A stretch of 64,000 nt of DNA from Candidatus Acetothermia bacterium (GTDB lineage Bacteria; Bipolaricaulota; Bipolaricaulia; RBG-16-55-9). Below, in pieces: positions 1 to 64,000 of this stretch (the stretch's first letter is position 1; each line of letters opens with the position of its first letter). The stretch covers positions 356,631 through 420,630 of the forward strand of contig JACQCZ010000014.1 of NCBI GenBank assembly GCA_016201405.1, in the 5' to 3' direction. The position numbers and the translations under genes were made by a program. The notes under the pieces are model-generated. The model searched no databases. It worked only from the letters and a program-made list of their open reading frames with translations, and was not told the origin of the DNA.

Positions 1-215
1 CTCCCCAGCTCTTTGCGGTTGATTTTCTGGTCTGAATTGAGAATCCGATTGCCAAAGTGCTCAATAAGCTTGATGTAGACCTCAGTGCCAGGGTTGTAAC
101 TCTCCCAGGCGATGTTATCGACATCAACGACTGCGACGCCAGTCTCCTGGCTCCAAGCCTGAGCAACAAGACTCTTCCCGCTCGCAATTCCGCCCGTCAA
201 GCCCACGATAAGCAT
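1..215 (-). CDS. coaE: Dephospho-CoA kinase, N-terminal part (cut by window edge)
   Basis: Catalyses the last step of coenzyme A synthesis, ATP-dependent phosphorylation of dephospho-CoA. It is absent from the ORF track because it is open at the window edge. I translated it by hand from the ATG at 215-213: the product begins MLIVGLTGGIASGKS, with the P-loop GGIASGKS that opens CoaE proteins, followed by a 'VVDVDNIAWE' stretch at the place of the conserved DAD segment. About 71 residues are present and the C-terminal two thirds lie outside the window. It starts 2 nt after the stop of the upstream exonuclease gene, so the two are probably co-transcribed. Confidence 0.85.
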   Translation of the reverse strand, partial: MLIVGLTGGIASGKSLVAQAWSQETGVAVVDVDNIAWESYNPGTEVYIKLIEHFGNRILNSDQKINRKELG

Positions 216-217
216 GG

Positions 218-919
218 TCAACCTCGTGAAGAGAATTCGAGAGTGCTCTTCCAGCGCCGGTAAAGCTCTGCGGTCGCCTTTACATCTTCCAGGCAGTAGA
301 GCGCGATCTCGCGATGCAGCCCCTGCTCATACATGTTTTTGATCTCAAATCCGGTGATGCCATGGCTCTTGGGGCTCTCAATACCAAAGATGTGGCAGAA
401 GAAATCGAGATTGAATCGCCGGGTCGCTCCATAGAAGGTGAGCTGGTCGAGCAGATCGCAATGAGACCTCGCGTCATAACGGTTGGTCATCAAGTTGCGG
501 GATGGCCTGATTCCATGTAATGCTGAACGCATCATCAAAAAAGGACAATCAAAGCGTCGGCCATTGAAGGTGACGACTCGATCGTAGACGGCAATATCTT
601 TCCAGAATTTCCCCAGAATCTCGGCTTCGCTGCCTGTCTCAAAATGAAAATTTCCATCATCAGACTGCCATGGCTCCTCTTCGAGCCCCTGATAATAGAC
701 TCGACCGCGACCACTCTCTACGTTGGTCATGCCAATAGCAATAACTTGCGCGGTCATCCCATTGAAGGCCAGGCTGCGGAGAATTCGCTCACGTCTCAGC
801 TCTTTTGCCTCCGGTGTCTCTTGTCTTTCCACAGATCGGAGCAGATATTGCTGTTGCTGCTCACCAAAATCTTCGAGAGGGATCGCTACGCTCTCAATGT
901 CAAAGACTAGCTCGGCCAT
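218..919 (-). CDS. RNase H-fold 3'-5' exonuclease, PolB-exonuclease-like
   Basis: Predicted DnaQ/PolB-type 3'-5' exonuclease of 233 aa. Motif ExoI is 'VFDIES' at residues 5-10 (the D-x-E pair), ExoII lies around 'VVTFNGRRFDCPFL' near residue 115, and ExoIII near the C-terminus is 'YCLEDVKATAEL'. These supply the acidic metal ligands of the two-metal mechanism. It resembles the 'predicted 3'-5' exonuclease related to the PolB exonuclease domain' family. The start is supported by a GGGAGG ribosome site just upstream on the minus strand. It is followed at 2 nt by coaE. Its substrate (DNA or RNA) cannot be told from sequence. Confidence 0.75.
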   Translation of the reverse strand: MAELVFDIESVAIPLEDFGEQQQQYLLRSVERQETPEAKELRRERILRSLAFNGMTAQVIAIGMTNVESGRGRVYYQGLEEEPWQSDDGNFHFETGSEAEILGKFWKDIAVYDRVVTFNGRRFDCPFLMMRSALHGIRPSRNLMTNRYDARSHCDLLDQLTFYGATRRFNLDFFCHIFGIESPKSHGITGFEIKNMYEQGLHREIALYCLEDVKATAELYRRWKSTLEFSSRG

Positions 920-1159
920 TCTGTCGGTCCTCCCTATTGAGCTGGCTCAAAACTCGACAGCGCATTGTAACTCTCTGGATGACTCCAAAAAAAGAGACGC
1001 CTGCCCTTGGTCTCCCAATAGAAACGATTTACATCTCATCCTTGTGTTTGTGATGTGGATTACAAAGGAGGTTTCCTATCGAAGGCCCGAGAGAGAAAAG
1101 AACGATTCTAGGTGAAGGTCAATAGACGAATTATCACCATGCATTGTGTATAACTACCC

Positions 1160-2281
1160 ATGAAAGACTCATTTAAAATATATAATAGGCTTATGATGAA
1201 ATCGTCGGCATCAGTTTTCAAACTGCTTATGATTTTAAGTTTTATCTTAACAGTATCAATAATAGTAATTCATGTTTCGGCAGATCAGAAAGAACCGGGC
1301 CCCCCTGGTGATTATGGAGACGCTCCCCAGAATATGCTGTCGGGTTACCGCAGCATCAGCCCTGAGCCGATTGCTACCTTCCCAACGGTCTTTTTTGCTC
1401 CTTTTGATCCGAGCTATATTGTCCACCGCCTTGCCAACCAGGGTGTCATCTTGGGCAAGTCTGTGACCAAAGAGCTCAATGCCAATGTTGTCAATAACGA
1501 TGATGGCGACGATGGCTGGGCTCCTGGAAGCTTTCTGATCTGTCAAAAACCACAGCTTGAGCTCACAGTTACAATCCCAAATAATGTCAACTCTGGCCCA
1601 ATTTATTTCAACTTGCTCGCGGACTGGAACCACGACGGGCGCTGGGCCAAGAGCTCCGAATGCCAGTCCCGCACGGCGGTCACAGATGCAGCTGAGTGGA
1701 CGATCCGCAACCTGCGGCTCGACCAGCCTCCGTACAATCTGAGCCCAGGTTTTAGTGGAACGATCCAGTTGCCAAAGATTCAGACTGGGCCGGATGTTGG
1801 GGAGATGTGGATGCGCTTCACCATTACAACCGTGCCCGTGAGTGAAGATATATTCGTGCCGGAGGAGCGAGGCGGCTTTGGCTGGAATGGCCAAGGGGAT
1901 TTTGATTATGGCGAGACCGAAGATTATTTCAGTTGTGCGCTTAAAGACCGCAGTCATCTTCTATTCAGCTGCCCAGCCAATATCATCGAAGAGGCGCTTC
2001 CAATCAATCATCCTCCGGTGGGGAGAGATGACAATTCCCAGACCGTGAAAAATACCAACATCGTGGTACAAGTCTTGTCCAATGACTTTGATCCTGATGG
2101 GGATAAGATTCTTGTCTTCGACGCCTCCATACCCAACAATGGTCAAGTCTTCATCAACCCAAATAACACAATCAGCTATCTGCCAAAGATGGGATTCCAG
2201 GGCATGGACTCGTTCAATTACACGGTCTGTGATCTAAAAGGGCTCTGCTCCAAAGCGACGGTGCTGGTCACCGTGAAATAA
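1160..2281 (+). CDS. Secreted GEVED-domain protein with C-terminal Ig/cadherin-like repeat
   Basis: Exported protein of 373 aa with no enzymatic motif. A hydrophobic signal segment (about residues 17-40) ends near 'VSADQKEPG'. It is followed by 'DYGDAP', then about 200 residues closing with 'GETEDY'; both are marks of the GEVED beta-sandwich domain of secreted proteins. The last 90 residues ('DDNSQTVKNTN... GMDSFNYTVCD...') match the bacterial Ig/cadherin-like Big_9 type, with the usual 'LSNDFDPDGD' calcium-style motif. A role in surface adhesion or polymer binding is inference. The initiation codon is uncertain: an in-frame ATG twelve codons later is possible, and no clear ribosome site is visible. 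Confidence 0.65.
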   Translation: MKDSFKIYNRLMMKSSASVFKLLMILSFILTVSIIVIHVSADQKEPGPPGDYGDAPQNMLSGYRSISPEPIATFPTVFFAPFDPSYIVHRLANQGVILGKSVTKELNANVVNNDDGDDGWAPGSFLICQKPQLELTVTIPNNVNSGPIYFNLLADWNHDGRWAKSSECQSRTAVTDAAEWTIRNLRLDQPPYNLSPGFSGTIQLPKIQTGPDVGEMWMRFTITTVPVSEDIFVPEERGGFGWNGQGDFDYGETEDYFSCALKDRSHLLFSCPANIIEEALPINHPPVGRDDNSQTVKNTNIVVQVLSNDFDPDGDKILVFDASIPNNGQVFINPNNTISYLPKMGFQGMDSFNYTVCDLKGLCSKATVLVTVK

Positions 2282-2355
2282 GACCCGTTGCAATCCAGCT
2301 TCAAAAAAATTACGCTTGCTCCTAACAAATTCAAGCCAGTCTGAGGAGCATTCTT

Positions 2356-3393
2356 TTGCAAGCAATCATTGATCTTCGCAGCGATACCGTGACAGAGCCC
2401 ACCGAAGCGATGCGCCGAGCTATGGCTCAGGCTAAAGTCGGAGATGATTATTACGGTGAAGACCCCACCATCAAGCGATTAGAGGCATTCGCGGCTGAGA
2501 TTCTGGGGAAAGAGGCCGGGCTCTTCGTCACGAGCGGCACAATGGGAAATCTCGTCTCGATCATGACGCATACCCAGAGGAGCGATGGCGTGATCATGGA
2601 AGAGAATGCCCACTGTTACCACAATGAGAATGGGAATACCGCCGTCATCGCTGGTGTTTTGCCGCTTCCAGTACCTGGCAAGCTGGGTGTCATCCATCCC
2701 GAGTCGGTTGTCGACAATATGCGCGGATCAGAGGTCTTGCACAGCCGGACTCGTCTCATTTGCATTGAAAATACGCACAATGTCGCGGGTGGCACAGTCT
2801 GGCCGCTCGCTGACTTGATTTCCATTCGAGAGGTTGCAGATCGCTTCAACCTGGCAATTCATATAGATGGAGCCAGAGTCTTCAATGCTGCCGTCGCTCT
2901 GGGCGTCGCGCCTGCCAAAATCGCAAACTTTGGAGACTCGGTCACATTCTGTCTCACCAAGGGTCTTGGCTGCCCATATGGCTCGCTCATTGCCGGCGAC
3001 TCTGAGTTTATCATAGAGGCTCGAAGGAATCGCCAGATGGTGGGGGGCGGGTTGCGACAAGGGGGCGTCGTTGCAGCGGCAGGCATTGTGGCACTGGAAT
3101 CGATGATCAAGCGCTTGGCCGAGGATCACAACAATGCAAAAGCTCTTGCCAATGGACTTGTGGAGCTGGGGCTAAAGGTTGATTTAGAGGCCGTTCAGAG
3201 CAATATGGTCTATGTTGAGCTTTCAGGGAGCTCAAAAATCTCGCCCGTCGAATTGGTCCAACAATTGAGAAAAGATGGCATCTGGATCAACACACCCTTC
3301 AAAAGTCGAATGCGTTTTGTCACCCATTATGGCGTTGAAGAGAAGCACATCACTTATACTTTAAAGGCCATCGAGCGTGCACTCAGCAATTAG
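2356..3393 (+). CDS. ltaE: Low-specificity L-threonine aldolase
   Basis: PLP enzyme that splits L-threonine or L-allo-threonine to glycine and acetaldehyde. 345 aa, the usual family length. The N-terminus 'IDLRSDTVTEPTEAMRRAM' and 'GDDYYGEDPT' are signature segments of the beta-eliminating lyase/threonine aldolase family. 'HIDGARVFNAAVALG' carries the PLP-binding Asp, and 'FCLTKGLGCPYG' the Schiff-base Lys. The start is TTG at 2356, chosen because 'GAGGAG' lies 7-8 nt upstream and the protein then begins at the conserved position. The stop overlaps the convergent lipoprotein stop by 4 nt. Confidence 0.9.
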   Translation: MQAIIDLRSDTVTEPTEAMRRAMAQAKVGDDYYGEDPTIKRLEAFAAEILGKEAGLFVTSGTMGNLVSIMTHTQRSDGVIMEENAHCYHNENGNTAVIAGVLPLPVPGKLGVIHPESVVDNMRGSEVLHSRTRLICIENTHNVAGGTVWPLADLISIREVADRFNLAIHIDGARVFNAAVALGVAPAKIANFGDSVTFCLTKGLGCPYGSLIAGDSEFIIEARRNRQMVGGGLRQGGVVAAAGIVALESMIKRLAEDHNNAKALANGLVELGLKVDLEAVQSNMVYVELSGSSKISPVELVQQLRKDGIWINTPFKSRMRFVTHYGVEEKHITYTLKAIERALSN

Positions 3394-4157
3394 TGAGCTG
3401 GCGGCTCTATCATGCTCACGCCGGGGATCTGTAGCGCAAGCTGGTAATACATGCCATACTCTTCGATAAAGCTACCCCAAGGGCTGTTATTGACTACTTT
3501 CCAGGCAAACTGCAAGGCATCTCCTTCAACCCAGGCTCCTTGCATGGCATCTCGCAGTCTTGTTTTGGCACGGGATGGCCAGTTCAGTGTAGTTGTGCCA
3601 TTGGGTGGATCAGGACTTGATATTGGGAATGAAGTCAAAAATCCCTGCGCTGGAGCGAAGTCGGTGGAGACCTTGCCCATTCCACTCCAAATCTGATTGT
3701 AGAGAGCATGAAAGGCTTCAGGAGCGCCACGGTAATATTCGCAAACACTCTTCTCTTTTGCGATCAGCTTTACATGAAGGCATTGCCACGGCATATCGGA
3801 GATGGTGTTGTCTGCATACTCATCCTTCCATTGGAAATAGCCGGCCTTTACAAAGCTCTGAAGGGTCTCTTGAAGCTGCGCTTGAGTGAGCTGGGATTGA
3901 TGTACGATCCGTTGCCCGCTCTCTCTGTTTTCGACCCAGATATAGCGCCCGTCGCCCCAAATCTGGGCGTCCGGAATGTAATTGAGCGGCACAATCTGCG
4001 TGACAAAACCGCAACAGAATGTCGCCTGAATGATCGGGTCTATCTGGTTCAGATTCCACTCAAGCTTGATGCTGCTTTGCGATGAGAAGATCCCACAGCC
4101 TGTTATCCAACTGAGACAAAAAATAATGACGATAGAAGTAAATAAAAATCTGCGCAC
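3390..4157 (-). CDS. Uncharacterised lipoprotein
   Basis: Lipoprotein of about 255 aa and unknown function. A hydrophobic N-terminal segment ends in the lipobox 'ITGC', so the mature protein should begin at that Cys and be membrane-anchored. The middle contains 'IWGDGRYIWVENRESGQ', a short beta-strand pattern, and a Cys pair ('CCG'). I do not recognise a domain. I placed the start at GTG 4157 rather than the ORF-track start because a strong AAAGGAGG lies 6 nt upstream of the GTG and falls inside the longer ORF. It converges on ltaE with a 4-nt stop overlap. Confidence 0.7.
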   Translation of the reverse strand: MRRFLFTSIVIIFCLSWITGCGIFSSQSSIKLEWNLNQIDPIIQATFCCGFVTQIVPLNYIPDAQIWGDGRYIWVENRESGQRIVHQSQLTQAQLQETLQSFVKAGYFQWKDEYADNTISDMPWQCLHVKLIAKEKSVCEYYRGAPEAFHALYNQIWSGMGKVSTDFAPAQGFLTSFPISSPDPPNGTTTLNWPSRAKTRLRDAMQGAWVEGDALQFAWKVVNNSPWGSFIEEYGMYYQLALQIPGVSMIEPPAH

Positions 4158-4214
4158 GATTGAGCCTCCTTTCAAGTCCTTAATAGTACCAGAGCAAATT
4201 TTAGCATTGACACT

Positions 4215-4715
4215 TTAAAGATGGAGGGCCACAAAGAAAAGAATCTGTCCATTGTCATCTTCAATATCCAGTTGTTCTCCATAGAGATGATATCCGCGGA
4301 CCGACCCTAGAAGAGTAAGAAAATGAGCCTCTTGTCTCATGAGGCCATCGGGTGCCGCGCAATATTTTTTTGTGGCGCCAATGCCAGTTATCTTGATCGA
4401 GTCTCCTGAAATTTCATACGACCCGAAGTAATTATTGCAGCCCGAGTCGCCGCTGATCCGCCCCTTCAGGCCAGCGCCAGCCCCCGTAAAGTCGAGCGTG
4501 ATCTCTGTTCCATCGAGGAGGCTCTCTGGATCATTGTCCGTTCCCCAGCCAAAGAGAGTCCAATGAGTTCCCAATATGGCTGGCAGCGAATCTGGAAGCG
4601 CAGTTGAGACGGGTACAGAATTGATCAGTGAGCACCCGGAGAGAGAAGAGAGAGCAACAAGCGCCACAATCAAGATCAAGCTCTTCCACTTAAACAGAAC
4701 TGCCTCCTTGGGCAA
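4215..4715 (-). CDS. META-domain (HslJ-like) lipoprotein
   Basis: Envelope lipoprotein of about 166 aa. The signal segment ends in lipobox 'LSGC'. The mature part has 'GTHWTLFGWG', 'SGDSGCNNYFGSYEI' and 'EAHFLTLLGSVRGYHLYGEQLDI', the pattern of the META domain found in HslJ. HslJ is linked to heat induction and novobiocin tolerance in E. coli; a role here is inference. The start is doubtful. The TTG at 4715 has no ribosome site, whereas a strong AAGGAGG lies inside codons 3-5 and points to initiation at the CTG of codon 7 (4697). The leader upstream carries a hairpin complementary to this AAGGAGG. Confidence 0.7.
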   Translation of the reverse strand: MPKEAVLFKWKSLILIVALVALSSLSGCSLINSVPVSTALPDSLPAILGTHWTLFGWGTDNDPESLLDGTEITLDFTGAGAGLKGRISGDSGCNNYFGSYEISGDSIKITGIGATKKYCAAPDGLMRQEAHFLTLLGSVRGYHLYGEQLDIEDDNGQILFFVALHL

Positions 4716-4798
4716 GCTAAATGGCTAGCCGCACCGAAGAGCGTAGCAGCAAAGCCTACCCGGCTGCAATCTGTGTTGTAAGATAGAAAAGTGAGGGC

Positions 4799-4896
4799 GG
4801 CGGCCCTAAGGAGGCAGATAGGGCCGCCGTTTAGAGGTTTGTCCTCAAGGTAAAACCCTGCTCGCAAAACTCGCAACGTGGGAAAAACCCTTGAGG
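4799..4896 (-). promoter_or_regulatory. Leader hairpins with loop complementary to the META gene ribosome site
   Basis: Read on the minus strand, two inverted repeats precede the META lipoprotein gene. The first (4896-4843) has perfect 8-bp arms CCTCAAGG/CCTTGAGG. The second (4828-4799) has perfect 10-bp arms GGCGGCCCTA/TAGGGCCGCC around a 10-nt loop. The loop and first stem base give CTGCCTCCTT, exactly complementary over 10 nt to the gene's AAGGAGGCAG ribosome site at 4709-4700. This fits a leader that can sequester its own ribosome site, but the GC-rich hairpin could also simply be a terminator. The rest of the stretch 4716-5096 shows no gene. Confidence 0.45.
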
Positions 4897-5096
4897 CAAA
4901 AGTTGTGATAGGGGGTCAATTTCCTGTTTGCTCTGTCGCTCATGTCTAGCAAGTTCAGTTCGGTTCCTTTTCATTTCCCTTAATGTCACCAGTCTATTCT
5001 CGCAATGGAGCTAAAACATCGTAATAATGTCGGGAGTTTTGAGAGACAAATGAATCAGGTGAGTTGAACTCATCTACATCATTTGATGTAGTGTCC

Positions 5097-5155
5097 TAGG
5101 CTTTGCACAATATCTCAATTCTGCACAAATTCTCACCAGGCTGCACAAAATCTTA
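5097..5155 (+). repeat. Left end of island: three TGCACAAA iterons
   Basis: Three direct copies of a motif close to YTGCACAAAATCTYA begin at about 5102, 5120 and 5140, 18-20 bp apart. The third continues into TCTTAC...CTGAATTTTGA, which is also seen at the right end. Arrayed sites at a transposon end usually bind the transposase. Confidence 0.55.
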
Positions 5156-5262
5156 CATCTTCTGAATTTTGATAGAGGAGCTAATGTGGTTTTCTAGATC
5201 ACAATGAACCTTGTATTTGCAAGTATGTTGTGATACGTTGGGTAGACAACATAGGAGGGCTT

Positions 5263-5517
5263 ATGGCCGACAGATTGATTGGTCTTGCCGATCCAGATTT
5301 TAAGCAATTTTCTGATGACAGGCAGTGGCTTAACTCTCAATATGAAGAGTACAAGCTGAGATATCCAAATGAGTATGTGGCAATCTATAAGAAGGATTTG
5401 GTTAACCACAATCAAAGCAGTGCAAAATTGCTTACTGATCTCAAGAGCCAGTTAAATGGATCATTCAAGAATGTTGTTATTCAATATATCAATGCTCCAG
5501 TTGTCAGTTCTGATTGA
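5263..5517 (+). CDS. Small DUF5678-like protein
   Basis: 84-aa protein of unknown function. It contains 'DRQWLNSQYEEYKLRYPNEY', then 'VAIYKKDLVNHN' and a C-terminal 'QYINAP'. This is the pattern of DUF5678-type small proteins ('...W..anyeeL...Y.geyVai...'). I started at ATG 5263 because AGGAGGGC lies 4-5 nt upstream; the ORF-track start is 11 codons earlier. The next gene begins at a TTG overlapping this stop codon, so the pair is translationally coupled. Such proteins are often paired with aspartyl-protease-like proteins; the joint role is unknown. Confidence 0.6.
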   Translation: MADRLIGLADPDFKQFSDDRQWLNSQYEEYKLRYPNEYVAIYKKDLVNHNQSSAKLLTDLKSQLNGSFKNVVIQYINAPVVSSD

Positions 5518-5966
5518 ATTACATTGGTGTTTGGGGGCATGGGGCATACCCCGAACTAATAGGCAGAATATCTAGTTCAAACCCGCCTTTTAATGGCGAT
5601 ATATCTTTCTGCATAAGTCCAGCCAGCGAGTTTTCGTACATTTCACAAGTGGACTGTGAGCGTTTGGGAATTTCTATGTTATCCGCTCTACAAACAATTC
5701 AGTTCAGGTATCGTGGACGGTTATATGATGGAAAATTGGTGCCATTTTCTAATTTCTTTCCGAATAATGCAGCGGATCGAGTCAATATCCCTGATATTAT
5801 CATTCCTCCCACAATTCAGGTTGCTGGAGAAATAGATAGGCCGAGCATTATTGGCGTGAGTTTTCTCCGCATGTATAACCTTTTGATTGAGAGAAGGCCC
5901 GGACACATAATCGTAACAGATGAAGCTATTCCGTATCCAATGGAAGATAACTCAGAAGAGACTTAG
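5514..5966 (+). CDS. Retropepsin-like protein with degenerate catalytic motif
   Basis: 150-aa protein coupled to the DUF5678-like gene (TTG start inside TTGA). The fold pattern recalls single-domain retropepsin-like aspartyl proteases: a beta hairpin, then 'SEFSYISQVDCERLGI' at the position of the family's 'D[TS]GA.ftfis...a.kLGI', and later 'IIGVSFLRMYNLLI', like the family's 'iLG.dfL...'. The catalytic D[TS]G is absent; the sequence reads 'ISPAS'. If the assignment is right the protein is probably inactive as a protease or used for binding. It could instead be an unrelated beta protein. Confidence 0.5.
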   Translation: MNYIGVWGHGAYPELIGRISSSNPPFNGDISFCISPASEFSYISQVDCERLGISMLSALQTIQFRYRGRLYDGKLVPFSNFFPNNAADRVNIPDIIIPPTIQVAGEIDRPSIIGVSFLRMYNLLIERRPGHIIVTDEAIPYPMEDNSEET

Positions 5967-6016
5967 CATACTTACACCTATTGGGAACTTACGTCAATCC
6001 CAAACTCAAACATTGA

Positions 6017-6496
6017 CTAAATCAGACAGCAAACGTTATGACAAAGCACTTTGCACAACACTTCATTCTCCTGAGCCTTCAGAGTCTTACTCCGCACATG
6101 GGAGCAAAATTTAGCCTTAATCGCGGCAAATGTGCTTTCGACATTCGAGCGCATGTGATACCGAGCAAAGAACTCATCCCGATGGAATGAGAAGTAGTGA
6201 AACATCTTATTCCTGAGTTCATTATCGCTTCTGAAAACAGCCTTATCTTTGAAGGGGATCAGGGCTGTGCCTCCCAGTGAATCTATGAGGTCGAAATTCT
6301 TTCGGGAACTGTAGGCTTTATCGGCTGCAATCTCCTTAATCTGGAAATTCTGTGCCGTTGTTTGAACCAAAGAAGGGAACATCGGGGAATCGTGGCTTTT
6401 AGAGATTTCACACGCTGTAATCACGTTTGTCTTGACCCCTGTCATGATGTGGCACTTGAGCCAATAGTTGGAATTCAGAGACTTCCAGCCCTTCAT
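6017..6496 (-). pseudogene. Transposase, C-terminal DDE half (frameshifted)
   Basis: C-terminal half of a DDE_Tnp_1-type transposase: 'MTGVKTNVITA', 'ADKAYSSRKN' with the second Asp, and 'MRSNVESTFAAIKAKF' with the Glu. The first catalytic Asp ('AVDS') lies in the preceding ORF. The reading frame of this half extends upstream as 'GFSTSRKNSWYETKYGSG', which belongs directly after 'AVDS'. The coding sequence is therefore one gene split by a frameshift near 6550. Probably inactive. Confidence 0.7.
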
Positions 6497-7185
6497 GCCT
6501 GATCCGTATTTCGTTTCATACCAAGAGTTCTTTCGAGAGGTTGAGAATCCACAGCAAATTGATTCTCGATTGCTGTCAAAGGCTTGCTGCTCTCAATGAT
6601 TAGACCCTTCAGCTTCTCGGTTAGGTCTTCCCGCTCCAAATGATTCAGCACAGAATTGAAGTGCGGAGCTTTAAAGATCAGTCCCTTAGCTTGTGTCTCT
6701 CTCAAGTCCGTTGAGAATTTTCGGGCTGAAAGGGTTGAATAGACCTTCAATGTGGCTGCAAAGGTCATGTCACTATATGGGAGAGGTTTGCGACCACCGG
6801 GAGCTTGTCCTTGCGTTCTGACTGGCTCTGGAAGAGTCTTGCATAGATTGGAGAGCAGGATTTCAAAATATTCCTTCTCCTGAGTTTGTGCAGCATTATA
6901 AGCAGGCCAGTTCTGAGTGTACGATACTTTCACAGTCTTAGTGTTGGTGCTGGAACCATCCTCGTGAACCTCATGCTTTATCGTGAATTCAACGGCGTAT
7001 ATGTGCTTGCAGGGCTGATTCCTCAACTCAAAATCTGGACAATTACACGTTGGGGTCTTGTCCATAAGAACCTGATATTTCCCAAATCCCGTCTGTGACG
7101 GCACAATCCAGACTCTTCCGGTAAATGAGATTGTCTTCTTTGCTGCTATTTCGTGTCCTTTTTGTTCGCGTGTAGTTATTGACAT
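6493..7185 (-). pseudogene. Transposase, N-terminal SWIM zinc-finger half (frameshifted)
   Basis: N-terminal half of the same transposase. A SWIM-type zinc finger ('CNCPDFELRNQPCKHIYAVEF', CxC...CxH) lies at about residues 48-68. A helical region with 'LPYSDMTFAATLKVYSTLSARKF' follows, then 'FAVDS', carrying the first Asp of the DDE triad, after which the frame is lost and the ORF ends 'LGMKRNTDQA'. At the break the DNA reads GTGGATTCTCAACC, where both frames claim GGATTC. This fits loss of one copy of a roughly 10-bp direct repeat. A programmed frameshift is less likely, because residues of the conserved motif would be missing. Confidence 0.7.
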
Positions 7186-7318
7186 AGTGAGGCTTTTCCT
7201 TTCATTTTGATTTACCTAGGAAGCACATTATGATTGGAGTGTGCAGTCTAGGAACCTACGTTTCCTTGGCTGCATTTGGGTGAAGGAGCTGATGACTTCT
7301 TCACCCATGTTTATTATT

Positions 7319-7379
7319 GTACTGCATCTTGCATTACAAGTCAACGCATATCCTTGACATGTGGTGCATATTGCAGTAC
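7319..7379 (+). promoter_or_regulatory. Imperfect 28-bp inverted repeat, probable operator of the RHH gene
   Basis: GTACTGCA at 7319-7326 and TGCAGTAC at 7372-7379 are perfect inverted arms. Similarity continues inward through about 28 bp per arm (roughly 20 matches). A TTGACA -35 hexamer (7354-7359) sits at the inner edge of the right arm, 48 bp before the RHH start. Placement over a promoter next to a ribbon-helix-helix gene suggests autorepression. Confidence 0.5.
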
Positions 7380-7406
7380 GCTGTGTTATTAGGAGTGAGA
7401 AATATT

Positions 7407-7613
7407 ATGGGACAAGATAAAACAGAAGTGCTGCAAATTCGGCTTACTGAGAAAGAAAAAGAGGGTTTGCAACTTGCCTCAGATCTGGCAGGGATTTCTC
7501 TTTCATCATGGGTGAGAGAAAGGCTTCGATTGGCCGCGATCAGAGAGTTAGAGGCAGCGAGAAGAAGAGTCCCGTTCATTGAGCCCTTGGCTTTCGGAGA
7601 TGATCATGCCTAG
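7407..7613 (+). CDS. Ribbon-helix-helix (CopG/MobC-like) regulator
   Basis: 68-aa protein. 'TEVLQIRLTEKEKEGLQLASDLAGISLSSWVRERL' has the beta strand-helix-helix arrangement of RHH DNA-binding proteins, with the typical 'vRLt..Ek..l...A...g.s.s.wvre.l' pattern. A charged tail follows. I began at ATG 7407 because AGGAG lies about 11 nt upstream; the ORF-track start is 30 codons earlier and lies within the operator. Its stop overlaps the start of the DUF262 gene by 8 nt, so the two are co-translated. Likely role: repressor of the pair, perhaps antitoxin-like. Confidence 0.65.
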   Translation: MGQDKTEVLQIRLTEKEKEGLQLASDLAGISLSSWVRERLRLAAIRELEAARRRVPFIEPLAFGDDHA

Positions 7614-9294
7614 ATCAATTGAAGAAATTGGATACCAACAAATCGGAATTGCAAATATCTTCCACCAATATTGGTTAAAAGTGCCTCCGAATCAAAGGGA
7701 GTATGCGTGGGAAGATGATGAAGTAACAGAATTGTTCCAAGATTTGTCTGAAGCAATCAATCAGGGGGAAGAAAGCTACTTCCTGGGGAGCATAGTTGTG
7801 GTTCCCAAAAGTCCTCAACAACTCGAGGTTGTAGATGGTCAACAAAGGCTAGCCACAACAGCAATTCTTCTTAATTCCATGCGGGAATATTTGATCTCAA
7901 TAAAAGAAGATATGATTGCTGAAAGCATTATGAGGCTTTTGAGTGACATTGATACTGACGCCCGCAACTATGTCCCAAGGTTAACTCTCAATACGGATGA
8001 CAATGAATTCTTCCAGAGATCAATTTTGACTTTGAGTGGCGGTGAGCCAATTGACGCAAGACTCCGCTCACATGAACTGCTAGCTAGAGCTAAAGAACTA
8101 GCCAATGAGCACGTACAAAATATTCTGCGCGAACATAAAGTCTCCGTGCATGGAGATGTCATCAAAAATTGGGTCGATTTCTTGAGGTTTTACACAATAA
8201 TAATATTATTGAAATCACCGAGCGCATCTAATGCTTACAAAATGTTTGAAACATTGAATGATCGAGGTATCAAAACTTCTCAGTCAGACTTAATTAAGAA
8301 TTACTTGTTTGGTCAGGCTGGCTCTCGATTAGTCGAGGCTCAGAGCAAGTGGTCTCAAATGAGGGGCACATTGGAAACGCTTGAAGAGGAAGAGATAACG
8401 CTGACATTTCTTCGACAAGCAATCCTGTCTTATTATGGCCCAGTTCGCAAAGAGAGACTCTTTGATACTGTTGAAACTCAAATACGCGGCACGCAAAGAT
8501 CACTGAGTTTCTTGGATTCTTTGGAATCGACTTCAATTGATTATATTGCATTATTGAATCCAGAGGCCGATAAATGGAACTTGTACCCCGCAACAACTAG
8601 AAAGTCCGTCCAAACATTAAATCTCATCCTAATTCGTCCGATGTGGCCGTTAATGCTAGCTGTTGCAAGGCACTTTGATCCAATTGAGGCCGATAAAGCT
8701 TATCGGGCTATGATTAGTTGGTGCGTCAGATTACTAGTTACTGGTAGTGGTCGAAGTGGAGCCATAGAACAGCCTTTTTATTCTGGTGCTAAAGATATTA
8801 CCGATCAGAAAATCAAGAATGTAAAGGACTTATTCACCGAAATTGAAAATGCAATTCCGAACGATATACGATTTCAACAGGCTTTTGAAATAGTCACAGT
8901 CAGCAAAGCGAGTTTGGCGAGATATTTTTTGAGATCAATAGAGATGACGGCAAAACATGAGCCTGAGCCATGGTTTATACCTAATGACGACAAAGTTGCC
9001 ATTAACCTTGAACACATCTTGCCTAAAAAACCTGATGACAATTGGACACAATTCAATCGAGATGAATTAAAAGCATATTGCAATAAAATTGGCAATCAAG
9101 CCCTGTTGCAAGCTTCAAGTAATTCATTCTTACGTAATTCTCCATTCATTGAAAAGAAAATTGTATTCGGGAAATCTCCCTATGAATTGACCAGGCAAAT
9201 ATCAAATTATGCAGATTGGACTGGGAAAGAAATACTTGAGCGACAAAAACTGCTGGCAAAACTTGCTCTTAAAGCCTGGCCTCTTTTACCTTGA
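7606..9294 (+). CDS. DUF262/DUF1524 protein, GmrSD-like nuclease
   Basis: 562-aa protein of the GmrSD type. The N-terminal DUF262 (ParB-like NTPase/nuclease) domain has 'VPPNQREYAWEDDEV' and the diagnostic 'VVDGQQRLATT' at about residue 85. The C-terminal DUF1524 domain has the HNH-type 'NLEHILPKKPDDNW' and 'KIGNQALLQASSNSFLRN'. GmrSD enzymes are type IV restriction systems that cut modified (for example glucosylated) phage DNA, so an anti-phage role is likely. Start ATG 7606 is preceded by GGAG and overlaps the RHH stop. It lies inside the inverted-end island as probable cargo. Confidence 0.8.
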   Translation: MPRSIEEIGYQQIGIANIFHQYWLKVPPNQREYAWEDDEVTELFQDLSEAINQGEESYFLGSIVVVPKSPQQLEVVDGQQRLATTAILLNSMREYLISIKEDMIAESIMRLLSDIDTDARNYVPRLTLNTDDNEFFQRSILTLSGGEPIDARLRSHELLARAKELANEHVQNILREHKVSVHGDVIKNWVDFLRFYTIIILLKSPSASNAYKMFETLNDRGIKTSQSDLIKNYLFGQAGSRLVEAQSKWSQMRGTLETLEEEEITLTFLRQAILSYYGPVRKERLFDTVETQIRGTQRSLSFLDSLESTSIDYIALLNPEADKWNLYPATTRKSVQTLNLILIRPMWPLMLAVARHFDPIEADKAYRAMISWCVRLLVTGSGRSGAIEQPFYSGAKDITDQKIKNVKDLFTEIENAIPNDIRFQQAFEIVTVSKASLARYFLRSIEMTAKHEPEPWFIPNDDKVAINLEHILPKKPDDNWTQFNRDELKAYCNKIGNQALLQASSNSFLRNSPFIEKKIVFGKSPYELTRQISNYADWTGKEILERQKLLAKLALKAWPLLP

Positions 9295-9310
9295 CGGATT
9301 AAGCATGATC

Positions 9311-9379
9311 GAGATTTTATGCAAAATCAACGTCTGCCCATTATCTTGTCAAATTCAGTAAGATTTTGTGCAAAGCCTA
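9311..9379 (-). repeat. Right end of island: inverted TGCACAAA iterons
   Basis: Read on the minus strand from 9379, TAGGCTTTGCACAAAATCT is followed by TTACTGAATTTGA, nearly the same as the left-end outer repeat joined to its third iteron tail. A second, weaker copy (TTTTGCATAAAATCTC) lies at 9326-9311. Confidence 0.55.
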
Positions 9380-9404
9380 TGGTTTTATTTCACGGTGAAT
9401 CGGA

Positions 9405-9881
9405 ATGAATGAATTTCAGATCTATCCAGCAGGAACTGCTAATGATCTTGCTTCGGTGCGAGAGCTATTTCAGGAGTATGCTGACTCTCTCCCTGTGGAA
9501 GTACTGCCAGAGGATTTTCAGAGCGAGCTTCAGAAATTCCCACAGCCGTACGTTCTTCCAGAGGGCCTCTTACTCATTGCAAAACGAGATGAAGAGATAG
9601 CCGGCTGTATCGCCCTGCGAAAGTTTTCCGGGAAGATTTGCGAGATGAAGCGGCTCTATGTGCGGCAGGAATTTCGAGGCCACTCGCTGGGACGCAGACT
9701 GGCTGTTGCCATCATCCAGCAGGCGAGTGAGCTGGGCTATTCAACGATGAGATTAGACACACTCCCGGCAATGAAAGCTGCGATTGCGCTCTATCATTCC
9801 TTGGGATTTATCGAGATCGAGCCCTATTTTGAGACGAAGATTCAGAAGACAATATTTATGGGGCTGGACTTGAAAGTATGA
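9405..9881 (+). CDS. GNAT-family N-acetyltransferase
   Basis: 158-aa acetyl-CoA-dependent acetyltransferase. It has the GNAT core: 'CEMKRLYVRQEFRG' (beta 4), 'HSLGRRLAVAIIQQA' with the acetyl-CoA pyrophosphate loop, and 'MRLDTLPAMKAAIALYHSLGFIEIEPY', the usual C-terminal half. The substrate is not evident. It is the first gene of a compact operon: its stop overlaps the NUDIX start by 4 nt. It lies just outside the right end of the island and has the normal base composition of the chromosome. Confidence 0.85.
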   Translation: MNEFQIYPAGTANDLASVRELFQEYADSLPVEVLPEDFQSELQKFPQPYVLPEGLLLIAKRDEEIAGCIALRKFSGKICEMKRLYVRQEFRGHSLGRRLAVAIIQQASELGYSTMRLDTLPAMKAAIALYHSLGFIEIEPYFETKIQKTIFMGLDLKV

Positions 9882-10390
9882 AAATTGACCAGAGCTGGTA
9901 CATTCGTAATCTCGGCGGCACAGACCGCATCTCGGCTGGTGGAGTCGTCGCTCGAATTGAGCAGAGCCAAATCTATGTGGCTTTGGTCAATGAGACTGGC
10001 GTGAGTGATCTCGTCCTGCCCAAAGGCGGAGTAGAGCCTGGCGAGACGCTGGAAGAGGCAGCCCGGCGCGAGATTCTGGAAGAGGCCGGGCTGTCCAAGA
10101 TTGAGTTTATTGGGAAACTTGGAGTGCGCGAGCGCTATGATCTTTTCAAGGAGCGCTGGATCACAACTCATTATTTTCTGGCTCTTACCGAGCAAATCGA
10201 GGGAACCCCAACGGACTGTGACCACCACTACGGACTCACCTGGGCGCTTATCGATAAGCTTCCTCCTATGTTCTGGCCTGAGCAGCGCGAGCTGATCGAA
10301 AGCAACTGTGCACGAATCATCCAGGACATTGTAGAGGCTTCCAGACTTCCTCATTCTATTCAGTGGCGACCTGAAGGAGATCCTGTGTGA
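9878..10390 (+). CDS. NUDIX hydrolase
   Basis: 170-aa hydrolase of nucleoside diphosphate-linked compounds. The Nudix box is 'GGVEPGETLEEAARREILEE' plus 'AGL' at about residues 49-71, with the REXXEE metal ligands intact. The N-terminal 'SAGGVVARIEQSQIYVALV' and 'LVLPKGGVE' resemble the diadenosine-polyphosphate/ADP-ribose subgroup, but the substrate is unassigned. It overlaps both the GNAT gene before it and the M50 gene after it by 4 nt, so the three are translationally coupled. Confidence 0.85.
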   Translation: MKIDQSWYIRNLGGTDRISAGGVVARIEQSQIYVALVNETGVSDLVLPKGGVEPGETLEEAARREILEEAGLSKIEFIGKLGVRERYDLFKERWITTHYFLALTEQIEGTPTDCDHHYGLTWALIDKLPPMFWPEQRELIESNCARIIQDIVEASRLPHSIQWRPEGDPV

Positions 10391-11100
10391 GCTATCTGCT
10401 CATCCTGTTCTTAATTGGCCTATTCATACTCATCCATGAGATGGGGCATTATGCTGCCGCGCGCAGAGTGGGTATTCCGGTGGCTCTGTTATCCATCGGC
10501 TTTGGTCCAAAAATCTGGAGCTTTCGAAGAGAGCGGACTGAGTTCAGACTCTCCTGTATTCCCCTGGGTGGATATGTAGTTCCAGTCATCAATAGCGAAG
10601 CTGATTTTTATGCTTTCTCAGTGAGCCAGAGAACAATCTTTTCACTCGGTGGCCCAGTCGCCAATCTCATCGTGGCACTCTTTCTCTTTGCCATTTTAAA
10701 TCTTGTCACAACAGAATTTTCTCTCTATGGAATCCTGATCAAGCCATTTGCGCAGGTCATCAGCATGATTGCCAAGCTGATCTCATTGATTCCGCTGGCC
10801 ATCACTCGCCCATCTGAGCTTTCCGGTATATTGGGGATTGTCTCAGTTGGGGGTGCCTTTGTTGGGCTGAACGCGGAGAAGATTCTCAATTTTTCCATCT
10901 TGCTCAGTCTCAATTTTGCCATATTCAATTTGATCCCCATCTTGCCGCTCGATGGCGGAAAGCTCCTTCTCTATGCGCTGGAAAAGCTCGATGCGCGCCT
11001 GGCGAGGCTGCACATGCCGCTCGCTCTCACCGGCTGGGTGGTTCTGCTCGGACTCTTCTTCTATCTAACCTTTCAAGACATTCAGCGGCTGGTTCGCTAA
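10387..11100 (+). CDS. Site-2-protease (M50) family intramembrane metalloprotease
   Basis: 237-aa membrane metalloprotease. The zinc-binding HExxH is in the first membrane segment ('LIHEMGHYAAARRVGIPVAL', about residues 16-35). The second conserved motif 'FNLIPILPLDGGKLLLYALE' supplies the Asp ligand near residue 185. No PDZ domain is present, so this is a minimal S2P, shorter than RseP. Such proteases cut membrane-bound regulators or signal-peptide remnants; the substrate here is unknown. It starts with GTG inside the NUDIX stop and is followed by a strong terminator. Confidence 0.85.
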   Translation: MSYLLILFLIGLFILIHEMGHYAAARRVGIPVALLSIGFGPKIWSFRRERTEFRLSCIPLGGYVVPVINSEADFYAFSVSQRTIFSLGGPVANLIVALFLFAILNLVTTEFSLYGILIKPFAQVISMIAKLISLIPLAITRPSELSGILGIVSVGGAFVGLNAEKILNFSILLSLNFAIFNLIPILPLDGGKLLLYALEKLDARLARLHMPLALTGWVVLLGLFFYLTFQDIQRLVR

Positions 11101-11123
11101 CTCGTTGAGCTCGATGAGTTAGC

Positions 11124-11166
11124 CCGGGAGCCCTTAAGGAGGTTGGGCTCCCGGATCTTATTTTTT
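11124..11166 (+). terminator. Intrinsic terminator with AAGGAGG loop
   Basis: Perfect 10-bp arms CCGGGAGCCC/GGGCTCCCGG (11124-11133, 11145-11154) enclose the loop TTAAGGAGGTT and are followed by TTATTTTTT. It ends the GNAT-NUDIX-M50 operon. The loop carries a complete Shine-Dalgarno sequence. Confidence 0.8.
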
Positions 11167-11187
11167 GATGACTGTCTCAACCAACTC

Positions 11188-11697
11188 TTAGAGAAGTGGA
11201 ATGATCTGATCTCGAAAACGCATCACCGTCTTTGCCACCAGCCCTTCGCTCTCTACGGAGATGACTCCAGAGGTCTGGTTGTAAATAGCTGCTCCGACTC
11301 TGCTAAAGGCCATGGCCGTGATGCGCACTTGACGAAGCGCAACTTGAGCCACTTTGAAGAGAATCACAGCATCGGCATTGACTTTGGCGGCAAAGAGGCT
11401 CACATCCCGCGGAGTCGACCGATCTGTGATTACAAAACCTAAATCATGCTGGGCATCCCGAACTCTGTCGGGGGGAATCACTTCAAATTTTGGCTTGCCA
11501 TTGAGATATCCTGCAGCTGCACCCAATACAGCCTGCACGAGCTCTCCCGTTGGAGTGAGTGGCTCTACTGCCTGTATGACGATTGCGATCCGGATGGGAG
11601 CGGGAGCCGGGTCGGCACTGACGACTCCGGCATTGAGAAGCGTGAAGCTGAAGATGAGCACCAGCGCTGCTAGACCTGCTTTGCGTAGATTGATCAT
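11188..11697 (-). CDS. Secreted protein of unknown function
   Basis: 169-aa protein with a clear signal peptide ('LAALVLIFSFTLLNAGVVSA', cleavage near 'SADPAP'). The mature part has alternating beta/alpha character: 'IRIAIVIQAVEPL', then 'FEVIPPDRVRDAQHDLGFVI', 'VNADAVILFKV'. This recalls small periplasmic proteins that sense or present a ligand, but I recognise no family. Start 11697 was chosen because AAGGAGAGG lies 8-9 nt upstream; an ATG two codons earlier is also possible. It converges on the M50 operon terminator. Confidence 0.6.
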   Translation of the reverse strand: MINLRKAGLAALVLIFSFTLLNAGVVSADPAPAPIRIAIVIQAVEPLTPTGELVQAVLGAAAGYLNGKPKFEVIPPDRVRDAQHDLGFVITDRSTPRDVSLFAAKVNADAVILFKVAQVALRQVRITAMAFSRVGAAIYNQTSGVISVESEGLVAKTVMRFRDQIIPLL

Positions 11698-11908
11698 AGA
11701 CATCCTCTCCTTGCATCGAGATAGGCATATTGGGCTCCAAGACATGATAGAAAATCTATAGAAGGAGCTTCAAAAGCGACTAAAGAAGAGCTCAACAATT
11801 GCTCTATGCCAAGTCTTTGTAAGACAAAACTAAGTCATCGGGAAGGATCCTTTTTGCCAGGCGTACATGAGGGTGAGACCAGCGAAGCTGGCAAAGGAGT
11901 GACTCAAT

Positions 11909-12643
11909 ATGAAGAAGCTCGTCCCAGTCGCAGCCGCATCCCTTGGAATCTTATTGATCTTTGTTCTGGGTACTCAGTTCCCCGGACTCGTCAGTGCGCA
12001 AAGTACTGACATGGGAAGCACAGTGCTCTCAAATCCAAGAACAATCTCAGTCTCTGGCACGGGAGTTGCAGCTGCAAAGCCCGATCAGCTCAATGCCGAG
12101 ATCGGCGTCATCTCTGTCCAGAGCAGCCTGGATGAGGCAATGGCCGAAGCCAACGGCAAGATGGCCGCCGTTATTGCTGCGCTCAGAGGACTGGGCATCG
12201 AGGACAAAGATATCCAGACCTCCAATTTCACAATCTCGATCGAGCGACCCAATTATCCGGGGCCGATCACAGGCTATCAGGTCTCGAATACGCTTCATGT
12301 CACCATTCGCGATCTGAGTGTCGCCGGAAACGCCATGGACCAGGCCGTCAAGGCTGGCGCAAACGACGTCTATCGTGTCGCATTCGCCGTAAGCGACACA
12401 GCAATGTTGGCCACTCAAGCGCGTCAGTCTGCCGTAGCCGACGCCATGAGCACAGCCCGCGAGATCGCGAGCGCGGCAGGTGTACAACTGGGGCGGGTCC
12501 TTACAATCACTACATACGACTCACAAGCCTCGAACAGCTTCGACCAGAGGCTTGTCTATGACGCAAGCTCGAGCTCTGTGCCAGTTCAGCCAGGCGAGTT
12601 GAATTTCAACGCCAATGTTCAAGTGATCGTTGAGATCAAATAA
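11909..12643 (+). CDS. SIMPL-domain (DUF541) secreted protein
   Basis: 244-aa exported protein. A signal segment (residues 1-30, 'LVPVAAASLGILLIFVLG') is followed by 'PRTISVSGTGVAAAKPDQLNAEIGV', 'LGIEDKDIQTSNFTI', 'GYQVSNTLHVTIRDL' and 'ARQSAVADAMSTAREIASAAGVQLGRVLTI', the diagnostic segments of the SIMPL/DUF541 family. Family members (for example YggE) are periplasmic or surface proteins linked to oxidative stress; their chemistry is unknown. An AAAGGAG ribosome site precedes the ATG. A good terminator follows. Confidence 0.85.
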   Translation: MKKLVPVAAASLGILLIFVLGTQFPGLVSAQSTDMGSTVLSNPRTISVSGTGVAAAKPDQLNAEIGVISVQSSLDEAMAEANGKMAAVIAALRGLGIEDKDIQTSNFTISIERPNYPGPITGYQVSNTLHVTIRDLSVAGNAMDQAVKAGANDVYRVAFAVSDTAMLATQARQSAVADAMSTAREIASAAGVQLGRVLTITTYDSQASNSFDQRLVYDASSSSVPVQPGELNFNANVQVIVEIK

Positions 12644-12669
12644 TAAAACTTCCCCTTGTATCCCATGAT

Positions 12670-12709
12670 GAGAGCGCTCTGCGCAGCATGGCAGGGCGCT
12701 CTCGCTTTT
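12670..12709 (+). terminator. Intrinsic terminator after the SIMPL gene
   Basis: Arms GAGAGCGCTCTGC and GCAGGGCGCTCTC pair over 13 bp with one G-U, followed by GCTTTTA. It lies between convergent genes. Confidence 0.75.
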
Positions 12710-12715
12710 ACTGGA

Positions 12716-13711
12716 TTATTTGGCTTGCAGTTCGCCTGTGATCTTGAGGTTGTCGCCTGATTTTGTGGGCGTTGCGATCAGGCACGATTCTTTGTCATCA
12801 CCCGACACGATCAACACAAACTTGTTCCCATCTTTGAGAAGAACAGTCTGTTTCCCTTTGTTAAAGAAAAGCATGGTTTTCCGCTCCCCTTCGGCAACAT
12901 AGGTGGCATCAACCTGCTGGGTCTTGGAAAGGGACTGGATTGTGAGGAGATTGGGAGAGTCCACGCCGATCTCAAACAGATCAGCACCCGATGAATCTTG
13001 CACACGCATGATAGACTGAGCGCTGCTCGTGGTGATATTGACATCTTTTACTTTGGTGAGTCCGGCAGGGCACTTCAGATCGCTGGTCGAGCCAGGAACA
13101 GGAAGAGTCGGCTGCGGAGCGGTCGAGATTGTATTTATCGTTGGCAATTCCACCAAGATCAAGAAGACTGCGCTGAGCGAATCGAGCGTCAAAATTGAAT
13201 AGGGGCTTGTGTTGTCCGTGCGCGGCACAACCACAAAGGCCGCGATCTTGCCCTCTTGGCTGAGATCAATGAGCACGATGATAAGAGAATCTTTGGTCAG
13301 ATAGACGACAGCGCCATATTGAATTTCAGAGTCACCCGGATTGACCGGATATTTCTTTGGAAATGTGAAGAGGCCGTAGTAGACAAAATTGACTTTGCCC
13401 TCAAAGAGCTGACCTATTTTCAGCGCATCCAGATAGAGAATTCCATTGACGCCGATGTCGCTGGTGGCATCGCCGAATTTGAGCTGCTTGTCAAACTCAG
13501 TTACCCACTGGGAGCCGCTGAGGTTGGTTGTCGTCTTTGTCTGGATTTCGTAATCGCCAAAGCCACTGTCATTGGGCAAAAGAATGGATACTTTTGGAGT
13601 ATTGGAACTGCTTTGCGCGCTCGCGGTAAGAAGTGGCCCGACATATCCGGTCGTGATCAAACTGCCTACGACTGCAACGAGTGTGACGAGCCAGAATCTT
13701 CGAATGGCCAT
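12716..13711 (-). CDS. Secreted protein of unknown function
   Basis: 331-aa protein with a signal peptide ('FWLVTLVAVVGSLITTGYVGPLLTASA'). The N-terminal half reads as an all-beta domain ('SILLPNDSGFGDYEIQTKTTTNL', 'GKVNFVYYGLFTFPKKYPV'). It is followed by a Pro/Thr-rich linker ('TISTAPQPTLPVPGSTS') and a second beta domain with Cys residues ('LKCPAGLTKVKDV', 'DDKESCLIA'). No family recognised. Start 13711 was chosen from AGGGGGG 6 nt upstream. It could share the strong promoter at 14145-14118, which would give it a 400-nt structured leader. Confidence 0.6.
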   Translation of the reverse strand: MAIRRFWLVTLVAVVGSLITTGYVGPLLTASAQSSSNTPKVSILLPNDSGFGDYEIQTKTTTNLSGSQWVTEFDKQLKFGDATSDIGVNGILYLDALKIGQLFEGKVNFVYYGLFTFPKKYPVNPGDSEIQYGAVVYLTKDSLIIVLIDLSQEGKIAAFVVVPRTDNTSPYSILTLDSLSAVFLILVELPTINTISTAPQPTLPVPGSTSDLKCPAGLTKVKDVNITTSSAQSIMRVQDSSGADLFEIGVDSPNLLTIQSLSKTQQVDATYVAEGERKTMLFFNKGKQTVLLKDGNKFVLIVSGDDKESCLIATPTKSGDNLKITGELQAK

Positions 13712-13849
13712 CAGCATCCCCCCTTGCAACTTGCTGGCCAATCTTAAGCCGAAGAGCAGCGGATAATCAATACCCCTCTGAGTTGGGGCTGGATGCTGTA
13801 GATGAAAAGCATTGAATGATATGGAGTCAGTTTGAATGAAGATTTCGCG

Positions 13850-14111
13850 AATTAGCCTTTGGGGGCCGCTTACGCCTGCTTCAAGAGAAAGCGCTTGGTC
13901 GGATCACTCATTCGTCCCGCTTGAGCAAAAACCCTGGGCTGTTTCAGGAGGTAGGTCCCAAGGAAAACTCTGAGAGAGCGAAGAGCGGAATGCGCATTCT
14001 TCGGCAATCTTCTGGCCGACCAAGCACTTTCGTCTTGTAAGGAGGTGTCTGCAACATGTCTAGCAGCTTTCGTATATTTATAGTACCCATACAAATCATC
14101 TATGTACTCTA
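13850..14111 (-). ncRNA. Candidate structured RNA behind a consensus promoter
   Basis: A perfect TTGACA/TATAAT promoter predicts a start near 14111. Within the transcript, arms at 14031-14016 and 13902-13887 pair over 16 bp; the single base change is a G-U pair only on this strand, supporting an RNA read on the minus strand. Inside is a hairpin GAAGA...TCTTC, and a CTTGGG/CCCAGG hairpin whose loop exposes ACCTCC. Just 5' of the long stem lies CACCTCCTTA, the same as a 16S rRNA 3' end. The 3' boundary is a guess. It is not recognisable as RNase P, tmRNA or SRP RNA. It may instead be the leader of the downstream secreted-protein gene. Confidence 0.55.
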
Positions 14112-14117
14112 TCAGGT

Positions 14118-14145
14118 ATTATATCATCGAAAATCTAAATGTCAA
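14118..14145 (-). promoter_or_regulatory. Consensus sigma70 promoter
   Basis: Minus strand TTGACA (14145-14140), 16-bp spacer, TATAAT (14123-14118). Both hexamers match consensus perfectly, the best promoter in the window, and it faces the candidate structured RNA. Confidence 0.8.
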
Positions 14146-14159
14146 GCGTTGAAAAAATT

Positions 14160-14200
14160 ATAAAATTAAAAAGGGCTCCCTCAACTATGTAAGGGAGCCT
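14160..14200 (-). terminator. Intrinsic terminator of the dehydrogenase/crotonase gene
   Basis: Minus strand GGCTCCCT/AGGGAGCC arms (14199-14192, 14181-14174) with a 10-nt loop, followed by CTTTTTAATTTT. It lies 30 bp after the stop codon. Confidence 0.8.
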
Positions 14201-14232
14201 TTACAAGATTTGAACTCTGAAAAGAGGCTGCG

Positions 14233-16206
14233 TTATTTGCCTTTAAATTCGGGCTTCTTCTTCATCAGGAAGGCCGTTGTACCTTCAATCATATCTTCGG
14301 TGCTAAAGAGGAGTCCGAAGGCCTCGCGCTCGATGAAGAGCGCCGCCTCCATCGGTGCCTGACCTCCCCAATCCACAACCTTCTTGGTAAAGCGAATGGC
14401 GATGGGCGGGCCGGAGGCCAGCTTCTCGGCAAAGCTGCGCACCTCGCCATCAAATTTATTATTATCCACAACTTTGTTGATCAGACCCCACTGCTCGGCC
14501 TGCTCGGCGCTGATTCGGTCGCCGATCATGACCAGCTCTTTGGTGCGAGAGGGGCCGATCAGCCGCACCAGCCGCTGCGTGCCACCGCCTCCAGGAATGA
14601 GCCCCAGCTTGATCTCCGGCTGGCCCAGCTCCGAGCGCTTGGAGGCGATTCGAAAGTCACAAGCCAGGGCCAGTTCCAGCCCGCCACCGAGCGCGAAGCC
14701 ATCAATGGCTGCGATCACTGGCTTTGGAAATTGGGCAGGTGCATTGAAAAACTCCCCCAGCTCTGCGAATTGATAGGGCTTGCCGCCCGCGAACTCGGTG
14801 ATGTCGGCACCCGCGCTAAAGGCCTTGTCACCTGCGCCTTTGATGACCACCACCCGGACCGCATCATTCTTGGCCGCGTCTGCAAATACAATGGGCAGCT
14901 CTTCGCGCATCTCAGAGTTGATGGCATTGAGTCTGTGTGGGCGGTTGAGTGTGATCCAGGCGATGCCCTGCTTGTCCACTTCGAGCTTGATCGCTTTGAA
15001 CTCACGCGCGCCAGCGCTTGCGCTGCTGCCATACTTATAAAATCCTTCACCAGCAGCCTGACCCGTCTTGCCCTCTTTTACCATCTTCTTTAATAAATTA
15101 CTTGGCTTGTAGCGCTCATCTTTGTGCTCTTTTGCAAGCCCTTCGAGTGCCGACAACATCTTGTCCATGCCGATGCGATCGGCGCGAGCCAGAATCCCTT
15201 CTGGAAAGCCAGCGCCAAGCTGGACCGCCAGATCGATGTCAGATGGGACACTGACGCCATCATCAATGAGCTGACAAGCTTCGTTGACCATGAGCGCATA
15301 GATTGTGATTGGGTCGAAATTCTTGCCTGCATCACGGGAGAAGTTTGCGCCCTGCCCATCTTTGTATTGATAAAACCCGGCACCTGTCTTGCGCCCCAAT
15401 CGGTTCTTCTTGACGACATCTTCAATCAGACTTGGCACTGGCAACCCGGCCTCTTTGGTGAGGTGATAGCCAATGTCAATTCCGGTCAAGTCCTGTAATT
15501 CAAATGGCCCCATGGGAAAGCCCTCGTAGTATTTCATGCGGCTGTCCACCTCTTCGACTGTAGCCTGGCCTCGGCTCACAATCCAGGCCGACTCAAACAT
15601 GAAGGGTCCTACCAAAACTCTGTTGACAATAAATCCAAACGTGTCTTTCTCGACTCGAATGGGGGATTTTCCAAATTTCTTGGTGAGATCAACCGTGAGC
15701 TTCATCACGTTTTCGTCGGTCTCTTTGCCCTTAATGACCTCGACCAGCGCCATCTTGACAGGCGGGTTGAAGTAGTGCATCCCGACGACCTGGCCTGGGC
15801 GCTTCGTTGCTTTGCTGATCTCGGTGATGCTGAGCGAGCTGGTGTTAGAGGCTAAAATTGCATGTTTCTGAGCATATTTATCAAGATCTGTGAAGAGCTC
15901 CTTCTTCAATTTCATGATCTCAGGCGCTGCCTCAATGACGAAGTCTGCGTCCTTGACGGCCTCTTTGATATCCACAACGGCCTTGACGCGCTTTAGCGTC
16001 GCCTTGGCCTGATCGGGCGTCATCGTGCCCTTCTCGGCGAACTTGTTGAGGCTCCACTCGATGGCCTTATACCCCTTCTGGACAAGCTCTTCGTTGATGT
16101 CGCGCATGACGACGTTGTAGCCAGCGAGGGCGGCCAATTCAGCGATGCCATGACCCATGGTTCCTGCACCGATGACGGCAATGGTTTTAATATCTTCCAG
16201 TTTCAT
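14233..16206 (-). CDS. 3-hydroxyacyl-CoA dehydrogenase / enoyl-CoA hydratase fusion
   Basis: 657-aa bifunctional enzyme for hydration and NAD-dependent oxidation of enoyl-CoA, probably crotonyl-CoA to acetoacetyl-CoA. The N-terminus has the Rossmann motif 'IAVIGAGTMGHGIAEL'. 'MHYFNPPVKMALVEVIKGK' carries the catalytic His of the dehydrogenase, and two 3HCDH C-terminal domains follow (to about residue 385). The crotonase domain occupies about 400-657, with oxyanion segments 'KAFSAGADITEF' and 'FALGGGLELALACDFRI' and the Glu-containing 'GLIPGGGGTQRL'. This dehydrogenase-first order is opposite to E. coli FadB and like archaeal crotonyl-CoA hydratase/3-hydroxybutyryl-CoA dehydrogenases. Start at ATG 16206 after GAGGAG. 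Thiolases lie downstream on the other strand. Confidence 0.88.
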   Translation of the reverse strand: MKLEDIKTIAVIGAGTMGHGIAELAALAGYNVVMRDINEELVQKGYKAIEWSLNKFAEKGTMTPDQAKATLKRVKAVVDIKEAVKDADFVIEAAPEIMKLKKELFTDLDKYAQKHAILASNTSSLSITEISKATKRPGQVVGMHYFNPPVKMALVEVIKGKETDENVMKLTVDLTKKFGKSPIRVEKDTFGFIVNRVLVGPFMFESAWIVSRGQATVEEVDSRMKYYEGFPMGPFELQDLTGIDIGYHLTKEAGLPVPSLIEDVVKKNRLGRKTGAGFYQYKDGQGANFSRDAGKNFDPITIYALMVNEACQLIDDGVSVPSDIDLAVQLGAGFPEGILARADRIGMDKMLSALEGLAKEHKDERYKPSNLLKKMVKEGKTGQAAGEGFYKYGSSASAGAREFKAIKLEVDKQGIAWITLNRPHRLNAINSEMREELPIVFADAAKNDAVRVVVIKGAGDKAFSAGADITEFAGGKPYQFAELGEFFNAPAQFPKPVIAAIDGFALGGGLELALACDFRIASKRSELGQPEIKLGLIPGGGGTQRLVRLIGPSRTKELVMIGDRISAEQAEQWGLINKVVDNNKFDGEVRSFAEKLASGPPIAIRFTKKVVDWGGQAPMEAALFIEREAFGLLFSTEDMIEGTTAFLMKKKPEFKGK

Positions 16207-16319
16207 AAAAGTCTCCTCTGCACATGAATTTTGATTTAAGTAGACAACTGATCGTAGCATAGCAAGCCAGATCTCTCAAATTGAAATACTCGAAAATTAT
16301 AAGATGAAGCGGATGCTAT

Positions 16320-16598
16320 ATGTTAAAGCCCAAACCTTTAGAAGAATATAGAATTAAACCCCATGCCTTGTTCCAATTGAGGCGCAGACAAATCAGCGAA
16401 GTTGCCTTGCGTCACCTATTACAATCGCCTGACCAAATCATTGAAGACAGAAATGGACGATACATTTATCAATCGAAAATGCGTTTTAAAGACTCTGGAA
16501 AGGAATATCTTATTCGGGTCGTGATGGATTTGACATCTGATCCAGCAGAAGTTGTAACGGCTTATCAAACGAGTAATATAAAGAAGTATTGGAGGTAG
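16320..16598 (+). CDS. DUF4258-like protein, possible toxin
   Basis: 92-aa basic protein. 'IKPHALFQLRRRQISEVALRHLLQSPDQIIED' followed by 'YIYQSKMRFKDSGKEYLIRVVMDL' fits DUF4258/RelE-like small proteins ('HA..rm..RgIs...v...l..p..i'). The next gene, 2 nt downstream, is a DUF2283 protein, and DUF4258-DUF2283 pairs are widespread and look like toxin-antitoxin modules. The region lies divergent from the dehydrogenase gene. Toxin activity is inference. Confidence 0.6.
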   Translation: MLKPKPLEEYRIKPHALFQLRRRQISEVALRHLLQSPDQIIEDRNGRYIYQSKMRFKDSGKEYLIRVVMDLTSDPAEVVTAYQTSNIKKYWR

Positions 16599-16600
16599 GG

Positions 16601-16798
16601 ATGAAAGTCATTTATGACAAAGAATCGGACACACTTTCGCTTATCCTCAAAGAATCGCTAGTTGAAGAGAGCGATGAAGCGAAAGATGGCATCATCTTTG
16701 ATTACGACGCTCAAGGCAACCTCGTGTCCGTCGAAATTTTGAATGCCTCCGAACGCATTACCCAACCAGAAGCTCTTGAATTTCAACTTGCCCATTAA
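16601..16798 (+). CDS. DUF2283 family protein, possible antitoxin
   Basis: 65-aa acidic protein. 'MKVIYDKESDTLSLIL' and 'DGIIFDYDAQGNLVSVEILNASERI' are the hallmark of DUF2283 ('YD...D.lyi.l......v.dgi.ldyde.G.lvgiEIl.as'). Start ATG 16601 follows the GGAGG inside the end of the DUF4258 gene. The pair is likely one operon and one functional unit. Confidence 0.75.
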   Translation: MKVIYDKESDTLSLILKESLVEESDEAKDGIIFDYDAQGNLVSVEILNASERITQPEALEFQLAH

Positions 16799-16811
16799 GC
16801 CGATTGCTTTA

Positions 16812-16841
16812 TTGACAACCCGTCCGCAAAATCGCTACACT
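16812..16841 (+). promoter_or_regulatory. Sigma70-type promoter before the MTH865 gene
   Basis: TTGACA (16812-16817), 18-bp spacer, TACACT (16836-16841), 32 bp before the MTH865-family start, which also has GGAGG. Confidence 0.65.
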
Positions 16842-16873
16842 AGACCATTACTTTAATTCGGAGGTCACTGAAT

Positions 16874-17128
16874 ATGACACCACACGATGAACTCGAAAAA
16901 CAACTCAAAACGATCTTCGGAAAAGCCAAATATCCCATCCGCAGCATCATGGATCTGCTCCCCATTCTGCCCCAGGGTCCCATGACCCAGTTCAAGGCAG
17001 GCACCAAGTCTTGGTCAGCGATGGAGCTTTCTCAGAAGTTCGGCGGCAAGGCCAAATTTCCTTACAACGACGTGGACACATTCGTAAAGGACATCCTCGA
17101 AGGACTCTCTCAATCTGGAGAGTTGTAA
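16874..17128 (+). CDS. MTH865-family small protein
   Basis: 84-aa helical protein. 'LKTIFGKAKYPIRSIMDLLPILPQGPMTQFKAGTKSWSAMEL' and 'KFPYNDVDTFVKDILEGL' match the EF-hand-like MTH865 family ('L...l..A.fPi.....L...lp.g...t.kaG...l.a.e'). The family's function is unknown. A promoter and GGAGG precede the ATG, and the thiolase gene starts 3 nt after the stop, so the two are co-transcribed. Confidence 0.7.
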   Translation: MTPHDELEKQLKTIFGKAKYPIRSIMDLLPILPQGPMTQFKAGTKSWSAMELSQKFGGKAKFPYNDVDTFVKDILEGLSQSGEL

Positions 17129-17131
17129 ATC

Positions 17132-18268
17132 ATGGCAAGCCGCGAGCCAGTCATCCTTGAGGCCGTTCGCACGGCCATCGGCAAACGAGATGGGGCATTC
17201 AAAGAGACCCGACCCGATAACCTCGCTGGCTTCGCACTCAAAGAGCTCGTAAAGCGCACCAAAGTCGATCCCAATCTGATTGAAGATCTGGTCGTTGGCT
17301 GCGTCACACAGCGCGGCGAGCAGGGAGGCAACCTCTCACGGCTCATCGGCCTCACTGCCGGACTTCCCGTCACAGTGGCTGGCACGACAGTGAACCGGCT
17401 TTGCGGCTCGGGCCAGCAGGCCGTCAATTTCGCAGCCCAAGAGATTTATGCAGGCGTCGCAGACTTTGTGATTGCAGGCGGCGTCGAGAGCATGTCCCGC
17501 GAGCCGATGGGCTCCGATATCGACAAGCCGCTCAACCCCAAATTAATAGAAGCCTACGAGATTGTCTGGCAGGGCGAATCGGCGGAGCGCATCGCCGACA
17601 AGTGGAAGATCTCCCGCAAAGAGCTTGATGAATTCTCGCTCGCCAGTCACACGAAGCTGGCTAAAGCTCAGGATGAGAAGCGCTTTGATTCCCAAATTGT
17701 GCCTGTCCAGATCAATGGCACGGCCATCATGAATGATGAAGGGCTGCGCCGCTCATCAACTCTTGAAAAGATGGGCACACTCATGCCCTCATTCCGGCCT
17801 GATGGCAAGGTGACGGCTGGGAATTCGAGCCAGATCAGCGATGGCGCATCGATGTTATTACTCAGCACACGCGAGAAGGCCAAAGAATTGAAGATGAAGC
17901 CGAAGGCGCGATTTGTCAGTTGGGCCGTCGCAGGCGTAGACCCCACTATCATGCTCACAGGGCCAATCCCTGCTACTCAAAAGGTACTGGAAAAGTCCGG
18001 GCTTTCGATGAGCGATATTGATCTATTTGAAGTAAACGAGGCATTTGCTTCTGTGCCGATCGCCTGGGGACGCGAGCTCGATGTGGACTGGGAGCACGCC
18101 AATGTCAATGGCGGTGCAATTGCTCACGGACACCCACTCGGCGCGACGGGAGCCATTCTCTTTACCAAAGCAATCTATGAGCTGGAACGAATTGACGGGC
18201 AGTATGCACTCATCACCATGTGCATCGGTTTTGGACAGGGGATTGCCACGATTATCGAAAGACTCTAG
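17132..18268 (+). CDS. Thiolase (acetyl-CoA C-acetyltransferase family)
   Basis: 378-aa thiolase that condenses two acetyl-CoA or cleaves 3-ketoacyl-CoA. The nucleophilic Cys is in 'TVNRLCGSGQQAVNFA' (about residue 90), the catalytic His in 'NGGAIAHGHPLGATGA', and the second Cys in 'MCIGFGQGIATII'. The N-terminal 'VILEAVRTAIGKRDGAF' is typical. Chain-length preference cannot be told. A second thiolase lies at 20.6-21.8 kb. It is co-transcribed with the MTH865-family gene. Confidence 0.9.
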   Translation: MASREPVILEAVRTAIGKRDGAFKETRPDNLAGFALKELVKRTKVDPNLIEDLVVGCVTQRGEQGGNLSRLIGLTAGLPVTVAGTTVNRLCGSGQQAVNFAAQEIYAGVADFVIAGGVESMSREPMGSDIDKPLNPKLIEAYEIVWQGESAERIADKWKISRKELDEFSLASHTKLAKAQDEKRFDSQIVPVQINGTAIMNDEGLRRSSTLEKMGTLMPSFRPDGKVTAGNSSQISDGASMLLLSTREKAKELKMKPKARFVSWAVAGVDPTIMLTGPIPATQKVLEKSGLSMSDIDLFEVNEAFASVPIAWGRELDVDWEHANVNGGAIAHGHPLGATGAILFTKAIYELERIDGQYALITMCIGFGQGIATIIERL

Positions 18269-18281
18269 TTAAAAGCAATTT

Positions 18282-18430
18282 CTGGATTCCTGCTTTCGCA
18301 GGAATGACATTCCATTTGGCACGCAACATTCTTTCTTCATCGAAAATCTTATCATCGAGCGCGAGAAGCCTCAACCTAATTTATCGTGCCCGTGATTCCG
18401 GCCAAGGCACAGCCGCGAGCCGGAATCCAG
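18282..18430. repeat. Miniature repeat element, copy 1
   Basis: 149-bp unit with inverted termini CTGGATTCC/GGAATCCAG. It starts with hairpin ATTCCTGC-TTTC-GCAGGAAT and ends with hairpin ATTCCGGC...GCCGGAAT, resembling the widespread GGATTCCCGC...GCGGGAATGAC repeats of bacterial genomes. A second copy lies 50 bp downstream. The gap 18269-18692 holds these two copies and no gene. Confidence 0.7.
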
Positions 18431-18480
18431 TGACTTTTGATTCTTATCTTATGGGTCTGTCAGAGAGAAATTTGAATGGC

Positions 18481-18626
18481 CTTGATTCCCGCCTTCGTGG
18501 GAATGACATTCTAGTTGGCCCGCAACATTCCTTCTTCATCGAAAATCTTCTCACCACGCATGAGATGCCACTCTCTAAACATGCCCGTCATTCCCGGGCG
18601 GAGCAAAGCGCAGACCCGGAATCCAG
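18481..18626. repeat. Miniature repeat element, copy 2
   Basis: 146-bp diverged copy of the preceding unit in the same orientation. It has the same hairpin start (ATTCCCGC...GTGGGAAT), the same core GCAACATTC.TTCTTCATC, and the same end (CATTCCCGGG...CCCGGAATCCAG). The cores differ at several bases, so the duplication or double insertion is not recent. Confidence 0.7.
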
Positions 18627-18633
18627 GAATCTA

Positions 18634-18666
18634 AAAGAGAGAGGGCAGACGCTCAGGCCTGCCCTC
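18634..18666 (-). terminator. Intrinsic terminator of the OsmC gene
   Basis: Minus strand GAGGGCAG/CTGCCCTC arms with a 10-nt loop, followed by TCTCTTTTAG, 27 bp after the OsmC stop. Confidence 0.7.
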
Positions 18667-18692
18667 AAACTCATCAACTTAGAAATAAAAAT

Positions 18693-19148
18693 TTAAACAG
18701 CTACAGTGTGCTTAATCTCGTACTTGACGCTTCCCTTGACAGCACGGGAGATGATGCAGCGCTGCTCCGCCAATTTTACGGCGCGCGCAATCGCCTCATC
18801 ATAATGACCGTCAGCACCATCCAGCTCGATATGCGGGAAAAGATGAATCTCTTTGAAATGATAACCGTCGTAAGCATCTGCCGTGACAACGCCCTCTGCG
18901 GTGCAGCTCATCGCCCTGACCGGAAGCTTCATCTTTTCAGCAATCATGGCGAGTGTGATCAGATAACAGGAACAAGCAGACGAAAGAAAGATCTCTTCAG
19001 GGTTGGTCAGTCCGCCCGGTCCTCCAAAGCTCTTGGGGATGGCAAACTGCGTCTTTAAGGTGTGTCGCTCATTTTCGATGACCCCGTGACCATGTAGGTC
19101 CCCAGTCCAAGTCCCTTTGACCCGGTAGACCTGCTCTTGGCTGCCCAT
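18693..19148 (-). CDS. OsmC-family peroxiredoxin
   Basis: 151-aa OsmC/Ohr-type thiol peroxidase. The two catalytic cysteines are in 'IFLSSACSCYLITLAMIAEK' and 'LAEQRCIISRAVKGSV'. The segment 'KSFGGPGGLTNPEEIFL' is the family's substrate-loop pattern. Likely detoxifies organic hydroperoxides in the cytoplasm. Start at ATG 19148 because AAAGGAGTGG lies 6-9 nt upstream; the ORF-track start adds 15 unlikely residues. It has its own terminator. Confidence 0.85.
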   Translation of the reverse strand: MGSQEQVYRVKGTWTGDLHGHGVIENERHTLKTQFAIPKSFGGPGGLTNPEEIFLSSACSCYLITLAMIAEKMKLPVRAMSCTAEGVVTADAYDGYHFKEIHLFPHIELDGADGHYDEAIARAVKLAEQRCIISRAVKGSVKYEIKHTVAV

Positions 19149-19230
19149 GGGTATCCACTCCTTTTCACTCAGTTTTGGTAGGTACTTGAGCATAGCCTAT
19201 CGAGTCCAAGATGGCAAATAGTGGCTTGGC

Positions 19231-19259
19231 TTGGATCAAAGCGATTTCTTCTCTATACT
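19231..19259 (+). promoter_or_regulatory. Sigma70-type promoter before the LeuA-like gene
   Basis: TTGGAT (19231-19236), 17-bp spacer, TATACT (19254-19259). It lies so close to the ORF-track ATG at 19262 that transcription would start inside that codon region, which supports the later ATG at 19295. Confidence 0.6.
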
Positions 19260-19294
19260 AGATGAACAGGGACGGCAAGACGTCGGGAGGACGG

Positions 19295-20530
19295 ATGACC
19301 CATCAAAGCTTTGAGACAACTGAGCTAATCTACGATTGGAACGAGCAGCAGCCTCTGAAACGCCCTGCGCGATTAGAGTTAAACGACGAGACGCTTCGCG
19401 ATGGGCTCCAATCTCCCTCCATCACCGATCCCGCAATTGAAGTGAAGATCGACGCCCTTCGATATATGGCAAAACTGGGCATATGCAATGTCAATATTGG
19501 CATGCCTTGCACCAGCCCAGCCGTCAAAGATGCGACTCTCAAGCTTGCTAAGATCTTGGCCAGCGAAAAGCTGCCGATCTACCCCAACTGCGCCGCCCGC
19601 ACTGTGGTCAGCGATGTCGTGCCAATTGTCGAGATCTCGCAAGCGGCTGGCATTCCCATCGAGGCCTCGACCTTTATTGGCAGCAGCCCCATCCGCGAGC
19701 TGGCCGAAGGCTGGGACATGGACCGAATGCTGGAAAGCACTGAGTCTGCTGTCACGTTTGCCGTAAAGAACGAGCTGCCTGTGATGTTTGTAACGGAAGA
19801 CACCACACGCGCACGCCCTGATATGCTCAAGAAGTTATATGAAACCGCCATTGATTGCGGCGCCACCCGTCTTACAATTGCAGATACAGTGGGGCATATC
19901 ACACCCCACGGAGTAAGAAATTTAATCAAGTTTTTCAAAGATGAGATTGTGCGTGGCAATAAAAACTTGAAACTGGACTGGCATGGCCACAATGACCGCG
20001 GTTTTGCACTGGCCAACAGCTTCGCCGCCTTCGAAGCCGGAGCCGATTGCGTCCATGGCTCCATGCTGGGCATCGGCGAGCGAGTCGGAAATACCGCCAT
20101 TGATCAGCTCCTCGTCAATCTCAAGCTGATGGGCTGGCTCGACAATGATCTCACATCCCTAATGGATTATGCAAAGCTTGTCCATCGCCATTGCGGCGGG
20201 CCGCTTCCCTTCAACTATCCAGTCTTGGGGCGCGATGCCTTCCGCACCTCTACGGGTGTACACGCCTCAGCCATCATCAAAGCCAAAAGGAAGGGCGACA
20301 ATTACTTGGCCAACCGCATCTATTCAGGTGTCCCTGCGGAGATGTTTGGCCGGGAGCAGGAGATCGAGATCGGCCCGATGTGCGGGCAATCCAACGTCGA
20401 ATATTGGCTCAATTCACGTGGAATTGAAGCTAAATCCGACCTGGTCGAAAAGATTCTGGCCCATGCCAAAAAGTCTTCCAAAGTGCTCGATGAAAACGAA
20501 GTGAGGGCGCTCATCAAGAAGCATTCATAG
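19295..20530 (+). CDS. HMGL-like/2-isopropylmalate synthase family enzyme
   Basis: 411-aa TIM-barrel enzyme of the HMG-CoA lyase/isopropylmalate synthase/homocitrate synthase superfamily. 'LNDETLRDGLQSP' provides the metal-binding Asp and catalytic Arg, 'DWHGHNDRGFALAN' the metal-binding HxH, and 'SMLGIGERVGNTAID' is the LeuA-type signature. The C-terminal LeuA regulatory domain is missing. Whether it condenses acetyl-CoA with a 2-oxoacid or works as a lyase is open; neighbouring thiolases suggest acyl-CoA metabolism. Start ATG 19295 follows GGGAGG and fits the promoter position. Confidence 0.75.
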   Translation: MTHQSFETTELIYDWNEQQPLKRPARLELNDETLRDGLQSPSITDPAIEVKIDALRYMAKLGICNVNIGMPCTSPAVKDATLKLAKILASEKLPIYPNCAARTVVSDVVPIVEISQAAGIPIEASTFIGSSPIRELAEGWDMDRMLESTESAVTFAVKNELPVMFVTEDTTRARPDMLKKLYETAIDCGATRLTIADTVGHITPHGVRNLIKFFKDEIVRGNKNLKLDWHGHNDRGFALANSFAAFEAGADCVHGSMLGIGERVGNTAIDQLLVNLKLMGWLDNDLTSLMDYAKLVHRHCGGPLPFNYPVLGRDAFRTSTGVHASAIIKAKRKGDNYLANRIYSGVPAEMFGREQEIEIGPMCGQSNVEYWLNSRGIEAKSDLVEKILAHAKKSSKVLDENEVRALIKKHS

Positions 20531-20571
20531 CCTTTTTTATAAAGCAATTATTAATTTCCAGGAGGAGATTT

Positions 20572-21759
20572 ATGAGTAGAGAAGCGGTAATCGTCGCTGG
20601 AGCGCGGACGGCCTTTGGCAAGTTTATGGGAGGCTTTTCTAGAGTCTCAGCCGTAGATTTGGCGGCTCATGTAGCAAAAGGGGCGTTGGAGCGTGCCAAA
20701 ATCTCACCCAATGAGGTAGATCACATCATCTTTGGCAACGTCGTCCAGTCATCAGCAGACGCCATCTATCTAGCGCGACATGCTGGACTCAAAGCGGGTG
20801 TGCCCATTGACCGGCCAGCAGTGACTGTCAATCGATTGTGCGGCTCTGGTCTCGAAGCGATCGTTCAAGCCTCGCGACAGATCTTGTCTGGCGAAGCAGA
20901 CGTAGTGCTGGCCGGCGGCGCCGAAAATATGACCCAAGTGCCATTCGTGATTCGCGGAGCCCGAGATGGTCTCAGACTTGGCTCAGCGAAACTAGAAGAC
21001 GGCCTGTGGGAAGGGCTCTATGATCCCATGGGACGCTGCACAATGGCTGGCACGGCCAATAATTTGGCCAAGAAATACAATATAACCCGCGAAGAGCAAG
21101 ATCAGTTTTCGGTGCGAAGCCATCAGCGAGCCATCAAAGCTCAAGAGTCCTGCCGCTTCCAAGAAGAGATTTATCCCTACAAAATAGAATCCAAAAAAGG
21201 CACAACTGTCGTAGATAAAGATGAGCACCCACGCAAAGATACCACAATGGAAGGGCTCTCCTCACTCCCACTTGCTCCTTTTGATGGCAATGAATTTGTG
21301 ACGGCTGGCAATGCCTCAGGCATCAATGACGGAGCAGCGGCTGTAATAATTATGAGCAGTGAGAAGGCCAAAGCCCTTGGCGTAAGGCCGATTGGGAAAG
21401 TCTTGTCGTGGGCCACCGTGGGAGTCGAGCCAAAATATATGGGCATCGGACCGGCTCCGGCATCTCTGGCTGCCATCAAGAAGGCGGGACTAAAACTGAG
21501 TGATATTGACTTGATCGAGATCAATGAAGCCTTTGCGGGACAGTATCTGGCCTGCGAGCGTGAGTTGTGTCTGGACCGTGAAAAGGTCAATGTAAACGGC
21601 GGAGCCATCGCGCTCGGCCATCCGCTGGGTGCGAGTGGAGCGCGTCTCACGCTCACGGTGCTGACCGAGCTCCGAAAGCAGAAGAAGCAGCATGCCTTGG
21701 CCTCGCTTTGCATCGGCGGCGGCCAAGGCATCGCCGCCATCTTCGAGGCGCTCAACTAA
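20572..21759 (+). CDS. Thiolase (acetyl-CoA C-acetyltransferase family)
   Basis: 395-aa thiolase, full length. Nucleophilic Cys in 'TVNRLCGSGLEAIVQASRQI', catalytic His in 'NGGAIALGHPLGASGA', second Cys in 'LCIGGGQGIAAIFE'. It is closer to the biosynthetic acetoacetyl-CoA thiolase pattern ('GAENMTQVPF...MGRCTMAGTANNLAKKYNITREEQD') than the other thiolase of the window. AGGAGGAG precedes the ATG. It follows the LeuA-like gene by 41 bp and is probably in the same operon. Confidence 0.9.
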   Translation: MSREAVIVAGARTAFGKFMGGFSRVSAVDLAAHVAKGALERAKISPNEVDHIIFGNVVQSSADAIYLARHAGLKAGVPIDRPAVTVNRLCGSGLEAIVQASRQILSGEADVVLAGGAENMTQVPFVIRGARDGLRLGSAKLEDGLWEGLYDPMGRCTMAGTANNLAKKYNITREEQDQFSVRSHQRAIKAQESCRFQEEIYPYKIESKKGTTVVDKDEHPRKDTTMEGLSSLPLAPFDGNEFVTAGNASGINDGAAAVIIMSSEKAKALGVRPIGKVLSWATVGVEPKYMGIGPAPASLAAIKKAGLKLSDIDLIEINEAFAGQYLACERELCLDREKVNVNGGAIALGHPLGASGARLTLTVLTELRKQKKQHALASLCIGGGQGIAAIFEALN

Positions 21760-21767
21760 AAGATCCA

Positions 21768-21965
21768 ATGAGCTTTGAGCTGTTGGGGCTTGTCGTTCTG
21801 CTCTTTGTCTGCTGGTGGTTTGGCTGGCAGCTCTATCAGCGCCTATGGATAGTGCAACGCGGCCAAGGGAAGAAATGCCTTCACTGTGGGCAAATCTATA
21901 AAGGCGAGCCGACCTACTGCCCTCATTGCGGTGAAGTGGTCGCCCAGTGGTCCAATCGGCGCTAA
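21768..21965 (+). CDS. Small membrane-anchored zinc-ribbon protein
   Basis: 65 aa. One N-terminal membrane segment ('LLGLVVLLFVCWWFGWQLY') is followed by a zinc ribbon CxxC...CxxC ('KCLHCGQIYKGEPTYCPHCGEVV'). Start at ATG 21768, 8 nt after the thiolase stop; the ORF-track start lies inside the thiolase. Function unknown. No promoter is visible, so it is probably read through from the thiolase. Confidence 0.65.
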   Translation: MSFELLGLVVLLFVCWWFGWQLYQRLWIVQRGQGKKCLHCGQIYKGEPTYCPHCGEVVAQWSNRR

Positions 21966-22081
21966 ATTGTTTAGCGTAATCAAAATACAGCTATTTGACC
22001 TCACTCGCCATCAATGACATAATAGAAATGTGTGTAGTGAGAGGACTCACAAAGTTGCGGTGATGAAAAACCCCTAAAATT

Positions 22082-22576
22082 GTGAAGAAGATTCGGGCAA
22101 AACCAGGCCCAATAATCAAAACTATGGAGCTGCGGGATAATCTGATGAAGACCAAACAGTTGATCATGGACTTCGGTAGTTTGAAGCAGATTATGCAGTT
22201 TGAGGTCTCGCGTTTCTCCTTCGCACCCGGGGATCGGCAAAAATCACTGCGGAAAGCCTTTCGGGACTTTGAAGCTGTATTCCGGGACTCCTCTCGCGAT
22301 CTCGAAATGGGCTGGGGTGAGATCAACTCCATTCCTCCAAGACTTCTCTATTCCCGGCTGCAGGAGATTGAGCAGTCGCTCCGCAAAACCTATCTGGAGC
22401 ACCGCAGTATTTTGCCGCCAGAGATGCGCAACGGAATAGAAAATCTTTGCGTCCATCTGAACAAGCTGAAAAACGAGACCCAGACTATGGAACCCGCAGA
22501 GAATATCTCCATTCGAGACCTGTCCAATGGATTTGAAGCCCTCAAGCGAACCTTAGGCTCTGTCCACCGCATGTAA
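22082..22576 (+). CDS. Hypothetical helical protein
   Basis: Up to 164 aa, mostly alpha-helical and charged ('LMKTKQLIMDFGSLKQIMQFEV', 'LYSRLQEIEQSLRKTYLEHR'). No signal peptide, membrane segment or known motif. The GTG start at 22082 has no clear ribosome site; an ATG at 22124 is an alternative. I do not recognise a family. Confidence 0.5.
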   Translation: MKKIRAKPGPIIKTMELRDNLMKTKQLIMDFGSLKQIMQFEVSRFSFAPGDRQKSLRKAFRDFEAVFRDSSRDLEMGWGEINSIPPRLLYSRLQEIEQSLRKTYLEHRSILPPEMRNGIENLCVHLNKLKNETQTMEPAENISIRDLSNGFEALKRTLGSVHRM

Positions 22577-22606
22577 TAAAAAAGAGTAGAAGGTCGATCG
22601 ACTCCT

Positions 22607-23965
22607 ATGAAGAATCATCTCCGGATCGCTTCGCTGGCTGGGCTTCTGCTGATTGGATTGGTTGTGACTCCATTTGCTTATGATGGTCTGGAGCCACTGG
22701 TAGTCGCGTGTGGAACATCGGGTCAGCCCGCGGATTTCTTCCCAGAAGTGCGACTCGCCGCAGGGCTGGCCGCAAATCTTGATTTGAATAGACAGATCAA
22801 AGACGACTTTCCAACGTTCTTGGGTGATACTGTTGGAGAAGTTGACCCAAAAACTCTTGCCAACAATCTTTCGCTAGATGAGCTAAAATCTTTAGATCCT
22901 AAATTATCCACTCGCATTGAAGATATCGAGCGCATCGCCCAAGGAGCCAGCCGCCAATGCCGCGAAGTGGCCGAGCCCTCATCCTATGATAACTACATGC
23001 TCTCGGAAGTCTTATCGAGCAATCTTGGCATTGAGCTTTCCAGCCCGCTCTCACAGATCTATCTGGCGCAGAGCCTGGTGCATGCCACAATTCATTCCAG
23101 AGAGAGCAACGACTTTTCACAACAGAGCTTCAACAAGTTCCTGAGCCAGGCCTTGCTGGACCAGGCTCACGGTTTTGTCGGATCGCTTCTCACGGCACCT
23201 TCGTATGAGTTAACCCTGAGCCGCTCGGCGCTCTACTTCTATCCGCTCTTTCTCGCTCTGGGAGACTCGAATAGCGAGAATGGCACGCTCGATGTGCTAA
23301 ACCCGGCGCGCTGGGTCGCCATCGCCTGTGGCAGCAGAGTGATCTTTAGCAGCTTGGGAGTCGAGTTTGATGGCTCCATTTTTGTCCAGAACAATGACAG
23401 CTCCGGCTATCCAGTGCGGCAGACAGCCGCCGAATTCTGGTCCCTTTCCAGCATCTTGCTCAATGTCTTGTATTTGATCTTCGATCCCAACTTTGCAGAT
23501 CGTTACATGGAGAACGCACTCCACGGCTGCTCTTCTGAGCTAAGAATGGCTGCGTCAAATCTTTATATTGCCATCAACCCCAGTCTCACAGCCGATGAAT
23601 TGGAGAGCCTCGCCAAAGTCGGAGGCAGCCCGGAGCTGCAGATCGCCGCAGCGTCGCATCTGGTGTCGTTTTGGTCACAAGATGCGACGCGAAGCGACGC
23701 CGATCTGCAACAAGTGGCCATCAGCGGAGAGACCCATGCCTTAAAGGCTGCGGCCAGCTATGCGCTCGGGCTGCGCTGGCTCAAACGCGTCGAGAGCGGA
23801 GAGCTCGATTTTGCTACACGCTTCACCTACCCGCCCAACGGAGGCATCGCGGCCACGGACGGGACATTGGGGCAATTCGCAGCCGTCCATGCGGGTGTCC
23901 ATCCAGAGCTGGCAGAGGCTTCTGTAATCCCGCTCTTTCAGATCTTTAGGTCAAACGCCAAGTGA
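22607..23965 (+). CDS. Hypothetical secreted protein, HEAT-like C-terminal part
   Basis: 452 aa with a signal peptide ('IASLAGLLLIGLVVTPFAYD'). The C-terminal 150 residues contain repeated helical pairs with Ala/Leu spacing ('LRMAASNLYIAINPSLTADELESLAKVGGSPELQIAAASHLVSF'), reminiscent of HEAT repeats. Three or four Cys residues are scattered along the chain. No catalytic motif seen. Function unknown. Confidence 0.55.
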   Translation: MKNHLRIASLAGLLLIGLVVTPFAYDGLEPLVVACGTSGQPADFFPEVRLAAGLAANLDLNRQIKDDFPTFLGDTVGEVDPKTLANNLSLDELKSLDPKLSTRIEDIERIAQGASRQCREVAEPSSYDNYMLSEVLSSNLGIELSSPLSQIYLAQSLVHATIHSRESNDFSQQSFNKFLSQALLDQAHGFVGSLLTAPSYELTLSRSALYFYPLFLALGDSNSENGTLDVLNPARWVAIACGSRVIFSSLGVEFDGSIFVQNNDSSGYPVRQTAAEFWSLSSILLNVLYLIFDPNFADRYMENALHGCSSELRMAASNLYIAINPSLTADELESLAKVGGSPELQIAAASHLVSFWSQDATRSDADLQQVAISGETHALKAAASYALGLRWLKRVESGELDFATRFTYPPNGGIAATDGTLGQFAAVHAGVHPELAEASVIPLFQIFRSNAK

Positions 23966-23967
23966 GC

Positions 23968-23996
23968 TTGACCTCGGATCTTGATTCTGTTATAAG
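23968..23996 (+). promoter_or_regulatory. Promoter of the pheL-pheST operon
   Basis: TTGACC (23968-23973), 17-bp spacer, TATAAG (23991-23996). The predicted start near 24003 gives a leader of about 170 nt before pheS and only a few bases before the leader peptide ATG. Confidence 0.7.
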
Positions 23997-24005
23997 AGTG
24001 CTGTT

Positions 24006-24083
24006 ATGCAGCATCTCAAATATTTAGTCTTGAGCTCGACAGCACAGGGTTTTGGAGAGACGCACTTCTTTTTTGCCCCCTAG
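24006..24083 (+). CDS. pheL: Phenylalanine-rich leader peptide of pheST
   Basis: 25-codon ORF absent from the ORF track. It reads MQHLKYLVLSS..., then 'GFGETHFFFAP' and TAG. Four of 25 codons are Phe, three of them consecutive (TTC TTT TTT) just before the stop. This is the design of the pheA and pheST (pheM) attenuator peptides of enterobacteria, where ribosome stalling at Phe codons when tRNA-Phe is uncharged prevents termination. Its stop codon lies in the inverted repeat GCCCCCTAGGGGC, so a stalled ribosome would alter the fold. It sits between a good promoter and pheS. Function is inferred from position and codons. Confidence 0.7.
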   Translation: MQHLKYLVLSSTAQGFGETHFFFAP

Positions 24084-24122
24084 GGGCATAATCACTCTTC
24101 TCAATTTGCTAGGCAGCGCACT

Positions 24123-24144
24123 GTTCCAAGTCGGAACCTCTTTT
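24123..24144 (+). terminator. Possible attenuator hairpin before pheS
   Basis: GTTCC-AAGTC-GGAAC followed by CTCTTTTG, between the leader peptide and pheS. The stem is short (5 bp) and the T run modest, so it is a plausible but weak terminator. No matching antiterminator could be found by eye. Confidence 0.35.
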
Positions 24145-24172
24145 GATTACAATAGAGACCAAATGGAGGCAG

Positions 24173-25219
24173 ATGATGAACAATTTGGCTGAGCTTGAAA
24201 TGAGCATTGGCGTGATCGCCGCAGAGGGGCGAGCCGCCATTGAAAAGGCGGGCTCCCCCGATGAGTGTGAGCAGCTTCGTGTCGCGCTCTTGGGTCGCAA
24301 AGGGCGAGTGACAACTCTATTTGCCGAAATGCGGAATTTTTCAGACGGAGACCGCCCCAAAGCGGGTCTGCTTCTCAACCAGCTTCGCGGTCAGCTTGAG
24401 TCTCAGCTGGAAGCCAAGGGCACGGAGCTGTCAAGCGCCAGGCTGCAAGATCAGCTCATTGCAGAAGGCATTGATGTGACGCTGCCTGGCCGCCCCGCCC
24501 ATCTGGGCCATCTGCATATTATTACTCAGACATTGCGTGAGATTTACGCTATCTTCCAGCAGATGGGCTACCAGATCGTTCAGACACCGGAGGTCGAGAC
24601 GGATGAGATGAACTTCCAGCTCCTCAACTTTCCACCCGATCACCCGGCGCGCGAGATGCAGAGCACCTTTTTGACCAAGCAAGAGGGCGTGATATTGAGA
24701 ACCCACACGTCACCAGGGCAGATCCGGGTGATGCGGGAGAATTGTCCTGAGCCCGTGCGCGCCATTCTGCCTGGAAAATGCTATCGCTATGAGCAGATTA
24801 CACCCCGCTCCGAGATTCAGTTCGAGCAAGTCGAGGGAATTGCAGTGGGAGAGCAGATCACGATGGCCGATCTCAAAGGGGTCTTGACCGAATTCGCCCG
24901 CCAGATGTTTGGGGATGCGACCAAAATCAAGCTGAGAGGCAGCTACTTTCCATTCACAGAGCCCAGTATCGAAGTGGACGTCACCTGCATTCTCTGTAAA
25001 GGAAAGGGCTGCCGCATCTGCAAGGGGAGCGGCTGGTTGGAGATTCTGGGCTCGGGCATGGTCCATCCCGTCGTGCTTAAGAATGGTGGCTATGACCCTG
25101 AGAAATACTCTGGCTTTGCTTTCGGAATGGGGCCTGCTCGCATTGCGATGCTCAAATATCAGATCGAAGATATTCGGCTCTTATTGGGAAATGATTTGCG
25201 GTTTCTGAAGCAATTTTAG
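24173..25219 (+). CDS. pheS: Phenylalanine--tRNA ligase alpha subunit
   Basis: 348 aa, catalytic subunit of the (alpha-beta)2 PheRS. An N-terminal coiled-coil (about 1-90) precedes the class II core. Motif 2 lies around 'ILPGKCYRYEQITPRSEIQFEQVEG', and motif 3 is 'GFAFGMGPARIAMLKYQI'. 'CILCKGKGCRICKGSGWLEI' is the expected Cys-rich insertion of many bacterial PheS. I began at ATG 24173 because TGGAGG lies 3-4 nt upstream; the ATT of the track is not a credible start. It is regulated by the upstream leader region. Confidence 0.95.
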   Translation: MMNNLAELEMSIGVIAAEGRAAIEKAGSPDECEQLRVALLGRKGRVTTLFAEMRNFSDGDRPKAGLLLNQLRGQLESQLEAKGTELSSARLQDQLIAEGIDVTLPGRPAHLGHLHIITQTLREIYAIFQQMGYQIVQTPEVETDEMNFQLLNFPPDHPAREMQSTFLTKQEGVILRTHTSPGQIRVMRENCPEPVRAILPGKCYRYEQITPRSEIQFEQVEGIAVGEQITMADLKGVLTEFARQMFGDATKIKLRGSYFPFTEPSIEVDVTCILCKGKGCRICKGSGWLEILGSGMVHPVVLKNGGYDPEKYSGFAFGMGPARIAMLKYQIEDIRLLLGNDLRFLKQF

Positions 25220-25260
25220 AAGTGACAACGTCAATATTCTTGAAAGAGGGTGGATGAAAG

Positions 25261-25452
25261 ATGGCCAATCAAGCAGACGAAAAGAAGAAATCAAATGCAT
25301 GTAAGGTGTGCAAGGGCACCGGAAAATGCCGTGCCTGTCGGGGACGAGGCATGATCATCAATCATGCTGGGGCTCCCACAACCCGCTGCGTCGATTGCCA
25401 AGGCTCAGGCGAATGCACCGTCTGCAAAGGCGAAGGAGTCCTGAAAGACTGA
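25261..25452 (+). CDS. DnaJ-type zinc-finger mini-protein
   Basis: 63-aa protein made almost entirely of CxxCxGxG repeats: 'CKVCKGTGKCRACRGRG' then 'CVDCQGSGECTVCKGEG', eight cysteines for two zinc ions as in the DnaJ central domain, with no J domain. It sits between pheS and pheT, 4 nt before pheT, so it must be co-expressed with PheRS. Its Cys pattern echoes the zinc insertion of PheS itself. The function is unknown; a chaperone or PheRS assembly role would be inference. Confidence 0.75.
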   Translation: MANQADEKKKSNACKVCKGTGKCRACRGRGMIINHAGAPTTRCVDCQGSGECTVCKGEGVLKD

Positions 25453-25456
25453 GATC

Positions 25457-27931
25457 ATGCTTGTACCGATTCGTTGGCTCAAAGAGTACGTAGAAATTCC
25501 CGTCTCAGTTGAAGAGCTGGCTCATCGCCTGACGATGGCCGGGGTGGAAGTCGCTTCCATCGAAAAGATTCCCTCAGGAGAAGTGGACTGGAAAGATATC
25601 ATTGTCGGCCAAATCGTGGCCGTAGAGCGCCATCCCAATGCCGACCGCCTCTCCATCGCAAAGGTCAATTGTGGTGATGGCGTTCTGACTAGCGTGACCG
25701 GTGCACCCAACATCAAAGTGGGTATGAAAGACTTGAAAGTCGCGGTCGCGAAGCTGGGCGCACGAATCATGAATGCCTATGCCACCGAGCCAACGACACC
25801 GGTCACAATCCAAGTGCAAGCAGCCACATTGCGCGGTGTTGATTCTCAAGTCGTGCTCTGCTCCGAAAAAGAGCTGGGACTTTCGGATGACCACACAGAT
25901 GTCATGCTCTTAGAGAAAGATGCGACCGTCGGAGCCGCGCTCGTCGATCTGCTGGGCGATCAAGTATTGGAGATTGAGCTTACGCCCAATCTGGGGCGCT
26001 GTCTATCTGTGATTGGGATTGCTCGTGAGGTTGCGGCTCTGACGGGTAGCAAGCTTCACATCAAATCACCCAAGTGGAAGACGTCAGATGAACCCAGCGA
26101 AGGTCAAGCCAAAATCGAGATTCTGGACGACGCTCTCTGTCCACGATATTCAGCCGCCCTCATCAAAGGGGTCAAGATCAAAGAGGCCCCATTCTGGATG
26201 CGCTACCGCCTGATGCTGGCCGGGATGCGCCCCATCAATTCGATCGTCGACATCAGCAACTATGTCATGCTGGAGTGGGGGCAGCCACTTCATGCCTTTG
26301 ACTATGACAAGCTGGTAGGACGTGCTGGGGGCAAGCATCCCGGAATTATCATTCGGCGCGCCCAAGCTGGTGAGAAGCTAGTCACTCTTGACAAGATAGA
26401 ACGCCAATTGACCGATGAGATGCTCATGATCTGCGATGAGAAGGGTCCTATCGCTCTGGCTGGCGTGATGGGTGGACTTGAGACAGAAGTCTCGGGTTCA
26501 ACTAAGAATATTCTGCTCGAATCAGCGAACTTTCATGCCATCAACAACCGCAAGACGGCCATGGCATTGCTGCTCCCCAGTGAAGCCTCGCAACGCTATA
26601 CACGCGGTGTGCCGCCCGAATCCACAGAGCTGGGAGCGATGCGGGCAGCTGATCTGATGCGCCAAATATCCAGAGGTACGATCGCCCGAGGGCTTCTGGA
26701 TGTCTACCCAAAGCCACGCCAGCCCAAGATCATCTCGCTGCCGATCCGTGAAGTGAAGCGGCTGCTCGGCATCGAGATGAGTGCGAAAGAGATCTCAGAG
26801 ATTCTTAAGCGACTGGAGTTCAAGAGCCGCAAGGTGAAAGAGAATCTTGAAGTGAGTGTGCCCTACTACAGACTGGATGTGGAGATTCCAGCGGATCTCA
26901 TTGAAGAGGTAGCTCGAGTCATCGGCTATGACCGCCTGCCGAGCACGCTGATGAGCGACCGCCTGCCACCCCAGAAACGCAATCGCTCCCAGGAGATGGA
27001 AGAGCGCGTTCGTGATCTTCTGGCTGGGATGGGTCTGACTGAAGTGGTCAACTATTCGCTCACGAATCTTGCGAGCCTTTCAAAACTCGATCCGAGTGGC
27101 AAGATGGCCAGCGGTGCTTTTGTTGAGCTAGCCAACCCCATCTCGACCGAGCGCTCTGTCATGCGAAGCACTCTGATGAACGGGCTGCTGGAGAGCGTCG
27201 CTGTCAATCAGCGCCATCAGGATCACATCGGAATCTTCGAAGTTGGCAGAATCTTTCTCAGCAACCCCGAGAGCCATGATGGGTTGCCGGATGAGCCGCG
27301 ACGCATCGGCATAGCGCTCGCAGGCTCACAAGAAGAGGCATCATGGACCGAACCCTCTCAATTCGTCGACTTCTATGCTCTCACAGGAGCGATCGAGGCG
27401 CTCTTCTCCCGGCTGGGACTGAGCAAGGCAGTCCATATATCGACTCAGCACCCGACCTTTCATCCAGGGCGCTCCGCTGAAATTCGTTTGGGGAATCTCA
27501 AGCTTGGGGTCCTCGGTGAAGCTCATCCAGAAGTTGCAGCAAAGTTCGATTTAAGAGGCCGCGTCTATCTGGCTGAATTAGATTTAGAAACCCTCATCGC
27601 ACATGCAACTGAAATAAAATGCTATGAGCCTCTGCCGCGCTTCCCAGGCATTCGCCAAGATATAGCCGTCGTTGTGGATCTCAATCTTCCAGCAAAGCGC
27701 ATTGAAGACCTCATCCGGCGCGAAGGCGGAGAGCTGCTCCGCGAGCTGACACTCTTCGATGTCTACGAGGGCAAGCCACTTCCTGATGGCAAGAAGAGCC
27801 TGGCGTATGCACTCGATTATCGCGCAGACGAGCGGACGCTAAAAGATGAAGAGGCGCAAGCCATTCACCTGCGCATCCAGAGCGCCGTCGAGAAGGAGCT
27901 AAGCGCTCAGGTTCGAGGCGCCGGAGGCTGA
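25457..27931 (+). CDS. pheT: Phenylalanine--tRNA ligase beta subunit
   Basis: 824 aa. Domains in order: N-terminal tRNA-binding EMAP-like domain ('VGQIVAVERHPNADRLSIAKVNCG', about 45-155), B3/B4 editing domain (about 215-390, with 'ANFHAINNRKTAMAL'), B5 domain (about 410-490), catalytic-like core, and the C-terminal FDX-ACB anticodon domain ('PRFPGIRQDIAVVVDLNLPAKRIEDLIR', about 730-824). The length is normal. ATG 25457 lies 4 nt after the zinc-finger gene. With PheS it charges tRNA-Phe. Confidence 0.95.
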   Translation: MLVPIRWLKEYVEIPVSVEELAHRLTMAGVEVASIEKIPSGEVDWKDIIVGQIVAVERHPNADRLSIAKVNCGDGVLTSVTGAPNIKVGMKDLKVAVAKLGARIMNAYATEPTTPVTIQVQAATLRGVDSQVVLCSEKELGLSDDHTDVMLLEKDATVGAALVDLLGDQVLEIELTPNLGRCLSVIGIAREVAALTGSKLHIKSPKWKTSDEPSEGQAKIEILDDALCPRYSAALIKGVKIKEAPFWMRYRLMLAGMRPINSIVDISNYVMLEWGQPLHAFDYDKLVGRAGGKHPGIIIRRAQAGEKLVTLDKIERQLTDEMLMICDEKGPIALAGVMGGLETEVSGSTKNILLESANFHAINNRKTAMALLLPSEASQRYTRGVPPESTELGAMRAADLMRQISRGTIARGLLDVYPKPRQPKIISLPIREVKRLLGIEMSAKEISEILKRLEFKSRKVKENLEVSVPYYRLDVEIPADLIEEVARVIGYDRLPSTLMSDRLPPQKRNRSQEMEERVRDLLAGMGLTEVVNYSLTNLASLSKLDPSGKMASGAFVELANPISTERSVMRSTLMNGLLESVAVNQRHQDHIGIFEVGRIFLSNPESHDGLPDEPRRIGIALAGSQEEASWTEPSQFVDFYALTGAIEALFSRLGLSKAVHISTQHPTFHPGRSAEIRLGNLKLGVLGEAHPEVAAKFDLRGRVYLAELDLETLIAHATEIKCYEPLPRFPGIRQDIAVVVDLNLPAKRIEDLIRREGGELLRELTLFDVYEGKPLPDGKKSLAYALDYRADERTLKDEEAQAIHLRIQSAVEKELSAQVRGAGG

Positions 27932-27939
27932 GTCCTAAC

Positions 27940-27968
27940 TTGTTATTGGGTACCGTTTGACCTATAAT
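27940..27968 (+). promoter_or_regulatory. Promoter of the agmatinase operon
   Basis: TTGTTA (27940-27945), 17-bp spacer, TATAAT (27963-27968), right after the pheT stop. Confidence 0.75.
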
Positions 27969-27996
27969 CCCGCGCGTCTACAACCCAAGGGAGGCA

Positions 27997-28050
27997 ATGC
28001 CACTTCCAAAACTTTATGCTGAGGAAGCGGATTTGAACAACATCACCTAA
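27997..28050 (+). CDS. Short upstream ORF abutting agmatinase
   Basis: 17-codon ORF (MPLPKLYAEEADLNNIT) with GGGAGG 3-4 nt before its ATG. Its TAA directly abuts the ATG of speB with no spacer, so ribosomes finishing it could restart on speB. It could be a regulatory leader peptide or chance; only comparison with relatives would tell. Confidence 0.4.
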   Translation: MPLPKLYAEEADLNNIT

Positions 28051-28950
28051 ATGAAGGAAAAGATGATCGCTGAGGGGCTGGCAATCCCGCAAAATTTTGC
28101 CGGCTTGCCACCGGACTTCTCCCGCTGGGAAGACTCCCACGTCGTCATCCTTCCTGTTCCGTATGATCTAACAACTTCGTATCAGTCAGGCGGTCGCTTT
28201 GGACCGCAAGCCATTCTAGAGGCTTCTCTTCAAGTCGAGCTTTATGATGACGAATTGGAGACGGAGCCGTATGAAATCGGCATTCACACACTTCCACCCC
28301 TTGAGCCGACTGTGGCCGGTCCAGAAGTGATGTCGGGCAAGATTCAAAGTGTTGTGGAAGATCTTCTCGAAGCAAAAAAATTTCCGCTCATTATTGGCGG
28401 TGATCATTCAATCACTATTGGCGTGCTCAAGGCGTTCGCCAAGCGCTACAAAAAATTCTCCGTCTTGCAGCTCGATGCGCATGCCGATCTGCGCGACAGC
28501 TATCATGGAACAACATACAGCCACGCTTGTGTTGCACGCCGGGCAACAGAGATCGTTTCATCACTGACGCAAATTGGCATTCGAAATTATTCTGCCGAAG
28601 AGGCAGAGTTTCTGGAAGGCTCTCAGGTCAAGCTGATCCCCGCTCGCGATCTGCAATCCAGTTTGGAGCCCGCTCTCAAAGCGATAGATTCCATCAAACA
28701 TCCGCTCTATATCACGCTCGATGTGGACGTCTTTGATTCTTCAATCATGCCAGCGACGGGCACACCTGAGCCGGGCGGACTCGACTGGTACGCTGTGATT
28801 GCTCTTTTGCGACGAGCCTTTGAAAAACATGAAGTTGTCGGGTGCGATGTGGTGGAGCTCGCTCCGATAGGCGGAATGAAAGCGCCTGATTTTCTGGTCG
28901 CCAAACTGATCTATAAAATGATCGGATATCTTTATAAAGCAAAATCCTAA
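28051..28950 (+). CDS. speB: Agmatinase (ureohydrolase family)
   Basis: 299-aa arginase/agmatinase-fold enzyme. Manganese ligands appear in order: 'IIGGDHSIT' (His), 'LQLDAHADLRDSYHG' (Asp, His, Asp), 'YITLDVDVFDSSIMPATGTPEPGG' (two Asp). Agmatinase hydrolyses agmatine to putrescine and urea. The agmatine-making decarboxylase is the next gene (12 nt gap), which favours agmatinase over arginase. Translation may be coupled to the short ORF ending just before this ATG. Confidence 0.9.
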   Translation: MKEKMIAEGLAIPQNFAGLPPDFSRWEDSHVVILPVPYDLTTSYQSGGRFGPQAILEASLQVELYDDELETEPYEIGIHTLPPLEPTVAGPEVMSGKIQSVVEDLLEAKKFPLIIGGDHSITIGVLKAFAKRYKKFSVLQLDAHADLRDSYHGTTYSHACVARRATEIVSSLTQIGIRNYSAEEAEFLEGSQVKLIPARDLQSSLEPALKAIDSIKHPLYITLDVDVFDSSIMPATGTPEPGGLDWYAVIALLRRAFEKHEVVGCDVVELAPIGGMKAPDFLVAKLIYKMIGYLYKAKS

Positions 28951-28961
28951 GGAGGTGGGCG

Positions 28962-29522
28962 TTGAGCAACCACGCTGCATACGTGCCAAAGCGAATGTTT
29001 TTTACCCATGGAGTTGGACATCACCGCGAAGAGCTTCGCTCCTTTGAGATGGCGCTGCGGGATGCGCAGATCGAGCGGTACAACTTGGTTCATGTCTCCA
29101 GCATCTTGCCCCCCCATTGCAAGATCATTCCCAGAGCAGAAGGGCTGAAGTGCCTCTTCCCGGGTCAGATCGTCTTCTGCGTGATGGCACGCAGCTCGAC
29201 AAACGAAGCGCGCAGACTGCTCGCCTCTTCCATCGGCTGCGCCATTCCCAATGACCCGAACACCTATGGCTATCTGAGCGAGCATCATTCTTTTGGCCAG
29301 AATGAGAAAGAGGCGGGAGATTATTCGGAAGATCTGGCAGCGTCAATGCTGGCATCGTCACTGGGGTTGGAATTTGATGATGCGATGGCCTGGGACGAGA
29401 AAGAGCAGTATTGGAAGATGAGCGGTCAGATCTTCCGCACCAGGAATGAGACTCAGACTGCGATTGCAAAAGGAAATGGTTATACAACAGTCGTATCGGC
29501 TGGCGTATTGCTCTTTGAGTAG
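28962..29522 (+). CDS. pdaD: Pyruvoyl-dependent arginine decarboxylase
   Basis: 186-aa proenzyme that cleaves itself to give a pyruvoyl cofactor and then decarboxylates arginine to agmatine. The self-cleavage Ser-Ser is in 'YNLVHVSSILPPHCKII' at about residues 46-47. 'FCVMARSSTN' and 'GCAIPNDPNTYGYLSEHH' are family segments. The start is TTG 28962, chosen from AAGGAGG at a proper distance. Together with speB it gives a two-step arginine to putrescine route without PLP. Confidence 0.9.
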   Translation: MSNHAAYVPKRMFFTHGVGHHREELRSFEMALRDAQIERYNLVHVSSILPPHCKIIPRAEGLKCLFPGQIVFCVMARSSTNEARRLLASSIGCAIPNDPNTYGYLSEHHSFGQNEKEAGDYSEDLAASMLASSLGLEFDDAMAWDEKEQYWKMSGQIFRTRNETQTAIAKGNGYTTVVSAGVLLFE

Positions 29523-29538
29523 TCTTTTTAACTAAAAA

Positions 29539-30801
29539 TTATTGTGATTCGAATTTGCGGAAGACGAGAGTGGAGTTGTGCCCTCCAAAGCCAAATGAGT
29601 TTGAAAGCGCAACTTGCACGTTTGCCTTGCGAGCTTGGTTTGGGACGTAATCCAGATCACATTCTGGGTCGGGAGTCTCATAGTTGATTGTCGGTGCGAT
29701 GATCCCCTCCACCAGAGCCAGCATCGTGGCCACAGCCTCGACTGCGCCTGCTCCACCCATCAGATGCCCAATCTGTGACTTCGTTGAGCTGATAGCCAGC
29801 TTTTTGGCGTGATCCCCAAAGACAAGCTTGATCGCTTTTGTCTCAGCTGCGTCCCCCAACGGCGTCGACGTTCCATGGGCATTGATATAATCGACTTCAT
29901 CTACTGAGACTCCTGCCCGCTCCATGGCCATAATCATTGCCCTGCTCGCCCCTGAGCCTGCGGGATCAGGGGCGGTAATGTGATGAGCATCTGCCGTCAT
30001 CCCATGTCCGGCCAGCTCTCCTAAGATGCGCACGCCACGGGCACGGGCATGCTCCAGACTCTCCAAGATGATGACGCCTGCCCCTTCGCCTACTACAAAG
30101 CCATCGCGATTCTTATCAAAGGGACGCGATGCCTTTTCAGGCTGGTCATTGCGGCGCGAGAGTGCACGGGCTTGATCAAATCCAGCAAACGTCAGCGGCA
30201 GATTGACTGACTCTGTTCCACCAGCCACCATCACATCAGCATAGCCAAGTCGGATGCAGTCAGCAGCGGCGCCAAGCGCATGATTGGAGCTGGCACAGGC
30301 GGAGACAATGCCGTAGTTCGGTCCCTGCAAACCCCATTCAATAGAGACCTCGCCCGCTGCTGCGTTGGGCATAAACATCGGAACAAAGAATGGGCTGACT
30401 CGTCTCGCTCCCTCTGTGCGCCAGGTCTCTTGATTTTCGACAAGCACTTCAATGTTGCCAATGCCATTTCCAAACAAGACGCCAATTCGGGTCCTGTCTT
30501 CTGAATCTAGTTTTAATCCTGAGGACTCAATCGCCTCTTTGGCAGCGGCCATCGCCAGGCGGGTAGAGATGCCGAGGCGGCGCGCCCGCTTCTTATCCAT
30601 ATAATTATGGGGATCGAAATTCTTGACGGGAGCACCAATCTTTGATTCAACGCCATCGAGCTGAACAATCTCATCCATGCGCTGAGCGCCCGAGCAGCCA
30701 TTCTTAAGCCCCGCCCAAAACTCCTTGACGCCAAGACCGATGGGAGTGATCGCTCCCATCCCCGTGATCACAACACGCTGAGAATCGTTGTGACGAATCA
30801 T
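29539..30801 (-). CDS. fabF: Beta-ketoacyl-ACP synthase II
   Basis: 420-aa condensing enzyme of fatty-acid elongation. N-terminal 'RVVITGMGAITPIGLGVKEFW', nucleophilic Cys in 'YGIVSACASSNHALGAAADCI' (the common TACATS appears as SACASS), first catalytic His in 'NAHGTSTPLGDAAET', Lys in 'STKSQIGHLMGGAGAVEA' with the second His, and C-terminal 'NSFGFGGHNSTLVF'. Full length. It is the last gene of a minus-strand series, 66 bp after recO, and converges on the arginine decarboxylase gene. Confidence 0.93.
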   Translation of the reverse strand: MIRHNDSQRVVITGMGAITPIGLGVKEFWAGLKNGCSGAQRMDEIVQLDGVESKIGAPVKNFDPHNYMDKKRARRLGISTRLAMAAAKEAIESSGLKLDSEDRTRIGVLFGNGIGNIEVLVENQETWRTEGARRVSPFFVPMFMPNAAAGEVSIEWGLQGPNYGIVSACASSNHALGAAADCIRLGYADVMVAGGTESVNLPLTFAGFDQARALSRRNDQPEKASRPFDKNRDGFVVGEGAGVIILESLEHARARGVRILGELAGHGMTADAHHITAPDPAGSGASRAMIMAMERAGVSVDEVDYINAHGTSTPLGDAAETKAIKLVFGDHAKKLAISSTKSQIGHLMGGAGAVEAVATMLALVEGIIAPTINYETPDPECDLDYVPNQARKANVQVALSNSFGFGGHNSTLVFRKFESQ

Positions 30802-30867
30802 AAAATCTATGATATGGATTCACTTCCATTCCTTCAAGTGCCTCCACGAGTGCATAAATAAATAGAA

Positions 30868-31617
30868 TCAGTTTTGAGCCAGGTGTTTGCGCTGCTGCAT
30901 CAGAGGGCGCAAGTGATGTGAGGTGAATTCATCAATCAGCTTTGTTCCAATAGCCGTCACGTCCTGCGAGAGCTTGATTCGCGTCAGCTTCTCGAAGGGC
31001 AACCGAAGAAGCATATTGAGCCCCTTTGCGATTCCCAGATTGAGCGGGCGCTCATGAGCCTCCCCACCACTTCGGCAGTTTTGGCAGAGCAGGCCGCCCT
31101 TCTCCAATGAGAACCAGCTTCGTTCAGGAGCTTTGTTACAGAGAGCGCATCGATCCAGAGTGGGAGCTAGGCCCATTGAAGCCAGTACTTTTAGCTTGAA
31201 AGACAGCTCATAGAGCGCGAAATGCTCAACCTCAAGCATGCTGCAGAGCATCTCCAAAAAGTCTTTATAGATGAGAAAGACAGAGGGCTCTCCATGATCT
31301 TCTTCTAGTAAGCGCTGCAGCCAACGGGCTGTGCGAAGCGCGACCTCTAAGCGATCATAATCACTTTTGAGTTTTGAGTATGGATTTAGGGTCGAGGCCT
31401 GGCTCAGCAGCTTCAGTCCTTCTTTCTGATAATAGACGAACTCTGTCAAGGTAAGCAGCTCAAGTGCAGATCCGAACTTGCTCTCTATCTTGCGTGCCCC
31501 TTTGGCCATGAATGAGACTTTGCCCTCATCCTGGCTGAGCACCGAGATGATGCGAGAGGTGTCACCATAATTGATGCTGCGAATGATAAATCCGGCGGTC
31601 TTCTTGATACGGCTCAC
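30868..31617 (-). CDS. recO: DNA repair protein RecO
   Basis: 249 aa. An N-terminal OB-fold ('KTAGFIIRSINYGDTSRIISVLSQDEG', 'FMAKGARK') is followed by a helical domain with a zinc site 'CALCNKAPERSWFSL... LLCQNC' (CxxC...CxxC). RecO loads RecA onto SSB-coated DNA with RecR in recombinational gap repair. The GTG start overlaps the stop of the preceding enolase-superfamily gene by 4 nt. Confidence 0.92.
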   Translation of the reverse strand: MSRIKKTAGFIIRSINYGDTSRIISVLSQDEGKVSFMAKGARKIESKFGSALELLTLTEFVYYQKEGLKLLSQASTLNPYSKLKSDYDRLEVALRTARWLQRLLEEDHGEPSVFLIYKDFLEMLCSMLEVEHFALYELSFKLKVLASMGLAPTLDRCALCNKAPERSWFSLEKGGLLCQNCRSGGEAHERPLNLGIAKGLNMLLRLPFEKLTRIKLSQDVTAIGTKLIDEFTSHHLRPLMQQRKHLAQN

Positions 31618-32723
31618 GCGTGGAAAACCTTTTGCTCTCTCGTAAATCTCTTTAAGCGATCCTGGAGAACATGGACTCCAATTCCGGGTCCAGTGGGAAC
31701 GCTGAGAGTGCCATCCGAGTTCAGTTCAAAACTGGGCTCAATGATATCTTCTTTGTAGTAGCGGTTGCTGGCTGAGAGGTCGTTGGGAAGCGTAAACCCG
31801 GGCAGCGAAGCCAAGGCAACATTATGCGCCCGTCCAATGCCTGTCTCCAACATGCCACCGCACCAGACTGGAATTTTATTTTCCAGACAGAAGTCATGAA
31901 TCTTCTTCGCTTCGCTTGGCCCGCCCACGCGGCCCTGTTTGATATTGATGATCCGGCAGCTCTTCAGCTGCTGCGCCTGCCGCGCATCGCGACTCGATTT
32001 GATGCTCTCATCAAGACAGATCGGCGTCTTGATCTCTCGCTGAAGCTCAGCATGATCGACCAAGTCGTCATAAGAAAAGGGCTGTTCGATCATAATTAGA
32101 TTGAACTGATCCAGATTTTTCAATAAAGCTTTGTGGCTCAAATTGAAGGCTGCATTGGCATCCGCCATCAGTAGGATTTTTTGAAACTCCTTGCGAACCG
32201 GACCCAAGATATTCTCATCCCAGCCTGGCTTCACTTTGAGCTTTACTCTGCAATATCCCTCATCCACCCGTTTGTGGATTGTTTTTAATAGAGCAGGGAT
32301 ATTCTCATGAATCCCGATGCTGACGCCACTTGCCACGCGCTCTTTGGTTCCGCCCAACATCTTGGCCAGCGGTTTTTTACTGGCTTGCGCTAGGAGATCC
32401 CAAAGGGCCGCTTCGAGTCCAGCCTTGGCCATGGAGTGGCCCCGCACTCGGCTCCAGCGTTGGATAACTTCATCAATCTTTGTAAACGGGCCTTCCCACA
32501 AATACGGGATCAAAAAATCGTTGAGAACGTGCCATGCCGTCTGGATTGTCTCATAGGAATACCAAGGACCAGCACCCGCCACGCACTCTCCCCATCCGGT
32601 CAGGCCATCGGCTTTGACCGAGATGATGATAGCGGGCCGCAGCACTTCGCGCCCAAAGCTCGTCTCAAAGGGCTCGACCAATTCCATCTCAATATGCCGC
32701 AGCTCGACTTGCTCAATCTTCAC
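31614..32723 (-). CDS. o-Succinylbenzoate synthase / N-succinylamino acid racemase
   Basis: 369-aa enolase-superfamily enzyme of the OSBS/NAAAR subgroup. Catalytic 'YCRVKLKVKPG' (KxK), metal ligands in 'LMADANAAF', 'MIEQPF' and 'ICLDESI', and the opposing Lys in 'IINIKQGRVGG'. Family members act as MenC in menaquinone synthesis, as N-succinylamino acid racemases, or both. No other men gene is in the window, and the gene overlaps a GNAT gene by 4 nt. I therefore favour the racemase role, without excluding MenC. Confidence 0.82.
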   Translation of the reverse strand: MKIEQVELRHIEMELVEPFETSFGREVLRPAIIISVKADGLTGWGECVAGAGPWYSYETIQTAWHVLNDFLIPYLWEGPFTKIDEVIQRWSRVRGHSMAKAGLEAALWDLLAQASKKPLAKMLGGTKERVASGVSIGIHENIPALLKTIHKRVDEGYCRVKLKVKPGWDENILGPVRKEFQKILLMADANAAFNLSHKALLKNLDQFNLIMIEQPFSYDDLVDHAELQREIKTPICLDESIKSSRDARQAQQLKSCRIINIKQGRVGGPSEAKKIHDFCLENKIPVWCGGMLETGIGRAHNVALASLPGFTLPNDLSASNRYYKEDIIEPSFELNSDGTLSVPTGPGIGVHVLQDRLKRFTREQKVFHA

Positions 32724-33574
32724 GTTCTCGTTAACAACTCCTTTAGTGAAATCTTTTCCAGCAAATAAAAAGATCTAGGTGCCCCTGTATCTTCGCTCTC
32801 CAGAAGCTCAGATACAATATAGCCTTGTTGGAAATAGGTCTGAATAATGCTGCGAAGCTCTAAACGCCATTGCAATGCGCCATCTGCGTCGATCTCTGCA
32901 ATCTTTCTTGGAATCTCTGCAAGCAGCCTTTTCTCTTTGAGATCTAGCTTCACGTCAACATTACTAAGAATGCCATTCTCTAGTTCTGTCTTATTGATGA
33001 CTTGAAGATTATGAATTGACTCGGGCTTACTACCCACCTTAATCCGAGAAGAGACTCTTGGGCTCTTCAGCCACCACTCGATCTCAAAGCGGTCTGTGGG
33101 CAGACCTCGATTGAGCTGATCCCGAATATCCCCATAATAATCTTCTTGGTAGGAGCGGCAGATGATTCCCAGTTTCTGGAAATTGAAATGGGCATTGCTG
33201 CTCTGCAAGGGATCAAAGGTCCAGCTGATCAGCTCGATCCCCTGAGCCAGCAGAGCCTCACGCTGTTTGAGTTTGAGCTGATAGCCAATGCCCTGAAAGC
33301 GAAATTCTGGCAGGACCGCTGCCATGATCGAGCAGTGCTTCAATCTCAATTTAGAAGGGCCACTTTCGATGATGTAACCCGGAAAACTGAAGGTGAATCC
33401 TATCATTTGGCCATTTTGAAAGGCTCCCAGAAGCAGCCCCCCTGAATCAATTGTGGTGCGAATCAGATGATGTGGAATGACGCTGATGTCCGAGAAGCCC
33501 CACACCTGCTGCTGCAATTCTTCACAGCGGTGGATCTCATCCAGCAAATGGATCTCTCTGATCTCAAGCCCCAT
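32720..33574 (-). CDS. GNAT-like acyltransferase (COG3375-like)
   Basis: 284-aa protein with a GNAT fold in its first 150 residues ('VWGFSDISVIPHHLIRTTIDSGGLLLGAFQNGQMIGFTFSF', 'MAAVLPEFRFQGIGYQLKLKQREALL', 'SWTFDPLQSSNAHFNFQKLGIICRSYQEDYYG') and a longer C-terminal domain. This matches the COG3375 group, often next to N-succinylamino acid racemase genes, where a succinyl-CoA:D-amino acid succinyltransferase activity is known. Here too it overlaps such a gene. The substrate is inferred from context. Confidence 0.72.
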   Translation of the reverse strand: MGLEIREIHLLDEIHRCEELQQQVWGFSDISVIPHHLIRTTIDSGGLLLGAFQNGQMIGFTFSFPGYIIESGPSKLRLKHCSIMAAVLPEFRFQGIGYQLKLKQREALLAQGIELISWTFDPLQSSNAHFNFQKLGIICRSYQEDYYGDIRDQLNRGLPTDRFEIEWWLKSPRVSSRIKVGSKPESIHNLQVINKTELENGILSNVDVKLDLKEKRLLAEIPRKIAEIDADGALQWRLELRSIIQTYFQQGYIVSELLESEDTGAPRSFYLLEKISLKELLTRT

Positions 33575-33579
33575 GGAAG

Positions 33580-36162
33580 TTACGGGCCCTTCACGGCTTT
33601 GGGGACCTCGATCTTGGCTTGCCTTCGCAACGCCTTCTCGTCCAGGCGGGACTGGCGGCGGTGATACATGAATTGATCGGCCCTTTCCAGTACTTCTTCC
33701 AGGCTCTCATCTCCAGCTGGGTCCCATGAGGCCACACCAAAGCTGATGGAGAGCTTTAGGCTCGGCAGGTCAGGCTGCCATTCTTCAAATTTTACTCTGA
33801 GCCTCTCCATCACTCTCTCAGCATCTCCATGAGAGGTGCCTGGCATAATGATCACAAACTCGTCTCCGCCGTAGCGCACTACTGTGTCTGGCTTGCGCAC
33901 CACATTGGCCAGCATCCCCGCAACCACCTGCAGAATTCGGTCTCCCTCGGTGTGCCCAAACTTGTCATTGACATGAAAGAAATTGTCGATATCCACCATC
34001 ACCAATGAGATCGGCTTCCCTTGCTGAGTAGCCCGTTTGCCCTCTTCGTTGATAAATTGCGTGAAATAATGGCGATTGAAGGTGTTCGTCAATGCATCGT
34101 GGGTTGCCATCTCTTTGAGCCGCTCGTGATCGCGGGCACGGGTAAGAGCCAGCTTAGATTCGACAACCAGCTTCCAAACTTTTTTCGCATCTTGATCGCT
34201 AAAAGCACCCTCTGCCTTTTCGTTGCTGATATTACAAATAGCGATCAATCGGCCACTCACTTGAATGGGCAAGCTGATGGATGAGGCTGGATATTGCGTT
34301 CCCATATCCTCTTCCAATTGCGAGAAGTCATAGCGCTCAAGGTGGCTGGAGCGGTTTATGATGAGCGGCTCTTCGAGAGTGGGATAGACCCTTCTTATCT
34401 CGTCTTCCGGATATGAAAATTGTTGTAATAACTCCAGATCCCGGTTGACAGCCGCAGCATATTGAAAGACCTTTCTCTCTTCATCCAGAATGAGGAAGAC
34501 TCCTCCATCGGCTTTCGGGTCAACAATCTCCATGCCTTGGCGAATGATGATATCTAACGTGTCCTTGAGATCGGAGGCCTGATTCAATCCTTGCAAGAAA
34601 TCATTGACCCACTGGAGCTCACGCCGGTGCTGCAGCCCTTTGATTACGATGGCCAGTTGTCTGGCCAGCGCATTGAGAAGCTCCACGTCATCCTTGTTGA
34701 ATGCATTGACTCGTGTGCTCTCAATATTGAGTACGCCAAGGACCTCGCTCTCTGCCGCGATGGGTACCGCAAGCTCAGAGCGAATGGCGCTGTGCCCAAT
34801 GATGTAATCTGGATCTTTATGAACATCTCGCACTAAGACCGGCTTTCGTCTTTGTGCAGCTCTTCCAACAATTCCCTGATCCAGCTTGAGGTGCTTGAAA
34901 TTCTCCATCTCAAATTCACCCAGAGGCAGCCGGGTCTCAAAGCCGACCAGGGACAGCCCCTGCCCCTCCGAAGCGAAGAGAGTGACATGATCATAAGCAA
35001 AATTCTTAATCACCATCTGCAGGACTTCCTGGACTAAGGAATCAAAGCGATCCACATCGGCCAGCTGTTTGCTCCACTCATAGATTCCATGAAGGCGCCG
35101 CTGAAACTCGCTGACTTTCTCCATCTGCCCCGCTCTGTCCAGGGCCAGTGAGGCCAGCGTTGCAAATAGATTGAGCGGCTCCAGCTCACTCGCATTCGGA
35201 ATGCGTCCATGATTGGGGTCCCCCAATGAGATGCGTCCAATGATCTGATCCCCCTGCCATAAAAAGAAGTAGAAGTCATCATAGGGCCCCCAGGCCGCTG
35301 GACCACGAGCAATCTTCTTTCCCTTTACCCCTTTGGGAACGATCTCCGGGATCATCTCGGGGTTGACATAATATCCTCCTCCAACCGGGGTGCTCTTCTC
35401 CAGAATCTGCCAGGCCGGCACGATCTCACCAGTCTTGGCGAGGTCCTGAAGCATCTTCTCCTCTTCCGGGCTGAGCCCAGCGATGACGACCTTTTTTATT
35501 CTTTCATCTTGCTTCTTGACTGGATCGATCGGGCTCTCAAACAGGGAGATTGCAACCAGATTGAAAGGGGAGTGCTCGCGAATGCTCCGTGCGACTCTTT
35601 GCAGCACCTCGCGGGTATTTTGATGCTGGAGAATCTCACGCCCGATCTCTAAGAGCTGGTGGCGAAGGCGGTAGCTCTCTTCCGATTCTCGCTGGTGCTC
35701 AAGCTCCATGGCCGCACGTCGTGAGAGCAGCTCCATCAAGGAAAGCTCATCGGACGAAACCTCCCGCTCATCCTTGGACATGGCGACGAGGAGTCCCATG
35801 ACTTCACCCGCCTGATCAAAGAGAGGGATACCGGCGTAGAACGAGATGCTGTGCTTTTGTACGAAGTTAGCCTCCGGGAATTTTTTCGCGGCTTGATTGA
35901 AGAGACAGCTCTTCTTCTTTCTCTTTACTTGCTCGCACGGTGAGCCTTTGAGGGGAGATTCGCCTTCATGAAACACTTTTTTATTGTGGAGCCGGGAGAT
36001 GACTTTGATCTTCTCTTCCTCAAATCGCTCGACGATCGCGATCTCCACCTTCAGAATCTCGCAAACCCAGCGCACAATCTCATCAAAGATCTCCAGTGGC
36101 GTCCCAGAAAGCAGGAGGGCACCTGAGTAGATCTTCTCGATTCGATTTGTGCTCTCGGCCAT
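33580..36162 (-). CDS. GAF-domain diguanylate cyclase
   Basis: About 860 aa, no membrane segment. Several GAF-type sensor domains: residues about 10-160, a second around 370-530 ('GFETRLPLGEFEMENFKHLKLDQGIVGRAAQRRKPVLVRDV') and a third around 545-690. A C-terminal GGDEF domain (about 700-850) has an intact active site 'YGGDEFVIIMPG' and the inhibitory RxxD site ('RKPD') five residues before it. It should make cyclic di-GMP under feedback control. I shortened the N-terminus to ATG 36162 because the upstream part overlaps era. Confidence 0.85.
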   Translation of the reverse strand: MAESTNRIEKIYSGALLLSGTPLEIFDEIVRWVCEILKVEIAIVERFEEEKIKVISRLHNKKVFHEGESPLKGSPCEQVKRKKKSCLFNQAAKKFPEANFVQKHSISFYAGIPLFDQAGEVMGLLVAMSKDEREVSSDELSLMELLSRRAAMELEHQRESEESYRLRHQLLEIGREILQHQNTREVLQRVARSIREHSPFNLVAISLFESPIDPVKKQDERIKKVVIAGLSPEEEKMLQDLAKTGEIVPAWQILEKSTPVGGGYYVNPEMIPEIVPKGVKGKKIARGPAAWGPYDDFYFFLWQGDQIIGRISLGDPNHGRIPNASELEPLNLFATLASLALDRAGQMEKVSEFQRRLHGIYEWSKQLADVDRFDSLVQEVLQMVIKNFAYDHVTLFASEGQGLSLVGFETRLPLGEFEMENFKHLKLDQGIVGRAAQRRKPVLVRDVHKDPDYIIGHSAIRSELAVPIAAESEVLGVLNIESTRVNAFNKDDVELLNALARQLAIVIKGLQHRRELQWVNDFLQGLNQASDLKDTLDIIIRQGMEIVDPKADGGVFLILDEERKVFQYAAAVNRDLELLQQFSYPEDEIRRVYPTLEEPLIINRSSHLERYDFSQLEEDMGTQYPASSISLPIQVSGRLIAICNISNEKAEGAFSDQDAKKVWKLVVESKLALTRARDHERLKEMATHDALTNTFNRHYFTQFINEEGKRATQQGKPISLVMVDIDNFFHVNDKFGHTEGDRILQVVAGMLANVVRKPDTVVRYGGDEFVIIMPGTSHGDAERVMERLRVKFEEWQPDLPSLKLSISFGVASWDPAGDESLEEVLERADQFMYHRRQSRLDEKALRRQAKIEVPKAVKGP

Positions 36163-36176
36163 AGATGACTTGCGCC

Positions 36177-37079
36177 TCACTCGGGGCCTCCCAGCGCCTT
36201 CACAATCTGCAGCTCGCTCTCGTTCCACTTTTCCGAGACTTTCACCTTTAGCTCCAAGTACACTTGGATTCCTAATAAGTTCTCAATCTCTTTCCGGGCA
36301 AGGAGTCCGATTTCGCGAATCATAGCGCCTTGGCTGCCAACGAGTATCCCCTTTTGCGATTCACGAGCCACATGAATGCTCGCGTAAATCTCAATGAGCG
36401 GTTTGTCGTTGCGCTCCTTGATCTCCACTACCTCTACAAAGACGGAATAGGGAATCTCCTCATAGGTAAGCTGGTAGACCTTCTCGCGAATAAACTCGGC
36501 AATGATGAAGCTCTCAGGCCGGTCGAGCGAGGCATCTTCGGGGAAATAGCGAGGGCCTTCTGGCAGCTGCTCTTTGATCAGCCAAACAAGCCGATCCAGA
36601 TTGGAGCCCTTTTTGCAGGAGATGGGAATGTATTCATTGAATAGATTTAATAATGAATAATTATGGATAGTCTCCAGCAGCTCACTCTCTTTAGCCTGAT
36701 CAATTTTGTTGATGACCAGAATCTTCCGAAGTGCGCTCTTTTTGAGGTTTTCAAAGATGTTGGCATCATAGGGCTTAACTCGTACCCAGGGCTCAATCAT
36801 GTAAAGGAGCAGATCCAAGCCTTCCAGACCGCCCAGAGCCTGTCTCAAAAGATACTTGCTCAGCCGATCCGCAGGAGTATGAAGGCCGGGAGTGTCCATA
36901 AAGATGATCTGCGACTCTGGATCATTATAAATGCAGCGGATGCGATTGCGGGTCGACTGCCTCTTTTCTGAGACGATGAGAAGCTTTTTGCCCAAGATGG
37001 AATTGATCAGGGTCGATTTGCCAACATTCGCTTGACCGAGGACTCCCACAAATCCAGATTTAATCGGAGATGAGGTCAT
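36177..37079 (-). CDS. era: GTPase Era
   Basis: 300-aa GTPase for 16S rRNA maturation and 30S assembly. G1 is 'GVLGQANVGKSTLINSIL', G3 'FMDTPGLHTP', G4 'VINKIDQA', and a C-terminal KH domain carries 'RESQKGILVGSQGAMIREIGLLARKEIENLLG'. Start at ATG 37079 rather than TTG 37088, which still overlaps the 3' end of hutH by 20 nt. It is expressed in the hutH-era-diguanylate cyclase series on the minus strand. Confidence 0.93.
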   Translation of the reverse strand: MTSSPIKSGFVGVLGQANVGKSTLINSILGKKLLIVSEKRQSTRNRIRCIYNDPESQIIFMDTPGLHTPADRLSKYLLRQALGGLEGLDLLLYMIEPWVRVKPYDANIFENLKKSALRKILVINKIDQAKESELLETIHNYSLLNLFNEYIPISCKKGSNLDRLVWLIKEQLPEGPRYFPEDASLDRPESFIIAEFIREKVYQLTYEEIPYSVFVEVVEIKERNDKPLIEIYASIHVARESQKGILVGSQGAMIREIGLLARKEIENLLGIQVYLELKVKVSEKWNESELQIVKALGGPE

Positions 37080-38541
37080 AGCTGGCAATCAGATCCCTAA
37101 GTCTGCAGATATCGTGATGAATAACCCGGTCTTCGGTCACAGGCGGAATCTCTGCTCTTAGTCTGTCGTACACATTTTTGATTCGTGGTGAAATCATACT
37201 TGTAACTCTGAAGCTTATCGCTTGTGACGCCGTCAAAAGCTCGATCGCCAAAATATACTCGACATTCTTGGCAATTTCATAGGCCTTGCGCGCGGAGATG
37301 CTTCCCAGGCTGTTGTGATCTTCCTTTCCGGCGGAAGTGGGAATGGAATCAACAACAGCCGGATGAGATAATATTTTGTTCTCGGAGACCAGCGCCGCGG
37401 CCGTATATTGCACAATCATCAGACCTGAATTTAGACCACCCTCTTCGACCAAAAATAGAGGCAGATCGGGTCTATCCAAGAGCAGAGCCGTGCGCCGCTC
37501 TGAGAAATTTCCCATCTCCGAGAGCGCCATGCAAAGCTGCTCAAAGGCGAGTGCCATCGCTTCGCCATGAAAGTTGCCACCCGAGATCGCCTCTCCTGTC
37601 TCGACAAAGAGAAGAGGATTGTCGGTGGTGGAGTTCATCTCGATCTCGATCTTATCTTGGACAAAATCGAGCGAGTCTATGCAGCTGCCTAATACTTGCG
37701 GAATACAGCGGAGCGAATAGGCATCTTGCACGTCCGGTGAATGGTTCACTAACCCGCTGCCATGCACCCAATCTCGTACTCGCTTGGCCGCCTCGCGATG
37801 GCCCGGATGGGGATGGCAATCTTGTAATCGCTCATCCAATGCTGCTGTGTGTCCACCGGCAGCTTCCAGCCCCATTGAGGCAATCATGAGCGCGTTGTCC
37901 ATCAAAATATGGGCTTTGCGCCAAGCCATAAACCCGACGGCCAGCATGATCTGGGTGCCATTGATCAGTGCCAAGCCCTCTTTGGGAGCCAGCTCCAACG
38001 GCTTCAAATCAAGTTTTGCCAATAATTCGGCGCCCGTCAGAATGAGATCATTCCATTTTGCCTCGCCTTCGCCAATGACTAAAAGAGCCATGTGGGCAAG
38101 CGGAGCGAGATCACCGCTCGATCCGACGGAGCCTTTGCTGGGAATGACTGGAATGACGCCCTCGTTCAAAAAGCGAGTCAAGTATTCAATCAGTATAGGC
38201 CGCACGCCTGAGCGGCCCATCAACAGAGAATTCAATCTGAACAATAATGCAGCTCGGGCTGCAGCATCGGGAAGAGGCTCCCCCACGCCAGCAGAATGGC
38301 TCCTCAACAGATTAATCTGGAGCTCTTTGAGTTTGCCCTTGGGAATTGTTTGGGTGCTCATCTTTCCAAAGCCAGTGTTGATTCCGTAGACAGGCCGACT
38401 CTCTGAGACAATTTTTTCGACCAGCTCTGCTGAGGCAGAGACACCCACAAGTGCTTCGGGAGCTGCGGCGACTGCTTCTCCCCCAAAGACGACTCGCTCT
38501 ACCTCTGCCAATGTGAGACTCTTGCCATCCAAATGAATCAT
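37060..38541 (-). CDS. hutH: Histidine ammonia-lyase
   Basis: 493 aa, the family's usual length. It deaminates histidine to urocanate. The N-terminal 'VYGINTGFGKMSTQTIP' and 'LLRSHSAGVGEPLP' are family signatures. The MIO cofactor region reads 'KGSVGSSGDLAPLAHMALL': the usual Ala-Ser-Gly triad appears as Ser-Ser-Gly. The C-terminal half has 'NSTTDNPLLF' and 'QYTAAALVSENK'. Urocanate hydratase lies 0.6 kb away on the other strand, so both first steps of histidine breakdown are here. Confidence 0.9.
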   Translation of the reverse strand: MIHLDGKSLTLAEVERVVFGGEAVAAAPEALVGVSASAELVEKIVSESRPVYGINTGFGKMSTQTIPKGKLKELQINLLRSHSAGVGEPLPDAAARAALLFRLNSLLMGRSGVRPILIEYLTRFLNEGVIPVIPSKGSVGSSGDLAPLAHMALLVIGEGEAKWNDLILTGAELLAKLDLKPLELAPKEGLALINGTQIMLAVGFMAWRKAHILMDNALMIASMGLEAAGGHTAALDERLQDCHPHPGHREAAKRVRDWVHGSGLVNHSPDVQDAYSLRCIPQVLGSCIDSLDFVQDKIEIEMNSTTDNPLLFVETGEAISGGNFHGEAMALAFEQLCMALSEMGNFSERRTALLLDRPDLPLFLVEEGGLNSGLMIVQYTAAALVSENKILSHPAVVDSIPTSAGKEDHNSLGSISARKAYEIAKNVEYILAIELLTASQAISFRVTSMISPRIKNVYDRLRAEIPPVTEDRVIHHDICRLRDLIASYDLISD

Positions 38542-38624
38542 GGTATTTATTGGTCGTGCCTCTGTGGACGTCCCAATGTAACAAGAGGGTTGTGGTCTGT
38601 CAAAAGCTCGATATCATTGCCGCG

Positions 38625-39095
38625 ATGTTTGAGCAAAAATTATATGCGATCTGTCACAACATTCGCAGCCTTCACAATGTCGGCTCGATCTTTCGGACTG
38701 CCGATGCAGCCGGGGTGGATAAGATCTTTTTGTGTGGGTATACCGGCCAGCCACCTCGTAAAGAGATCAGCAAAGTCTCGCTGGGGGCTGAAGAGAGCGT
38801 GCCTTGGGAGCATCATTACCAGACCTGGCGAGTGGTTGAGAATTTGAAGAGTCTGCACGTTCAAATTGTAGCGCTTGAGAATAATATTGGTTTTTATTCA
38901 CAGAATTTTCAAGAATTCAAGCCAAGATTTCCGACAGCACTTCTGATTGGCAACGAAGTCACGGGTCTTTCGGAAGGCCTGCTTAAGCGCGCAGACTCTG
39001 TCGTATCCATCCCCATGTTTGGCCAGAAAGAGTCGCTCAATGTCTCTGTGGCTTTTGGAATTGCGCTCTTCGAGTTGAACCGCCATCGGCGCTGA
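38625..39095 (+). CDS. TrmH/SpoU-family RNA 2'-O-methyltransferase
   Basis: 156-aa SPOUT methyltransferase. Motif 1 'NIRSLHNVGSIFRTADAAGV', motif 2 'TALLIGNEVTGLSEGLLKRAD', motif 3 'VSIPMFGQKESLNVSVAFGIALFEL' form the knotted AdoMet site. There is no N-terminal substrate-binding extension, as in TrmL-like enzymes. Start ATG 38625, since the longer ORF-track form begins in the divergent promoter region of hutH. The target nucleotide is unknown. Confidence 0.85.
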   Translation: MFEQKLYAICHNIRSLHNVGSIFRTADAAGVDKIFLCGYTGQPPRKEISKVSLGAEESVPWEHHYQTWRVVENLKSLHVQIVALENNIGFYSQNFQEFKPRFPTALLIGNEVTGLSEGLLKRADSVVSIPMFGQKESLNVSVAFGIALFELNRHRR

Positions 39096-39104
39096 GCCTA
39101 TACT
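39075..39104 (+). promoter_or_regulatory. Promoter of hutU
   Basis: TTGAAC (39075-39080), 18-bp spacer, TATACT (39099-39104). The -35 lies inside the end of the TrmH gene; GAAGGGAT precedes the hutU ATG. Confidence 0.6.
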
Positions 39105-39137
39105 TTTGCTGAAACAAGATGAAAGAAGGGATCGGCA

Positions 39138-40805
39138 ATGGCCATTTCGACTGCAAAAGGCCGCGTAATCCGCGCTTCACGCGGGACTAAAATTGAATGC
39201 AAGAGCTGGCTTCAAGAGGCGGCCTTGCGGATGTTGATGAACAATCTCGATCCCGAAGTTGCTGGCGATCCCGCCAATCTGATTGTCTATGGAGGCACTG
39301 GAAAGGCCGCCCGGACATGGGAAGATTTCGATGCAATTGTCGCTGCATTAAAGAGACTGGAGAACGACGAGACTCTGCTCATCCAGTCCGGAAAACCCGT
39401 GGCCATATTCAAGTCTCATGAAGACGCACCTCGCGTATTGTTGGCCAATTCTCTTCTTGTGCCACACTGGGCCTCTTGGAAAGTCTTCCGAGAGCTGGAG
39501 AGACTTGGGCTCATCATGTACGGGCAGATGACGGCAGGCAGTTGGATCTATATCGGAACCCAAGGCATTTTGCAAGGGACCTATGAGACACTGGCTGAGC
39601 TGGCCCGCCAAGAATTCAAAGGCACACTGAAAGGCAAGCTGACCTTGTCCGCAGGGCTGGGGGAGATGGGCGGCGCACAGCCGCTCGCCATCACGATGAA
39701 TGATGGGGTTGGAATCATCGTCGAGATCAATCCTGAAAAGATCGCGCGACGTCTGCAGACAAAATATCTGGACACTTCAACTGACAATCTTGACCAAGCG
39801 ATCAAGCTGGCTCACGACGCCATGCATTCTGGTAAAGCTCTCTCGATTGGATTATTGGGAAATGCTGCCGAAGTCTTTCCCGAACTGGCTGAGCGCGGAA
39901 TCGTGCCAGCCGTGGTGACGGATCAAACTTCAGCACACGATGAGCTCAGTGGCTACGTGCCCATGGGCTATTCATACGATGAGGCACTTCGGATGCGTGA
40001 GCGCGATTCAAAGCGATATATCTGTGAGTCTTTTGATTCTATGGTAAGACACGTCGAAGCGATGATCCAATTTAAGAATCTGGGTTCAGTTGTCTTTGAC
40101 TACGGCAACAATCTTCGCGGACAAGCAGAAACGGGGGGGCTCAAAGATGCCTTCCAATATCCAGGCTTTGTGCCGGCCTACATCCGCCCAATGTTCTGCG
40201 AAGGGAAGGGCCCTTTCCGCTGGGTGGCGCTTTCCGGAGACCCGAAAGACATTTACCGCACCGATGAGGCGATTCTGGAGCTCTTCCCCAACGATGAAGG
40301 GCTGCTCCGCTGGATCAAGAAGGCTCAAAAGCAAGTGACCTTTCAAGGGCTCCCGGCGCGAATCTGCTGGCTCGGCTATGGGGAGCGCGCTCGCGCAGGA
40401 CTCTATTTCAATGAGCTGGTCAAGAAGGGCGAGATCTCTGCGCCGATTGTGATTGGGCGCGATCATCTGGATGCTGGCTCTGTGGCATCCCCCTATCGCG
40501 AGACGGAGAGCATGAGAGACGGCTCCGATGCGATTGCCGACTGGCCCATTCTCAACGCGCTGATCAACGCTGTTGGTGGTGCGACATGGGTATCGGTGCA
40601 TCACGGCGGCGGAGTAGGGATTGGCAATTCAATCCATGCCGGAATGGTGATCGTGGCTGATGGAACCAATGCCGCGGCCAAGCGTCTGGAGCGGGTTCTC
40701 ACGACTGACCCTGGGATGGGTGTCGTCCGCCATGCAGATGCAGGCTATGAAAAAGCGATTGACGTGGCGAAGCGCTCTGGCATCCAGATGCCTCGCTTGA
40801 AGTAG
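39138..40805 (+). CDS. hutU: Urocanate hydratase
   Basis: 555 aa, full length for the family. It converts urocanate to 4-imidazolone-5-propanoate with a tightly bound NAD. Signatures: '[22 protein letters not shown]', '[17 protein letters not shown]', '[24 protein letters not shown]', '[22 protein letters not shown]'. It has its own promoter and is transcribed divergently from hutH across the TrmH gene. The later steps (hutI, hutG or hutF) are not in the window. Confidence 0.95.
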
Positions 40806-40808
40806 CGG

Positions 40809-41153
40809 TCAATTTCCAAAATCGGTGACGGGGTTGTTTCGATAGGCTGCAATCAGCTCTTTGGCCTCCTCTTTGCGGTCCTCTGGCACTTGGACCTCGA
40901 CTGGGAGCATGGGAAATGAGCCATTCTGCAAAGCGCCTAGCACATTACATGGAATGCCATTGGATTCGAGCAGGCTCTTGACCATTTGGCCTTCGAAAGC
41001 ATCGGCCTCTTTGAGGACCGCCACATACACAGCCTCATGAAATCCATGTATTTTCCTCTCTTCTGCAAGAGAATTGACAAGAGGCACTTCGCAGTCTGGA
41101 CAATCTATGATTCTCTCTTCATACTCCGCGAAACAATGTGGGCAATATTTCAT
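40809..41153 (-). CDS. Zinc-ribbon + DUF2007-like protein
   Basis: 114 aa. An N-terminal zinc ribbon 'YCPHCFAEYEERIIDCPDCEVPL' is followed by a DUF2007-like domain ('YVAVLKEADAFEGQMVKSLLESNGIPCNVLG', 'VEVQVPEDRKEEAKELIAAY'). Such proteins are annotated as putative signal-transducing proteins; the function is unknown. Start ATG 41153 gives the zinc ribbon at the very N-terminus. It converges on hutU with a 3-nt gap. Confidence 0.75.
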   Translation of the reverse strand: MKYCPHCFAEYEERIIDCPDCEVPLVNSLAEERKIHGFHEAVYVAVLKEADAFEGQMVKSLLESNGIPCNVLGALQNGSFPMLPVEVQVPEDRKEEAKELIAAYRNNPVTDFGN

Positions 41154-41254
41154 TCGGTTCCCCCATGGATTTTCTCTCAAAGTCTATACTACAATAGATC
41201 TGTTCATGATAAGAAGTCGAGAGCTTTACTTGTTCAAACAAATGAGGAGGAATC

Positions 41255-42487
41255 GTGAAAAAAGATATTCATCGCCTCATGGAAGAACGGAAAATCGACG
41301 TGGCGATTGTGGAAGGCCCGGATGGCATGGACTCGACAAACCCGGCTTTCGCGTATATGACGGGCGGCCAGCATCTGGTAGGCTCGGTCATCATTAAACG
41401 CGGAGAGAAGCCGATCGTCCTCTTCCGCTCCATGGAGCGGGATGCCGCTGCCGCAACAGGCCACGAGGCGATCAACATGGATCGCTGGCCTACTCATGAG
41501 ATCGTCCAAAAATTTCCAAATCCACTCGATGCCAGAGTGGAGCTCTATAAAAGAATTATCGGTGATCTAAAATTGAAAGGGCGGATTGCCTTCTATGGCA
41601 CGGGCTCAATTGGATCGCACTTCGCTTTTCTAAGGGGTTTGCAGCCCGGCCTCAATGGCTCAGAGATTATTGGTGAATATGACCGGGATATCTTTCAAGT
41701 GGCGCGTGAGACCAAAGACCCGGATGAGATTGCTAGGCTGGAAAAGCATGGCAAAGAGACGTGTGCAGTTATTGGCGAAGCCGTCGAATTTATCCGGTCT
41801 CACAAGGTAAAGAGCGAGACTCTTGTGACAAAAGATGGAACGCCACTCACAATTGGCAAAGCGAAAGAATTTATCCGCCTGGAATCGGCTCGTCGCGGTC
41901 TCGTGATGGGTGAAGACTTCATCTTCGCGCTGGGCCGAGATGGGGCAACCGGCCACTCCGTCGGAAATCCAGATGACCCTATCCAACTGGGTAAATCCAT
42001 CGTCTTTGACTTCTTCCCGCGAGATGCGAACGGGTATTTCCATGATGTGACCCGGACCTTTTGCTTTGGGCATGCTCCAAAAGAGATTGAGAAGATCTAT
42101 CACCAGGTGATGGATTGCTTCCAGACGGTCGTGAAGCAATTCAAAGTGGGCGAGACAACCCAAAAATACCAGCACATGACCTGCGATATCTTTGAGAAGC
42201 ATGGGCACACCACGCAGCGCTCCGATCCGAAGAGCCAGAGTGGGTACTTTCACAGCTTGGGGCACGGCCTTGGCCTTGAAGTCCATGAGCAGCCCTATTT
42301 TTCGACCTTCGGGCCACCCAGATCGACGTTGCAGCCCGGCATGGTCTTCACTGTCGAGCCAGGGCTCTATTATCCTGAGAAGGGCTATGGGGTTCGGATC
42401 GAGGATACGTATTACTGCGACGCTAAGGGCCAATTCCACAGCATCACTCCATTCCCACAAGATTTGGTCATCCCGATGAAGGGCTGA
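41255..42487 (+). CDS. M24 family aminopeptidase (Xaa-Pro type)
   Basis: 410-aa metallopeptidase with a creatinase-like N-terminal domain (about 1-160) and a pita-bread catalytic domain. Metal ligands: two Asp in '[20 protein letters not shown]', His in '[15 protein letters not shown]', Glu in '[11 protein letters not shown]', Glu in 'GVRIEDTYY'. All five are present. It likely releases N-terminal residues next to proline. The start is GTG 41255 after AGGAGGAATC. Confidence 0.9.
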
Positions 42488-42526
42488 AACTTTTCGGAGC
42501 CTCGTGAATAGATAGAGGTGAGAGAG

Positions 42527-43840
42527 ATGAAAGCTCATCTTTGTTTTGCTTTATTGATCACGGCTTCAATCTTCTTGGTAGCTCTGCCAGTCTTGGGCCA
42601 AGAAGAGATGAAGGTCGTTCCTGAGGGCATCATCGTTCAGCCCCAACCTAATGATCTGACAGTCAAGATTCTGGCAAACCGCCCGACCTACAGCCCCAAA
42701 GATCCGCTCGTGCTCTATGTCGATCTGAGTCAGGACGCCTACCTGTATATTTATGACATCAATCCACAGGGCAAAGTGACCTTGCTCTTTCCCAATGGCT
42801 TTTCAAAGAATAATTTCCTGAAGGCGGGAAAGCACACGCTCCCCCCTTCAGCCGATTACAGCTTTATTGTAAACAAGCCCTACGGGGCTGAAAGCCTGCA
42901 AGCCTTGGCTCTCCTCAAGCCAATTCCGTTATTGGATGTGACCACTCAACAGAATCTGGACGTCTATGCCTTTCCCGAGCTGAGCACAGCACCCAAGGAG
43001 TTGAAGCCCAAAGTTCAGCAGATCATCCAGACGACTGTGCAACCGGGTGAATGGGCTTCCGATTGGACTCAATTCATCATTGCAGCAGCAGTTGCCAAGC
43101 TCTCTGTGACTTCCAATCCTGCTGGAGCGCAAATCTTGCTCAATGGCCACTTTGTTGGCAAAAGCCCCCTCCAGTTTTCAGTTCCCGCTGGCCGAATCAT
43201 GCTGACTCTGACCCAAGATGGCTATGAGAGCTGGTCAAATCAGCTTGAATTGAAGAATCAAGAATCTAGAGAGCTGAATATTCAGCTCTCGTCCATCACC
43301 ACTGAGCCAGTGCCCATAAATCCAGATTTCCCCATCGAAGTGAGTCCCATTCCCGCAAGTCTTGTCTCCACTTTTCAATTTGGGTGGGATGTTGGCCTCA
43401 GAGCTGAAGGCATCTTGAGCACGGGTTTTGATATCGGCTTCACATCGGGGCTCGGTATTGGTGCATCGATGAGCTTCACAGGGGATGACGTGCCAGATTT
43501 CGTCGATATCGGGACAAAAATTCAGTTCACGCAAGAGCAGGTCTATAACTTTGGCCCAGAGATGGAAGCCTATCTCAAGCTCACTCTTCCGTTGGGTACT
43601 CACTTTTTCATTCAAGTTGGAGCTGGCGCAGCCATCCAAGAGCAGGCCCACATCGCTATCCCCAGTGAAGCAAACCAAATCGGCTCAGAAGACGTCTCCG
43701 TGCTCCCCAATGGCTATGAAGAGACTTTGAATTATTTGACTGGCTTTGGCGGGATCGGCTTTCAGGTTGGGAATAGCATTCTCAGCATTGAGCGCCACAC
43801 TCGCCGCGGCTGGATGCTAGGAATCACGTTTCGTTTCTAA
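42527..43840 (+). CDS. Secreted DUF4384-PEGA protein with barrel-like C-terminus
   Basis: 437 aa. Signal peptide ('LCFALLITASIFLVALPVLGQ'); a DUF4384-type domain ('VKILANRPTYSPKDPLVLYVDLSQDAYLYIYDINPQGKVTLLFPN', about 45-130); a PEGA domain ('LSVTSNPAGAQILLNGHFVGKSPLQFSVPAGRIMLTLTQDGY', about 190-260); then about 150 residues of alternating strands ending in 'GITFRF'. A C-terminal Phe with this pattern is the outer-membrane beta-barrel signature. Probably an envelope protein. Start ATG 42527 from GAGGTGAGAG upstream. Confidence 0.75.
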   Translation: MKAHLCFALLITASIFLVALPVLGQEEMKVVPEGIIVQPQPNDLTVKILANRPTYSPKDPLVLYVDLSQDAYLYIYDINPQGKVTLLFPNGFSKNNFLKAGKHTLPPSADYSFIVNKPYGAESLQALALLKPIPLLDVTTQQNLDVYAFPELSTAPKELKPKVQQIIQTTVQPGEWASDWTQFIIAAAVAKLSVTSNPAGAQILLNGHFVGKSPLQFSVPAGRIMLTLTQDGYESWSNQLELKNQESRELNIQLSSITTEPVPINPDFPIEVSPIPASLVSTFQFGWDVGLRAEGILSTGFDIGFTSGLGIGASMSFTGDDVPDFVDIGTKIQFTQEQVYNFGPEMEAYLKLTLPLGTHFFIQVGAGAAIQEQAHIAIPSEANQIGSEDVSVLPNGYEETLNYLTGFGGIGFQVGNSILSIERHTRRGWMLGITFRF

Positions 43841-43904
43841 AGATCTGCGACCAAATTTCCACCTCACTTCCATTCTCTTTCCACCAAACTCAAACTAGAA
43901 TGCT

Positions 43905-44020
43905 GCTGCTAGACAGCGATGAAACAATGAAGCTTAGAGAAACAAAGTCAAGTACCACCTCCTTACAGGTACACACCTAGCAGCGAGCCTGCCGGCCTAC
44001 GAGGCCGGTTGGCTTTTTTT
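43905..44020 (+). ncRNA. Candidate small RNA with anti-Shine-Dalgarno loop
   Basis: Three nested elements in the stretch between the PEGA gene and fur: an outer stem GCTGCTAG/CTAGCAGC (43905-43912 with 43977-43984); an inner hairpin GTACC/GGTAC (43952-43956, 43968-43972) whose 11-nt loop is ACCTCCTTACA, identical to the tail of 16S rRNA over CACCTCCTTA; and a strong terminator. It could be processed from the PEGA mRNA 3' end or have its own promoter (TAGAAT at 43896 is a weak candidate). Boundaries are approximate. Confidence 0.5.
43986..44020 (+). terminator. Intrinsic terminator
   Basis: AGCCTGCCGGCC-TACGA-GGCCGGTTGGCT forms a 12-position stem with one G-U and one U-U, followed by TTTTTTT. 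It ends the PEGA-gene transcript or the candidate RNA and overlaps the fur stop. Confidence 0.85.
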
Positions 44021-44459
44021 ATGGATTCTGTTGACAATCCGGGCAGAGACCCGAGACAACGAGCTGATGGCTGATGCGGCGAAATTGGAATCGCTCCGCG
44101 ACATCGGCCAGGCGATCTTCGATGAGCGGCTCTTCAAACTCCAGAATAACTCCACAATTGACGCAGACGAGATGCTCGTGACGTGGCCGTCCAATCACTC
44201 GCTCATAGAGCGCCCGGTTCTCCAACTCCATTCTTCGAACCAGCCCGGCACGACATAAAAGATCAAGTGTGCGATAGATTGTGGCAGGGGCAATTCGCGG
44301 CCCCTCGAGTCGCCTCCAAAGATCTTGTGCATCAAAATGATTCTGGCTCTTGAAGACCTCTTCAGCGATCTTTAGCCGGGTCTGGGTGATGTGCTGTTTC
44401 TGGCTTTGCAGATATCGTTGGAACAACTCAAGCGAGTCTTGCACGTCCATACTGGCCAT
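44019..44459 (-). CDS. Fur-family transcriptional regulator
   Basis: About 146-aa metal- or peroxide-responsive repressor. Winged-helix part 'QHITQTRLKIAEEVFKSQNHFDAQDLWRRL' and 'PATIYRTLDLLCRAGLVRRMEL'; dimerisation part with 'RPRHEHLVCVNCGVILEFEE' and C-terminal 'GLCPDCQ', giving a CxxC...CxxC structural zinc site. It could be Fur, PerR or Zur; the sequence does not decide. The start is uncertain (44459, 44450 or the track start 44495), none having a clear ribosome site. Confidence 0.85.
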   Translation of the reverse strand: MASMDVQDSLELFQRYLQSQKQHITQTRLKIAEEVFKSQNHFDAQDLWRRLEGPRIAPATIYRTLDLLCRAGLVRRMELENRALYERVIGRPRHEHLVCVNCGVILEFEEPLIEDRLADVAERFQFRRISHQLVVSGLCPDCQQNP

Positions 44460-44574
44460 TCTAATAAGGCACTTGAATCGGCCGCAAGCGAGCATTCTGT
44501 CGAAATGGTGAACATATTACTCTGGAATTAACGAAACATTCCCTCCAGAATTTAAGGCATATACTCTACAGGAG

Positions 44575-44766
44575 ATGAGCGCAAAGAAGACTTCAAAGAA
44601 AGCATCAAAGCCAAAGAAGAAGACGAGCCCCCTGTCGCTCAAAGAATGGGAGAAGCTCATTCTTTCTGACTTTGATCATTGCCCGATCTGCGACAAAGAA
44701 TTTTCGATCAAGATTGGCTGCCGCAAAATCTGCAAGTGCGGTTATCAAGAGGGCTGCGAGGATTGA
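44575..44766 (+). CDS. Small lysine-rich zinc-binding protein
   Basis: 63 aa. A Lys-rich N-terminus ('KKTSKKASKPKKKTS') is followed by 'DFDHCPICDKEFSIKIGCRKICKCGYQEGCED' with six Cys in CxxC and CxC pairs. Function unknown; nucleic-acid binding would be a guess. TATACT lies 9 nt before the ATG, so the message would be almost leaderless. The gene is divergent from fur. Confidence 0.55.
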   Translation: MSAKKTSKKASKPKKKTSPLSLKEWEKLILSDFDHCPICDKEFSIKIGCRKICKCGYQEGCED

Positions 44767-44768
44767 AG

Positions 44769-44794
44769 ATTTTAGACTTGACCTGCTCTAAAAT
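44769..44794. terminator. AT-rich inverted repeat between a small gene and tRNA genes
   Basis: Perfect 8-bp arms ATTTTAGA/TCTAAAAT with a 10-nt loop, 3 nt after the small-protein stop and 10 nt after the tRNA-Ala end. It may terminate from either side, though it is poor in GC and lacks a long T run. Confidence 0.3.
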
Positions 44795-44803
44795 ACCACG
44801 TTC

Positions 44804-44879
44804 TGGTGGAGACGACCGGATTCGAACCGGCGACCTCTGCGTTGCGAACGCAGCGCTCTCCCAACTGAGCTACGCCCCC
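44804..44879 (-). tRNA. tRNA-Ala (anticodon CGC)
   Basis: 76 nt with encoded CCA. Acceptor GGGGGCG/CGTCTCC (two G-U), D arm GCTC...GAGC, anticodon stem CTGCG/CGCAG with loop TTCGCAA (anticodon CGC), T arm GCCGG-TTCGAAT-CCGGT. It reads alanine GCG codons. Confidence 0.95.
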
Positions 44880-44890
44880 CGACTTCCGGG

Positions 44891-44965
44891 TGGCGGGGGT
44901 GGGACTCGAACCCACTACCTGTCGCTTATGAGACGACCGCTCTAAACCGAGTGAGCTACCCCGCC
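44891..44965 (-). tRNA. tRNA-Met (anticodon CAT)
   Basis: 75 nt to the discriminator A. Acceptor GGCGGGG/CCCCGCC, anticodon stem GTCGT/GCGAC with loop CTCATAA (CAT), T arm GTGGG-TTCGAGT-CCCAC. It lacks the C1-A72 mismatch and GC-rich anticodon stem of initiator tRNA, so it is elongator Met or, less likely, lysidine-modified Ile2. The bases after the discriminator are CCC, so CCA must be added or repaired. It lies 11 nt before tRNA-Ala in one transcript. Confidence 0.92.
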
Positions 44966-44978
44966 AAGCGAGTGCTGT

Positions 44979-45007
44979 AGCATACTCGACGATCAGCTTC
45001 CAGTCAA
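44979..45007 (-). promoter_or_regulatory. tRNA operon promoter
   Basis: Minus strand TTGACT (45007-45002), 17-bp spacer, TATGCT (44984-44979), 13 bp before tRNA-Met. Confidence 0.75.
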
Positions 45008-45123
45008 CTGATCCCATGATTTCAACCACTCACGCAGTGCGCGTTGACATATGGTTTCCCTCTGACATACACTTCAAGAGAAATCTGCTAGGTCGTGGAA
45101 CTGAGGAGGGGTTCTACCATCTC

Positions 45124-46275
45124 ATGAAAAAAATTTTAATTTGCGCTTGCTTACTTATTCTGCTTAGTATGACTTTCTCGTACCCCAACAAAGCTCAATG
45201 TAAACAATGTGTGAGCCCCATTTATACATCGACTAGCCTAGATGGCCAATTGATGGGACTACAAACGGCGAGTGATTTGACCATTAATGGCTTGTGGAAG
45301 CCAGACATTGCCTTTGCCTTTCCAACCGACTTTAGCTTCCGCACTATCCGCTATCGGCTCGGCTTGGGCGTCAATACGGGCTACACCTTTCCAGTCATTG
45401 AGCAGCGGATAGGCAACTACAGCCTTTCGTACATCGACTGGTTCTCCAGCCCAGTCCTAGGACGAGGGGGCCAGCGAGGTCTGGAGTCAAGCTTTGACTT
45501 TGGGGAGACGCACTACACTGGGTTCTTAGGAGATCTCTGGCCGACAGATACCCGTGATAGTTTTATACCTGCCGCATTCTTTGGCAGTGACGCCTCGCAT
45601 TCCGTTGATCTTCCGTATGGCTGGAGACTGAGCGCATCTTCAGAGAGCGTGATGGGTCTTGTGCTGCCGCCGGGAACAAGCGGTCTATCGCAGTCATTCA
45701 ATGCTCTTTTCGAGGCGCTTAAAGCTCAAACATCTGAAAATACATTTCGCTCTGCCGACTACACAGTCAGTCTCAGCCTCGAAGGCTTTCGGCTGAGCGG
45801 CCAGTTTGGGATGCTCCAGAACGAAGCGCATCTCAAAGGCTTTGAGTTTCTCTCAGGTGTCAGCGGAATCTCCCAGTCCCTGCATGGCAATCAGTATTGG
45901 AATTTTACGATTGAGCGAGTCTACACTATGTACCAGACGTCAATCCCCTTAACCCTGCCAGCACAATTTCAAGCCTTTCCATTTATTCCACAGGCGATTC
46001 CGGTCAAGCTGGAAGGACGGCTCTTCTTTCAGGGGGGCTCAGCCACCCATGAAGTCGAGGCATCCCCTCAGTGTGGCGGGCAAGGATCGGCCGATGCATG
46101 GCTTCTCTGCGGCCCAAGAGCGAGCGATGATGGGACTAAGCCCGTCTTGGAGACCGATAGGCTCTTTAGCTGGGGAATCTCCACGACTCTGTATGTCTAC
46201 ACGTTTAATGTTCGCGCAGAGATGATCTTTACGCAAGATGGCGAGACGAAGTTCAATTTCAATTTTAGCTACTAA
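45124..46275 (+). CDS. Putative outer-membrane protein, unknown family
   Basis: 383 aa with a signal peptide ('MKKILICACLLILLSMTFSYPNKAQC'). The remainder is rich in alternating aromatic/polar strands ('LSLEGFRLSGQFGMLQ', 'TTLYVYTFNVRAEMIFTQDG') and ends 'TKFNFNFSY', compatible with a beta-barrel C-terminal signature. No domain recognised. Start ATG 45124 because the signal peptide begins there; GAGGAGG lies about 15 nt upstream, rather far. The following gene begins 25 nt downstream. Confidence 0.6.
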   Translation: MKKILICACLLILLSMTFSYPNKAQCKQCVSPIYTSTSLDGQLMGLQTASDLTINGLWKPDIAFAFPTDFSFRTIRYRLGLGVNTGYTFPVIEQRIGNYSLSYIDWFSSPVLGRGGQRGLESSFDFGETHYTGFLGDLWPTDTRDSFIPAAFFGSDASHSVDLPYGWRLSASSESVMGLVLPPGTSGLSQSFNALFEALKAQTSENTFRSADYTVSLSLEGFRLSGQFGMLQNEAHLKGFEFLSGVSGISQSLHGNQYWNFTIERVYTMYQTSIPLTLPAQFQAFPFIPQAIPVKLEGRLFFQGGSATHEVEASPQCGGQGSADAWLLCGPRASDDGTKPVLETDRLFSWGISTTLYVYTFNVRAEMIFTQDGETKFNFNFSY

Positions 46276-46300
46276 TTTCATGGGGAGGGATTGGCTCACG

Positions 46301-49102
46301 ATGATTCGGTTCAAGCATATTTTATTCATCGCACTATTTTTACTGCCAGGGGTTGTACAAAACACAGATGCCCAGATCTTTGGTATACAAGTCGATCCCG
46401 CGCTGCAATGGCAGACTCTCACCACGGAGCACTTTAGAATTCATTTTCACCAGGGTCTTGAAGATGTCTCGTACGAAGTTGCCAGCATAGCCGAAGAGGC
46501 ATATACAAGCCTCGCTAAAGAATTTGGCCAGGCCCCAAAGACATTAGACCTCGTCTTAATTGACTCATTTGATTTTTCCAATGGATCCTCGAATCCCATT
46601 TATGGCGAAGTGATCTTGATCCCAAGCGCGACCCGGTTATCGGACTGGGCCAACGTGCGGCTTGACTCCTGGTGGCGAATGCTCATCTTCCATGAGCTGG
46701 TCCATGCTATTGAGCTTGACATGACCCAAGGAGTCCCACAAATCCTAAGAAACATCTTTGGCAAGATCAGCGTTCCCAATCTCATCAAGCCCATTCCATT
46801 CATCGAAGGGCTGGCGGTCTATGAGAAGTACAAGAATCTGGGCGAATCCCGATTCAATGACTCTCACACCCGCATGATTCTTCGACAGATGGTGCTGGAT
46901 AACAACATTCCCAGCTTTGATGAGATCAAACAGTACTACTCAAGAACAGAATGGCCAACCGACGGATTTTTGGTCTACAACTTCGGCTCCTGGCTGATAG
47001 ACTATATCGAAGAGACCTATGGCAAGGATGCGCTCGCTCGGTTTGATCGCGTCAATTCTGGTAATTTGATGAACGTCTTCTTCTTCTCCGATCTCAATGA
47101 GACAATCAAGAAGGCGTTCAATGTCTCTGCCGATGATCTCTATACCGGGTTCCGAGCATGGCTCAAAGATCAATTCTCCGGTGAGATAATCAAGCTTCAG
47201 CAAGAAAAATTGACGACTCCCGTTCAGATAACGTCATTGGGCTTCATTACTGGAGAGCCGTCATGGTCACCGGATGGCAAGTGGATCGCTTACACGCACT
47301 CGGATCCAGGCCGAAGAGATCTCCGGCTGATAACACTCAAGGGCGAGGAAGATCATGAGATCACAACGGGAGCGATCATCTCGCATCCGAGCTGGTCAGC
47401 TGACAATCTCTCGCTAGTCTATACCAAGCTTGACTATGACAGCCCCTATTATCTGCACAGTGACCTCTATCGCTATCATCTTGACACTCAGACCGAAGAG
47501 AGGCTGACCACAGGATCAAGAGCCTTCTTTGCCCGCTTCTCGCCGGATGGTAAGGGCATAGTCTTTGCACAAGATGTCGACCACGATGGAAGCACCGCGC
47601 TATCCCATCTTGATCTCCAGACTCGTGAGATTCAGGTTATTAAGAAATTCTCAGACGGCAATGGAATCATCCACTCATTCTCATTTTCGCCCGATGGAAG
47701 CAAGATCGCTCTCGCTCTGTTGGTACGGGGCGGCTATCAAGATATCTATGTACTGCCTGCTTCTGGTGGGGACTTGACGCCCGTCACTCAAGACAAAAAT
47801 CAAGATATGGACCCGGCTTGGACACCAGATGGGCAATATCTTCTCTTTAGTGGCGACGCAGACCGCGTCTACAATCTTTATGCCTTTCAGGTCAGCACAG
47901 GCTCTTTCTTCAAAGTGACGAATATGATGACGGGTGCCTTCACTCCAGCCATCTCACCCAAAGGCGATGCGGTAGCCTTTACCAGTTATGGAAGCAGAGG
48001 ATACGACATCGTTCAGATGCCGCTTGATTCGAGTACGTGGAAGACCGCGACTTTGCCTCGCGACACGATTCCGGCATGGAGTGGCTACGCGCCACACACT
48101 CAGTCCTCTCAGCCATATAATGCACTTTCCTATCTGATGCCCAAAGGCTGGTTCCCGGTTCCGACCAATACAGGAGCAAGCTTATTTGCCTTTGGAGCAG
48201 ACCCCCTCTTTCGCTTTATTTATAGTGGAGTAGCGGGCTGGGATTTTAAAGCCAACGTGCCAACGTACAATTTGTCATTGCAGCTCAATGCCAGCTTCCC
48301 GATCAATATCGAGCTCAGCCTGGCACCCGAAGGCATGAAGCAAGCCGTCAGCTTTAGCGTCCCTTTGGCTCTCTCTCTAACGGGTGGCCAGTCTTTGATG
48401 CTTGGATACGAAAGATCGAATCTAAAACCTCATCATGAGGATGACAAAGACGACAAAAAAGATGAAGATTCGAGTGACTTTGCCAATAAAGTGGTCCCGC
48501 TGACGCAGACTCTTCATCTGCAATATCTCTTCAATCATGTCCGCCATGATGATCTCTTTGCAGAACGTCTGAATATCACAACAGGTCTTGATCTCTGGAA
48601 CCGGGAAGGGAGCAATCAGTGGTACAAGCGCCTCATACTCGACTGGCACGAAGAGTTTCGCCTTCCTCTGTTGGATCTAAACACGCTCAGCACGCACCTC
48701 AAAGCAGGCTGGACCGATGGAACGCAAGCGACCGAAAAGTTCGAGCTTGGAGGCAGCTCAAGCTCGTTCCCGCTTCGAGGCTTTGATAAAAAGTCATTCA
48801 CGGGCAAGCAAGCGGTGACAGGGAGCTTTGAGTGGGCATCTTCTGTCATCTCAATTAAAAAAACCCTTGCTCACTGGCCCATCTTTATCAATGAATTGGG
48901 AGTCGACCTCTTCGCTGCCGCCGGCATGGCCGGTGACCAGCTCAACTTGAAAGAGATCCATGTAGGATTTGGTGTGGAGTTGACATTAACAACCACGATC
49001 AGCTATTTTGCCCAGGTTCAGTGGGTCTTCGGTGTTGCGCAAGGATTGGGTCAGCCCACTCCCAAATTCTATTTCAGCGTCAGCATCCCAGGTCTGCTCT
49101 AA
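46301..49102 (+). CDS. Zinc metalloprotease with PD40 propeller and outer-membrane barrel
   Basis: 933-aa exported protein. Signal peptide ('FKHILFIALFLLPGVVQNTDAQ'); a gluzincin peptidase domain (about 25-290) with 'LIFHELVHAIELD' (HExxH) and downstream 'FIEGLAVYEKY' as third ligand; WD40-like PD40 repeats (about 310-600) with the repeated 'SPDGKWIAYT', 'SPDGSKIALAL', 'TPDGQYLLFS'; and a C-terminal BamA/surface-antigen-type barrel (about 650-933, 'GGSSSSFPLRGFDKKSFTGKQAVTG'). This predicts a protease tethered in the outer membrane. Start ATG 46301 from GGGGAGGGA. Confidence 0.8.
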   Translation: MIRFKHILFIALFLLPGVVQNTDAQIFGIQVDPALQWQTLTTEHFRIHFHQGLEDVSYEVASIAEEAYTSLAKEFGQAPKTLDLVLIDSFDFSNGSSNPIYGEVILIPSATRLSDWANVRLDSWWRMLIFHELVHAIELDMTQGVPQILRNIFGKISVPNLIKPIPFIEGLAVYEKYKNLGESRFNDSHTRMILRQMVLDNNIPSFDEIKQYYSRTEWPTDGFLVYNFGSWLIDYIEETYGKDALARFDRVNSGNLMNVFFFSDLNETIKKAFNVSADDLYTGFRAWLKDQFSGEIIKLQQEKLTTPVQITSLGFITGEPSWSPDGKWIAYTHSDPGRRDLRLITLKGEEDHEITTGAIISHPSWSADNLSLVYTKLDYDSPYYLHSDLYRYHLDTQTEERLTTGSRAFFARFSPDGKGIVFAQDVDHDGSTALSHLDLQTREIQVIKKFSDGNGIIHSFSFSPDGSKIALALLVRGGYQDIYVLPASGGDLTPVTQDKNQDMDPAWTPDGQYLLFSGDADRVYNLYAFQVSTGSFFKVTNMMTGAFTPAISPKGDAVAFTSYGSRGYDIVQMPLDSSTWKTATLPRDTIPAWSGYAPHTQSSQPYNALSYLMPKGWFPVPTNTGASLFAFGADPLFRFIYSGVAGWDFKANVPTYNLSLQLNASFPINIELSLAPEGMKQAVSFSVPLALSLTGGQSLMLGYERSNLKPHHEDDKDDKKDEDSSDFANKVVPLTQTLHLQYLFNHVRHDDLFAERLNITTGLDLWNREGSNQWYKRLILDWHEEFRLPLLDLNTLSTHLKAGWTDGTQATEKFELGGSSSSFPLRGFDKKSFTGKQAVTGSFEWASSVISIKKTLAHWPIFINELGVDLFAAAGMAGDQLNLKEIHVGFGVELTLTTTISYFAQVQWVFGVAQGLGQPTPKFYFSVSIPGLL

Positions 49103-49120
49103 AGCCGCTTCGGCCGTGGG

Positions 49121-49150
49121 TTGCTATTGAAACAGAATCGTCGATATACT
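49121..49150 (+). promoter_or_regulatory. Promoter of pgsA
   Basis: TTGCTA (49121-49126), 18-bp spacer, TATACT (49145-49150). The -10 ends 9 nt before the ATG at 49160, implying a leader of only a few bases. Confidence 0.5.
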
Positions 49151-49159
49151 GAGCCTGTC

Positions 49160-49741
49160 ATGCGTCTGACTTTAGCCAACATCATCACGCTCTTACGGCT
49201 TCTGCTTTTGGTCCCGGCCCTCTATTTTCTATTGAATGACCAGCGCTGGCTGGCACTCTCGTTCTTGGGTGCTGTTCTCCTTGGTGATATGTTGGACGGG
49301 GCATTGGCAAGGCTGCGCAATGAAGTGAGCGCTTTGGGTAAGGTCCTCGATCCCGCAGTAGACAAAATCGTCTTCGCCTCGGTAATGGCAACGCTGGTGG
49401 TACTAGGCGATCTTCATTGGATTACACTGGCGGCGTTTGTGCTGCTTCAGATTATTGTGGTTGTGGGTGCTATTCTCTGGTTCAAAGAGGAGAAGTCACC
49501 GCCTTCTGCCCGTCCGCTGGGGAAAATAGCTTCATTTTTGTTGTCAGCGGGCCTTCTGATGGCCATCTTGCATCCAGTCTTTCACATATTTTACTACAAC
49601 TGGGTGGTCTATGGCGGCATGATTCTGATGTACGCGGCAGGATTTGATTATCTCATCAATCTCATTCATGTTCTTAAAGGCACCTCTCAAGAGAAGTCCC
49701 TGCGCAGTAAGCCAAAAATTCGGGCGGAAGAGGGGAGGTAA
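49160..49741 (+). CDS. pgsA: CDP-alcohol phosphatidyltransferase (PgsA type)
   Basis: 193-aa integral membrane enzyme that makes phosphatidylglycerol phosphate from CDP-diacylglycerol and glycerol 3-phosphate. The signature DxxDGxxAR(x8)GxxxDxxxD appears in 'GDMLDGALARLRNEVSALGK' followed by 'VLDPAVDK'. About six membrane segments; 'NIITLLRLLLLVPALYFLL' is the usual N-terminus. Start ATG 49160, since the track start lies upstream of the promoter -10. Its 3' end overlaps the convergent rluD by 68 bp. Confidence 0.88.
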   Translation: MRLTLANIITLLRLLLLVPALYFLLNDQRWLALSFLGAVLLGDMLDGALARLRNEVSALGKVLDPAVDKIVFASVMATLVVLGDLHWITLAAFVLLQIIVVVGAILWFKEEKSPPSARPLGKIASFLLSAGLLMAILHPVFHIFYYNWVVYGGMILMYAAGFDYLINLIHVLKGTSQEKSLRSKPKIRAEEGR

Positions 49742-50594
49742 ACTCCAGACTCTCTGTCGTGCGGGGGTGTCTGAATCGGAGCTTCCAGGCGTGAAGCATC
49801 ATGCGAGATGTGCCTTCAGGATCAAGTCTCTTCTTTCCATAAATCGAATCGCCCACCACATAATGATCAATGCCGGCCAGATGAACTCTGATTTGATGAG
49901 TGCGCCCCGTGATCGGCTTGACCAGCAACAATGATAGGTCTTCAATCTCTTTCAGAACTTCAAATTCGGTGATTGCCGACTTTCCGCCATGCAGTCTGAT
50001 CTTTCTATGTGGTGCATGCCGGAGATCCCTCCCAATGTCTGCCTCAATTCGGCCCATGCTCTCTTCAAAGCGTCCATGGACAAGAGCCAGATAACTCTTC
50101 TTCACCTGCCGCTCTTGAAATTGATCGGTAAGGGACTGCTGCGCAATGTCATTCTTGGCCAGCAAAATCACTCCGCTCGTCTCTTTGTCGAGTCGGTGAA
50201 CAACCCCTGGCCGCTCGGGGCTGCTTCCCTGAGAGAGCGGGCATTTGAGATAGAGCAGACCCTGAACGAGGGTGCCTTCCCCGTAACCGGCACCTGGGTG
50301 GACAACAAGACCGACTTGCTTATCGACCACGATCAAATCCTCGTCTTGGTAAATAATTTGCAGGGGAACTTCCATGGGCTTGAGAGACTCTCTTGGATCT
50401 GGAATCTCAATGACAACTTGATTGCCAGGCGTCAGCCGAGTGCTTGGCTTTGCAGTCTGTGCATTGATCAGCACACTTCCATCTTCTATCCAGTGTTGAA
50501 CACGGCTTCTTGAATATCCTCGAAGTTGAGCGGCCAGCCAGCGGTCAAGGCGCTCCTCTCCCACTTCTTCACCCACAATAAACTCATGTCTCAT
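49674..50594 (-). CDS. rluD: RluD-type 23S rRNA pseudouridine synthase
   Basis: 306 aa. N-terminal S4 domain ('EERLDRWLAAQLRGYSRSRVQHWIEDGSVLIN', about 13-70), then the RluA-family catalytic domain with motif 'GVVHRLDKETSGVILLAKN' carrying the catalytic Asp (near residue 138) and 'LVKPITGRTHQIRVHLAGIDHYVVGDSIYG'. The long C-terminal segment overlaps the end of pgsA on the other strand by 68 bp. It faces away from rimP. Confidence 0.92.
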   Translation of the reverse strand: MRHEFIVGEEVGEERLDRWLAAQLRGYSRSRVQHWIEDGSVLINAQTAKPSTRLTPGNQVVIEIPDPRESLKPMEVPLQIIYQDEDLIVVDKQVGLVVHPGAGYGEGTLVQGLLYLKCPLSQGSSPERPGVVHRLDKETSGVILLAKNDIAQQSLTDQFQERQVKKSYLALVHGRFEESMGRIEADIGRDLRHAPHRKIRLHGGKSAITEFEVLKEIEDLSLLLVKPITGRTHQIRVHLAGIDHYVVGDSIYGKKRLDPEGTSRMMLHAWKLRFRHPRTTESLEFTSPLPPEFLAYCAGTSLERCL

Positions 50595-50642
50595 CTTGGA
50601 TCATTCTCCACTTTACCCATCTTTTCCCGATAGATACGGCGA

Positions 50643-50670
50643 TTGCTGAACTCCGGGTTTCAAGTATAAT
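50643..50670 (+). promoter_or_regulatory. Promoter of rimP-nusA
   Basis: TTGCTG (50643-50648), 16-bp spacer, TATAAT (50665-50670), 15 bp before the rimP ATG. Confidence 0.65.
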
Positions 50671-50685
50671 GGATTCTGAAGTGAG

Positions 50686-51141
50686 ATGAGTCAGAGAGAT
50701 GAGCTTATGAGAATTGCTGAAGCCGTCGCCAAAGAGCAAGGTGTGGAGTTCTACTGGATCAAATACCAGAACTCTCCAGGCTATCAGCGGCTGCAGGTGT
50801 TGATTGATAAAGAGGGTGGCGTGAGCTTGAGCGATTGCGAGAGAGTGAGCCGAGCCTTGGGCGTCCAGTTTGACGGGCAGATTCATCATAGTTATGAACT
50901 AGAGGTATCGTCCCCAGGGATGGAGCGGCAGCTATTTATCGCCAGCCATTATCGTAGGGCCATTGGACAGACCATACAGATCAAGACATTCGCGCCTGTC
51001 AGTGGCCAAAAAGTCTGGAGTGGCCTTTTGACAGGCGTTCATGATGACCAAATCGATCTCCAGATCGCTCAGGGTCGGCTTGAGATTGCCATTGAGCAGA
51101 TCGCAAACGCGCACGTAACACCCAATTTCGACCTCTCTTAG
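50686..51141 (+). CDS. rimP: Ribosome maturation factor RimP
   Basis: 151 aa. The N-terminal domain 'ELMRIAEAVAKEQGVEFYWIKYQNSPGYQRLQVLIDKEGGVSLSDCERVSR' and 'YELEVSSPGMERQL' are RimP signatures; the C-terminal SH3-like part follows. It binds 30S precursors and acts in their maturation. It lies directly before nusA (32-bp gap), the common bacterial order. Confidence 0.92.
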   Translation: MSQRDELMRIAEAVAKEQGVEFYWIKYQNSPGYQRLQVLIDKEGGVSLSDCERVSRALGVQFDGQIHHSYELEVSSPGMERQLFIASHYRRAIGQTIQIKTFAPVSGQKVWSGLLTGVHDDQIDLQIAQGRLEIAIEQIANAHVTPNFDLS

Positions 51142-51173
51142 CGTCAAAGCCCCAAAGGAGCTGGGATGAAAAG

Positions 51174-52163
51174 ATGAACGTTGAATTCTTAGAGGCATTA
51201 GAAGAGATGGCCAAAGAAGAGGGCATTGAACGCGACGAGCTCTATGAGGCCGTCAACAAAGGCTTAGCCATTGCTTACATGGAAGAGTTTGGGGAGGCCA
51301 AAGACCTCCAGGTCGAGATTGACCGCACCTCTGGAGATATAAAAATCACGGCCGATGGAAACACGATTGAGCTAGACCTCTCTAAGCTCGGCCGCATCGC
51401 TACGCGCCGGGCTGAAGAGACGATCCGCCAGGAAATTGTCAAGCGCCGCAGGCTGATGATCTATCAGCGCTTTCAGACTCGCATTGGTGAGATTATCAAC
51501 GGGAGCATCCACCGCTTTGAAGGTCGAAGCGTTTGGATCAACCTGGGACAAGCCGAAGCCCTTCTTGGGGAAGATGATCGCATTCCAGGGGAGCATTACC
51601 GCCCGGGCCAGATGGTGCGAACGTACCTTTACGATGTCAAAGAGACACAGGGCGATCCACGAATTTACGTCTCACGCTCGCACAAAAATTTTGTCAAAAA
51701 GTTATTGGAGCTGGAAGTGCCTGAAATCGAAAAGAGATTGGTGGAAGTGGTGGCCATCGCCCGCGAGGCGGGGATTCGCACCAAGCTCGCTGTGCGCTCT
51801 CTCGTCCCTGAGATCGAGCCCGTCGGCACGTGCGTTGGCGCGGCAGGCTCCCGTGTGCGGGAGGTGGTCAAAGAGCTTTCGGGTGAAAAGATCGACATCA
51901 TCCGCTGGAGCGAAGATGTGCGTGAGCTGATCAAAAACAGCCTTGAGCCGGCCTCGGTCCTTCAGATTGATCTGGATCCAGAGAGGAAGAAGGCTGTCGT
52001 GCTCATTCCCCATGATGAGCTGAGTCTGGCCATCGGCAAGGGCGGCCAGAATGTCCGCCTCACCGCCAAGCTGACGGAATGGAGCATTGACGTAACGAGC
52101 CCAGAAGAGCTTAAGCAAAAGAACAAATCCTCTTCCACTTCTGAAGAGCCAGAAAAGAACTGA
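51174..52163 (+). CDS. nusA: Transcription termination/antitermination factor NusA
   Basis: 329 aa, the short NusA form. N-terminal RNA polymerase-binding domain ('FLEALEEMAKEEGIERDELYEAVNKGLAIAY', about 1-110), S1 domain (about 110-180, 'GEIINGSIHRFEGRSVWINLGQAEALL'), then two KH domains ('PVGTCVGAAGSRVREVVKELSGEKIDIIRWSEDV', 'IPHDELSLAIGKGGQNVRLTAKLT'). No C-terminal acidic repeats. It modulates pausing and termination. Confidence 0.95.
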   Translation: MNVEFLEALEEMAKEEGIERDELYEAVNKGLAIAYMEEFGEAKDLQVEIDRTSGDIKITADGNTIELDLSKLGRIATRRAEETIRQEIVKRRRLMIYQRFQTRIGEIINGSIHRFEGRSVWINLGQAEALLGEDDRIPGEHYRPGQMVRTYLYDVKETQGDPRIYVSRSHKNFVKKLLELEVPEIEKRLVEVVAIAREAGIRTKLAVRSLVPEIEPVGTCVGAAGSRVREVVKELSGEKIDIIRWSEDVRELIKNSLEPASVLQIDLDPERKKAVVLIPHDELSLAIGKGGQNVRLTAKLTEWSIDVTSPEELKQKNKSSSTSEEPEKN

Positions 52164-52172
52164 AGCCGTTCC

Positions 52173-55070
52173 ATGCGCCAACGCCTGCTGCTCGGGATCT
52201 ATCGCCTGACACGATATTACGCATGGGCTGTTCTTGTCTTTTTTTTGACGCTTGCCCTGCTTTCGCTCTTTTTTCTTCGAAACCTTCCGATCAACAGCTC
52301 CCTTCAAGAGCTCTTACCTCGCAATGACAGCCTGGTCGAGAGGATGCAGGAGCAGCAGAAACAACTCGAAGACACCGAAGAGATTACAGTGCTGCTCCAC
52401 CTCACTGCCGCACCTCCATCTGAACAAGCGGGAATTGACGAGCTCAAGGCAGCAGCTCAGCAGATCCATGATGCCATCTGTACCCCATCGCAGACCGGAG
52501 ATGCCACATGTGGTGAATTTATTTGGGTTCGCTATCAAGAACCGCCTGCACCAGTCACTCCTTTCTCGTTCAATCTCACGGATCTGGAAAATGGAGTCGC
52601 GGCTCTAAAAGCTGAGGTCGAACAGCTAAATAAGGCAGCCACGGAGACCCCGAATCTGGAAGAAAAATTCGGCAGCTTAACGAAGAGTTATAACGATATC
52701 ACGCAAGCGCTCGATCAATTGCTGAGCGGTCTGGTGGTCTTTAGCCCTCAGGCTCAACAGATCGTAAATCTGGGTGGGAAACTGAATGACCTAAAAAGTT
52801 TTAATGGCTCTGTCTACACAATCCTTGATCAGTTACCTTCTAAACTGACAGAGGCACAGGCTGAGATTGATAAAGTCCGCCAATATCTCAACAGCATTGA
52901 GCCCCAGCAGGCTTCTTCCATTGATGATGGATTGCGTCTATCAGAGGACAAACAATCTCTACTTGTATCCGTGCGCCCCCAGCGCTCTTCTCAAGAGGGG
53001 ATTGATTACAACGGCCATGTCATCGGAATCGTACGCGATTCCATTCAATCTTTGCACTTTGACGCTCAGGGAATCGAGACGGGTTTGGTTGGTCCCTATG
53101 TATTCTCGGCTGAATCCGATAGCGAAGTACGCCGGGACACAAGCTTGGCTACGCTGATCACGATTATTGGCGTCTTGATTCTTTTCATGGTCGTCTTGCG
53201 CCGATATTTCTATCCGCTGCTAGCCACATTTCCCATCTTAATTGCGCTCATCTTTACCGTTGCTGCGGCCAAGCTCTTCTTTGGAGGTCTCAACCTGGTG
53301 ACCGCATTCCTGCCTGCGATTGTGTTAGGGCTGGGCATTGATTACGGCATCCAGTTCATCACGCATTATATGGAAGAGAGGCGCGGCTCGCGCCGCGTTG
53401 CCCCTGCGCTGCGTGCCACTCTCCTTATCAAAGGGCGTGCCATGCTCAGCGCCGCATCCGCAGCATCATTGGTAATGCTTGCACTCGGTATAATTGCCAA
53501 GACTGCCGGGCTCTCCCAGATCGGCTACATTTTGGCTATTGGAGTCATTCTTTCCTGTTTTATGACGCTAGTCTTGCTTCCGGCACTGATTATCGCCGTC
53601 AATGCTGTGCTAGGCCGAAGGCTGCGAAGCCATCCACCGCGCCCCTGGAACCTTACTGGCGGCGCACGACTTATTATCAAAGCACGCTGGGCTATTATTG
53701 GCTTTACGATCATTGGATCTATCGTCATCCTCTTCCCAGCAAGCAAGGTCGACTTCAAATTTGTCGATGACAATCTTCAGCCAACCAATCTTCCCAGCAA
53801 TCACGTGAGCCAGTTCATTCAGGCCAATTTTAAGCAAGGTCCCAATCGCGGGAATGTCTTCGTCTTCTTTGTAGAGAATGACAAGGCAAGAATGGTCACC
53901 GAACAACTCTCGCAAATGGAGGCTGTGGACAGAGTTGAAGGTTTTTACAAGTCGATACCAGAACCAGAGAATTTAGAAAAAATCAAGGGGTTCTTGCAGG
54001 AGCTGAAAAGTCTAGATCCAGTCACTCCTCTTCAAGCCATAGACCGGAACCTTGAATATCTTCACCGACAACTTGAAGATGCAGATGCCATCCGAAGCGG
54101 CCTGGCCGCACTTTCGAAAGAGCTCAATGATGGAAAGAACCAGGTGAGCAATTCGACCGGAGATGAAGACTTGGCCTCAGAATTCTCTAGCCTCCGTGAC
54201 TCTACGGACCGCATCAACACCAGGTTGGGCGATCTTCAAGAGGCAAAGACTAGCTACACTTTAGGAAGCGCGCTTTTCAGCCTGGATGATTTGATACGCC
54301 GAATTCAGAAGGCGCAAAGCGATGTTCCGACTCCAGAAACCGTTGATGATTTTGTTGCCAATCCACAGAAGTATCTCTCCAAAGAGCTTCAAAACCGCCT
54401 CTTTTATTCGGATCCCGTCAGTGGAGTATTGAAGCAGCGAGTTCTGGTCTATCTCAAGAGCGAATGGCTCTGGGATAGCCGGAAGTATGGCCAGTTTATT
54501 CAAGATGCGTCGATAATATCGCCGGACTTTCTTGGGCTTCCCATGCTGCGGGCGGAACTCGAAGATTATATGAAAGTCGACTTTAAGTGGTCTACGTTAT
54601 TTGCCATCTTAATTATTATGCTGGTGCTCGCTCTTGATTTCCGCGGATTAAAGCTGCGTGGCGCAACCTTCTTCTCGCTGATTGCTCTGGGGCTGGGTTA
54701 TCTCTGGATGCTCGGAGTGATGGGGCTGCAAGGCATTAACTTTAACGTAGCGAACATCTTAATCTCGCCCCTGTTGCTGGGCCTGGGTGTCGATAATTGC
54801 GTCTATCTCTTCCATCGTTTTCATGACTTCCGCTCTCAAAAAGCACTGAACCATGGAGCCACCGCCAAAGAGCTCATCGAGCAATCCACTTCCTCGACGG
54901 CCATCCCGATTGTGGCCAATACCCTCGCGGCCATGATCTCCTTTGGCAGCCTCCTCATCGCCCAAACCCCCATTCTCCGCATCTTAGGGGAATCTGCGGT
55001 CATTGGACTTGGATTTATGACTCTCTTCAGCCTGACTCTGCTTCCCTCAATTATCTCCTTGAGGCGTTGA
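52173..55070 (+). CDS. MMPL/RND-superfamily membrane transporter
   Basis: 965 aa with two repeats of six membrane segments, each led by a large exported domain. The proton-relay regions are 'FLPAIVLGLGIDYGIQFITHYMEERRGS' in the first half and 'ISPLLLGLGVDNCVYLFHRFHDF' in the second. The exported domains are rich in coiled-coil ('LKAEVEQLNKAATETPNLEEKFGSL', 'GLAALSKELNDGKNQ'). Such proteins move lipids or hydrophobic compounds (for example HpnN for hopanoids); the substrate is unknown. It starts 9 nt after nusA. Confidence 0.82.
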   Translation: MRQRLLLGIYRLTRYYAWAVLVFFLTLALLSLFFLRNLPINSSLQELLPRNDSLVERMQEQQKQLEDTEEITVLLHLTAAPPSEQAGIDELKAAAQQIHDAICTPSQTGDATCGEFIWVRYQEPPAPVTPFSFNLTDLENGVAALKAEVEQLNKAATETPNLEEKFGSLTKSYNDITQALDQLLSGLVVFSPQAQQIVNLGGKLNDLKSFNGSVYTILDQLPSKLTEAQAEIDKVRQYLNSIEPQQASSIDDGLRLSEDKQSLLVSVRPQRSSQEGIDYNGHVIGIVRDSIQSLHFDAQGIETGLVGPYVFSAESDSEVRRDTSLATLITIIGVLILFMVVLRRYFYPLLATFPILIALIFTVAAAKLFFGGLNLVTAFLPAIVLGLGIDYGIQFITHYMEERRGSRRVAPALRATLLIKGRAMLSAASAASLVMLALGIIAKTAGLSQIGYILAIGVILSCFMTLVLLPALIIAVNAVLGRRLRSHPPRPWNLTGGARLIIKARWAIIGFTIIGSIVILFPASKVDFKFVDDNLQPTNLPSNHVSQFIQANFKQGPNRGNVFVFFVENDKARMVTEQLSQMEAVDRVEGFYKSIPEPENLEKIKGFLQELKSLDPVTPLQAIDRNLEYLHRQLEDADAIRSGLAALSKELNDGKNQVSNSTGDEDLASEFSSLRDSTDRINTRLGDLQEAKTSYTLGSALFSLDDLIRRIQKAQSDVPTPETVDDFVANPQKYLSKELQNRLFYSDPVSGVLKQRVLVYLKSEWLWDSRKYGQFIQDASIISPDFLGLPMLRAELEDYMKVDFKWSTLFAILIIMLVLALDFRGLKLRGATFFSLIALGLGYLWMLGVMGLQGINFNVANILISPLLLGLGVDNCVYLFHRFHDFRSQKALNHGATAKELIEQSTSSTAIPIVANTLAAMISFGSLLIAQTPILRILGESAVIGLGFMTLFSLTLLPSIISLRR

Positions 55071-55096
55071 ACATGACTCTCGTTCGAAGCTATAAT
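55067..55096 (+). promoter_or_regulatory. Promoter of rny
   Basis: TTGAAC (55067-55072, overlapping the transporter stop), 18-bp spacer, TATAAT (55091-55096), about 85 bp before rny. Confidence 0.6.
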
Positions 55097-55181
55097 GGTG
55101 ATAATGACTTTATTCTTTTGACTTTGACAGACTGAGGAATGATGGACCTGTTGGTTATCACTAGAGAGAGGTGTGAGTTCG

Positions 55182-56801
55182 ATGTTCGGAGGAGATACAG
55201 CCCTCTTGCTGGGGGTAGCTCTCGCTCTGGCCCTCGCGACCCTGGGTATTGGCCTGTGGGTTGGCGGGCGTCGTTCCAAGAGCAAAACCTCCCAGTTAGA
55301 GCAACAACTGCACGAGACCAAAACGAAATTCCAGGAGATCGAGCGCGTCAGCGGCGAAAACCAGAAGCGATGGCAACAGCAAGAACAACAAATCCAAAAC
55401 CAGCTCCGACAAGAGCAGGGCAAGCAGGCTCAATCCCAAAAGCAATTTCAAGAGCAAGAGAAGCGGCTTCAGGAGGAGGAGCTCCGGCTTAAAAATCGCG
55501 ATGAGAAGCTGGAGCAGATGGAGACTCGCAATCTCAAGCGCGAGGAGCGCTTAGAGAAGAAGTCCCAAGAGCTTCAGCGCATTGAAAAGTCACTCCGTGA
55601 AGATGTAGAGCGCGTCTCGCAGCTTACGACTCAGGGAGAGGCTCTGCTCACCGAAGAGAGAAAGCGCCTCGAAGAGATAGCGGGTCTTACCCGCGAGCAG
55701 GCTCAAGAGCAGCTTCTACAGCGCGTCAGCGACGAGTGCGAGCGCTACTTCTCTAAGAAAGTCCGGGAGATCAAAGAGAACACCGAGCGGGAGGCCGAGC
55801 AAGAGGCTCGTAAGATCATTGCAACGGCCATCCAGCGCTACTCTCCCGATGAAGTTGAGCTCTCTACCGTCAGCCTAGTTCCGCTCCCTGACAATGACTT
55901 CAAGGGACGCGTCATCGGGCGCGAAGGACGCAACATTCGTACCTTTGAGGCACTTACAGGTGTTGATGTATTGGTGGATGACACACCGGATACAGTCGTT
56001 CTCTCTTGCTTCAATCCAGTTCGCAGGGAAGTGGCGCGACTGGCCATGCACCGGCTTGTCGAAGATGGCCGCATTCATCCCGCCCAAATCACCAAACAGG
56101 TTGACGCTGCGCGTGAGAATGTCTCCCAGCGCATCAAAGAAGAGGGCGAGAAGGCCGTCTTTGAGACAGGTCTCGATGATGTCAATCCAGAGCTGGTCAA
56201 GATGCTAGGCCGCTTGAAATTCCGCACGAGCTATGGCCAGAATCAGCTTCAACACTCTTTGGAAGTGGCCTATATTGCGGGGGCGCTCGCCTCAGAACTC
56301 GGCATGGACCCCAAACCGGCCAAGCGCGCAGGTCTGTTGCATGACATTGGAAAGGCCGTTGACCACAAAGTGGAAGGCTCGCACTCGCTGATCAGCGCAG
56401 AGCTGGCATGGCGCTATCACGAGACCGAAGAGATCATCCACGCCATTGCCGCCCACAACGAAGAGGTCGCGCCAACTTCTGTGCTGGACATTCTGATTCA
56501 GGCAGCGGATACGCTCTCTGCGGCACGTCCAGGTGCCCGCCAGGAGACGTTTGAAGCCTACATCCAGCGTCTGAGCGCTCTTGAGGACTTGTGCCGGACC
56601 TTTAAGGGCGTCCATGAAGCCTACGCCATCCAGGCCGGGCGCGAGGTGCGCGTCATCGTCAAGCCCGAAGAGGTCAACGACGACATGGCGGCAATGATTT
56701 CCTATGAGATTGCGAGAAAGATCGAAGAGGAGCTTGACTACCCAGGCGAGATCAAAGTGCAAGTCGTCCGGAGCGTCCAATTCTCTGAGCGAGCACGCTA
56801 A
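55182..56801 (+). CDS. rny: Ribonuclease Y
   Basis: About 539-aa membrane-anchored endoribonuclease that starts mRNA decay. N-terminal membrane segment ('TALLLGVALALALATLGIGLWV'); long charged coiled-coil (about 30-215, many Gln/Glu/Lys); KH domain ('DFKGRVIGREGRNIRTFEALTGVDVLVDD', about 230-295); HD domain with the 'GLLHDIGKAVD' metal motif near residue 385. Start ATG 55182 because GAGAGAGG lies 10 nt upstream; GTG 55173 is the alternative. It is followed by a SpoVS gene with its own promoter. Confidence 0.93.
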   Translation: MFGGDTALLLGVALALALATLGIGLWVGGRRSKSKTSQLEQQLHETKTKFQEIERVSGENQKRWQQQEQQIQNQLRQEQGKQAQSQKQFQEQEKRLQEEELRLKNRDEKLEQMETRNLKREERLEKKSQELQRIEKSLREDVERVSQLTTQGEALLTEERKRLEEIAGLTREQAQEQLLQRVSDECERYFSKKVREIKENTEREAEQEARKIIATAIQRYSPDEVELSTVSLVPLPDNDFKGRVIGREGRNIRTFEALTGVDVLVDDTPDTVVLSCFNPVRREVARLAMHRLVEDGRIHPAQITKQVDAARENVSQRIKEEGEKAVFETGLDDVNPELVKMLGRLKFRTSYGQNQLQHSLEVAYIAGALASELGMDPKPAKRAGLLHDIGKAVDHKVEGSHSLISAELAWRYHETEEIIHAIAAHNEEVAPTSVLDILIQAADTLSAARPGARQETFEAYIQRLSALEDLCRTFKGVHEAYAIQAGREVRVIVKPEEVNDDMAAMISYEIARKIEEELDYPGEIKVQVVRSVQFSERAR

Positions 56802-56808
56802 AGCCGAT

Positions 56809-56838
56809 TTGTAACCTCTGTCGGTACTCCTTTATACT
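56809..56838 (+). promoter_or_regulatory. Promoter of spoVS
   Basis: TTGTAA (56809-56814), 18-bp spacer, TATACT (56833-56838), followed by TAAGGAGG before the ATG. Confidence 0.6.
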
Positions 56839-56865
56839 GCAGTAAGATTCTCTAAGGAGGGACGG

Positions 56866-57312
56866 ATGGATGTCCTAAAGGTTTCGGCTCAATCGAGCTC
56901 GATTGCGACGGCGGGGGCGCTGGCCAACACGATCCGCCAGCATGGTCATGCAGAGATCCAAGGCATTGGCCCTAAAGCGATCAATCAGGCTGTAAAAGCC
57001 ATCGCCATCTCGCGAAGTTATTTGGCATCGAGTGGCGCAGACATCATTGCCGTGCCGGGCTTTGTGGACGTAGAGATAGAAGGCCAACAGCGGACTGCGA
57101 TTCGGTTCTTCGTCAAGCCGCGCCATACTCTCTCGCAGATCGGGAGCAAAATTCTCTCTCACTCCGACGCCGCCGCATCCATTGACTCATCGCTCGAAGA
57201 TGATCTCTTGGATGAATCCCCAGAAGAAGAGTCACCCCCGCCTGCCCGAGGCAGCCGTTTTATCCAGGACTTTCCTGAAGCCCCCCTTGAAAAAGATGAG
57301 TTTGCTCCTTAA
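56866..57312 (+). CDS. spoVS: SpoVS-domain protein with acidic C-terminal extension
   Basis: 148 aa. Residues 1-86 are a SpoVS domain ('MDVLKVSAQSSSIATAGALA', 'AEIQGIGPKAINQAVKAIAIS'), an Alba-like fold that probably binds nucleic acid. The last 60 residues are an acidic, Pro-rich extension ('LEDDLLDESPEEESPPPARG') not found in the 86-aa Bacillus protein. SpoVS next to RNase Y is also seen in Bacillus, where both affect sporulation. No sporulation genes are visible here, so a general RNA-related role is more likely. Confidence 0.85.
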   Translation: MDVLKVSAQSSSIATAGALANTIRQHGHAEIQGIGPKAINQAVKAIAISRSYLASSGADIIAVPGFVDVEIEGQQRTAIRFFVKPRHTLSQIGSKILSHSDAAASIDSSLEDDLLDESPEEESPPPARGSRFIQDFPEAPLEKDEFAP

Positions 57313-57387
57313 ACTCGCACAGGTGAGACATCCAGTTTGAAACTGAGCTACTCTGAAGTTCTCCAAAATCTGAGGTGAAAGAGAGAG

Positions 57388-60300
57388 ATGCCAGATCGTT
57401 CTAGAAAACAGAAGAGGTTTCATAAGCGGTTCTCCAATGTGATTATTTGGGTGATCATCTTCGCGTTCATGGGCGGAGTGATCATCTTCTTTGCGCCCAA
57501 CGGGCTCCAGATTCTCGAAGGAACCCCGACGACGCCAGATCAGCCTGCTCTTGTGGTCAACGGAGATGCTATTGGAGTGGCCAAACTTGATTTTGAGACC
57601 ATCACTGTCATTGAGCAGCAGAAACGCCTCTATAAGCAATTCAACTTGGGAAACTTTGAGGATCAGCTACTCGGGGCGAAGGGCGCGAAGCGCCATCTGG
57701 ATCTAAGGGATAGTGCAGCTGACCAGCTCGTTCGCCAACAGGTTCTGCTCCAGGAAGCGAACAAGCGCCACGTGGCAGCGTCCAGCACCCAGGTCGCGTT
57801 GCGATTCAGACAGCAGTACGACCAGATGCTGCAATCGTTTCAGATAAGCGAAGCGGATCTCGATAAATTCCTAAAGACGCAGGCCGGCCAGACGCAATTT
57901 GTGCAGATTCTTCACGACAACGGCATTATGGAACTGAAGACAGGCACGCTGGGAGAGTTTAAGGATGAGCTGCGAAAGGAGCAGGAGACTTCGCTCAAAG
58001 ATGAGAAGCTCCAGGACGCAGTGGTCGGGGATATCAACCCGACGGACAAAGATCTGATCAGCTTCGTCGAGGGGCGCAAGAGCCAGTATCAAAATACAAT
58101 GGTTGGCCCTTACGCGCCTACGGATGACGAGCTATCAGCTTATTTCAAAAACGATCAGGACAAATATGCAGTTGTGAAGGCCAAAGTCCGCCAGATTGAG
58201 ATCGATGTGCCGGCTGGGACAACCGATGCAGAGATGAAACCGTACAATAACAAAATGGCTGAGGCTCAGGCTCTCTTGAAGACGGGAAAGGATTTTTCAG
58301 AGGTCGTAAAGCAGTATTCAGATGATCCATATACCAAGAATACGGGTGGCGTGACCGATTACTTCGAAAAGGGGAAGAGCCCCTACGACACGGCCACGGA
58401 TACAGCCTTCTCCAATGCCGCATTTTCACAGGCTATCGGAGAGCAGAAAGTGATCCGGACTTCCAAAGGACTGCACCTGATTGAAGTGACTGACCGCAAG
58501 ACGACAAGCTTTGATGAGGCCAAAGACTCAGTCAAACAAGACCTAACAAGCGAGACCCAAGATGCCAAATGGAACAAGTGGCTCCTGGATGCCAAAGACA
58601 AAGGCCTCTTTCCACAAGCTGTAGAGATTCATGCAAGGCATATTCTGATCAATCTTCCTCAGACTGCGACGCCCGGCCAAGTTCAGAGTGCATCCAAGAA
58701 GATGGACGGCATCATCGTGCAGCTCAAGAGTGGAACCGATTTTGCAGCTTTGGCCAAACAATATTCAGATGACACATCGAACAAAAATAGTGGAGGAGAT
58801 TTGGGCTGGTTTGGGCGCGGCAAGATGGTGCCCGAGTTTGATCAGGCGGCATTTGCCTTGCAAGACAATCAGCTCTCCGCGCCTGTGCGCACCCAGTACG
58901 GATTCCACATCATCCAAGTTCTGGAGCACAGGACCACCGATGCCGAAAAAGAGCAGGTCAAGACGGATTACAATACGTCAGAGAAGCAGAAGCGCTTCGA
59001 TGAATGGGTAAAGAAGACGATCACATCTTCTAAGATTGATATCAAAGACCCGCTTCTCTTTGCCTATGATTTTGAGAAGAAGGCCAAAGATGTCCAGACG
59101 ATGGAAGAGAAGTTCAAGCGCTACGATCAGGCAATCCAAGCCTATGAGCAGGCCAAGCAGGGGGTATCCGGAAGTACGGTAAGTGATCAGTTCATTGGCT
59201 ATTACGAGAGCGATGTCTACCGCAGCAAAGTTGAACTGCTCCAACAGAAGCTCGATAAGCTCGGCAGCAGCGCGACGGAAGCCCAAAAGAAAGAGCTGCA
59301 AGATCAAATCACAGCGCAGCAAGCCCTGGCCACGAAATATTTCTTGGAGAGCGCGGCCGCCATGACCAAAGATGACTCGCAGATCTTTCAGCAGGCCATC
59401 TCGGATGACCAGACTAACGCCGATCTTCGCTACAGCTACGCGCTCTTCTTGCGGGATCAGATGAGTGATGAAGATGCTGCCTATGAACAACTGACCAAGA
59501 GCGTTGAGCTTGACCCCAATCGCACGGCCGCACATTTGGCGGCAGCCGATATTCAGATTAATAAAGGTGCATACGATCTAGCGATTCAGCACCTCAATGC
59601 GGCGCTACCCCTTGTGAAAGATGGCTCCACCGATCAACAAGATATACAAATAACGCTGGCTCAGGCGCATTTGCAGAAGGGCAAGGCCTCCAAAGATGCC
59701 AATGAGCTGGCACAAGCCGAGAAATTATTGAGTGGCTTGAAGACATCGATGCAACAGACGGACCCGCGATATGCGGACCTCTTGTCATCGCTTGGCGACG
59801 TCTATCTGGAGCAAAGCAAGCCCGATGCCGCGGAGCAAGCCTTCAGAGCCTCGCTCAAGCTCTCCAACAAAACGGATGTAGAAGTGAATCTTGGGCTGGC
59901 GCTGCTTGCGGAGAAGAAGCTTGATGAGGCCGTGACAACCTTGAAACGCGTCTCTGCCCGAGACGTCTATTCAGTCGCTGCACTCGTCGGACTGGGAGAT
60001 GCCTATCTCGCTCAGGGTAAGAAAGATGATGCTCTTGCCCAGTATAAAGATGCTTTGACACGCAACTCCGGCTCTTCCGATGATTCGAAGATAGCTATTG
60101 GAACAAAAATTCTGGGCGTAAAGCCTGATGACACCGATACACGGCTGGAGCTCGCGGATATCTACATGAGCCAGAAGGTCTTAGACAAAGCGCTGGATCA
60201 CTACCAGCAGATCTTGCAGACCGATCCGAAGTCTTGGAAAGCCCAAAAAGGAATTGGCGAGATCCATCGACAGCGCAATGAGTTCAATGATGCCATGAAT

Positions 60301-61023
60301 TTCTTCAAGTCGGCTCTGCTCAATCAGCCTCCCACGGCCGATCAGGTTGAGATCAATCAAAAGATTCTAGATGTCGACCAGGTGATCGTGGGATTCAACA
60401 ATCCTTATGACGCAGATGGGCAGGAGGCGATGCTCAATCTGGCCTCGCTCTATTCCCAGCAGGGGAATTACGTTGAGGCTCGAAAGCGGTTGGATGATCT
60501 CAAGAACAAGTATCCCAAGTATCAGCCGGACAAGGTGGCCAGCATGATCAATGACATTGAGGGCTCGGCGGACCTGGGTCCCGATGGCTTGCCTGGTCAG
60601 CCGGTCCAGGATCAGGGCAGAACTCACATTGATCAAGGGACAACGCACGACGCCTATACCAGCCTGCCCCCAACGTCGGGCCCGCATTACATAACGCCCG
60701 CTCCTTATGGCATCACGGATAAACCGATCCCTGACGAAAATCAGGTCCACGACCTGGAGCATGGAGCGGTGATCATCCAGTATCAGCCAAAGACGGATGC
60801 GTCAGTAGTGAGCACAATCACGGCCTTCGTGAACGGACTCCGTAAGGATGCTCAATACTGCAAATTGATCGTAGCACCCTATCCAAATCTGGATAAGCCC
60901 ATCGCGGTGACGGCCTGGGATCGCATCATGAAGCTCGACCAATTTGATGAGAAGCGCGTGACGACCTTCATCAAGCAGTTCATCAATAAGGGCCCCGAGC
61001 AAGTCAACGACTGCCAGCCGTAA
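57388..61023 (+). CDS. PPIC foldase-TPR-DUF3105 fusion protein
   Basis: 1211 aa. Short basic N-terminus and one membrane anchor ('NVIIWVIIFAFMGGVIIFFAP'); SurA-like N-terminal helices (about 50-230); a degenerate PPIC parvulin domain (about 250-375); a canonical PPIC domain (about 410-515, 'IHARHILINL', 'GGDLGWFGRGKMVPEFDQAAFAL', 'GFHIIQVLEHR'); helical TPR repeats (about 640-1010); and a C-terminal DUF3105 (about 1075-1211, 'PPTSGPHYITPAPYG', 'VHDLEHGAVIIQY'). A periplasmic or surface-tethered folding factor is inferred. A paralog follows 12 nt downstream. Confidence 0.82.
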   Translation: MPDRSRKQKRFHKRFSNVIIWVIIFAFMGGVIIFFAPNGLQILEGTPTTPDQPALVVNGDAIGVAKLDFETITVIEQQKRLYKQFNLGNFEDQLLGAKGAKRHLDLRDSAADQLVRQQVLLQEANKRHVAASSTQVALRFRQQYDQMLQSFQISEADLDKFLKTQAGQTQFVQILHDNGIMELKTGTLGEFKDELRKEQETSLKDEKLQDAVVGDINPTDKDLISFVEGRKSQYQNTMVGPYAPTDDELSAYFKNDQDKYAVVKAKVRQIEIDVPAGTTDAEMKPYNNKMAEAQALLKTGKDFSEVVKQYSDDPYTKNTGGVTDYFEKGKSPYDTATDTAFSNAAFSQAIGEQKVIRTSKGLHLIEVTDRKTTSFDEAKDSVKQDLTSETQDAKWNKWLLDAKDKGLFPQAVEIHARHILINLPQTATPGQVQSASKKMDGIIVQLKSGTDFAALAKQYSDDTSNKNSGGDLGWFGRGKMVPEFDQAAFALQDNQLSAPVRTQYGFHIIQVLEHRTTDAEKEQVKTDYNTSEKQKRFDEWVKKTITSSKIDIKDPLLFAYDFEKKAKDVQTMEEKFKRYDQAIQAYEQAKQGVSGSTVSDQFIGYYESDVYRSKVELLQQKLDKLGSSATEAQKKELQDQITAQQALATKYFLESAAAMTKDDSQIFQQAISDDQTNADLRYSYALFLRDQMSDEDAAYEQLTKSVELDPNRTAAHLAAADIQINKGAYDLAIQHLNAALPLVKDGSTDQQDIQITLAQAHLQKGKASKDANELAQAEKLLSGLKTSMQQTDPRYADLLSSLGDVYLEQSKPDAAEQAFRASLKLSNKTDVEVNLGLALLAEKKLDEAVTTLKRVSARDVYSVAALVGLGDAYLAQGKKDDALAQYKDALTRNSGSSDDSKIAIGTKILGVKPDDTDTRLELADIYMSQKVLDKALDHYQQILQTDPKSWKAQKGIGEIHRQRNEFNDAMNFFKSALLNQPPTADQVEINQKILDVDQVIVGFNNPYDADGQEAMLNLASLYSQQGNYVEARKRLDDLKNKYPKYQPDKVASMINDIEGSADLGPDGLPGQPVQDQGRTHIDQGTTHDAYTSLPPTSGPHYITPAPYGITDKPIPDENQVHDLEHGAVIIQYQPKTDASVVSTITAFVNGLRKDAQYCKLIVAPYPNLDKPIAVTAWDRIMKLDQFDEKRVTTFIKQFINKGPEQVNDCQP

Positions 61024-61035
61024 GAGAGAAGATCT

Positions 61036-63336
61036 ATGCAAAATCAGGTACTGCTGATTGCTCTTGTCTTAGCTGTAGTGGGTCTGGTTGTAGGCATTCT
61101 GGTCTTCGGGCCTGCAAGCAGTCATAAAGACGTCAATCCCACGGATCATTCCGTGGTCACGCTCGGTGATAACTCGCAGCAAACCTCAGACCTGGCTGGG
61201 GTCGCGATTCTGGCCAATGGAGCAAAGATTTCTGACGAAGAGCTCGATTTTGCCACGCACGCTGGGATTCAGGTCTACAAACAACTCTATCAACAGCTGA
61301 ATCAGGATTATCAAGAGAAGCTGCAGGGCACGACTGGCGAATATCAGAGGCTTCAGCATGAAGCCCAGGCAGCCGATGGGCTGATTTACAAATCGATTGT
61401 TCGCGCAGAGATCAAAAAGCGGGGCATCACCGTTCCTCAAGATGAAGTCGATAAGGCTTTTAACGACAAATACCATGAGTATTTGCAATACATCTTTGGC
61501 ATCAAAGAAGAAGATTTTATCAGCTTTCTCAAAGACCCCGTCCAGCGCCAACAGTTTCAGCAAGCTCTCTTTGAGGCGGGCCTGCTCAACTTGCTGACCG
61601 GGACCTACGAAGAGTTCAGAGACGTGCTGCGCGCCAACGCTGAATATGATTTGCAAGAGCAAGCGCTCAAAAATACGCTCATCACCCGAGTCACACCGAG
61701 CGATGCGGAGCTGCTTGATTATATTGACAAGAACCGGGGGAAATATATGGCTAACATTGTCGAGGCCGTAGTCCCCTCGGACACTGATCTTCAGAGCTAT
61801 TTTGATATGCATCGCAATCAATATGCCGACGCGAAGAAACTAAATGACGCAAAAGATGCAGTCAAACAGGACTTTATGGTAGAAGCTCAAGGAAAACTTC
61901 TAGACGCCTGGCTGGAGCTGGCACGCAGCTCGGGAGTCTTTCCCAATTCAGATGAAGTCCATGCCCGGCATATTTTAGTGGCTGTAGAAGAGGGAGCATC
62001 TCCAGATAAAGTGCAATCGGCCCAGGTGAAGATTGAGCACATCCAAGCCGCGCTTCAGCAGGGAGCCGATTTTGCTCAGCTTGCCAAAGATAACTCCGAT
62101 GATCAATCCAACCGGGACAAGGGAGGCGACCTGGGCTGGTTTGGGCATGGAATGATGGTCCCTGAGTTTGATCAGGCGGCCTTTGCTCTCAATCCAGGAA
62201 AGACCTCTGGAATCATTCGGACTCCATTTGGATTCCACGTCATTCAGTTGCTGGAGCGAAGAAGCACAGATTCCCTCAAGCAGGCAATTGCCAAAGCGTT
62301 TGCTTCTGAAAAGTCAGATGATCAGTTCAAGAGCTGGACCGACGCCCAAGTCGTCCAGGCAACCATCAAGATTCTAGATCCTTTGCTCGCGGGTCATATT
62401 GCCGAGGAGAAGGGGCAAAGCGCCACGAATCCCTTGGATCAATTCAAATATTTCAATGAAGCCGTTCGTGACTTCGAAGGGGGAAAATCCAACCCTGCGT
62501 ACGCCAACTTCGTTGGCTACCTGGAAAGCCGCATTTATCTGCAAGAGCTAAAGGCCTTTCAGAGCCAGCTTGCTGCGCTTGGGCCCTCTGCCTCCGACTC
62601 CGACAAAGCTGCGATTCAGCAACGGATTGATGATGCGCAAAAGAGAGCCAGCGCAAGCTTCTTGCAGAGCCAATATAAGTCATGGGATGAGAGTGCCTTT
62701 CAAGAGATACTGACTGCTGACGGAAACGATCCAGAGCTTCACTATCGCTATGCTCAATTTCTCTACGACGAAAAGTATGACATTATGAAGGCTCTGGCTG
62801 AGCTGAAGACTCTTCAGACCCAGTTTCCGCAGTATAAGACCAAAGAAGTTGCAGATCTTTCCAGTACGATTCAGAAGAGCGAGGGGATTGGCCCCGATGG
62901 GCTGCCAGGCCATCCTGTTGAGATCATGGCAAATAACCACATCCAACCCGGAAGTCCTCATCCAAACTACAATAGCATTCCGCCCACATCGGGCCCGCAT
63001 TATCCCACGCTGGCTCCTTATGGCGTCAGCGATAAGCCCATCCAGGATGAATTTCAAGTGCATAACCTGGAGCATGGAGCTGTGCTCATCCAATATCGCC
63101 CCGGCACCGATGCTTCGATTATCTCTGACATGAATAAGTTTGTAACAGACCTGCGCAAAGACCCGAAGTACTGCAAGCTGATGCTGGCGCCGTATCCAGG
63201 TCTCGATCAACTGATTGCGATCACCGCCTGGGGCAGAATCCTGAAGCTCGATGAATTCGACCACACACAAGCCGAGGGCTTCGTAGAGAGCTTCATCAGC
63301 AAGGGACCCGAGCAGGTCAACGACTGCCAGCCCTAA
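61036..63336 (+). CDS. PPIC foldase-DUF3105 paralog
   Basis: 766 aa, a shorter paralog of the preceding protein. Membrane anchor ('VLLIALVLAVVGLVVGILVFGPA'), SurA-like helices, one canonical PPIC domain (about 305-410, 'VHARHILVAV', 'GGDLGWFGHGMMVPEFDQAAFAL'), one TPR-like stretch, and DUF3105 (about 630-766). The last ten residues, 'SKGPEQVNDCQP' against 'NKGPEQVNDCQP', are nearly identical to the neighbour's. The first, degenerate PPIC and the long TPR array are missing. Clearly a tandem duplication with domain loss or gain. Confidence 0.82.
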   Translation: MQNQVLLIALVLAVVGLVVGILVFGPASSHKDVNPTDHSVVTLGDNSQQTSDLAGVAILANGAKISDEELDFATHAGIQVYKQLYQQLNQDYQEKLQGTTGEYQRLQHEAQAADGLIYKSIVRAEIKKRGITVPQDEVDKAFNDKYHEYLQYIFGIKEEDFISFLKDPVQRQQFQQALFEAGLLNLLTGTYEEFRDVLRANAEYDLQEQALKNTLITRVTPSDAELLDYIDKNRGKYMANIVEAVVPSDTDLQSYFDMHRNQYADAKKLNDAKDAVKQDFMVEAQGKLLDAWLELARSSGVFPNSDEVHARHILVAVEEGASPDKVQSAQVKIEHIQAALQQGADFAQLAKDNSDDQSNRDKGGDLGWFGHGMMVPEFDQAAFALNPGKTSGIIRTPFGFHVIQLLERRSTDSLKQAIAKAFASEKSDDQFKSWTDAQVVQATIKILDPLLAGHIAEEKGQSATNPLDQFKYFNEAVRDFEGGKSNPAYANFVGYLESRIYLQELKAFQSQLAALGPSASDSDKAAIQQRIDDAQKRASASFLQSQYKSWDESAFQEILTADGNDPELHYRYAQFLYDEKYDIMKALAELKTLQTQFPQYKTKEVADLSSTIQKSEGIGPDGLPGHPVEIMANNHIQPGSPHPNYNSIPPTSGPHYPTLAPYGVSDKPIQDEFQVHNLEHGAVLIQYRPGTDASIISDMNKFVTDLRKDPKYCKLMLAPYPGLDQLIAITAWGRILKLDEFDHTQAEGFVESFISKGPEQVNDCQP

Positions 63337-63339
63337 GAG

Positions 63340-64000
63340 ATGCCTTCCCGAAGTCTGGAATCCCTGGTGGATCTGGTCGCTGAGCTGCGGGCTCCAGATG
63401 GATGTCCCTGGGACAAGGCACAGACTCATCAGTCTCTGACGGGATTTCTCATCGAAGAGTCCTATGAAGTCGTCCACGCCATCGAAGATCAAGACTCGGA
63501 TGCTCTGAAAGAAGAGCTTGGAGACTTGCTGCTGCATGTCGCCTTTCATGTCCAGCTGGCCCGCGAGAGTGGCGAATTCGATCTCAATGACGTCTTAGAG
63601 GCGATTCATGAGAAAATTATTAAACGACACCCTCATGTCTTTGGGAAGAGCACTCCCAATGAGATGTCGTCCATAAAGCTCAAGTGGGAAGAGCTCAAAG
63701 AGGAAGAGAATCAACGCAAAGAGAAGGGGGTGGTCTCTTTCCCTGCGCTGGTGGAGGCCAGAAAATTCTTAGAGCGCACGGCAAATCTTGGTAAGTCTCA
63801 CGAGAGCTTAGTCAAAACAGAAGATTCTGCACTGCTAACAAATCTTCGCAAGAAGATTGAGAGTGATCCTGATGCTCTTGGGAAGATCCTCTTTGAGATT
63901 GTGGCAATCGGGCGCGAGCTGGGCATTGAGCCTGAGATCGCTCTGAAAAAGAGGACTCGCGAACTCTCAAAAATATTGGAGACTAAACACTCCGGACAAC
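63340..64000 (+). CDS. mazG: Nucleoside triphosphate pyrophosphohydrolase MazG (cut by window edge)
   Basis: 220 residues visible, open at the window end and so absent from the ORF track. 'LVAELRAPDGCPWDKAQTHQSL', 'EESYEVVHAIED' and 'LKEELGDLLLHVAFH' give the MazG metal site (ExxE...ExxD). A second, degenerate MazG half follows ('FPALVEARKFLERTANLG', 'LGKILFEIVAIGRELGIEPEIALKKRTREL'). MazG hydrolyses NTPs, including aberrant ones. ATG 63340 lies 4 nt after the DUF3105 paralog stop. Confidence 0.92.
   Translation, partial: MPSRSLESLVDLVAELRAPDGCPWDKAQTHQSLTGFLIEESYEVVHAIEDQDSDALKEELGDLLLHVAFHVQLARESGEFDLNDVLEAIHEKIIKRHPHVFGKSTPNEMSSIKLKWEELKEEENQRKEKGVVSFPALVEARKFLERTANLGKSHESLVKTEDSALLTNLRKKIESDPDALGKILFEIVAIGRELGIEPEIALKKRTRELSKILETKHSGQ

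Follow-up and report, generated by a model that had tools for sequence, protein, structure and literature searches.

The minus strand between positions 13,850 and 14,145 of the 64,000-nucleotide stretch of DNA analysed here (the window), which comes from an uncultured Bipolaricaulota genome whose relatives are Candidatus Fraserbacteria, raises the question of whether a structured RNA is encoded there and, if so, what kind of RNA it might be and what it might do. An earlier note, made from the sequence alone, had proposed such an RNA from a promoter that faces a long-range stem, and had been unable to place it in any RNA class.

Locus and fold of the window RNA

The promoter is of sigma-70 type and lies on the minus strand at 14118-14145, with TTGACA at 14145-14140, a 16-nt spacer within which TG precedes the -10 box, and TATAAT at 14123-14118. 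It is, as had been claimed, the single exact TTGACA-TATAAT match at 15-19 nt spacing in the 64 kb of the window, where 0.01 would be expected. Judged from the position of this promoter, the RNA would start near 14111 on the minus strand, and a TATAAA further inside, near 14075, could give rise to a shorter form. The gene upstream is FadJ-like by Pfam and is followed by a terminator-like hairpin and T-run (14174-14199, minus strand) that would insulate the RNA from it. On the opposite strand, a 35-aa open reading frame (MSSSFRIFIVPIQIIYVLYQVLYHRKSKCQALKKL, 14056-14163, plus strand) lies behind AAGGAGGTGTCTGCAAC and overlaps the promoter.

The conserved RNA body, matched at 127 bits by the covariance model R1 described below, spans 13873-14052, and it and all its parts are read on the minus strand. 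Its closing helix, P1, is supported by covariation (5' strand 14015-14036, 3' strand 13883-13903) and has as its core the 16-bp stem singled out in the earlier note, in which GAAAGTGCTTGGTCGG (14031-14016) pairs with CCGACCAAGCGCTTTC (13902-13887) through 15 Watson-Crick pairs and one U-G pair that would be A.C if the plus strand were transcribed. Among 60 random 296-bp slices of the window, the highest score was 14 Watson-Crick pairs of 16. The folding energy of the minus-strand RNA is -84.9 kcal/mol (z = -3.15 relative to shuffles), and the plus strand has z = -2.17. A U-rich tail follows the 3' strand of P1 and may have a role in termination. The interval between P1 and P3 is occupied by P2, a variable hairpin region (13985-14014) defined from individual folds, whose sequence is not conserved. 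The P3 arm (13911-13984) consists of an outer stem (13984-13973/13921-13911), a GAGU/GCUC helix (13970-13967/13926-13923) and an inner stem (13963-13957/13938-13932), the arm and each of these helices resting on covariation. A U4/U5 internal loop is formed by a 5' tract of UUUU (13964-13967), a U-tract that nearly all P3 arms have, and a 3' tract of UUUUU (13927-13931), recognised from the two-tract pattern of the family. Two elements complementary to the Shine-Dalgarno (SD) sequence are present in this copy: CACCUCCUUA at 14038-14047, 5' of helix P1, and ACCUCCU at 13946-13952, in the apical loop of P3, which is unpaired in the consensus. Both had been glimpsed in the DNA, the first as CACCTCCTTA on the 5' side (14047-14038, minus strand) and the second as an internal hairpin exposing ACCTCC (13952-13947), which the consensus fold indeed places in an apical loop. 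CACCTCCTTA also occurs in the window at 28948-28957 (minus strand) and 43956-43965 (plus strand), with 0.06 occurrences expected.

Distribution and covariation of the family

No Rfam class fits, in agreement with the earlier note: nothing in Rfam matched the window or the homologous loci at gathering or relaxed thresholds; copies of RNase P RNA (RF00010) and tmRNA (RF00023) sit elsewhere in these genomes, which removes both identities. A DNA search of related genomes gave weak matches in two members of the window's taxonomic family, and one of these, used as a new query, recovered copies in all five sampled genomes of that family (the contigs bear the public names Candidatus Fraserbacteria RBG_16_55_9 and Candidatus Bipolaricaulota MAGs). 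Their alignment yielded a consistent fold with a P1 closing helix, a variable P2 and a P3 of the form CCAGAGUUUUCCC...ACCUCCU...GGGUUUUUGCUCAG. Covariance model R1 gave weaker, mostly full-length matches in other families of the order, nearly all of them convincing when inspected, and 100 genomes of the class were then searched with a second model, R2, built from those matches. R2 found 2-10 matches per genome in all 19 genomes of the window's order and no match in the 81 genomes of the class outside it. The window's own genome holds seven R2 matches plus one degenerate copy detected through R1. About 89 copies were collected with their flanks; because the relatives are known from draft metagenome assemblies, the true copy numbers are probably higher. 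Beyond the phylum, the search covered genome contigs in one exact-pattern scan and viral contigs in two, and a wider distribution is possible. The anti-SD-containing pattern gave nothing in viral contigs, and several candidate homologues were discarded: L004 (a 31-nt match), L020 and L021 (coding-like), L045 on a Flavobacteriaceae contig (12 bits) and eight pattern-matched viral contigs (at most 18 bits).

The compensatory changes to which the earlier note had looked for support are abundant. Across the seven nearest homologues, double changes that keep the pairing affect 26 of 42 pairs, against a mean of 8.6 in shuffles, none of 500 of which reaches 26, and 5-10 in slid controls; 92% of cells are paired in this alignment, and helix P1 alone contributes 15 compensatory pairs of its 20. 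Over all copies 310 cells are double-changed, compared with 76 in shuffled and at most 83 in slid alignments, and 94.8% are paired, but this larger alignment was fitted to the model and the seven-homologue figure is the cleaner of the two. Three lines of evidence assign the RNA to the minus strand, as had been argued from the one U-G pair: family-wide G-U cells number 105 against 34 A-C cells; upstream -10 boxes are enriched in the sense direction (37 of 75 copies vs 15.6 shuffled) with no enrichment antisense (7 of 77 vs 9.8); and c-di-GMP aptamers share the orientation of the RNA copies downstream of them. 3'-terminal T-runs, in contrast, fail to discriminate between the strands (32 vs 27 of 77). 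The 74-aa reading frame that offered a coding alternative is not preserved: the spacings between conserved blocks occur in every one of the three phases, the closest homologues included; a count of stop-free frames (75 of 89 copies vs 64 expected) is uninformative. The homologues thus bear out, through their compensatory changes, the reading of the minus strand as a structured RNA, and that the RNA family is real seems to us close to certain.

P3 is the most constant part of the family and is ordered as a covarying stem, a small CA/A internal loop, GGG/CCC or GAG/CUC, the U4/U5 loop and a hairpin of variable length, with the two-tract U4/U5 pattern in 78 of 89 copies. P1 varies by paralogue class (CUUGGCC/GGCCAAG, GGCGACCCC/GGGGUCGCC and others). 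A hairpin resembling the T-arm of tRNA, GGUUCGAAUCC, lies on the 3' side of P3 in 22 of the 89 copies (e.g. L097, L098, L100, L106, L110) and is absent from the window copy. The U4/U5 loop may resemble the ENE-type U-rich internal loops, in which short U-tracts face each other between GC-rich helices; no A-rich partner was identified here, and the resemblance is only a lead.

On these sequence comparisons the window RNA is one paralogue of a multi-copy, order-specific family of structured small RNAs that was previously undescribed. The literature searched held no paper joining Bipolaricaulota with a small RNA or riboswitch, and the family is new relative to Rfam and that literature, although it may still exist elsewhere in print. 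The extent of the covariation, the presence of the family in every sampled genome of the order and its absence from Rfam together make it a substantial addition to bacterial RNA biology.

Proposed anti-Shine-Dalgarno function, c-di-GMP aptamers and competing explanations

One conserved feature of the family is complementarity to the Shine-Dalgarno sequence. CCUCC, the core of the 16S anti-Shine-Dalgarno sequence, is present in 85 of 89 copies and missing in four. Of 77 distinct copies, 35 carry the 5' element ACCTCCTT, where shuffling gives 0.37, with ACCUCCUU positioned immediately 5' of P1 in 35 of 77 distinct flanks, and ACCUCC is found in 23 of 63 distinct P3 arms against 1.6 in shuffles; GGAGG occurs in none of the P3 arms. 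Complementarity to the SD sequence is thus conserved in exposed positions, both sites being enriched over shuffles and the loop site unpaired in the consensus.

A second feature is the linkage of some copies to riboswitch aptamers. In six copies (L131, L152, L162, L165, L157 and L107) a c-di-GMP-I-GGC aptamer encoded on the same strand precedes the RNA by no more than about 125 nt; four of these copies belong to the window's family, and G009 and G006, on two other family branches, contribute one apiece. With 96 aptamer matches across 21 genomes, about 42 Mb and two strands, about 0.01 chance neighbours would be expected by our own calculation. The c-di-GMP-I (GEMM) riboswitch, RF03167, is in each case a separate element directly upstream. 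These aptamers precede a non-coding RNA directly rather than an mRNA. No expression platform is evident in the interval between aptamer and RNA; a possible pairing, in L131 and L152, of the aptamer segment GGCCUACGG with the terminator arm CCGUAGGCC downstream was considered and set aside, as neither L162 nor L107 shares it. No c-di-GMP aptamer lies upstream of the window copy, which is served by a promoter of its own, and an Rfam scan found no c-di-GMP-I aptamer within the RNA itself.

The reading we favour, with confidence and doubt about evenly balanced, is that these are trans-acting anti-SD small RNAs that repress translation, some of them gated by c-di-GMP. A rigid P1/P3 scaffold would present one or two anti-SD elements, which, pairing in trans with target mRNAs over the Shine-Dalgarno region, would keep the 30S subunit from binding and repress translation. 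Hfq, found in 2 of 30 genomes, would not be used in most of these organisms, and the RNAs probably act independently of it. In aptamer-linked copies repression would respond to c-di-GMP, the window copy using its own promoter instead, and the U4/U5 loop might, at a guess, stabilise the RNA through a tertiary contact or a bound protein. The conservation of CCUCC, the aptamer linkage, the sense -10 boxes and the scarcity of Hfq argue for this mechanism, as do two precedents. The csRNAs of the CiaRH regulon in Streptococcus are short two-hairpin small RNAs that carry anti-SD and anti-AUG sequences in a linker (PMC3091779); there, too, several related small RNAs are found per genome, with unpaired SD-complementary sequence and in a host without Hfq, and they control translation initiation, as is proposed for the RNAs described here (PMC3091779). 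The csRNAs differ from the window family, which has a branched fold, the U4/U5 loop and aptamer-coupled copies, and no sequence relation is claimed. Copies of LhrC in Listeria are nearly identical, 111-114 nt long, and the RNA blocks an SD sequence with Hfq dispensable (PMC4132741); like the present family, LhrC is multi-copy and has several redundant C/U-rich target-binding sites in a loop and in single strands (PMC4132741). Its fold is unrelated, and the window family instead combines paralogue classes that have diverged with a core module common to the order. Homology with either group is not claimed; the Rfam scan of the window and loci gave no match to the families that Rfam covers.

Several observations count against anti-SD repression. 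CCUCC would fit thousands of SD sites, so specificity is not explained by CCUCC; the longest conserved loop, that of class T (below), gave no recurrent site with perfect complementarity in mRNAs; and the fold is more elaborate than simple SD pairing requires. Four copies are free of CCUCC, in several f1 copies the 5' motif is able to pair with an upstream GGAG, and there is the missing expression platform. In the main rival, the C-rich and U4/U5 loops would bind a KH, S1 or cold-shock protein and the RNA would serve as a sponge or ribonucleoprotein scaffold. We consider protein binding of this kind unlikely but a serious contender. It would account for the internal loop with its U-tracts, which is more constant than any other feature and plays no part in SD pairing, for apical loops that are C-rich without CCUCC (CCCCC, CCUC), and for the module's presence in class T, a large relative, as in the RNAs of ribonucleoproteins. 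Yet what is conserved is the anti-SD core itself, ACCUCC(UU), and not just any run of C, and no protein gene regularly co-occurs near the copies.

A cis-acting leader, in which ACCUCC would sequester the SD sequence of the following co-transcribed gene and so control it, is a decidedly improbable alternative. At the window locus a co-directional gene with a signal-peptide-like start does begin about 160 nt downstream (ATG at 13711), and c-di-GMP-I aptamers are usually leader elements, but the protein encoded there has no Pfam match and no downstream gene is conserved across the family. The nearest downstream open reading frame, with frames called mechanically, is convergent in 53 of 85 cases (including the conserved f1 copies L102, L105, L113, L117 and L120) and co-directional in 32, and in L002 the RNA and its terminator face a clpB-like gene. 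Such a lack of fixed orientation is as expected of trans-acting RNAs, and, like the window promoter and the enriched -10 boxes, it would be compatible with an independent transcript. Two f1 copies (L017 and L018, also L182 and L183) follow closely on a LuxR-type response-regulator gene in two genomes, a neighbourhood that is apparently conserved.

A divergent 6S-like RNA, rod-shaped and bound to RNA polymerase, is less probable again and in our view a poor prospect. The window RNA shares with 6S RNA (RF00013) its length class, a long closing helix and a promoter of its own, from which it would be transcribed independently. The slot is also vacant: RF00013 found no 6S RNA in 40 genomes of the class, with controls positive in 5, so that 6S is there either absent or too divergent for the model. 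Against this, the family has no match to the model, numbers up to ten copies per genome, is branched by P2 (and P4 in some), carries anti-SD elements in its loops, and is absent from the rest of the class, though 6S is missing there too. Last, a small protein encoded by the 74-aa frame or by the 35-aa plus-strand frame (ATG 14056, with the ribosome-binding site AAGGAGGT, which is the complement of the anti-SD motif) has next to no chance of being right, for, good as the SD and spacing of the plus-strand frame are in the window, that frame is not conserved among other copies, antisense frames after the motif are rarer than shuffling predicts (7 of 54 copies vs 10.3), the block spacings break the 74-aa frame, and the compensatory changes are of RNA type.

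If trans-acting anti-SD repression is correct, the order would possess a translational control network, largely free of Hfq, that imitates the anti-SD sequence of the ribosome, and what its c-di-GMP riboswitches control would be a trans-acting RNA and not an mRNA. The most far-reaching version, for which we have a tentative hope and rather more doubt, is one of global Hfq-independent translational control by up to ten structured paralogues in each genome, all acting as mimics of the 16S rRNA 3' end and several of them switched by c-di-GMP through riboswitches, with class T sharing the P3 module and the U4/U5 loop constituting a new tertiary or protein-binding motif.

Class T, a large relative

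One paralogue class, class T, is a strongly conserved, single-copy RNA about 450 nt long that is present in roughly 15 of the order's 19 genomes. It has no Rfam match, relaxed thresholds included, and searches with RF00010 and RF00023 ruled out RNase P RNA and tmRNA. Its locus in L168 lies at 1700-2350 on the minus strand, and others are found in L153, L160, L170, L173, L174, L176, L167, L169, L177, L180, L220, L223 and L224. It contains the P3 module with an invariant loop, CUGCCAACCUCCU, the longest conserved loop. No recurrent, perfectly complementary mRNA site was found for this loop, the search returning class T itself and single hits in four genomes (G000, G002, G007 and G010), compatible with chance. 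The only exact complement in the window's genome, AGGAGGTTGGCAG (L218 near 1020, plus strand; G000:C4:77516-77528), sits at most 7 nt before the ATG of a signal-peptide-like open reading frame, in the position of an SD sequence, and may be there by chance. The P3 module and class T are clear structural targets, and class T merits separate study. It also has the T-arm-like hairpin and a conserved GAUGAUCGCUC, and often adjoins a gene for a 143-aa response-regulator receiver protein.
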